Assembly (NCBI GenBank): GCA_018268515.1
Contig: JAFDWK010000027.1
Span: 1 to 32,042 of the forward strand
Direction of reading: 5' to 3'
DNA: 32,042 bases
Origin: Actinomycetota bacterium
Lineage (GTDB): Bacteria; Actinomycetota; Actinomycetes; Actinomycetales; Microbacteriaceae
Both the position numbers and the translations under genes were made by a program. Positions within the stretch are counted from its first letter, which is position 1. Every line of letters begins with the position of its first letter. This document shows positions 1-32,042 of the stretch, in pieces. The notes below the pieces were generated by a model. It was not told the DNA's origin and ran no database searches. It worked only from the letters and a program-made list of their open reading frames with translations.

Positions 1-147
1 CGACCGCCATCCGAGGTCACACGCGTCTTGCAGATCGAGGTAAAGCCGGGCATTACCGCGGCAGAAGTCACCGGACAGGGTGCTCACCTGCTCACCAGGA
101 GCGGAGGCGAGCATGACGGTTTCAATGCGCGTGATGTCGGCGGGTGA
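1..147 (+). CDS. Possible C-terminal end of an upstream protein (partial)
   Basis: Frame 1 is open from the left edge to a TGA at 145-147 and would encode the last 48 residues of a protein ending NARDVGG. Most third positions are G or C, as expected for coding DNA here. The frame overlaps the proposed relaxase start at 113 by 35 bases, so translation of the two could be coupled. No family is recognised. It may equally be a chance open frame, because only 147 bases are visible. Confidence 0.3.
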   Translation, partial: RPPSEVTRVLQIEVKPGITAAEVTGQGAHLLTRSGGEHDGFNARDVGG

Positions 148-3100
148 TGGCTACAAGTACCTGCTCAAGACGGTCGCGGCAGCCGACGGCGACAGGCCAC
201 TCTCCACGCCGCTCACTCGCTACTACATGGAAGAAGGCACACCGCCCGGCCGCTGGCTCGGCGCAGGCGTAGCGGCCCTCGGCAAGGGCGAGATTCAGGT
301 CGGCGACCGAGTATCGGAACACCAACTCCAGCTCCTGATGGGGACTGGCCACGATCCGATCACCGACCAACCACTCGGTCGTGCCTTCCCGACCTACAAG
401 AGCCAGGAAGCGCGGATCGAAGCGCGGATCGCAGACCTCGAGCCGACGATGACGCCTGGCGCCAAGGGCGAGGCCGTCGCGCAGATCGTTGCCGAGGAGA
501 CGGTCCGGAGCACACGCCGTGCGGTGGCCGGCTTCGACTTCACCTTCTCGATCCCGAAGTCCGCGTCGGTGCTGTGGGCGGTAGCCGATGCGGGGGTCCA
601 GGCACTGATCGCGGAGGTGCATCATCGTGCGGTTGCGGAGGTGGTTGCGTTCATGGAGCGCGAGGTTGCAGCCACGCGGACGGGTGCAACCGCCGGGGAC
701 GGCGCGGTTGCGCAGGTCGATGTCACCGGACTCATCGCGACCGCATTCGATCACTTCGACTCCCGAGCCGGCGACCCCCACCTCCACACGCACGTGGTCA
801 TCAGCAACAAAGCCAAGACCGTCCTCGACAGCAAGTGGCGCTCGCTCGACGGCAGACCCATGCACGCCGCCGTCGTCGCGCTCTCCGAACTACACGAAGC
901 CGTGTTCGCCGACCACATGACCCGCACCTTCGGCGTCTCCTGGGAAGCGCGCGAGATGGGTCGGGACCGGAATCCGGCGTGGGTGATTACGGGGGTTCCG
1001 GAAGAGCTGGTCTCGGAGTTCTCGACCCGTGCCCGTCACATCGACGTCGAGAAGAACCGGCTCATTGCCGAGTACGTCGCTCAGCACGGACGCCAACCTT
1101 CGAACGCGACGATCCTCAAGCTCCGGGCCCAAGCCACGCTGGCCACGCGGCCTGAGAAGCAGGTCCGGTCCTTGGCGGACCTCACCACGGAGTGGCGAGC
1201 CCGCGCAACGAAGACGCTGGGGCGGGACGCGACGACGTGGGCGCGCCAGGTCACCGACAACGACAAGCCGCTGCTCCTGCGCGCGGACGATGTGCCGCTC
1301 GACGTGATTGGCGAGTTGGGACGCTCGGTCGTCGAGGTGGTCGGTGAGAAGCGCTCGACCTGGCGACGATGGAATCTCATGGCCGAGGCATCCCGGCAGA
1401 CGATGGGCTGGCGGTTCGCCGCCATGCAGGACCGGGAAGCCATCGTCGCGATGGTCGCCGACGCCGCCGAGCTCGTCTCGCTCCGCCTGACACCACCTGA
1501 ACTCGCCGCGTCGCCAGTTGTGTTCCGTCGGTCAGACGGCAGTTCGGTGTTCCGTCCGAAGGGTTCGACCGTGTTCACCTCCGAGTCCCAGCTCGCTGCG
1601 GAGGACAGACTCCTCGAACGAGCCGCCAACCTCGACGGGCCGATGGTGCAGCTCGCAACGGTCGAGAGGATCACGCGCAGCCCCGACGCGGACGGCCGGA
1701 TGCTCGGGGACGACCAAGCCGACGCCTTGACCCGCATCGCAGTGTCAGGACGGATGCTCGACGTGCTGGTCGGCCCCGCCGGGGCGGGCAAGACAACCGC
1801 CATGAGCGCGCTCCGCCGCGCCTGGGAAGCCGAGCACGGCCCCGGTTCCGTCGTCGGTCTCGCACCGTCAGCGGTCGCCGCACAGGTTCTCGCCGACGAC
1901 CTCGGAATCGCAACCGAGAACACCACGAAGTGGTGGCAGAACCACCTCATCCACGGCACCACCTTCGAGGCGGGACAACTCGTCATCATCGACGAAGCCT
2001 CCCTCGCCGGCACCCTGTCACTGGACCGCATCACCCACCTCGCCCAGGACGCCGGAGCGAAGGTGCTGCTGGTCGGCGACTACGCCCAACTGCAATCCGT
2101 GGACGCCGGCGGCGCGTTCGCGATGATCGCCAGAGACCGAGCCGACACCCCCGAACTGGTCGACGTCCACCGCTTCACCCACCCCTGGGAGAAGACCGCC
2201 TCACTCGAGCTACGCCACGGACGCACCCCGGCCATCGACACCTACCTCGCCCACGAGCGCATCAAAGACGGCGACGCCGAGGCCATGACCGAAGCCGCCT
2301 ACAACGCATGGCGCGCCGACCGCGACGCCGGGCTCGTCTCGGTGCTGATCGCCGAAACCCACGAAGACGTGACCGCTCTGAACGGTCGCGCCCGCGCCGA
2401 CCTGATCCTCAACAAGACGCTGAACCCCGACCGTGAAGTCGAGCTGCGCGACGGCACCGCCGCAGGCGTCGGCGACACCATCATCACGCGACAGAACAGC
2501 AGGAACCTCCGCACCCTGGCCGGGCGGGACTGGCTGCGCAACGGCGACATCTGGACCATCACCGCCGTCGGCGACGACGGAACCATCACCATCGCACGCG
2601 ACTACGGAACCGGCGCCACCGTCCGCGACGACGGAACCATCAAGGCCCGCAAGCATGGACGCAGGTTCGGCGGCAGCATCCTCCTCCCAGCCTCGTACGT
2701 AGCCGAACATGTCGATCTCGGCTACGCAGTCACCGCCTACCGTGCCCAAGGCGTCACGACCGACACTGCGCACGTACTGGTCGAACCGACCTCGACCAGA
2801 GAGACCTTCTACGTCGCGATGACCCGAGGACGGCACTCGAACCACGCCTACGTGGCTCTCGACCGCGCAGACGACCATGCGCAGCCGCACCCCGGCGACG
2901 ATCCGCATGCTACGGCGCGAAGCGTGTTGTACGGCGTTCTGCAGCACAGCGGGGCCGAACTCTCGGCGCACGAGACCATCGTGGCCGAACAGGAACAGTG
3001 GGGCTCCATCGCTCAACTCGCCGCCGAGTACGAGACCATCGCCGCCGCAGCTCAACACGACCGCTGGGCCACCCTCGTCCGGGGCTCCGGGCTCACCGAG

Positions 3101-3724
3101 GACCAGGCCGAGAGCGCCATCGAGTCCGAGGCGTTTGGCCCGCTTACGGCCGAACTGCGCCGCGCCGAAGCCAACCACCACAACGTCGATACGCTCCTGC
3201 CCCGCCTCGTCGCCGCGCGCGGGTTCAGCGACGCCGACGACATCGCCGCCGTCCTTCATTACCGGGTGGAGCGTGCGACAGCGCGTCCCGCAGGCTCCGG
3301 CAGGACTCGCAAGCCACCGCGACTCATCGCCGGCCTCCTTGCACAGGCGCATGGAGTCATCGACGTCGAGATGCGAGCAGCGCTCGACGAGCGAGAGGAG
3401 CTGATCGAGGCACGCGCCGACGCCGTACTCGACGGCGCGCTGACCGAGAGCGTGCCGTGGACGAAGGCCCTTGGAGCGCAGCCGAACGACCGACGACGAG
3501 CGGCGACCTGGCGCAAGGCCGCCCGCGTAGTCGCCGCCTACCGAGACCGCTACCGCATCACCGACGACGCACCGCTCGGAGCCCCGCCCGAGTCGGCCGT
3601 ACAGAAGATCGACGCCGCAAGGGCGCGCGCCGCGCTCGACCAAGCGCGAGTGGCCGCTGAAGCCCTGGATGATGCTCATGTGGTTCGGGGCCCGTCAAGA
3701 GGCGGTCCGTCGCGGGCGCTGTAG
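113..3724 (+). CDS. MobF-family conjugative relaxase-helicase (TrwC/TraI-like)
   Basis: This protein would nick the transferred strand at oriT, stay covalently attached to it, and unwind it as a 5'-3' helicase during conjugation. The N-terminal TrwC relaxase domain spans about residues 1-400. Y37-Y38 are candidate nucleophilic tyrosines, and the metal-binding histidines are H214 and H223/H225/H227 in DPHLHTHVV. The RecD-like helicase follows, with Walker A GPAGAGKTT at 554-562, Walker B IIDE with D627-E628, and a late motif YRAQGVTTDTAH followed by FYVAMTRGRHS near 870-900. The last 300 residues look helical and charged. I chose the ATG at 113 because GGAGG lies 5 bases upstream and MTVSMRVMSAGDGY is a usual start for the family. 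A GTG at 80 would add 11 residues. At 1,203 residues the length is normal and no frameshift is visible. No oriT was identified. Confidence 0.93.
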   Translation: MTVSMRVMSAGDGYKYLLKTVAAADGDRPLSTPLTRYYMEEGTPPGRWLGAGVAALGKGEIQVGDRVSEHQLQLLMGTGHDPITDQPLGRAFPTYKSQEARIEARIADLEPTMTPGAKGEAVAQIVAEETVRSTRRAVAGFDFTFSIPKSASVLWAVADAGVQALIAEVHHRAVAEVVAFMEREVAATRTGATAGDGAVAQVDVTGLIATAFDHFDSRAGDPHLHTHVVISNKAKTVLDSKWRSLDGRPMHAAVVALSELHEAVFADHMTRTFGVSWEAREMGRDRNPAWVITGVPEELVSEFSTRARHIDVEKNRLIAEYVAQHGRQPSNATILKLRAQATLATRPEKQVRSLADLTTEWRARATKTLGRDATTWARQVTDNDKPLLLRADDVPLDVIGELGRSVVEVVGEKRSTWRRWNLMAEASRQTMGWRFAAMQDREAIVAMVADAAELVSLRLTPPELAASPVVFRRSDGSSVFRPKGSTVFTSESQLAAEDRLLERAANLDGPMVQLATVERITRSPDADGRMLGDDQADALTRIAVSGRMLDVLVGPAGAGKTTAMSALRRAWEAEHGPGSVVGLAPSAVAAQVLADDLGIATENTTKWWQNHLIHGTTFEAGQLVIIDEASLAGTLSLDRITHLAQDAGAKVLLVGDYAQLQSVDAGGAFAMIARDRADTPELVDVHRFTHPWEKTASLELRHGRTPAIDTYLAHERIKDGDAEAMTEAAYNAWRADRDAGLVSVLIAETHEDVTALNGRARADLILNKTLNPDREVELRDGTAAGVGDTIITRQNSRNLRTLAGRDWLRNGDIWTITAVGDDGTITIARDYGTGATVRDDGTIKARKHGRRFGGSILLPASYVAEHVDLGYAVTAYRAQGVTTDTAHVLVEPTSTRETFYVAMTRGRHSNHAYVALDRADDHAQPHPGDDPHATARSVLYGVLQHSGAELSAHETIVAEQEQWGSIAQLAAEYETIAAAAQHDRWATLVRGSGLTEDQAESAIESEAFGPLTAELRRAEANHHNVDTLLPRLVAARGFSDADDIAAVLHYRVERATARPAGSGRTRKPPRLIAGLLAQAHGVIDVEMRAALDEREELIEARADAVLDGALTESVPWTKALGAQPNDRRRAATWRKAARVVAAYRDRYRITDDAPLGAPPESAVQKIDAARARAALDQARVAAEALDDAHVVRGPSRGGPSRAL

Positions 3725-3840
3725 GGCCAGTGGCGGCTCCAGGGTGCGGACGGTCGAATGTCGGCGCGGCCAAGTAGCCTCGGAGCCACACGCCAGTAGA
3801 CTTGAACCCACATGACGACACGGCTGAAGGAGGCGGGACG

Positions 3841-4797
3841 ATGGCGCGCGCTGATCTACTCCTAGACCTCGTCGAGGCCGAACGCCGCGGTGATCGGGAA
3901 CGCTTCAAGGTGCTGGTTGAGTCGGTCATCGCCGAAGAGCGCGCCAACCAGCATCATCTTCTCGCTGATCGGCTCTCGCAACTCATCACGACGACGGGGC
4001 AGGGACCCGTCCGTGACGACCGAGCAGCGGCGATCCGCGATCTCGTGCATGAGGTCGTACCGAACCGTCGGCTACATGAACTCGAACTTGCACCGGTCCC
4101 GCAGCGAGTCGTTACCGAACTGATCGAGGAGCAGAAGCGCGCGGAACTTCTGCGTAGTTACGGTATTGAGCCGCGCAACCGCCTTCTGCTGTCCGGCCCG
4201 CCTGGAAACGGGAAGACGAGTGTGGCCGAAGCGATCGCGGCAGAACTGATGCTTCCCTTCTACGTGATCCGCTACGAAGGTGTGATGTCGAGCTTCCTCG
4301 GCGAAACGGCCGCACGGCTTGACAACGCCTTTGAGTTCGCGCGGACTCGCCGTTGCGTGCTGTTCTTCGACGAACTGGACACCATCGCCAAAGAGCGAGC
4401 GGACGAGCATGAGACCGGCGAGATCAAGCGAGTGGTGTCGACGCTGCTGCTCCAAATCGACAGACTGCCACCCCACGTGATCCTCGTTGGCGCAACGAAC
4501 CACGGCGAGCTGCTGGATCGGGCGGCATGGAGACGGTTCCAGATTCGGACGGAGTTGGGAGCGCCTAGCCGCGCACAGGCGACGAGATTCCTCGAACGTC
4601 TCGCTGAGCGCCTCGGAGGCGACCTCGGTTTCGCTCCTCGGACCCTCGCTGACAAGTTGGCCGGCGCGAGCTTCGCCGAGTTGGAAGAGTTCGCACTTGA
4701 TGTGCGCCGCCGTGCGGTACTGGAACTTCCGGATGACAACATCCGCCGGATCGTGCAAGAACGGCTTGAACACCGCCGAGGTCAGGCGGCAGGGTGA
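3841..4797 (+). CDS. ietA: AAA+ ATPase, IetA-like partner of subtilisin-like protease
   Basis: A 318-residue single-domain AAA+ ATPase. A helical N-terminal region (about 1-85) precedes Walker A GPPGNGKT (119-126), Walker B LFFDELD (D177-E178), a sensor-1 segment VGATN and arginines in RAAWRRF. The ATG at 3841 follows a strong ribosome site (AAGGAGG, 3828-3834). The stop overlaps the start of the protease gene (GTGA), so the two are translationally coupled. This order and size match ietA/ietS, described as a plasmid stability and incompatibility pair on Ti plasmids, where the ATPase neutralises the protease, and later counted among antiphage systems. The gene sits 116 bases behind the relaxase gene. 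That gap has a possible -10 element (TAGACT, 3797-3802) but no clear -35. The IetA assignment is by architecture and neighbourhood, not alignment. Confidence 0.9.
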   Translation: MARADLLLDLVEAERRGDRERFKVLVESVIAEERANQHHLLADRLSQLITTTGQGPVRDDRAAAIRDLVHEVVPNRRLHELELAPVPQRVVTELIEEQKRAELLRSYGIEPRNRLLLSGPPGNGKTSVAEAIAAELMLPFYVIRYEGVMSSFLGETAARLDNAFEFARTRRCVLFFDELDTIAKERADEHETGEIKRVVSTLLLQIDRLPPHVILVGATNHGELLDRAAWRRFQIRTELGAPSRAQATRFLERLAERLGGDLGFAPRTLADKLAGASFAELEEFALDVRRRAVLELPDDNIRRIVQERLEHRRGQAAG

Positions 4798-7406
4798 CAG
4801 TTGAGCGTAGACCGCTCCTTGCGTTCGGGCCGGCGGAGGTTGTAGCGCGGCCAACTCAGACCCCGCGTGATCTTCCACGTCTGTCAAGGCCGGGCGCTGG
4901 GCGACAAGGTGAACGCCTGACTCCTCAGTTCAAGGACTTGGCCGCGGCTTTCGAAGCCGAACGTGCCCGTCTGAGCGCAGACACCCCAGAGGAGATCGAC
5001 CCCGCACTCGTGGTCGTGTTTGATCTGGCGGGAAGCGTCAAGGACTTCCGCAACGCGATCAACCGGATCGATGGCCTGGAGTTTCTGTCTGAGCTTCTCG
5101 GGGATCAATCTGACCCCGACGACGATTTCCACATGAGGGAGCGTGAAGCTGGACGGACCGACAAGCGCGTCACGCACTCGCTGTACCTGGTCATGTCCAA
5201 CACCAAAGCGATCGACGAACTACTCCGGCTCTTCGCTCAATGGCAGGCCGACCCGTCCGCGTCGTTCGAGCACGGGCTCGGCAAGTTCAAGACGGCCTTC
5301 CAGCAACTGACAGCGATACGTCGGTGGGGCGCTGAGGACCGCATCCGTGAGACTGGTCTACGAGAGCGCTGGGAAGAGACTCTCAGCATGGTCGGTCAGT
5401 CAGTAAGCACCGTCCTCGTCGAAGTCGAGCTCTGGCATAGGCGTGATGCCGCCCAGCGTGCGGCTGCCGAGGCGCACGTCGAGGAAGTCATCACTTCCAG
5501 CGCCGGGCGAGTCTTGGATCGCTCGCAGATCGGAGAGATCGAGTACCACGCGCTCCTGGCTGAACTCCCGATCCAGCAGGTCCAGTCCGTGTTGACCAAC
5601 GGAGCTTCGGCCATTCGGCTCCTCACGACTGATGATGTCATGTTCGTCAGCCCCTTCACCCCGATGAGCGTTGCGCCAGGGACTCTTGAGCCAGTTGCTC
5701 AAACCCAACTTGCTCGCAGCGACAGAATCGAAGGCAAGCCTCGGATCGCGCTGCTCGACGGGCTGCCGTTCACCAACCACGACGCGCTCCAAGGTCGGCT
5801 CTCGATCGATGACCCTGATGAGATCGGTGAGAACTACCCCGTCGCGGCTCGCCACCACGGAACCGCCATGGCGTCACTCATCATTCACGGCGACCTCACT
5901 GATGGCGGTCCACCGCTTGATCGTCCGCTCTACGTACGACCGATCCTGCAGCCCCACGAGTTCATGCCTGGACACGAGCAGGTAGTCCCAAATCGTCTGC
6001 TCACCGACGTCCTTCACCGCGCAATCAGACGGATTGTGAAAGGCGAGGGGAACCAACCTGCCGCAGCGCCGAGCGTCCGGGTTGTGAACCTGTCCATTGG
6101 CGCGCAGACGCGAGCACTCACGCGCCGAATGAGCCCCGTCGGGCGCCTGCTGGACTGGCTCGCCCACTCGTACAATCTGCTGTTCGTCGTCAGCGCGGGC
6201 AACCACACCGACGAGTTCACGATCCCCGCCGATGCCGCGCACGACACCGAGGCCGCTCGCCTGGCTGCAATGCGGGACGGCTTCGAGACGGCGCTGCTGC
6301 GCGGCATCCTTCCGCCTGGCGACGCCCTGAACGCCCTCACCGTCGGCGCCACGCACTCAGACGGCCTCGGTGAGATCGAGGTTCCGGACACGGTATGGGA
6401 CATCACCCACCCGGACGCTCCCGCACACTATGGGTCTGTTGGGCCCGGCGTCGATCGGTCGGTCAAGCCGGACCTTCATCACTCCGGAGGTCGCGCCCTC
6501 TACACGCGCCCCATCGTCCTGCCCGGTCAGACTGACGTTGCCGTCGGCCTGGCTCATACCGCCGCGACGGGACCCGGCTTGCAGGTGGCCGCTCCGGGAC
6601 GAGGCGGTGCTACCAACAGCACGGTGTTCACGAACGGCACCAGTAACGCGACCGCGCTCGTCACCCGTGAAGCCAGCAGGCTGTTTGACCTCCTTGAGTC
6701 CGACAACCGCGACCCCGAAGACGCACCCCTTCCTGATCCGCAGTACCACCCGCTGCTCGTGCGTGCCCTCCTTGCCCATGCAAGCAGCTGGGGCGCCTGG
6801 GAGAACAGCCTGCGCAACGGTCTTGGTCTCAATGGCCAGGACGCTCGGCGGCAGCTGACGGCTCTGCTCGGCTACGGTCGCCTCGACCTCAGCAGACTCG
6901 GCGAAGCCGCATCCAACCGAGCGGTCCTCGTTGCCGGCGGTCAAATCGCACGGAACGAGCGCCATACTTACGGCTTCCCACTGCCTCCCTCACTCCGAGC
7001 GAAAGCGGAATGGCACCGCTTCACCATCACGCTGGCATTCATGGCTCCAACGGTCGGCCAGCTCACTCGGTACCGCAGCGCCAAGGTCTACTTCAGCACG
7101 CCGGACACGACCCTGGCGGGTGGAGACCGAACCGATGCAGAGCACAACGCCGTGCGGCGAGGCAGCCTTCAACACGAGATCGTGCAGGGCACCCGCTCGA
7201 TGTCTTTCGTAGATGGCGATGCCTTCCCGATCCACGTCGAGTGCATGGACGATGCCCAACGACTCCGTGCCGGTAACACCATCCGATATGCGCTGGTCGT
7301 GTCAGCAGAGACTGCCGAACAGACATCAAACACGATCCACGATGAAGTTCGCGACAGACTGCGACTCCGCGCGCGCGAGCGTGCCCGTGATCGCATCCGC
7401 TCGTAG
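4794..7406 (+). CDS. ietS: Subtilisin-like (S8) serine protease, IetS-like
   Basis: An 870-residue protein with a long N-terminal region (about 1-315) of unknown fold followed by an S8 peptidase domain. The catalytic triad is complete: D322 in ALLDG, H355 in HHGTAMAS and S617 in NGTSNAT, with the oxyanion asparagine N470 in SAGNH. About 220 residues follow the serine, likely a beta-rich C-terminal domain. There is no signal peptide, so the protease should act in the cytosol, as expected for the IetS toxin/effector and not for secreted subtilisins. Translation begins at GTG 4794, overlapping the stop of the ATPase gene. Known IetAS pairs work as a toxin-antitoxin-like plasmid maintenance system and are listed as a defence system. 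The substrate is unknown. The intact triad argues for a functional enzyme. Confidence 0.9.
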   Translation: MTVERRPLLAFGPAEVVARPTQTPRDLPRLSRPGAGRQGERLTPQFKDLAAAFEAERARLSADTPEEIDPALVVVFDLAGSVKDFRNAINRIDGLEFLSELLGDQSDPDDDFHMREREAGRTDKRVTHSLYLVMSNTKAIDELLRLFAQWQADPSASFEHGLGKFKTAFQQLTAIRRWGAEDRIRETGLRERWEETLSMVGQSVSTVLVEVELWHRRDAAQRAAAEAHVEEVITSSAGRVLDRSQIGEIEYHALLAELPIQQVQSVLTNGASAIRLLTTDDVMFVSPFTPMSVAPGTLEPVAQTQLARSDRIEGKPRIALLDGLPFTNHDALQGRLSIDDPDEIGENYPVAARHHGTAMASLIIHGDLTDGGPPLDRPLYVRPILQPHEFMPGHEQVVPNRLLTDVLHRAIRRIVKGEGNQPAAAPSVRVVNLSIGAQTRALTRRMSPVGRLLDWLAHSYNLLFVVSAGNHTDEFTIPADAAHDTEAARLAAMRDGFETALLRGILPPGDALNALTVGATHSDGLGEIEVPDTVWDITHPDAPAHYGSVGPGVDRSVKPDLHHSGGRALYTRPIVLPGQTDVAVGLAHTAATGPGLQVAAPGRGGATNSTVFTNGTSNATALVTREASRLFDLLESDNRDPEDAPLPDPQYHPLLVRALLAHASSWGAWENSLRNGLGLNGQDARRQLTALLGYGRLDLSRLGEAASNRAVLVAGGQIARNERHTYGFPLPPSLRAKAEWHRFTITLAFMAPTVGQLTRYRSAKVYFSTPDTTLAGGDRTDAEHNAVRRGSLQHEIVQGTRSMSFVDGDAFPIHVECMDDAQRLRAGNTIRYALVVSAETAEQTSNTIHDEVRDRLRLRARERARDRIRS

Positions 7407-7425
7407 CGCGATCTGAGACAGCGGC

Positions 7426-8418
7426 CTACAGCTGCCGCACTTCCCGAGCGCTGCTGACTGTGCGTTCAGGCATCAACAGAGATGCAGAACTCCCGCGCTC
7501 GACGTCGCGGGTCTCCAACGCGCGGTAGAGGTCAGCAGCATCGGTGATGACGGCGCAGTCCTTGTCGCGCAGCAGGCGGTGCGGCCCTGCGCTTGTTGCG
7601 CTGGTCACCGGACCGGGTACCGCGCCAACAATCCGCCCCAACTCTTGGGCGCGCTCTGCCACCTTCATTGATCCTGAGCGAGCTCCGGCCTCGACAACGA
7701 CAGTCGCTGTGGAGAGCGCGGCCATCAACCGCGCCCGTGCAATGAAGCGGTGGCGCGTCGGAACCGCGCCTGGTGGAACCTCGCTGACCAGGAGGCCGAG
7801 GTCAGCCACCCGCTCAAGAAGTTCACGGTGACCGATTGGGTAGGGGCGATCAACGCCGTTCGCCACGACTGCAATCGTGTCGCCGTCGGATGCCAGCGCC
7901 GCTCGATGGGCAGCCCCTTCGATGCCGTACGCGCCGCCGGCCACGACTATCCGCTCCGCGTTGGCGAGATCGGAGGCCAGTTCCGCGGCGACATGCTCGC
8001 CGTATGAAGTCGCGGCCCTCGCCCCGGTGATCGTGACGAGATCATCGAGTGGTCGCGCGAGGAAAGATGTCGTGCCACGAGTCCACAGGACGTATGGCCG
8101 CCGGTCGCCAAGATCGTCGAGTGCGGATGGCCACTCCCCGTCGCCGGGGATCAGGGTGCCGATGCCAGCGCGCTCGGCGTCGACGATGCGCTGCCCAAGT
8201 GTCCGAGCGTCTGAGCGCTCGAACTGGGCGCGCCACACCTGAGCGTCAACAGCACTGAGGCCCGGCACCGCGTCATCACGCTCAGCAAGCCGAAGCAGCT
8301 CAAACGCCCCCAGCTCGCCCAGGAGACGGCCTGTCACGGCGTCGTCTGGTTCGACGGTCATCGACAGCAGCATCCGTGCTGTGCGCTCCTCCTGGACTAC
8401 GTGGCTCAGGTTCGTCAT
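7426..8418 (-). CDS. DprA/Smf-like DNA-processing protein on the mobile element
   Basis: A 330-residue DprA-family protein. The N-terminal ~95 residues are helical, and the extended Rossmann fold occupies about 115-290. Family signatures are visible: ITGARAATSYGEH, VVAGGAYGIEGAAHRAAL (usually SGLARGID), ARARLMAALSTATVVVEAG followed by ARSGSMKVAERA, and VPGPVT. DprA proteins bind single-stranded DNA and load RecA; carried on an element, the protein may handle incoming transfer strands. The ATG at 8418 is preceded on the minus strand by AGGAGTGAGAGGAC, a good ribosome site. It converges on ietS with only 19 bases between the stops. The final ~35 residues show no winged-helix DML1 domain. Family membership is clear, but the role in this setting is inferred. 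Confidence 0.9.
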   Translation of the reverse strand: MTNLSHVVQEERTARMLLSMTVEPDDAVTGRLLGELGAFELLRLAERDDAVPGLSAVDAQVWRAQFERSDARTLGQRIVDAERAGIGTLIPGDGEWPSALDDLGDRRPYVLWTRGTTSFLARPLDDLVTITGARAATSYGEHVAAELASDLANAERIVVAGGAYGIEGAAHRAALASDGDTIAVVANGVDRPYPIGHRELLERVADLGLLVSEVPPGAVPTRHRFIARARLMAALSTATVVVEAGARSGSMKVAERAQELGRIVGAVPGPVTSATSAGPHRLLRDKDCAVITDAADLYRALETRDVERGSSASLLMPERTVSSAREVRQL

Positions 8419-8613
8419 CGTCGGGTCCTCTCACTCCTACAGAGAGGTGCGCGCGGCGACGCGGGAGCCCAAGGGTTCCGTGAACGCCGACCCCGGCGTA
8501 CAGTGGATGGTGAGGCAGGTTCTCCTCATATTGCGGGTCCTCCGGGACGGCCTTCGGGCACTCACACACGTTCTGCCTCCTCGACGGAGTAACACGTGTG
8601 ACAAGAGGCCGTC

Positions 8614-8985
8614 ATGTTCCGCCTTATCTGGACGCTCAGCGTTCGCACTCGCGACTATCTGCACCGCTACATGCCGAGCAACCGGCTGCTCGCTGCTGTC
8701 CGCACCCGTCGCGGACTCAAGTGGGGGATGCCCGCGATGCTGGTCGCGCTTCCGTACATCCTGATCGCCAGCGTCTGCTCTGGCTCGGCAGCCGACGGTG
8801 GCCCCGGTTGGCTCCACCTCATCGTGCTGTGGGCCTGCTGGAACGCACTGAAGTTCATCATCATGGGACCCGTGAGCGTCGTTCTGCTCATCCGCGCGCG
8901 CCTGCGCGAGGCTGCGATCCGTCGTCGCCAGCGCCACGACTCGCTCGCCGAGGCAAGCACGCATGAGCCAGATCTTCGTGTCTAG
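8614..8985 (+). CDS. Small two-span membrane protein of unknown function
   Basis: A 123-residue basic protein with two hydrophobic segments: roughly residues 38-54 (GMPAMLVALPYILIASV) and 70-92 (IVLWACWNALKFIIMGPVSV followed by VLL). Both are flanked by arginine-rich ends. Similar short proteins on actinobacterial elements are often labelled 'sulfate permease' by automatic annotation, which the size does not support. The ATG at 8614 has AGAGG about 7 bases upstream. The 195 bases between it and the divergent dprA-like gene must hold both promoters; no convincing boxes were found, apart from a weak TACAGT near 8498. A helper role in transfer or regulation is possible but not shown. Confidence 0.72.
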   Translation: MFRLIWTLSVRTRDYLHRYMPSNRLLAAVRTRRGLKWGMPAMLVALPYILIASVCSGSAADGGPGWLHLIVLWACWNALKFIIMGPVSVVLLIRARLREAAIRRRQRHDSLAEASTHEPDLRV

Positions 8986-8987
8986 GC

Positions 8988-9332
8988 TCAACTGCCCACG
9001 GCAGCGGCTGCTTTGATCCGAGAACGGCGGCCACCAGGTCGGATCACGACACCGTGCGATGCGAGCGCTTGCCGGACCGCCTGAGGCCCCGCCCCGACCT
9101 TCATGCCGACCTCTACCAGCGTCAACCCGCTGAGGTAGAGGTCGGCTGCTTCGTGGATGCGGGACGGATCGAACCGACCGCGGCGGATGGTGACCTCCCG
9201 ACGGGTGAGGTGGGTGGCGACCGTGCGGCGGTTCACTCCGAACACGGATGCCAACTCCACGAGCGTCGCGCCCTCGCGGTACTGCGCCACCAGATTGTCG
9301 ACCTGCTCGGGCCGTAGCAGGGTTTGAGCCAT
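8988..9332 (-). CDS. Short helix-turn-helix protein resembling a serine-recombinase C-terminal tail
   Basis: A 114-residue protein with two tandem HTH-like units. The first (about 5-45) contains LVELASVFGVNRRTVATHL; the second (about 55-95) contains LVEVGMKVGAGPQAVRQAL. This pattern is common at the DNA-binding end of actinobacterial resolvase/invertase-type recombinases and in free-standing 'Hin-like' HTH proteins. The catalytic resolvase domain is absent, and upstream sequence in the same frame (to 9572) is not recognisable. The ATG at 9332 has a poor ribosome site. A GTG 15 bases upstream is an alternative. It lies at the right edge of the element, next to the possible attachment site, so it could be a recombinase remnant or a small regulator. 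Confidence 0.65.
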   Translation of the reverse strand: MAQTLLRPEQVDNLVAQYREGATLVELASVFGVNRRTVATHLTRREVTIRRGRFDPSRIHEAADLYLSGLTLVEVGMKVGAGPQAVRQALASHGVVIRPGGRRSRIKAAAAVGS

Positions 9333-9424
9333 CCCAAGTGATCGCACCACTCGACCCCTGGAGTCGGAAACGGTAGGCTCCGAGGAGCGATGGTCGTGGT
9401 CGTAGAAGCCCCGTGACCTGCGCA

Positions 9425-9482
9425 AAGACAGGGTTTTCAGGTGTGGGCAGGGGTTCTCAAACTCTCTACGGAGGTCCACCAA
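9425..9482 (+). other. Possible attachment-site remnant: RNA-gene-like 3' end finishing in CCACCA
   Basis: The segment ends ACGGAGGTCCACCA and runs two bases later into a strong hairpin, the layout normally seen behind tRNA or tmRNA genes. No gene points into this hairpin from the left in the window. Elements that integrate into the 3' end of an RNA gene leave such a fragment plus the native terminator at the distal end, and this is exactly where gene style changes. However, a standard T-arm (GTTCRANYC) cannot be folded here; GGGGTTCTCAAACTC is only loosely similar. The call is inference from position and layout. Confidence 0.25.
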
Positions 9483-9483
9483 G

Positions 9484-9509
9484 AAAGCCCTCGGTTCGCC
9501 GGGGGCTTT
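9484..9509 (+). terminator. Strong UUCG-loop hairpin, intrinsic terminator-like
   Basis: An 11-bp stem (AAAGCCCTCGG pairing with CCGGGGGCTTT, one G-T pair) closed by a TTCG tetraloop. The stem ends in TTT on the plus strand and in CTTTCTTGG on the minus strand, so it could act in both directions. It lies between two divergent genes (minus-strand HTH protein, plus-strand jetA), where no known transcript should end. It may belong to a lost or truncated RNA gene, or insulate the jet operon from element transcription. Confidence 0.6.
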
Positions 9510-9613
9510 CGTCGTCCGGTGACGAGGTCGTGCACGTTCTCGTCGCCGTGACCGACGCATCGGGTCGCACAAGCAGCCCGGGGTGTGTCGGCGACAGCCG
9601 TGAGGGAGCGATC

Positions 9614-11080
9614 GTGACCGGAAGCAGGGCAGAGGGCGCCTACCTGCGCGCGCTCGCGGCGTTCAAGACGCCGACGCTCGATCTGCTGCACGGCCGGTAC
9701 GCCCCCTTCGTCGTCGCCGCCCTGAGCCAGATGTTCTCCGCCGACCGGCCGACCGTGACCGTCGCCGACGCGCACGTCGAGGTCGGCGAGATGCTCGACC
9801 AGCTCCGCGCGGCGAGCCATCGGGGCGACGACCGACGGCTGCCTGCCACGACCGGCCGCGAGCTGTGCCGATACTGGGTCAGGGTCGGCTGGCTCGGCCA
9901 GCAGATCGACGGCGACAGCGAGGTGTACCGGCTCACCGCGCACGCCGTGCGCGCGCTCGAGATCGCCGACCTCACCGGCGGCGGCGCGCGGGTCTCCAAC
10001 TCCCGGGTGCGCACCCTGCTCGAAGCCGTGGAACGCCTCGCGGGGAACGCGGACGAGGACCCGGCGCGACGCCTGCGGCGGTTGCGTGCCGAGCGGGACG
10101 CGCTGGATGCGCAGATCGCGGCGCTCGAGAGCGGTGCGACCGGACCCGTGCCGGAGGACGAGCTGCTCGAAGAGGCCGAGAACGTGCTGCATCTCTCGCG
10201 CGGGCTGCCGGCGGACTTCACCCGCGTCGCGGAGTCGATCAAGGCCATGCAGCGCGACGTGATCCGCGACCTCCGTCGCGATGAGCGCCCGACCGAGGAG
10301 GTGCTGCGCGAGTACCTCGTGCGCGGCCAGCAGGTCATGCAATCCACGCGCGAGGGGCAGGCGTTCGCCGGGGCGCTCCGGCTGATCGGGGACCCCGAGC
10401 GGATCGACGAGCTCATGGATCAGCTGCACGGCCTGCTCTCGCGCCCCTTCGCACGGCAGCTCGACGCCACCCAGCGCGCCGAGCTCGACATGATCGGGCG
10501 CCGCATGGAACTCGGCGTGCAGGAGGTGCTGACGGCCCAGCGCCGCGCTTCGCACGTCATCGCCGGCCAGGTGCGCACTCACGACCCCGCGCGCGATCGG
10601 CAGGTCGACGAACTGCTACGCGACGTCATCGCCGGAATGCAGGCCTGGACGCAGACGCGGACGCCGGAGACGCCGGTGGATCCGCTGCGCCGCCTGCCGG
10701 TGGCGAGCATCGGCCACCTGCGCCAGACGCTCGGCGACATCCGCCCGCCCGGGGCGCCGGCGGCACTGGCCACACAGGGGCAGGACGCGGAGTTCGTCGA
10801 TGCCGACACCCGTGCCTGGGGCGGTCCGCACTACGCCGAGCTCGAGGCGCACATCGCCGGCCTCGGCGACACCTTCGACCTGGGCGAGGCGTTCCAGGCC
10901 ATCGCGGAGCAGGGTACCCGCCGCCCGGTCGACCTGCTCGGCCTGCTCGAGATCGCCCACCGCAACGGCCTCGCCGAGGGGGAGGGGGTCTCGATCGTCG
11001 AGGCCGTCCGCCCCGACGGCGCCGCGCGCCGGTTCGCGTTCGGATCCGTGACCGCGCATGCCAGGAAGGAAGAGGAATGA
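9614..11080 (+). CDS. jetA: Wadjet JetA (DUF3375), kleisin-like subunit
   Basis: A 488-residue DUF3375-type protein, the MukF/MksF-like kleisin of type I Wadjet. It should bridge the JetC ATPase heads and recruit JetB within the SMC complex that recognises and acts on plasmid-sized circular DNA. The N-terminus has the family-like pattern [20 protein letters not shown] with predicted winged-helix character. A long helical charged centre (about 150-400) and a C-terminal [17 protein letters not shown] region follow. I chose GTG 9614 because GAGGGAG lies just upstream. Earlier in-frame codons (to 9413) run through the hairpin and look non-coding. The stop overlaps jetB (ATGA). It is the first gene of the jetABC operon. 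Confidence 0.88.
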
Positions 11081-11841
11081 CCGCCTCCGATGCCGCAGAG
11101 ACCCCCGATGTCGTCGCCGACACCGCAGAGAGCTCTGATGCCACCGAGACCTCCGGGTTCATCGAGCCCGTCGCGATGGAGGACGACCTCGCGGAGCTCT
11201 TCCCCGGAGACCGCGGGGTGCTCGACCCCGAGGTGCGGCGCACCCTTGCGCTGATCCTGCACCGGCGATTCCTGCTCGCCGACCGCAACCGCACCGAATG
11301 GCGCACCCTGCTCGACAATCAGACCGTGATCGAGTCGCGCCTCAACGACCTCTACATCCGGCTGATCGTCGACCACGAGCACGGCCTCGCATACAAGCAG
11401 CAGATCCGCGTCGACGAGCTCGACATCCCCATCCTCCTGCGCGACACGCCCTACACCCGCTCCGAGACCCTCGTGCTGGTGCACCTGCGCACCGTGTACG
11501 AGCGCGAGAACGTGGCCGGCGAGGCCGCGCCGCGCATCGACGTCGAGGACGTCGAGCAGACCGTGCTCAGCTACTTCACCGACGCCGACGGCGACATCTC
11601 CCGACGGCAGAAGGCCGTGCGCGACGCGATGCGGAAGCTGTCGAACGACGGGATCATCAGCGAGGAGACCACCGGACGCTACCGGATCGGTCCTCTCGTG
11701 GAGGTCGTGCTGAGCGCCCAGAAGCTCACCGAGCTTCGCGACTGGCTGCGCGAGACCGCCGCCGAACGACGTGCCGGTGCGGGCGATCTCGTGCTCGACG
11801 ACGCCGCTGTCGAGGAAGCACTGGAGGACGCCCTGTCATGA
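11077..11841 (+). CDS. jetB: Wadjet JetB (DUF4194), KITE/MukE-like subunit
   Basis: A 254-residue DUF4194-type protein corresponding to MukE/MksE. It would bind the kleisin JetA as a winged-helix KITE dimer. The first ~40 residues are acidic and low-complexity. The folded part starts at about [20 protein letters not shown] and includes [20 protein letters not shown] and a C-terminal winged-helix segment, [20 protein letters not shown]. Both ends overlap neighbours by 4 bases (ATGA with jetA, ATGA with jetC), giving tight translational coupling and presumably fixed stoichiometry. The size is normal and no damage is visible. Confidence 0.88.
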
Positions 11842-14800
11842 CGATGGTCGACACGCTCTTCGGACTCATCCCCGAGGCCTCCCGTGGCCAGCAGTGGATC
11901 GCCGAGGATCTGCAGCTCGTGAACTGGGGCGGCTATGACGGGGGACCGCACCGGGTGCGGTTCTCGCCCGCGGCGACCCTGCTCTGCGGCGGATCCGGAT
12001 CCGGCAAGTCGACCCTCATGGACGCGTACATCGCGCTCATGATGCCGCACACGACGCCGTTCAACGGCGCGTCCAACGGCGGCGTCACCGGACGCCCGCG
12101 CGGCGATGAGCAGCGCAACGTGCTGTCCTACGGCCGCGGCAAGCTCGACGAGACGCGCACCGAGGAGGGCACCAAGGTGCAGGTGCTGCGCGGCGACGGC
12201 GAGGACACCTGGACCGCGATCGCGATGACGTGGCGCGACCACGACGATTCGCGCTTCACCGCCGTGCGCGCCTGGTACATCCCGGCGGGCGCCCGCGTGC
12301 TCGAGGACACCGTGCGCGTGCGTGCCACGGCGAACACCGCGTTCGACCTCGCCGCGCTCGAGCGGGCCGCCGCGCAGCGCCTCACCGACGCCTCGGTGCG
12401 CGCCGCGGGGCTCGAGCCCGTGGGCACGGACCGGGAGTTCTCGGCCCGCCTGCACTCTGTGCTGGGCATCGGCGCCGCGGGATCCGGCGCGAACGCGATG
12501 AGCCTTCTCGCCCGCATCCAGGCCGGACAGCAGATCACGACGGTCGACGACCTGTACAAGCGTCTCGTGCTCGAGGAACCGGAGACGATGCGCACCGCGG
12601 ATGCGGTGGTCGTGCACTTCGACGAGCTCGAGAGCACGAAGCAGCGCATGCTGGTCGCGCGCCAGCAGGTCGCCGCCCTCGAGCCGATCCGCGATCTGCG
12701 TCAGCGGATCGATGCCGCGGCCGGGCGGATGACGCTCATCGATGCGGTCGGCGTGTTCGAGGACCCGGACTCGGTCGCGTCGCTCTGGCGCGCCGCGCGG
12801 CGCATGGATCTGCTGCGCGAGGTCGAGGGCGAGCTCCGCGACCGCACGCGCGTGCTCGACGTCCTCGTGCGGGAGAAGCGCGTGCAGGCCGAAGCCGCGG
12901 AGGTCGAGCACGACGGCCTGCGGGATCTGCTGCGCGAGCGCGGCGGCGACCGGCTGGAGACGGCGCAGCGGGAGCTGCGCGGCATCGAGCGGCGCCTCGA
13001 GGAGGCGCGAGCCCTCCGTGCGCGGTTCGAGGACGACCTGCGCGTGCTCGGTGCCGAGGCGCGCAGCCGGGCCGAGTTCGACAAGCTCGTGGAGCGCGCC
13101 CGCACGGTGCTCGGCGACGCGGACGGCAAGGGCCGCGCGCGTGAGGCCTGGGCCGACGCGCGTCGGGCCAGGGACGGCCTGAAGGCCGAGCTCGCGCAGC
13201 GCGAGCGCGCGGTCGAGGAGGCCGCCGCGTTCGGAGGCAACATCCCGGCCGACCTGTATCGCTCCCGCGAGCTGCTCGCCGAGGCGGCGGGGCTCGAACC
13301 GCACGAGCTGCCCTTCGTGGGTGAGCTCATCGAGATCCGCACGGAGTTCGAGCCGTGGCGGGAGGCGATCGGCCTCGCGCTCGGCGGCTTCGCCACGACC
13401 GTGCTGCTCGATGTCGCCGACCTCGGCCGGTTCCGCACCGCAATCGACGGCGTGCGCACCCCGCGCCGACTCACCTATCAGGGCGTGCACACCGGGCTCC
13501 CCGCGAGCGGCGGGGGAGCGGAGAACCGGCTGCCCGGACGGCTCGAGTATGCCGAGACCCCGTTCACGGGCTGGCTGCAGGTGCGGCTGGCGGAGCGGTT
13601 CGGCTTCGTCTGCGTGAACTCCGCCGCGGAGCTCGCTCAGCACGAGCACGCTCTCACGATCACGGGCCTTCTTTCCCGCGGCGAGCAGGGCGCGCACGGC
13701 GGCCACGGCCGCGGCAACGTGCTCGGGTTCTCGAACCGCGCCCGGTTGCGCGAGCTGGATGCAGCGGTCGAGGAGCTGCGGCCCGCCCTCGAGCGTGCCG
13801 AGAAGGCCGTGACGGCCGCCGAGACCGCGCTGGACCGGTTCGACGCCGAGCGTGCGGTCTTCGCGCGGATCGTGGACGTCGTCTGGGATCAGGTCGACGT
13901 CGACGCCCTTGCCGCCGTCCAGGCGCGCTGGCGCGGCGTCGAGGCGGAGGTCGCGGAGAAGAACCCGGACATCACCGGGATCGTGACACAGATCGAGAAG
14001 GCCAAGGCGCGTGCGGGACGACTCCGCGAAGAGATCGGGGCGGCCGTGGCCGAGCGCGGGCAGGTCGAGCGGCGCTGGGGCGAGATCACCGACGACGTCG
14101 ACGCCGGGCAGGCGCTGATCGACGCGGCCTCCGGATCCGATCGCACCGTGGGGGCCGAGCAGGCGCAGTATCTCGACGACCGCTTCGCCTCGCCAGCCTC
14201 GGCCAAGGCCGCGCCGTCGGTGCTGCTGGAGCGCTTCGACGGCGCACTGCAGAGCGCAGGGAACCGGCTCACGGAGGATCGGGCGACGGCGTTCCAGGCG
14301 CACCATGAGCAGCGCGAGAGCATGCGCCGACTGATGAGCGGCTTCCTGGAGCGCTGGGAGAACCCGAATCTGATGGCGGATCCGGATCTGTACATCGACG
14401 ACTTCGAGAGCATCCTCACCGCCCTCGAGACGAGCGGGCTGCACCGGCTCGAGAGCGAGTGGCGGGACAGCCTCGTCCATCTTTCGGGGAACGACCTCAC
14501 GAACCTCGACTCCACGCTCGGCCGGGCCCTCCGTGACATCCGGGAGCGGATCGAGCCGATCAACCGGATCATGCAGGACCTGCCGTTCTACGACGACGAT
14601 CACCGCCTGCAGATCACGACCCGCGAGAGCCAGTCCGAGGCGCGCAAGCGCTTCCGCCGTGACCTGCGCGAGGTGCGGGGGCTCATCGAGGCGGCTTCCA
14701 GCGACCAGGAGCGCGAGCAGGCCTACCGTCGGATGTCCCGTCTCATCGGGCACCTCCGACGCTCCGCACCCGACTTCGCCGATCTCATCGATGTGCGCAA

Positions 14801-15194
14801 TCACGTGCGGGTGAGCGCCGAGAGGGTCACCGCGGACACCAAGGCGCACGTCGCGCTGTACGACCACATCGGCGAGAAGTCGGGTGGAGAGTCGCAGGAG
14901 CTCATCGCGTTCATCGTGGGGGCGGCGCTGCGCTATCAGCTCGGCGATGCCGGGGCGGAGCGCCCGCGCTATGCGCCGGTGTTCATGGACGAGGCCCTCA
15001 TCAAGGCCGACGCGCACTTCACCAAGCGTGCGATCGGCGCGTGGCGAGGCCTCGGGTTCCAGCTCGTGATCGGCGCGCCCAACGACAAGTACAGTGCGAT
15101 CGAACCGCATGTCGACGTGGAGTACGACATCCTGAAGGACACCCAGGGGCGGTCCTGGGCGAAGCTCAAGGTCGCCCTGCCGGCGTCGGACTGA
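11838..15194 (+). CDS. jetC: Wadjet JetC, SMC/SbcC/MukB-like ATPase
   Basis: An 1,118-residue SMC-like motor that would extrude DNA loops in the Wadjet complex. The N-terminal head has Walker A GSGSGKST (52-59). Two long coiled-coil arms (about 280-460 and 620-930) flank a hinge-like globular region (about 465-600). The C-terminal head has the ABC signature EKSGGESQE (around 1013-1021) and Walker B PVFMDEAL with D1051-E1052. The ATG at 11838 overlaps the jetB stop; the frame stays open further upstream, but only as an alternative reading of jetB. The end (KVALPASD) looks family-typical, so the ATPase seems intact. In standard type I loci jetD (DUF3322/DUF2220, TOPRIM nuclease) follows immediately. 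Here a regulator fragment follows instead. Confidence 0.9.
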
Positions 15195-15340
15195 ACCACG
15201 GCCCGTCTCGCATCGCCTCCTGCGGCTTCGGCAGCGCCGCCCTGTTCCGGCACCATTTCGCGCGTGAGGTGGGCATCGCCCCCACCGCCTTCCGCCGCTC
15301 CTACGCCTCTCAGGACGGGATGGGCGGATCCGCCGTCGCC
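15195..15340 (+). pseudogene. C-terminal fragment of a GlxA/AraC-type regulator at the jetC junction
   Basis: Directly behind the jetC stop, another frame reads RIASCGFGSAALFRHHFARE followed by VGIAPTAFRRSYA. This matches the second helix-turn-helix of GlxA-like AraC-family regulators (pattern CGFGSAA-RHHF-VG-PTAYRR). Nothing of the first ~270 residues of such a protein is present, and no start lies nearby, so it is a relic. Its position at the point where jetD should begin indicates a deletion or recombination joint between jetC and a former araC-type gene. The boundaries are approximate. Confidence 0.6.
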
Positions 15341-15777
15341 GATGATGCCGGCCCCGGCACCCCCTCGGCGTGGGCGAGATCCCGCAGCCGCGGGCACGTC
15401 TTGACTTGAGCCGCGTCACTTCCGGCAGGATCCGGACTCCTTCTCTCTGGGAGCAGTGCCGGACGACCTCCCCCCGATCCGGCGCCCTCCCGGTGGTGCA
15501 GTCCCTCCGGCGTGGGCGTGCGGCGACCTGGGGATCGGCTCGCGCGCCGTCGGGCCGCCGGCAGGGACTGCACCCTTCCACGCTCCGTGGACCTCCGGCA
15601 TCGACTCGGCGGGGCGAGGCCCGGCGACGGGCTCGACGGGACGCAGGGGTATCGTGGAGGAGAGTGCCGCCGGGCCGTCGTGCCGGATCGGCGCGGTCCC
15701 GGTGCTGGCTGCACGTCGTTCATGAGCGTCGTGGCGCCGGGTCCCTCCGAGGAGGGCATCGTTCCTGGGGAGGAAGA
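15341..15777. other. Intergenic stretch without convincing gene
   Basis: The stretch of about 440 bases separates the regulator fragment from the sigma factor gene. An open frame continuous with the sigma gene runs through it (from 15370), but its translation is arginine/glycine/serine-rich and shows no domain, so I treat it as non-coding. The stretch contains the long hairpin at 15495-15574 and must also hold the sigma gene promoter. TATCGT at 15650-15655 is a weak -10 candidate without a clear -35. Confidence 0.6.
15495..15574. repeat. Long imperfect inverted repeat (hairpin) upstream of the sigma gene
   Basis: GGTGCAGTCCCT (15495-15506) and AGGGACTGCACC (15563-15574) are perfect reverse complements. 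Inside them CCGGCG (15507-15512) pairs with CGCCGG (15556-15561) after a single bulged C at 15562. This gives an 18-bp stem with a loop of about 43 bases. No U-run follows. It may be a leader structure, a small RNA, a binding site for a dimeric protein or a transposon-end relic; nothing in the sequence decides between these. Confidence 0.7.
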
Positions 15778-17583
15778 ATGATCGACGCGCGCACAGACGC
15801 CGAACTGCTCAGCGCGTTGCGGCGGGGGGAGCGAGATGCCTACCGGGTGCTGTGGCAGCGGCACTTCGGAGCCGGACTCCGATATGCGCGGAGGATGTTC
15901 CCGTCGCGCGCCGAGGATCTGGTCTCGGAGTCCTTCCTGGCGATCTACCAGCAGGTCACCACGACGCCCAAGGGACCGCAGTTCGCCTTCCGCTCCTACT
16001 TGAAAGCCGTGATCCGCAACACCTCTCTCCGCTGGCACACGGACGCGGAGCAGGTGGTGGATGTAGAACTCATCGAGCAGATCGATCCTCGCGACGGCCT
16101 CAGCCGGGCCGAGCAGGCTGACGCCGACGCCGACGTGCTCGCCGCCTTCGAAGAACTGCCGGAGCGCTGGCAGCGGGTGCTGTGGCTCTCCGAGGTGGCC
16201 GAGGCCGGCCGCACGGAGATCGCACGGGACCTCGGTATCCGCCCGAACGCGGTGTCCGCGCTCCAGCGGCGGGCACGACACGGCATGAAGCTGCGATGGC
16301 TGTCACGGCAGGTACCGGCGGACCTGCGAACGGACGGATCCCATGTCGCACGCCTGTTGCCGCAGTATCTGTCCGAGCCGCGGAACGCGACGCTCGTGGC
16401 CGAGGTCACCGCACATGTCAGCGTCTGCGCCATGTGCGAGGATCTGCTTCTTCAGATGCGCGGATCGGCGACACACGTGCAGGGCGCGGCGCTCTCGGCC
16501 GCACTCCTCGGTGCGCTGAGCGCAGGAGTGCCGGCGACCGCGTCGCTCACGGGTGGCACGACGGCCGCCGCGGCCGTGACGACCGGATCCGGCGCCCTCG
16601 CCTGGATCCTCACCGGAGGGGTCACCGCCGCCACCGTGGGCGGGATCGTACTGACCTCGCTGTTCACAGTCGCCCCCGTGGTGAGCGAGCCCGCCGAGGC
16701 TCTGAGTCCGCCGAGTACCACCGCTCCTGCCGCGAGTGCGCCGACGACGTCGAGTGTGCTCGCGCCGCCGGCCTCCGCTGCCAGCACCGGCCCCGCATCG
16801 GATCCGGGCGACATCGTCGAGCCGGCACCGGTGACCGGGCGTCACAATCCCGATCCGTCGATCCCGACGACCGTGCTCGTGAACGACCCGGACGGATCGT
16901 CTCCGGCAGCTCCGGCGCGTCCTTCCGCCGCCGATCCCGGCGTGCCGGATCCGGGGACCGCGCCGAACAGCTCGTTCTCGCCCGGGATGACGACGCCGGC
17001 GACCACGACGGGCTACCTGGCGCCGCAGATCGCGGGGCGCACCACACCGGGTTCGAACATCGTGTTCGAGGTGGACGCGCAGCGGTATGCGCCCGCGGTG
17101 GCCGCCGATGGGGCCTGGAGCTTCGATCCCCGCGGGCTGCAGCTGGCCGCGGGGACCCACGACTATCGAGTGTGGGCCCACGACGCGAACACGCAGTCCG
17201 CGCCGACGACCGGGAGCTTCACGGTGCTGCCCCTCGTGGTGCAGGGGTTCGAGCAGCTGAGCGGCTTCCAGGACATGCTCGTGCCGGAGGCGCAGACCAC
17301 GGGGCTCGTCATCGCCCTCACCGGACCTGCGAATGGCACGGTCTTCGTCAGCACCATGGAGGGGCACACGGCGTACATTCCCCTCGACGAGACCGGACAC
17401 GCGTTGCGGCGGCTCCGGATGGACTCCCGCGGCTGGTACTACTTCACTTTCCGGGTGCTCGACGCCGATGGCTTCTGGGGACCCGGAACCGAGGAGCGCG
17501 TCGACGTCTACGACCCGGACGTGATCATGGATCCGTGGGGGCCCGATCCGGACGGGATGACGTTCGGCTTCACCGAACCCTGA
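15778..17583 (+). CDS. Membrane-anchored ECF sigma factor fused to zinc-finger anti-sigma and extracytoplasmic domain
   Basis: A 601-residue one-piece regulator. Residues about 10-75 form sigma region 2 (RRMFPSRAEDLVSESFLAIY) and about 118-175 region 4 (LPERWQRVLWLSEVAEAGRT followed by EIARDLGIRPNAVSALQRRA). A zinc-binding anti-sigma motif H213-x3-C217-x2-C220 follows, then one or two hydrophobic spans (about 235-262, 272-302). Next come a Pro/Ser/Thr-rich linker (about 305-405) and an Ig-like domain (about 411-485, TPGSNIVFEVDAQRYAPAV, GTHDYRVWAHDA) plus a further beta-rich tail. ECF groups with such C-terminal extensions are known in Actinobacteria; the signal could be sensed outside and release region 2/4 activity. 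The ATG at 15778 is preceded by GGGGAGGAAG. A short hairpin (17595-17612) follows the stop. Confidence 0.85.
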   Translation: MIDARTDAELLSALRRGERDAYRVLWQRHFGAGLRYARRMFPSRAEDLVSESFLAIYQQVTTTPKGPQFAFRSYLKAVIRNTSLRWHTDAEQVVDVELIEQIDPRDGLSRAEQADADADVLAAFEELPERWQRVLWLSEVAEAGRTEIARDLGIRPNAVSALQRRARHGMKLRWLSRQVPADLRTDGSHVARLLPQYLSEPRNATLVAEVTAHVSVCAMCEDLLLQMRGSATHVQGAALSAALLGALSAGVPATASLTGGTTAAAAVTTGSGALAWILTGGVTAATVGGIVLTSLFTVAPVVSEPAEALSPPSTTAPAASAPTTSSVLAPPASAASTGPASDPGDIVEPAPVTGRHNPDPSIPTTVLVNDPDGSSPAAPARPSAADPGVPDPGTAPNSSFSPGMTTPATTTGYLAPQIAGRTTPGSNIVFEVDAQRYAPAVAADGAWSFDPRGLQLAAGTHDYRVWAHDANTQSAPTTGSFTVLPLVVQGFEQLSGFQDMLVPEAQTTGLVIALTGPANGTVFVSTMEGHTAYIPLDETGHALRRLRMDSRGWYYFTFRVLDADGFWGPGTEERVDVYDPDVIMDPWGPDPDGMTFGFTEP

Positions 17584-17662
17584 TCCGCTGCCTCCCGTGC
17601 GTGCGAGCACGGTGCATGACGGCCCCGGGAACACCGCCCGCAGGGGGCGTGTTGCATTCGCC

Positions 17663-18733
17663 GTGGACATCCTCGACAGCATCGTGATCGGCGCCGGACA
17701 AGCGGGCCTGTCGAGCTCGTATCACCTGCGCCGGCTCGGCATCGAGCACGCCGTCCTCGATGGCGACGACGCACCGGGCGGTGCCTGGCAGCATCGCTGG
17801 GACGCGCTCACCATGCGGGACGTGCACGGGGTCGCGGAACTTCCCGGCTCGGTGCCGCCGCCGCGCACCGCGGAGCAGGCGAACCGCGCGGTGCCGTCGT
17901 ACTTCGCCGGGTACGAGCGCTCGCACCACCTGCCCGTGCTCCGGCCGGTGCGGGTGCAGCGCGTGACGGACGAGGACGGGATCCTGATGGTGCACGCGGG
18001 GGAGCGGAGCTGGGCCTCGCGCACCCTGATCAACGCGACCGGCACCTGGACGCACCCGTTCCTGCCGCACTACCCCGGGATGGAGACGTTCCTCGGCGAG
18101 CAGTTCCACACGGTCGGCTACCCGGGCCCGGAGCACTTCCGCGGCAGGCGCGTCATCGTCGTCGGAGGCGGGGCCTCTGCGGTGCAGTTCCTGGGGGCGC
18201 TCGCGCCGATCGCCGAGGTGCACTGGGTCACCCGCAGGCCGCCGGTCTGGCGCACGGACGACTTCACACCCGAGGCCGGGGCGGCCGCCGTCGCCCTCGT
18301 GGAACGGCGTGTCGCCCAGGGGCTCGCACCGCAGAGCGTCGTCAGCGTGACCGGGCTCATGCTGCGCCCGCAGGAGCAGGAGGCCGCGTGGCTCGGGGTC
18401 TACGACGCCCGCCGGCCGATGTTCGAGCGCATCGAGCCCGACGGCGTGCGGTGGGCCGACGGCTCCTTCGAACCGGCCGATGCGATCCTGTGGGCCACCG
18501 GATTCCGGCCCGCGATCGCCCATCTCGCGCCGCTGCGGCTGCGCAGCGCCCGCGGCGGCATCCAGCTCGACCACGACGGACGCGGCACCACGGCGGTGAA
18601 GGATCCGCGGATCCAGCTCGTGGGCTATGGCCCCTCCGCGAGCACGATCGGCGCCAACCGTGCCGGACGCACCGCCGCGCGCGGCGTGCAGCGGTTCCTC
18701 GCACTGACCCCCGTGGCGGCCGACGCGCACTGA
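17663..18733 (+). CDS. FAD/NAD(P)-dependent oxidoreductase, flavin-monooxygenase (CzcO-like) family
   Basis: A 356-residue two-dinucleotide-binding-domain flavoprotein. FAD motif GAGQAG is at residues 10-15, NAD(P)H motif VGGGASAVQF near 165-175, and the late family motif ILWATGFRPAI near 275-285. Relatives act as flavin monooxygenases or thioredoxin-reductase-like oxidoreductases; the substrate is unknown. I prefer GTG 17663 because it places the FAD motif at the usual distance from the start. An ATG at 17597 would add 22 residues without family character and lies inside a hairpin. The gene follows the sigma gene by 79 bases. Its last codons lie in a 26-bp tandem duplication that changes the final residue and shifts the stop. 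Confidence 0.85.
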   Translation: MDILDSIVIGAGQAGLSSSYHLRRLGIEHAVLDGDDAPGGAWQHRWDALTMRDVHGVAELPGSVPPPRTAEQANRAVPSYFAGYERSHHLPVLRPVRVQRVTDEDGILMVHAGERSWASRTLINATGTWTHPFLPHYPGMETFLGEQFHTVGYPGPEHFRGRRVIVVGGGASAVQFLGALAPIAEVHWVTRRPPVWRTDDFTPEAGAAAVALVERRVAQGLAPQSVVSVTGLMLRPQEQEAAWLGVYDARRPMFERIEPDGVRWADGSFEPADAILWATGFRPAIAHLAPLRLRSARGGIQLDHDGRGTTAVKDPRIQLVGYGPSASTIGANRAGRTAARGVQRFLALTPVAADAH

Positions 18734-18752
18734 TCCCCGTGGCGGCCGACGC
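18701..18752. repeat. 26-bp tandem duplication at the oxidoreductase 3' end
   Basis: Positions 18701-18726 and 18727-18752 are identical except for one base (C at 18708, T at 18734). The unit begins GCACTGA and ends GGCCGACGC. As 26 is not a multiple of three, the second copy is read in another frame and supplies the TGA that ends the protein as TPVAADAH. Without the duplication the reading would continue as TPVAADAG and stop, so the protein is barely altered. Confidence 0.9.
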
Positions 18753-18778
18753 AGGCTGAGCCGGGGCGACCGCCGCGC

Positions 18779-20083
18779 TCAGCGGATGATGCGGATCGAC
18801 CCGGTCGCCGTGGTCGCCGGGGCGGGGCGGGTGATGCGCAGGGCGTCCGCGACGAGTGCGCCGACCTTCGTGCCGATGCACAGGCTGATGAAGACCATCG
18901 GGGCGGCCGCGAGCGCTGCCGCATCGAAGGAGGCGAGGGCGACGAGCCCGACCGTGCCGGGGACGAGCAGGAGGAACGCCGGCTGGAACGACACGGTCGC
19001 GGGCACCGCCAGCGTCATCCGCTCCAGCACGCGCGCGGCGAGGAACAGCAGCCCGGCCGTGATCCCGGTCGCGATCGTGCTGCCCGTGAACGGGCTCAGC
19101 AGCATCAGCGCCGCATAGGTGCAGATCATCACGAGCACCGTCGCGATCGTGAGCCGGAAGCCGGATCCGAAGCTCAGCCCGATCCCGATCGCGAGCACCA
19201 CCACGCCCACCCAGCTCCAGGCGAGCGGCGGCACCGCCTCCCAGCCGCCGTGCCCGGTCACCAGCGAGGTCTCGCCGACGAGGGCGGCGGAATGCGGATC
19301 CACGCGCAGGCCGGTGGCCGCGGCGCCGGTGAAGATCCCGGCCGCCATGAAGGTGAGCATGATCAGCCCGTACACGAGGCGCGACGCCCCGGTGACGATG
19401 TCGGCCGCGGTGAGCTCGAGCAGCGCGTTCGTGATGAGCGCGCCGGGGACGAGCAGCGCGACCGGCGCACACACCGCGAACAGCGGCACGGCGCCGAGAT
19501 CCAGGCGGTCGGCGACCACCCCGACGATGAGGGTGGAGATCAGCGAGGCGACGAAGGGGATCACTGCGGCGGCGGCCCTGATGCGCTCGGTGACGAGCAC
19601 GATCGCCGCGACCAGGGCGCCGACGAGCAGCGCGAGCACGATCGCCCACCACGGGCAGCGGAAGAGCACGGCGAGCCCGGCCGCGAGCAGCGCGCCGCCG
19701 ACCGCGGTCTGCAGCACGGGGTGGCGGCGTTCCAGGCCGCGGATGTGCGCGACGTGCGCCGGCACCTGATCGAGGGTGATGCGTCCGGTCTCGAGCCGTC
19801 GAGCCAGACGCGACGCGTGCGCCGTCTGCCGGAACGTCAGGCCTGGTCCGCCGCCGGTCGCGATCGTGGTCGCGCCGGGGATCCCGGGCCGGCTGACGAA
19901 CACGTGCTCGGGCAGCACGGCGAACGAGAGCTCTGTGCCCGACGCCGTGGCGTCACGGGCGCGCTCGAGCGTGCCGCGCACGTCGGTGACGGACACGCCG
20001 GCATCCAGCAGCAGGGCGCCGAGGTCGCCGAGCGCGACGTCGGGGGAGACGGGTTCGCGGTCCGCGCCGCCGTCGGGGCTCAT
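18779..20083 (-). CDS. ThrE-family threonine/serine exporter
   Basis: A 434-residue integral membrane protein of the ThrE family (PF06738 plus PF12821 fused). The cytosolic N-terminal part (about 10-115) contains LLDAGVSVTDVRGTLERA and a region ending in a short amphipathic stretch. About ten hydrophobic spans follow from residue 125 to 420, in two halves. Family members export threonine and serine across the cytoplasmic membrane; specificity here is inferred. The ATG at 20083 overlaps the stop of the gene upstream (ATGA), making this the third gene of a leftward operon. An ATG 15 bases earlier at 20098 is possible but less likely. The gene ends 45 bases from the convergent oxidoreductase gene. 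Confidence 0.9.
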   Translation of the reverse strand: MSPDGGADREPVSPDVALGDLGALLLDAGVSVTDVRGTLERARDATASGTELSFAVLPEHVFVSRPGIPGATTIATGGGPGLTFRQTAHASRLARRLETGRITLDQVPAHVAHIRGLERRHPVLQTAVGGALLAAGLAVLFRCPWWAIVLALLVGALVAAIVLVTERIRAAAAVIPFVASLISTLIVGVVADRLDLGAVPLFAVCAPVALLVPGALITNALLELTAADIVTGASRLVYGLIMLTFMAAGIFTGAAATGLRVDPHSAALVGETSLVTGHGGWEAVPPLAWSWVGVVVLAIGIGLSFGSGFRLTIATVLVMICTYAALMLLSPFTGSTIATGITAGLLFLAARVLERMTLAVPATVSFQPAFLLLVPGTVGLVALASFDAAALAAAPMVFISLCIGTKVGALVADALRITRPAPATTATGSIRIIR

Positions 20084-21009
20084 GCGGCCTCCCCGCACCA
20101 GGCCTCGAGGATCCGGCCTCGCAGGGCGTTGCCGCGCTCGGCGAAGTCGCGCTGGCGGCGCACGTATTCGGCCTTGCCCTCGGCGGTCTCGATCCGCACC
20201 GGCACGACGCCCCAGTCGGCGAGGTCGTAGGGGGCCGCCTCCATGTCCAGGATCCGGATGTCGCGGGCGAGCTCGAACGCGTCGAGCAGGATCTCACCGG
20301 GCACGAGCGGACCGAGCTTCATCGCCCACTTGTACACGTCCATGCCCGCGTGCAGGCAGCCGGGCTGCTCCAGCAGCGGCTGCGTCTCGCGGGTCGGGGC
20401 GAGCCGGTTGCGCGGTACGGCGTCGGGCGTGAAGAAGCGGTACGCGTCGATGTGCGTGCAGCGCAGCTCGCCCTGCTCGACGACCGCGTCGGTGCCGGCC
20501 TGGCCGAGCCGCAACGGCACCTTATGCCGATGCTCCGGCGTGCGGTACACCATCGCCCACTCGTGCAGCCCGAAGCAGCCGAACTGTCCGGGGCGCGCCG
20601 CGGTGCGTGCGAGCATCGCGTGCACGAGGCGCGCGAGCTCGGGCTTCTCCGTGGCGAAGGCCGCCGCGTCCGGCATGAACGCGCCCGGCCCGGTTCCGGA
20701 GCGCTCCGGCACAGGGGAGTACCAGCGCCAGGGCGCGCGCTCGGCCGCATCGGCGAGCGCGACGCCCGCCCCGGGGTGCCAGCGCCGCAGCTGCCCCGGC
20801 TTGTAGCCGTAGTAGGTGAACAGGAAGTCGTGCACGGGATGCCTCTCGCCGCGCGCGTGACGAGCCCGGTGCTCCGCGGTGAGCGCGTCCGCGCGCTCCG
20901 CGTGGGCGTCGGCCCGGGCCGACCAGGTCGCGCGGTCGAGTCGTGTTCGCGGCGCGGTGGACGGCGCCCACGCGGGGACGGGCCGGACCGCGGAGCCGGG
21001 CGCGCTCAT
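20080..21009 (-). CDS. Conserved actinobacterial protein, usually labelled 3-methyladenine DNA glycosylase
   Basis: A 309-residue soluble protein with the conserved opening HPVHDFLFTYYGYKPGQLRR followed by WHPG, and later HEWAMVYR, CTHIDAYRFFTPDA, QPGCLHAGMDVYKWA and a C-terminal RQRDFAERGNALR. Actinobacterial homologues are commonly annotated as 3-methyladenine DNA glycosylase, but I see no helix-hairpin-helix or other motif proving glycosylase activity. The many conserved His, Asp, Glu and Cys residues would fit a metal-dependent enzyme. It is the middle gene of a three-gene operon with ATGA overlaps on both sides. The frame stays open upstream inside the neighbouring gene, but ATG 21009 is the natural start. 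Confidence 0.8.
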   Translation of the reverse strand: MSAPGSAVRPVPAWAPSTAPRTRLDRATWSARADAHAERADALTAEHRARHARGERHPVHDFLFTYYGYKPGQLRRWHPGAGVALADAAERAPWRWYSPVPERSGTGPGAFMPDAAAFATEKPELARLVHAMLARTAARPGQFGCFGLHEWAMVYRTPEHRHKVPLRLGQAGTDAVVEQGELRCTHIDAYRFFTPDAVPRNRLAPTRETQPLLEQPGCLHAGMDVYKWAMKLGPLVPGEILLDAFELARDIRILDMEAAPYDLADWGVVPVRIETAEGKAEYVRRQRDFAERGNALRGRILEAWCGEAA

Positions 21010-22070
21010 GGCTCGGCGCGCACGACGCCCGCGTCGATGAGCTCGTCGAGGATCCCCGCCCCGTCCTCGGCGCTCACCCAGGGGGCGAGATCGTCGTCGT
21101 GCCCGTCCGCATCGCCCGCGTCCCCGTCGGCGCGGGCCGCGCCGCGGCGGCCCGCGAGCACTCCCTCGGCGGGGAGCAGGCGGCGGATCGCGACCGCGGC
21201 GACGTTGTCCGGGTGCTCGACGAGGAACTGTCCGTAGATGGCTTCGTCGTGCTGGCCGTCGTCCCCGATCAGCAGCCACTGCACGTGCGGGAACTCCTCG
21301 GCGAGCCGGCCCAGGTTCTGCAGCTTGTGCTCGCGGCCGCTGCGGAACCAGCGCTCGTGCGTGGGGCCCCAGTCGGTGAGCAGCATGGATCCGGACGGGA
21401 ACAGATGCCGGGACAGGAAGCGGTTCAGCGTGGGAGCCACGTTCCAGGCGCCCGTGGAGAGGTAGATCATGGGCGAGCCGGGGTTGTCCCGCATGAGACG
21501 CGCGAGCAGCACCGCCATGCCCGGCACCGGGGTGCGCGCGTGCTCGTCGACCACGAAGGAGTTCCACGCGGCGATCAGCGGGCGCGGCAGCGCCGTCACC
21601 ATGACGGTGTCGTCGACATCGGAGACCACGCCGAAGCGCACATCCTCGGCGACGATGAACACCCGCGCCGGAATCGGATCCTGGCCCTCCACCGACACCG
21701 TCACCTGCTGCCAGCCCGACGGGAGCTCGGCCTCGATCCGGCAGTCGACCACGCCGCCGCGGTCGGCGGTCACCTCATGCGTGCGCCCGGCGACGGTGAT
21801 GGTGACGGTCGCGAAGCTGACGGGGATGCCCACGAAGCTGCGCCAGCCGCGGACGCTCGCGTCCTTGCCGCCCTTGCCCTTGCGGGTCTTCGGCAGGATC
21901 AGCACGCGGCCGACCACACGGGTCCAGCCCGGGCCCCCGTAGCCCGGGAACGGCACGACGGTCGCCGTGCGTCCGCGTCTGCGGGCACGCCGTTCACGCC
22001 ACGCGTGGAAGCGGTGCTCCAAGCGGGCGAACCAGTGGATCCGCTCCGGTCGGGATGAGGAGGAGGGCAT
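21006..22070 (-). CDS. App1-type phosphatase domain protein (DUF2183)
   Basis: A 354-residue protein with the App1/DUF2183 phosphatase domain at about 150-300. The HAD-like nucleophile motif DVDDTVMVT is followed by YLSTGAWN and WLLIGDDGQHDEAIYGQF, matching the DxDxT, S/T and GDD signatures. The first ~50 residues are strongly basic. A beta-rich middle region (about 55-145) precedes the catalytic part. The yeast family founder, App1, is a phosphatidate phosphatase; bacterial substrates are not established. A disordered Ala/Asp-rich stretch (about 312-328) precedes the final helix. ATG 22070 is used; the ribosome site is weak. It is the first gene of the leftward operon and is divergent from leuS. 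Confidence 0.85.
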   Translation of the reverse strand: MPSSSSRPERIHWFARLEHRFHAWRERRARRRGRTATVVPFPGYGGPGWTRVVGRVLILPKTRKGKGGKDASVRGWRSFVGIPVSFATVTITVAGRTHEVTADRGGVVDCRIEAELPSGWQQVTVSVEGQDPIPARVFIVAEDVRFGVVSDVDDTVMVTALPRPLIAAWNSFVVDEHARTPVPGMAVLLARLMRDNPGSPMIYLSTGAWNVAPTLNRFLSRHLFPSGSMLLTDWGPTHERWFRSGREHKLQNLGRLAEEFPHVQWLLIGDDGQHDEAIYGQFLVEHPDNVAAVAIRRLLPAEGVLAGRRGAARADGDAGDADGHDDDLAPWVSAEDGAGILDELIDAGVVRAEP

Positions 22071-22210
22071 AGCGGGTCCAGTCTTTCACGTCCGCATCCG
22101 CAGATTCACCCATCGCGGTGATCGGGGTCCGACGCCGGACCGCTCACGACGGCGATCCGCACCGGCGATGGCGGGATCCGGCGCCGGGCGGAGCGGGCTG
22201 CGGGCTGGGA

Positions 22211-22237
22211 TAATCTGGAGGTTCCCCTGTTCAGGGG
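22211..22237 (+). promoter_or_regulatory. Possible leuS -10 element and short leader hairpin
   Basis: TAATCT at 22211-22216 fits the actinobacterial -10 pattern TAnnnT. About five bases later the presumed transcript would begin, followed by CCCCTGTTCAGGGG (22224-22237), able to form a 5-bp stem with a GTTC loop at the very 5' end. No clear -35 was found, and there is no T-box-like sequence although the gene is a tRNA synthetase. Confidence 0.3.
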
Positions 22238-22258
22238 CGTTCCACCGCTGCAAGAAGA

Positions 22259-24856
22259 ATGGTCGTCGCGTTGTCTGAGAACCCGTCCCACGCTGCATCC
22301 CCGTCGAACGACGATGCCTCGCTGTCGGTGCACGAGCTTCAGCTCAAGTGGCAGAAGTACTGGGCCGAGAACGAGACCTTCAAGGCCGGCGGCGCGGAGG
22401 ACGTGCGCCCGCGCAAGTACGTGCTGGCGATGTTCCCGTACCCGTCGGGCGATCTGCACATGGGCCACGCGGAGAACTACCTCTACTCCGACATCGTGGC
22501 GCGCTTCTGGCGGCACCGCGGGCACAACGTGCTGAACCCGATCGGCTGGGACTCGTTCGGGCTGCCCGCCGAGAACGCGGCGATCCGGCGCGGAGCGGAT
22601 CCGCGCGAGTGGACGTACCAGAACATCGCCCAGCAGAAGGCGGGCTTCCAGGCCTACGGCGTCTCCTTTGACTGGAGCCGCGTGCTGCACACCTCCGACG
22701 AGGAGTACTACCGCTGGAACCAGTGGCTGTTCCTGAAGCTCTACGAGCGGGGCCTGGCCTATCGCAAGAAGAGCCCCGTGAACTGGTGCCCGAACGACCA
22801 GACCGTGCTCGCGAACGAGCAGGTCGTCGACGGGCGCTGCGAGCGCTGCGGCGCCGAGGTCGTCAAGAAGAACCTGACCCAGTGGTACTTCCGGATCACC
22901 GACTACGCCGACCGCCTGCTGGACGACCTGAACCAGCTCGAGGGCTTCTGGCCGCACAAGGTGCTGCAGATGCAGCGCAACTGGATCGGCCGCTCGATCG
23001 GCGCCGACGTGGACTTCGCGATCGAGGGCCGCGAGGGCGTCGTGACCGTGTTCTCCACCCGCCCCGACACCCTGCACGGCGCGACCTTCATGGTCGTCGC
23101 CCCCGACTCCGACCTGGCCTCCGAGCTGGCCTCCGGATCCTCCGAGGACGTGCGGATGCGGTTCCAGGACTACCTCACCCAGGTGCAGAAGACGAGCGAG
23201 ATCGACCGTCAGTCCGCCGACCGCCCGAAGACCGGCGTGTTCCTGGACCGCTTCGCGATCAACCCCGTCAACGGTGAGCGGCTGCCGATCTGGGCCGCCG
23301 ACTACGTGCTGGCCGACTACGGCCACGGCGCGGTCATGGCCGTGCCCGCGCACGACCAGCGCGACCTCGACTTCGCCCGCGCGTTCGACCTGCCGGTGCG
23401 GGTCGTAGTCGACACCACCGCCCCGATCACCGGCGCGCTGCCCGTGATCGAGGTCGACGAGGACGGCGTGCCGATCGAGCCGGTGGAGTCGCTCGACGAC
23501 CAGCACCCGGTGAAGACCGGCATCGCCCTGACCGGCGACGGCCGCATGATCAACTCCGGCGAGCTGAACGGCCTGTCCAAGCGCAACGCGATCGCCCGCG
23601 CGATCGAGCAGCTGGAGGCCGCCGGCACGGGCCGCGCCGCGAAGAACTACCGTCTGCGCGACTGGCTGATCTCGCGCCAGCGGTTCTGGGGCACCCCGAT
23701 CCCGATGCTGCACACGCAGGACGGCGAGATCGTGCCGGTGCCCGAGGAGCAGCTGCCCGTGCGCCTGCCCAGCATCGAGGGGCTCGACCTCTCGCCGAAG
23801 GGATCCTCCCCGCTGGGAGCGGCGACCAGCTGGGTGCAGACCACCGTGCCCGGCACCGGGGAGCCGGCGCTGCGCGACCCGGACACCATGGACACCTTCG
23901 TGGACAGCTCCTGGTACTACCTGCGCTTCCTGTCGCCGCAGAGCGACACCGTCGCCTTCGACGTGGACGAGGCGCGCCGCTGGACGCCCATCGACTCCTA
24001 CATCGGCGGCGTCGAGCATGCGATCCTGCATCTGCTGTACGCGCGGTTCATCACCAAGGTGCTGTTCGACATGGGCCTGATCGACTTCACCGAGCCGTTC
24101 TCCAGCCTGATCAACCAGGGCATGGTGATCCTCGACGGCGCGAAGATGTCCAAGAGCAAGGGCAACCTCGTGCTGTTCCAGGAGGAGCTGGACGCGTACG
24201 GCGCCGACGCGCTGCGCGTGGCGCTGGCGTTCGCCGGCCCGGTGGAGGACGACAAGGACTGGAAGGACGTCTCGACCACCGGGGCGCAGAAGTTCCTCGC
24301 CCGCGCGCTGCGCGTCGCCCACGACGTCGCGAGCCCCGTCGATGTGGTCTTCGACGGCGGGGACGCGGCCCTGCGCCGGGTCACCCACCACCTGCTGGCC
24401 GACGCTCCGGCCCTGGTCGAGCAGACCAAGTTCAACGTGCTGGTCGCGCGCCTCATGGAGCTGGTCAATGCGATCCGCAAGACGATCGACACCGGATCCG
24501 GTGCCGCGGACCCTGCCGTCCGCGAGGCCGCCGAGACCGTCGCCGTGATGCTGGATCTGGTCGCGCCGCACACGGCCGAGGAGATGTGGGAGATCCTCGG
24601 TCACGAGCCGTCCGTGGGCCTGGTGACCTGGCGTCAGGCCGACCCGGTGCTGCTCGTCGAGGACACCGCGACCTGCGCGGTGCAGGTCAACGGCAAGGTG
24701 CGCACCACGCTCGAGGTGCCCGCGAAGATCGGCGATGCCGAGCTGGAGGCCCTTGCCCGTGCGGACGAGAAGGTGCAGCGCGCGCTCGACGGCAAGGAGA
24801 TCGTGCGCGTGATCGTGCGGGCTCCGAAGATCGTGAACTTCGCCGTCAAGAGCTGA
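22259..24856 (+). CDS. leuS: Leucyl-tRNA synthetase
   Basis: An 865-residue class I aminoacyl-tRNA synthetase that charges tRNA-Leu. The HIGH-type motif is [14 protein letters not shown] (about 60-73). The CP1 editing domain follows, including [20 protein letters not shown] and [11 protein letters not shown]. The catalytic domain resumes with [15 protein letters not shown] and [13 protein letters not shown], the KMSKS motif is AKMSKSKGN, and the C-terminal domain ends in [15 protein letters not shown]. The length is typical. The ATG at 22259 follows AAGAAG; a TTG at 22271 (LSENPSHA) is an alternative. The gene is divergent from the App1-type gene across 188 bases. Confidence 0.98.
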
Positions 24857-24901
24857 GTTCCGTTGCGCTCCGGGGGGAAGGGAGCGCGCGCCCTGCGGGT
24901 G

Positions 24902-26644
24902 ATGCGGCGCGTGCTCGGCACGACGGTCATCGTGGCCGTGCTCGCCGGCGCCGGTCTGCTGCTGGCCTGGCAGCTGCCGCGGCCGGTCAGCGAGACCAGC
25001 GCGATCGGCGTGCTCTGGCACCGGCACAGCGATGAGCTCGGCGCCGCATGGAATCACGAGACGTGCGAGGCGGGCGTGTGCCGGCAGGACTTCCGCGCCG
25101 GAACGATCTACGCCGCGGTCCGCGGCTTCGCGCACGTCGTGCACGATGACGCCGTCGGTGCGACGTTCGACGAGCTCGGCGGCGTGGCGGCCCTGGGCCT
25201 GCCGATCGCGGCGGAGAGCGGCTCCGCCGACCGGCCGTGGCAGGCGTTCCAGCGCGCCGGGATCTTCGCGGACGGGGACGACGCCCCGGTGCTCGTGCGC
25301 GGCGCACTGTGGCAGTCGTGGCTGCGGTACGCCGATGAGCGCGGCGGCCTCGGCTTCCCCCGGGCCTCCGAGCATCGCGATCGTCGCGGAACCACGGTGC
25401 AGGACTTCGTGAACGGCGCCATCTATCTGCGCGACACGGGAGCGATCCCCGTCATCTCCGACATCGCGGATGCGCATCGCCGCACCGGCGGGACGTCCGG
25501 GCCGCTCGGCTATCCGAAGCGCACCCAGGACGCGGTCGGGGACCGGCTGGTGCAGGAGTTCGACGGCGGGGAGGTGTGGTGGTCGTCCGGCACCGGTGCC
25601 GTGTCGGTGCAGTCGCCCTTCCTCGTCGCCTACCGCGACCGCGGTGGAGCAGGTGGATTGCTGGGCCTGCCCACGGCGGAGGCCTCCCGGGTCGATGGCG
25701 GCTCGAGGCAGCCCTTCCAGGGCGGCGTACTGTACCGCTCCGACAGCGACGGATCGATCCTGGCGACCGCGGCAGGAGAGATCCAGAACAAGTATGAGGA
25801 GCTGGGCGGACCCGAGGGCGAACTCGGGATGCCGGCCGGGGACAAGGTCGACGTCTCCGGGGGGCGCTATCAGGCCTTCGATCATGGCGTGCTGGTCTGG
25901 CACGAGGGTGCCGGGGTGTTCCGCATGGATGCGGAGAACTTCGCGATCTGGGCTGCGGATCCGGCACGATTCGGGTGGCCCGCGAAGGATTCCTGGACGG
26001 ACGGACGCGGAGCCCACCAGGACTGGGAGAAGGCGCGGACGGTGCTGCGCGACGGGCGCCTGCTCACGGTGCCCTCGGCGGCCGTCGGCGGCTCGGCCGC
26101 CGTGCTCATCTGCGATTCGCAGTGCTCCGGGGACTCCTGGATCGATCAGGGCGCGCGCGGCGCGGGCTTTCCGGACATCGTCAAGTTCGGCTACCCCGGA
26201 TCCGGGTACCTCGCCCCGACCGGACCCACCGGGACGGGCATCGTCGACAGCATCGCGCGCAATCTGGTGCTGCTGCCGGAAGGGGATCCGGGCGTCGTGA
26301 TCGTCACGCTCGGCGGCAACGACAACGCGCAGCATCGCCCGGCCGGGGCGGTCGCCGCCGCCGAGGCGCAGCTCGTCGGCATGCTGCGTCAGACCTATCC
26401 GGAGGCGCCGATCGTGGTGAACGGCGTGATGAGCCGCAGCGACGCGGCCCATGCCGGCCGGCGCGCGATGGACGCGACCGTGACCGAGGAGGCGCGGAGC
26501 CTGGGCGTGCACGCGATCTCGGTGGCGGGGTGGGTCAGCGACTACTCCGCGCCGCAGGCGGACGCCGTGCACCTGACGCCGGCCGGGCATGCCAAGATCG
26601 GGCCGCACTACGCCGACGCGCTGCGGGCGGCGCTCGGACGCTGA
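24902..26644 (+). CDS. LGFP-repeat protein with C-terminal SGNH hydrolase domain
   Basis: A 580-residue exported protein. A hydrophobic span near residues 6-23 (VIVAVLAGAGLLLAW) acts as signal anchor. Six or seven LGFP-type repeats (about 35-385) follow, seen in LGLPIAAES, LGFPRASEHRD, LGYPKRTQD, LGLPTAEAS and LGMPAGDK. The C-terminal SGNH hydrolase (about 400-580) has S406 in CDSQCSG, N473 in GGND, and D554-x2-H557. LGFP repeats are thought to bind the actinobacterial cell wall, so this is probably a surface esterase or deacetylase on envelope polymers; the substrate is unknown. Start choice is uncertain: ATG 24902 (GTG 24899 just before), with AAGGGAG 17 bases upstream; a TTG at 24863 is also possible. 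It follows leuS closely. Confidence 0.8.
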   Translation: MRRVLGTTVIVAVLAGAGLLLAWQLPRPVSETSAIGVLWHRHSDELGAAWNHETCEAGVCRQDFRAGTIYAAVRGFAHVVHDDAVGATFDELGGVAALGLPIAAESGSADRPWQAFQRAGIFADGDDAPVLVRGALWQSWLRYADERGGLGFPRASEHRDRRGTTVQDFVNGAIYLRDTGAIPVISDIADAHRRTGGTSGPLGYPKRTQDAVGDRLVQEFDGGEVWWSSGTGAVSVQSPFLVAYRDRGGAGGLLGLPTAEASRVDGGSRQPFQGGVLYRSDSDGSILATAAGEIQNKYEELGGPEGELGMPAGDKVDVSGGRYQAFDHGVLVWHEGAGVFRMDAENFAIWAADPARFGWPAKDSWTDGRGAHQDWEKARTVLRDGRLLTVPSAAVGGSAAVLICDSQCSGDSWIDQGARGAGFPDIVKFGYPGSGYLAPTGPTGTGIVDSIARNLVLLPEGDPGVVIVTLGGNDNAQHRPAGAVAAAEAQLVGMLRQTYPEAPIVVNGVMSRSDAAHAGRRAMDATVTEEARSLGVHAISVAGWVSDYSAPQADAVHLTPAGHAKIGPHYADALRAALGR

Positions 26645-26813
26645 CCGTCCCGATCGACTCCTCGTCCGTGGAGGCGCCGCGATGGTCGCACCCCGTGCGA
26701 TCGGCGTTCATGGCGCACCTCGTTCGTCCTGCACACCGCGGAGCGGATCCGGGCAGTGCACGGGTTGCGCAAGGACGCCCCCGCGCGCGGTCCGGTCCGC
26801 CTAGCGTCGGCGT

Positions 26814-27467
26814 GTGAGCGAGCAGTCGGAGTCGGAGAACGCGGCACCGGTCCCCGTCGTGCGCGCCCCGCGACGGCTGCGGCTCGGCCTCGGCGCCGCG
26901 ATCGTGGTCGCACTCGTGGCGGTCTCGGTCACCGTCGGCATCGGCCTGCTGAGTCGTTCGACGGCTCCGGAGAGCATCGCCGTGACCCCCGGTCCGAGCG
27001 TCGCCGCGTCGGGGATCTCCGCGGGGTCGGTGTACGTGCACGTGCTCGGCGAGGTGGCGCGGCCCGGACTGTACGTGCTGGACGACGGCGCCCGCGTCGC
27101 CGAGGCGCTCGCGGCCGCCGGCGGCACGCGTGCGACGGCGGATCTGGCGGCCGTGAACCTCGCCCGGCCACTGGCGGACGGGGAGCAGATCCTCGTGCCG
27201 GCGATCGGGGCGTCACCCGCGGGCACGGTGGGAGGAGCCGGCACGGGTCCGGGAGCCGCCGGTGCGGGGGCGGGCGGGCTCGTCGATCTCAACACCGCGG
27301 ACGCCGCCGCCCTCGAGCAGCTGCCGCGGATCGGTCCGGCGCTCGCGAAGCGCATCATCGACTGGCGCACCGCGAACGGCCGCTTCACGAGCGTCGACGA
27401 CCTGCTCGGCGTGTCCGGCATCGGCGAGAAGATGCTGGCGGGCCTGCGAGACCTGGTGCGGGTATGA
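26814..27467 (+). CDS. comEA: ComEA, helix-hairpin-helix DNA-binding competence protein
   Basis: A 217-residue membrane-anchored protein. A transmembrane span at about 25-46 is followed by an SLBB domain (about 70-135, VYVHVLGEVARPGLYVLDDG), a Gly/Ala-rich linker and a C-terminal helix-hairpin-helix domain (about 156-217, VDLNTADAAALEQLPRIGPA and VSGIGEKMLAGLRDLV). ComEA binds incoming double-stranded DNA outside the membrane and hands it to ComEC. GTG 26814 is used; an adjacent GTG at 26812 is out of frame. The stop overlaps comEC by 4 bases (ATGA). The 169 bases upstream to the hydrolase gene show no gene. Confidence 0.93.
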   Translation: MSEQSESENAAPVPVVRAPRRLRLGLGAAIVVALVAVSVTVGIGLLSRSTAPESIAVTPGPSVAASGISAGSVYVHVLGEVARPGLYVLDDGARVAEALAAAGGTRATADLAAVNLARPLADGEQILVPAIGASPAGTVGGAGTGPGAAGAGAGGLVDLNTADAAALEQLPRIGPALAKRIIDWRTANGRFTSVDDLLGVSGIGEKMLAGLRDLVRV

Positions 27468-30010
27468 GCGCGCCGGCCGGGCGCGCGGCGGAGTCTCGCG
27501 CACGTCGGAGAGGCGCAGAACCGGCGGCCGTGGCCGGCGTCACCGATCCGCATGCCCCGCAGCGTCGGCTGAGGGATGTGCGGATGGTCCCCGTCGCGAT
27601 CGTCGCCTGGTCCGCGGCGCTGCTGGTGTCGTTCCTGCCCGGCACCGCCCCGTTCGTGATCGGGATGTCGGTGTCGGGAGCGGTCGCCGCCTTCGCCGTG
27701 CGGCGGGGCCGGCGCCTGGCCGCACTCGGACGCGAAGCACCGCTGGTGGTCGTCTGCCTCGCCGTCGCGGGCGCGATCGCCTGCGGCTCCGCATGGTCGG
27801 CTCCGGCGCGCGATGCCGCCGCCGAGCTGGCCGGGCATGCGGTGACCGCCGAGGTGAGTGTGCGCTCGCTGCCCGCGCTCGGCTCCGACGGGCGACTCTG
27901 GGCCGATGCCGATTCGCTCCGGCTCGGGCCGGGCGATCACCCCGCCGCCCTCCGCGTGCCGGTGCGGATCGGGATCCGGCCCGATGCGCGCTCCGCGACG
28001 CTCGGTCCGGGCACGGTGCTGCGTCTCACCGCGCAGACCAAGGCCACGGATCCCGGGGAGCGCGCGGCGTTGGTGCTGTTCGCGAAAGGCTCCGCCGAAC
28101 AGCTGTCCCGCGGGGGACCGGTCGAGACGATCGCCGGCGACGTCCGGGCCGCCTTCGTGGCGCGCGCCCAGCGACTGCCCGAGCCCGGCGCGGAACTGCT
28201 CCCTGGACTGGCGGTGGGGGATGTGCGTGCCGTGAGCGACGACCTCGACGCCGCCATGAAGGCCAGCGGGCTCTCGCACCTGACGGCCGTGAGCGGCAGC
28301 AACCTCGCGATCGTGGCCGCCGCGGGCTTCGGGATCGTGGCCCTGTGCGGGGGCGGCAGGGTGCTGCGCATCCTCGTCGCCGGGCTGGCTCTGGCGGGCT
28401 TCGTGGTGCTGGTCACGCCGCAGCCCAGCGTGATCAGAGCCGCGGCGATGGCGGGCACGGCGATGCTCGCGCTGCTGCTCGGACGTCCGCGTGCCGGGCT
28501 GTCGGTGCTGCTGCTCGCTGTGACGGTGCTGCTGCTCGCCGATCCGCATCTCGCCGCAGCGCCCGGCTTCGCGCTGTCGGCGGCGGCGACCGCGGGGCTC
28601 ATCGTGCTCGCTCCGCCGCTGGCCGCGGGGCTGGAGCGACGGATGCCGAAACCGGTCGCGCTGGCGATCGCGATCCCGCTGTCGGCGCAGCTGGCCTGCG
28701 GCCCGATCATCGCGCTGTTCGCCACGCAGCAGTCGCTGGTCTCCGTCGTGGCCAACCTGCTCGCCGAGCCGGCGTCGCCGATCGCGACGGTGCTGGGCCT
28801 GCTCGCCTGCCTCGCGATGCCGGTGCCGCCGCTCGCCGACTTCTTCGCGGCGGCCGCCTGGCTGCCGTCCGCCTGGATCGCGCAGACGGCCGTGACGACA
28901 TCGGCCCTGCCGCTGGCCACGATCGAGGCGCCCGCGGGGATCGCCACCGCGGTCGTCGTCGCGGCGCTCAGCGCGGTCGTGTACGGGATGATCGCGCCCC
29001 GCCGTCCGTGGCGCGCCCCGTGGCGGGCGATCGTCGGCGGCCTCCTCGCCGTCGTGATCGGCACCGTCGCGGGCTGGGGGATCGTCGCCGGGCCGGTGGC
29101 GCTGCTGCAGCGCCCCCAGGACTGGGGCATCGCGATGTGCGACGTCGGTCAGGGTGACGGTGCGCTGGTTCGGAGCGCAGGACGCACCATGCTGATCGAC
29201 ACCGGACCGGATCCGGATCCGCTGCGGCGCTGCCTCGACGACCTCGGCATCGACCGCCTCGACGTGCTCGTGCTGACCCACTTCGACCACGACCACGCGG
29301 GCGCGTCCGACGTGCTCGCCGGGCGGGTCGGGGTCGTGCTGCACGGACCCGTCGACACGGATGCGCACCGGCGTCAGCTGGACCGACTGGAGGCCGCGGG
29401 AGCGCGACCGATCCCTGCGGCGGCGGGCGTGACCGGGAGGCTCGGCGGCGCCGACTGGCGCGTACTGTGGCCGCGCCGCGACGAGAAGGTCTTCCCGCCC
29501 GGCAACGACGTCGGCGTGATCATGCAGATCTCCGGCGGCGGCGTGCCGCGCAGCCTGTTCCTCGCCGACCTCTCGGCCGCCTCCCAGGGGATGATGCGCC
29601 GGCTCGCGCACCCCCACGACGAGACCGTCGTCAAGGTCGCGCATCACGGCAGCGCCGATCAGGACCCGCAGCTGTACGCGGAGCTGGATCCCGCCCTCGC
29701 CCTGGTCTCGGTGGGGGAGGGGAACGACTACGGACATCCGCGTGCATCGACCCTCGAGATGCTGCGGGCGCTGCGCACGCCGATCCTGCGCACGGACCAG
29801 CGCGGCACGATCCTGGTGTCCGAAGACGACGGCGGCCTGCGGATCTGGACCGAGCACCCGGCCCCGCCCGAGCATCCCGGTCCGACGCCGACGCCGACGC
29901 GGACGCCGCGGACGCCGCGGACGCCGCCGCCGGTCGCGGAACCGACCCCGGCGCGACCCGGGGTGCGCGAGCCGCAGCCCGGACCGTCGCCGACCGCCCG
30001 GGCGCCGTGA
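27464..30010 (+). CDS. comEC: ComEC/Rec2 DNA-uptake channel with beta-lactamase-like domain
   Basis: An 848-residue polytopic membrane protein that would pass single-stranded DNA through the cytoplasmic membrane. It has a basic N-terminus, two or three spans (about 45-115), an OB-like region (about 120-220), and a competence domain with many spans (about 270-540), including SGLSHLTAVSGSNLAIVAAA. The C-terminal metallo-beta-lactamase-like domain begins at MCDVGQGDGALV and has the metal motif H606-F-D608-H609-D610-H611, then VKVAHHGSADQD. The last ~45 residues are Pro/Thr/Arg-rich. It is translationally coupled to comEA. Natural competence itself cannot be concluded, as comEA/comEC/holA clusters are widespread in Actinobacteria. 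Confidence 0.93.
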   Translation: MSAPAGRAAESRARRRGAEPAAVAGVTDPHAPQRRLRDVRMVPVAIVAWSAALLVSFLPGTAPFVIGMSVSGAVAAFAVRRGRRLAALGREAPLVVVCLAVAGAIACGSAWSAPARDAAAELAGHAVTAEVSVRSLPALGSDGRLWADADSLRLGPGDHPAALRVPVRIGIRPDARSATLGPGTVLRLTAQTKATDPGERAALVLFAKGSAEQLSRGGPVETIAGDVRAAFVARAQRLPEPGAELLPGLAVGDVRAVSDDLDAAMKASGLSHLTAVSGSNLAIVAAAGFGIVALCGGGRVLRILVAGLALAGFVVLVTPQPSVIRAAAMAGTAMLALLLGRPRAGLSVLLLAVTVLLLADPHLAAAPGFALSAAATAGLIVLAPPLAAGLERRMPKPVALAIAIPLSAQLACGPIIALFATQQSLVSVVANLLAEPASPIATVLGLLACLAMPVPPLADFFAAAAWLPSAWIAQTAVTTSALPLATIEAPAGIATAVVVAALSAVVYGMIAPRRPWRAPWRAIVGGLLAVVIGTVAGWGIVAGPVALLQRPQDWGIAMCDVGQGDGALVRSAGRTMLIDTGPDPDPLRRCLDDLGIDRLDVLVLTHFDHDHAGASDVLAGRVGVVLHGPVDTDAHRRQLDRLEAAGARPIPAAAGVTGRLGGADWRVLWPRRDEKVFPPGNDVGVIMQISGGGVPRSLFLADLSAASQGMMRRLAHPHDETVVKVAHHGSADQDPQLYAELDPALALVSVGEGNDYGHPRASTLEMLRALRTPILRTDQRGTILVSEDDGGLRIWTEHPAPPEHPGPTPTPTRTPRTPRTPPPVAEPTPARPGVREPQPGPSPTARAP
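29883..29930 (+). repeat. Short tandem repeat encoding the Thr-Pro tail of ComEC
   Basis: A run built from GACGCC and CGCGGACGC units encodes repeated Thr-Pro and Arg-Thr-Pro triplets at the ComEC C-terminus. The units are multiples of three, so copy-number change would lengthen or shorten the tail without breaking the frame. Confidence 0.6.
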
Positions 30011-30039
30011 ACGTCCGGGCCCGCCGGTACGCTTATGTC

Positions 30040-31083
30040 ATGCCCGCACCCCGCTCCTCGTCGGCCCCACGACGCGGAGGCAAGGCGACGAACATCCCGC
30101 AGGTGTCGTGGCGGGAGCCGCGGCCGGCGCCGCTCGTGCTGGTGTCCGGTCCCGAGGAGATCTGCGCGGAGCGTGCGATCGCGGGGGTGCGCGCCTATCT
30201 GCGCGCCGAGGACCCGGCACTCGAGGTCAGCGACCTCCGCGCAGACGACTACGAGTCGGGAAGCCTGCTCGGCCTCGCCTCGCCCTCGCTGTTCGGCGAG
30301 CCGCGGCTGCTTCGGATCTCCGGGGTCGAGCGGTGCACGGACGCGTTCCTCACCGAGGCTGTGGCCTACCTCGAGCACCCGCAGGAGGGCGCGACCGTGG
30401 TGCTGCGGCACACGGGAGCGAGCGTGCGCGGCAAGAAGCTGCTCGACGCGATCCGCGCGGGGACGGGCGGCGGCATCGAGATCGCGTGCCCCGCGATCAA
30501 GCGCGACGACGAGAAGGCCGATTTCGCCGCGGGTGAGTTCCGCGCGGCCGGGCGCCGGATCCTGCCACAGGCGCTGCGCGCGCTGGTCTCCGCGTTCTCC
30601 GACGACGTCGACGAGCTCGCCGGGGCCTGCCAGCAGCTCATCAACGACGTGCCGGGCGACGTGACCCCCGAGATCGTCGAGCGCTACTACGGCGGTCGCG
30701 TCGAGGTGTCCGCCTTCGTGGTCGCCGACACCGCGATCGCCGGCCGGCTCGGCGAGGCGCTCATCGCGCTGCGCCACGCGCTGGCCTCGGGCGCGGATCC
30801 GGTGCCGATGGTGGCTGCCTTCGCGATGAAGCTGCGGTCGATGGCGCGTGTCGCCGGATCCCGGGAGTCGAACGCCGCCCTCGCCACGAGGCTCGGCATG
30901 AAGGACTGGCAGGTGGATCGCGCGCGCCGCGACCTGAGCGGCTGGAACGAGCGCACACTGGGTCTCGCGATCCAGGCGACCGCCCGGGCGGACGCCGACG
31001 TCAAGGGCGCCGCCCGCGATCCGGTCTTCGCGCTCGAGCGGATGATCACCGTGATCGCGACCCGGGCCCCGTACGGCGGCTGA
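30040..31083 (+). CDS. holA: DNA polymerase III subunit delta
   Basis: A 347-residue protein of the HolA family, the clamp-loader subunit that opens the beta sliding clamp. After a basic ~20-residue lead comes PAPLVLVSGPEEICAERAIA, the degenerate nucleotide-binding region of delta; SPSLFGEPRLLRISG is the beta-clamp contact segment. FSDDVDELAGACQQLINDVP and the C-terminal collar domain end with KGAARDPVFALERMITVIA, all family-typical. ATG 30040 starts 29 bases behind comEC. The order comEA-comEC-holA is common in Actinobacteria. It converges with the regulator gene, with only 15 bases between the stops. Confidence 0.93.
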   Translation: MPAPRSSSAPRRGGKATNIPQVSWREPRPAPLVLVSGPEEICAERAIAGVRAYLRAEDPALEVSDLRADDYESGSLLGLASPSLFGEPRLLRISGVERCTDAFLTEAVAYLEHPQEGATVVLRHTGASVRGKKLLDAIRAGTGGGIEIACPAIKRDDEKADFAAGEFRAAGRRILPQALRALVSAFSDDVDELAGACQQLINDVPGDVTPEIVERYYGGRVEVSAFVVADTAIAGRLGEALIALRHALASGADPVPMVAAFAMKLRSMARVAGSRESNAALATRLGMKDWQVDRARRDLSGWNERTLGLAIQATARADADVKGAARDPVFALERMITVIATRAPYGG

Positions 31084-31098
31084 AGGCCGGCGGGCCGC

Positions 31099-32042
31099 TC
31101 AGGTGCGGACGAGCCTGCCGAGCGAGCGCGCGTAGTCCTCCTTGACGACGTCGAGGTGCGTCCAGCTCTCCAGAGCGCTGACCTGCGGCAGGGAGCGGAG
31201 CTGTTCGATGACATCGAGGACGGCTGCGGTCGACGCCCCGCCGATCGTCATGATGAAGTCGAAGCTGCCGTGGGAGCGCGCCGCGAAGTCGATCGCCCGA
31301 GCGCCCAGGATGTACTGGCGCACGGGTTCGGCATCATCGCTGAGGACGATGCCGACGCCGATGGCCACACGGTTGCGGGAGACGCCGCCGGAGGGGATGG
31401 CGGAGATCCGGATCACGCCCGCGTCGATGACCCGGCGCACCCGGGAGCGGACGGAGGAGGGCGACAGATGCACCGCGTCGGCGAGCTGCCGGTAACTCGC
31501 GCGACCGTCGTCCTGCAGCGCGGCGATCAGTCGATCGTCCAGTTCGTCGAGCGCGATCTGGCTGCGGGAGTCCGCGACGAAGAAACCCTTGAGCACTTCG
31601 CCGTACGTGGTCACCCTCACTTGCCGGACCTGGGGGATGCGGCGCACCTCGTCGAGCATCTCGTGCAGTTGCACATCGTCACCGTGTCGGGACTCGAAGA
31701 CGAGCGGGTGGGCGCCGCTGACCAGGGAGACGAACACCGCGTCATCGATCTCGGCGATCCGATCCGCGACCGGGCGCGCCGGACCGATCACATTCACCGT
31801 GGCGTGCACCAGCACGTGGTGTCCCGCGAAGCCCGGATCCAGTGCCGCGACGACCCGCAGCCCGCCTTGCTCGGTCAGCACCCGCAGCCGCTGGGACACG
31901 TAGTCGCGAGGTGCATCGAGCAGCTGCGCGAGCTCCTGTATGCTCGCACGCCCGTTCTCCTGAAGAGCATGGATGAGGTGGCCGTCGAGGTCGCCGGTCT
32001 TGCGCTCGACATGGCGGGAGGAGGCGCGATCCGTGGTGATGT
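31099..32042 (-). CDS. Double-unit Lrp/AsnC-family transcriptional regulator (5' end beyond window)
   Basis: The frame is open to the right edge and encodes at least 314 residues. It contains two Lrp/AsnC units in tandem. The first HTH lies close to the edge (HLIHALQENGRASIQELAQL, DAPRDYVSQRLRVL), followed by an AsnC-like effector/dimerisation domain. The second HTH is ALDELDDRLIAALQDDGRAS and LADAVHLSPSSVRSRVRRVI, followed by a second effector domain ending SLGRLVRT. A GTG at 31899 is in frame but would cut off the first recognition helix, so it is not the start. Such fused Lrp proteins are typical of Actinobacteria. The ligand and targets are unknown; the divergent target gene, if any, lies outside the window. 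Confidence 0.88.
   Translation of the reverse strand, partial: ITTDRASSRHVERKTGDLDGHLIHALQENGRASIQELAQLLDAPRDYVSQRLRVLTEQGGLRVVAALDPGFAGHHVLVHATVNVIGPARPVADRIAEIDDAVFVSLVSGAHPLVFESRHGDDVQLHEMLDEVRRIPQVRQVRVTTYGEVLKGFFVADSRSQIALDELDDRLIAALQDDGRASYRQLADAVHLSPSSVRSRVRRVIDAGVIRISAIPSGGVSRNRVAIGVGIVLSDDAEPVRQYILGARAIDFAARSHGSFDFIMTIGGASTAAVLDVIEQLRSLPQVSALESWTHLDVVKEDYARSLGRLVRT

Follow-up and report, generated by a model that had tools for sequence, protein, structure and literature searches.

Introduction

MksBEF and MukBEF have been proposed to descend from Wadjet-like defence systems, and PMC10586767, which discusses this proposal, regards MksBEF of Pseudomonas aeruginosa as a Wadjet descendant that lost its nuclease. 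Type I Wadjet systems (JetABCD) include MksBEFG of Corynebacterium glutamicum and EptABCD of Mycobacterium smegmatis. In C. glutamicum, where the nuclease is kept, the accessible text of PMC7083940 assigns the complex no role in chromosome organisation, and that of PMC10123090 reports that loss of MksG and loss of MksB have the same kind of effect on plasmids. There is thus no sign in that organism of the motor alone folding the chromosome or restricting plasmids. Here we describe a type I jetABC locus without jetD in a relative of Microbacterium, and its distribution, history and constraint in Actinomycetota.

Results

The window carries jetABC without jetD

The window, the whole 32,042-nucleotide stretch of DNA analysed here, lies on contig C35. 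Its draft genome (3.7 Mb, 115 contigs) has Microbacterium as its nearest named relatives. We confirmed the arrangement described by an earlier sequence-only reading, in which jetA, jetB and jetC are intact, overlap by 4 bases at each junction, and are not accompanied by jetD in the window (Table 1). In a Pfam scan of the longest frames (those for jetA and jetC begin ahead of the genes themselves), JetA matched DUF3375 (4.1e-106), JetB matched DUF4194 (1.1e-35), and JetC matched the SbcC Walker B (8e-21) and AAA_29 (2.1e-20) models, while PADLOC assigned JetA1 (7.7e-203), JetB1 (1.5e-107) and JetC1 (0). The nearest solved chains by sequence in the PDB were 8dk1_A for JetA (E 1.6e-14), 8dk1_E for JetB (E 7.7e-05) and the JetC chain 8as8_A (E 2.2e-42). 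The JetC motifs that had been placed at 52-59 (Walker A), near 1013 (signature) and at D1051-E1052 were all present, with Walker A at 51-59, the signature SGGES from 1015, and a Walker B that includes D1051-E1052.

Table 1. Features of the jetABC locus and its flanks, in window coordinates
Feature	Position	Strand	Remarks
Ten bases, 3' end of tRNA-Ala(GGC)	9472..9481	+	identical to the 3' end of the tRNA that stands whole before jetA in G110
jetA (kleisin; DUF3375)	9614..11080	+	488 aa, GTG start, stop at 11080
jetB (KITE; DUF4194)	11077..11841	+	254 aa
jetC (SMC-like ATPase)	11838..15194	+	1118 aa, ATPase motifs intact
Place of jetD in jetD-bearing relatives	15195..15777		here without jetD or recognisable remnant
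Fragment, C-terminal end of GlxA/AraC-type regulator	15221..15319	+	equated by reading the translation

A six-frame search of contig C35, with stops read through, gave no match to PF09983 (JetD_C) or PF11795 (DUF3322). The locus has the JetA, JetB and JetC (with motifs) of a type I Wadjet and lacks JetD in the operon; equally, it has the SMC, kleisin and KITE genes of an MksBEF-type system, without mksG and under selection. Window JetB has a 17-residue N-terminal leader in common with jetD-bearing relatives of the clade, and the JetB IFDR motif named in the available part of PMC10586767 was not seen by eye in this protein.

Downstream of jetC lie 16 kb that include chromosomal genes also present in the related genome G110. 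A GlxA/AraC-type regulator is intact after jetC in G110 (L040:11024-12046), and what reads as its C-terminal end is left in the window, suggesting a further deletion on this side of jetC. To the left of jetA, we observed an apparent integrated conjugative element (80-8418) with a TrwC relaxase, an IetAS defence pair and a DprA/ShosA-like gene. It ends at the tRNA-Ala 3' bases just before jetA, which are probably its attachment site. A whole tRNA-Ala(GGC) is on contig C21 (L249:1502-1576), and in G110 the tRNA stands directly before jetA.

The only JetD of the genome belongs to a second operon

The genome-wide search for JetD domains that the sequence-only reading had proposed was run and returned one full JetD, on contig C60 (PF09983 3.5e-49, PF11795 2.9e-40), inside a different and distant operon, where it directly follows its own jetC and is accompanied by jetA and jetB (L002). 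JetC of C60 and JetC of the window are 27% identical. The C60 JetD clusters with the JetD proteins of G269 and G278, whose JetC proteins are the nearest to C60 JetC on the tree. The C60 locus is thus a separate, complete jetABCD operon and not the displaced jetD of the window.

Absence of jetD is common in the genus and beyond

In a survey of 295 Microbacterium genomes, 131 had a JetC match at E<=1e-3, and 99 carried the clade of the window's JetC (identity 53% or more, fragments included) in a patchy distribution. A full JetD was absent from the entire genome in 87 of these 99 carriers, so what had been taken as an oddity of one genome is a common state. Genus-wide, PF09983 matched in 40 of 295 genomes, 36 of them with a long stretch, and PF11795 matched the same 36. 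Beside a clade jetC, a full JetD was found only in G100 and G042; jetD is broken in two in G198 and reduced to a fragment in G052. JetC spans 1000 residues or more in 91 loci from the window and the genus. Of these, 85 are jetD-less with 1.5 kb or more of sequence beyond jetC, 4 run into contig ends, 1 carries jetD, and in 1 jetD is broken. The jetD-less carriers include single-contig genomes, such as G007.

A second set comprised the best 80 of 120 confirmed loci from other actinobacteria, many of which are from the same genomes as the genus survey; identical JetC sequences were merged in trees (28 rows merged). Among the 79 of these best 80 with a long JetC, jetD follows jetC in 26, is missing in 48, is broken in 1 (M. 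helvum, the G198 locus) and is cut off in 4. The 26 jetD-bearing loci include Actinomadura, Nocardia, Actinoplanes and Microbispora, and the outgroup clade that holds them also has 8 jetD-less loci (L105, L111, L112, L114, L120, L122, L129 and L135). JetC of the window clade is 54-60% identical to JetC of jetD-bearing type I Wadjets. A more distant Microbacterium JetC clade (33-37% identical) contains 8 jetD-less and 2 jetD-bearing loci.

We also drew 396 genomes from the phylum; the draw took in the genome of the window and three or more others from the same genus. In this small sample, 19 JetA loci passed the cut-off, and 10 had no adjacent jetD. Eight of these 10 were inspected, and each had JetA, JetB and JetC in single frames with no JetD; the remaining two are the window and G043 (L175). 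The other 9 of the 19 have a JetD 4-6 kb away by coordinates, and the one inspected (G561) was confirmed. Since 10 of 19 JetA loci are without adjacent jetD, 'Wadjet' calls made from JetA-C alone overstate plasmid defence. Separately, G617 has a partial JetD (profile 236-381 of 385) on contig C11 (L248:5362-5832), not the contig that carries its jetABC.

Relatives of jetC were found in 6 of 72,556 plasmid records (E<=1e-20), all larger than 200 kb, and in 1 of 50,697 phage records (E<=1e-5), and viral contigs gave no clade relative in a search reaching close relatives. All seven plasmid and phage records were less than 60% identical, and we rejected mobile carriage of the clade on this basis.

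jetD appears to have been lost many separate times

JetC trees were built with FastTree from rows with a JetC match of at least 1000 residues in one frame, save three single pieces. The window clade nests among jetABCD-bearing actinobacterial lineages, and the few jetD-bearing Microbacterium loci nest inside the jetD-less clade, in which jetD-less subclades reach 27 and 21 rows. A Dollo count (jetD at the root, loss only, fragments scored as present) gave 27 losses, or 24 with weak branches collapsed. Adding the phylum rows and the distant clades raised this to 30 losses, or 16 changes if gain was allowed, and the count was 11 when the fragment was scored as lost and the partial JetC rows were absent. 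JetD evolves faster than JetC, with identities of 45-48% and 66-71%, respectively, for G100 against G042 and G198. The JetD proteins of G100 and G042 and the fragment from G198 lie apart from the supported outgroup JetD clade, as vertical descent predicts. Their branches are long and partly unsupported, which leaves room for jetD having been regained. Collectively, jetD appears to have been lost many separate times in the genus and its relatives.

Ten locus pairs were compared by DNA, with positions counted from the end of jetC. Three sister pairs have similar DNA on both sides of a 0.8-1.0 kb gap at jetD, with jetC intact: homology extends to +3 and +6 and resumes at 147 and 1181 in A. litoris and A. 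terrae, respectively; it extends to +38 and resumes at 52 and 1052 in G261 and G100; and it extends to +77 and resumes at 74 and 892 in L129 and L121. G028 and G064 lack the broken jetD of G198 and have the genes after it in common. The pairs L120/L113 and L135/L134 have only the start of the jetD region in common and then diverge, and G101 and G198 have only scattered stretches in common after jetC. Neither side of window/G110 or G128/G110 has jetD, and these two pairs inform on later rearrangement only.

Short homologous ends persist in some recent losses. A local JetD profile, built from the domain stretches only, found no remnant at E<0.01 in the 1.5 kb after jetC of 116 jetD-less loci. 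Even recent losses fall below this cut-off, so the remnant search shows only that little is left. The idea that jetD was lost recently holds elsewhere in the clade and not for the window, which has no remnant after jetC and sits in an 11-row subclade of 9 loci without jetD and 2 cut by contig ends.

jetABC is under strong purifying selection

We estimated dN/dS with pairwise codon models for close sister pairs of our own choosing. In 11 pairs without detected jetD (dS 0.34-1.44), values for jetA, jetB and jetC were 0.016-0.077, which bears out the earlier suggestion of continued selection. Two of these 11 pairs include a locus whose contig ends shortly after jetC (G212, G103); neither genome has a JetD match. 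Among the comparison sets, 4 mixed pairs gave 0.026-0.091 and 4 jetD-bearing pairs 0.033-0.171, the top value being that of two jetC genes separated by a dS of just 0.03. Every likelihood ratio against a dN/dS of 1 was 26 or more. Pairs that include the window (against G212, M. azadirachtae and G110) gave 0.029-0.072. These genes are under strong purifying selection.

Gene integrity was also high. The three ATPase motifs are kept in every JetC row scored (116 of 116 jetD-less and 29 of 29 jetD-bearing). For jetD-less clade loci with JetC of at least 1000 residues in one frame and enough upstream sequence, jetA and jetB are unbroken in 106 of 107, the exception being a split jetB in G170; one further locus had too little upstream sequence. 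Loci with shorter JetC frames comprise a split jetC without jetD in G183, a split jetC with jetD in G042, a partial jetC in G052 and several contig-end cuts.

We looked for a change in conserved residues that might betray a lost interface with JetD. Sites conserved in the 26 jetD-bearing outgroup rows were retained in the 99 jetD-less rows at 194 of 312 positions in JetA, 82 of 141 in JetB and 424 of 617 in JetC. The weakest-retained stretch of JetA, 142-174, was picked from many stretches scanned, and we do not take it as evidence of such a change. Loci that lack jetD conserve the JetB N-terminal leader as well as those that have it; should this leader dock JetD, another partner may still use it.

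No common gene takes the place of jetD beside jetABC

Gene-neighbour clustering gave no replacement gene across the clade as a whole. On the same strand, no family was the next gene at more than 4 of 108 loci, in calls by a gene caller that recovers JetD in 28 of 44 jetD-bearing loci and so misses about one third. We therefore rejected a replacement partner gene beside jetABC. Some subclades have chromosomal neighbours of their own, such as pdxS and pdxT (named by search) directly upstream in 8 to 9 loci. Other recurring neighbours are, we presume, transporters, an antiporter and a maltokinase. In L097 (Microbacterium indicum), the gene 17 bases after jetC, which we take to be sbcD, is followed by a 989-aa gene, perhaps forming an SbcCD pair beside a jetD-less jetABC.

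Discussion

In our judgement, the locus probably encodes a functional JetABC complex that arose when a type I Wadjet lost jetD and that selection maintains as a nuclease-free SMC motor similar to MksBEF. The genes and their ATPase motifs are intact and under strong purifying selection, JetD is absent and its gene was lost recurrently on the JetC tree, no common replacement lies next door, and jetC relatives are rare on plasmids and phages; upkeep of the motor after loss of its nuclease suggests a useful job without cutting. By analogy with Wadjet, JetABC would bind DNA, hydrolyse ATP, and translocate or extrude loops. With the final cleavage missing, DNA would be compacted, positioned or hindered instead of cut, and the substrate would most likely be the chromosome or replicating circular DNA in general. 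Counting against this reading, the clade is patchy (99 of 295 genomes), unlike a housekeeping condensin, jetD-less loci with a broken jetB (G170) or jetC (G183) exist, and the JetB leader, if it docks JetD, may still serve another partner where jetD is missing. The C. glutamicum complex, described as having no chromosome-folding role, tells against transferring the condensin reading as it stands.

A narrower form of the same reading, whose probability overlaps with it so that the odds given here do not add to one, is nuclease-free plasmid control, in which JetABC would load on and compact small circular DNA and lower its copy number, expression or inheritance without cutting. We entertain this tentatively. 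The close kinship to jetD-bearing type I Wadjets, the patchy, accessory-like distribution and the conserved JetB leader are in its favour, but all four subunits are needed against plasmids in Bacillus subtilis according to PMC10586767, and in PMC10123090 deletion of mksG acts like deletion of mksB on plasmid copy number in C. glutamicum. Partnership of JetABC with a nuclease encoded elsewhere, either the C60 JetD or another effector, is unlikely. The window's genome does encode the C60 JetD, 11 of 99 carriers have a non-cognate JetD, and the conserved JetB leader would fit a partner; however, a non-cognate JetD is missing from 88 of 99 carriers and is no more frequent in carriers than in non-carriers (24 of 196; Fisher p=0.85), which speaks against borrowing. 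The C60 JetC is also distant from that of the window, the C60 JetD groups with the JetD of its own JetC kin, and no neighbour gene is common to the clade. Borrowing of a JetD, one form of the option put forward by the sequence-only reading, finds no general support, given the 87 carriers without a full JetD and the location of the window genome's only copy in a different, distant operon.

Two further explanations were weighed. Decay, in which jetABC would linger as the remains of a dead system, is consistent with the loss of jetD that leaves short homologous ends in some recent cases, with the two broken jetD-less loci, and with G052, which retains only a partial jetC and a jetD fragment. It is nonetheless very unlikely considering the strong constraint in the 11 pairs without detected jetD at dS 0.34-1.44, the jetD-less subclades of 27 and 21 rows, and unbroken jetA and jetB in all but one of 107 assessable loci. 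The same integrity and the low dN/dS of the window's pairs argue against a dead system here, and where frameshifts in relatives had been named as a sign of simple decay, the broken jetD-less loci number two (G170 and G183). An artefact, with jetD present and missed through assembly gaps or divergence, might be suspected in a draft of 115 contigs and for a protein that evolves faster than JetC, but it is extremely improbable: the window's jetC runs into 16 kb with chromosomal genes common to G110, single-contig genomes are among the jetD-less carriers, two separate JetD domain models agree, and the local JetD model found no remnant after jetC at 116 loci. The evidence weighs against both a dead system and a JetD acting in trans as a general rule, and the cleavage-free, MksBEF-like option raised at the outset is, from gene sequences, the best remaining reading, with jetABC intact, constrained and without jetD.

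A broader proposal strikes us as evenly balanced between right and wrong: that in Actinomycetota selection maintains JetABC as the core of type I Wadjet, to which JetD is an optional addition as effector. Repeated loss of JetD (about 30 times if never regained, or 16 changes with gain, on our tree) would have converted an immune nuclease into a stable SMC motor that does not cut and has a cellular job of its own, making the passage from defence to condensin frequent and ongoing. The proposed first step from Wadjet-like defence to MksBEF/MukBEF, nuclease loss, has seemingly been taken many times. Some losses are recent, so that sister species with and without jetD can be compared at the same chromosomal site, and what an SMC immune motor does once it is unable to cut becomes testable.

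Compared with known systems, the window locus resembles type I Wadjet in its JetA, JetB and JetC families, gene order and ATPase motifs, and differs in having no jetD, with the genome's only JetD match in another operon. As a three-subunit SMC complex it resembles P. aeruginosa MksBEF, which lacks MksG; this likeness rests on the description in the available part of PMC10586767, with no MksBEF sequence on our tree, where the window clade instead nests among jetABCD-bearing actinobacterial lineages. Another published parallel comes from Stenotrophomonas maltophilia, where, in the accessible text of PMC11680222, a Wadjet I in defence island 27 has jetABC more than 95% conserved by the authors' measure, lacks jetD and recurs at one island. 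That system differs in belonging to another phylum and in being judged probably inactive by its authors in the same text, which gives neither a selection test nor a history of losses. A conserved JetD-less Wadjet I and an origin of MksBEF by JetD loss are thus already in print, whereas in the open-access literature searched we did not find the recurrence of the loss and the measured constraint. What our data add is a JetD-less state that appears to have arisen by many separate losses across actinobacteria, with the constraint on jetABC measured.
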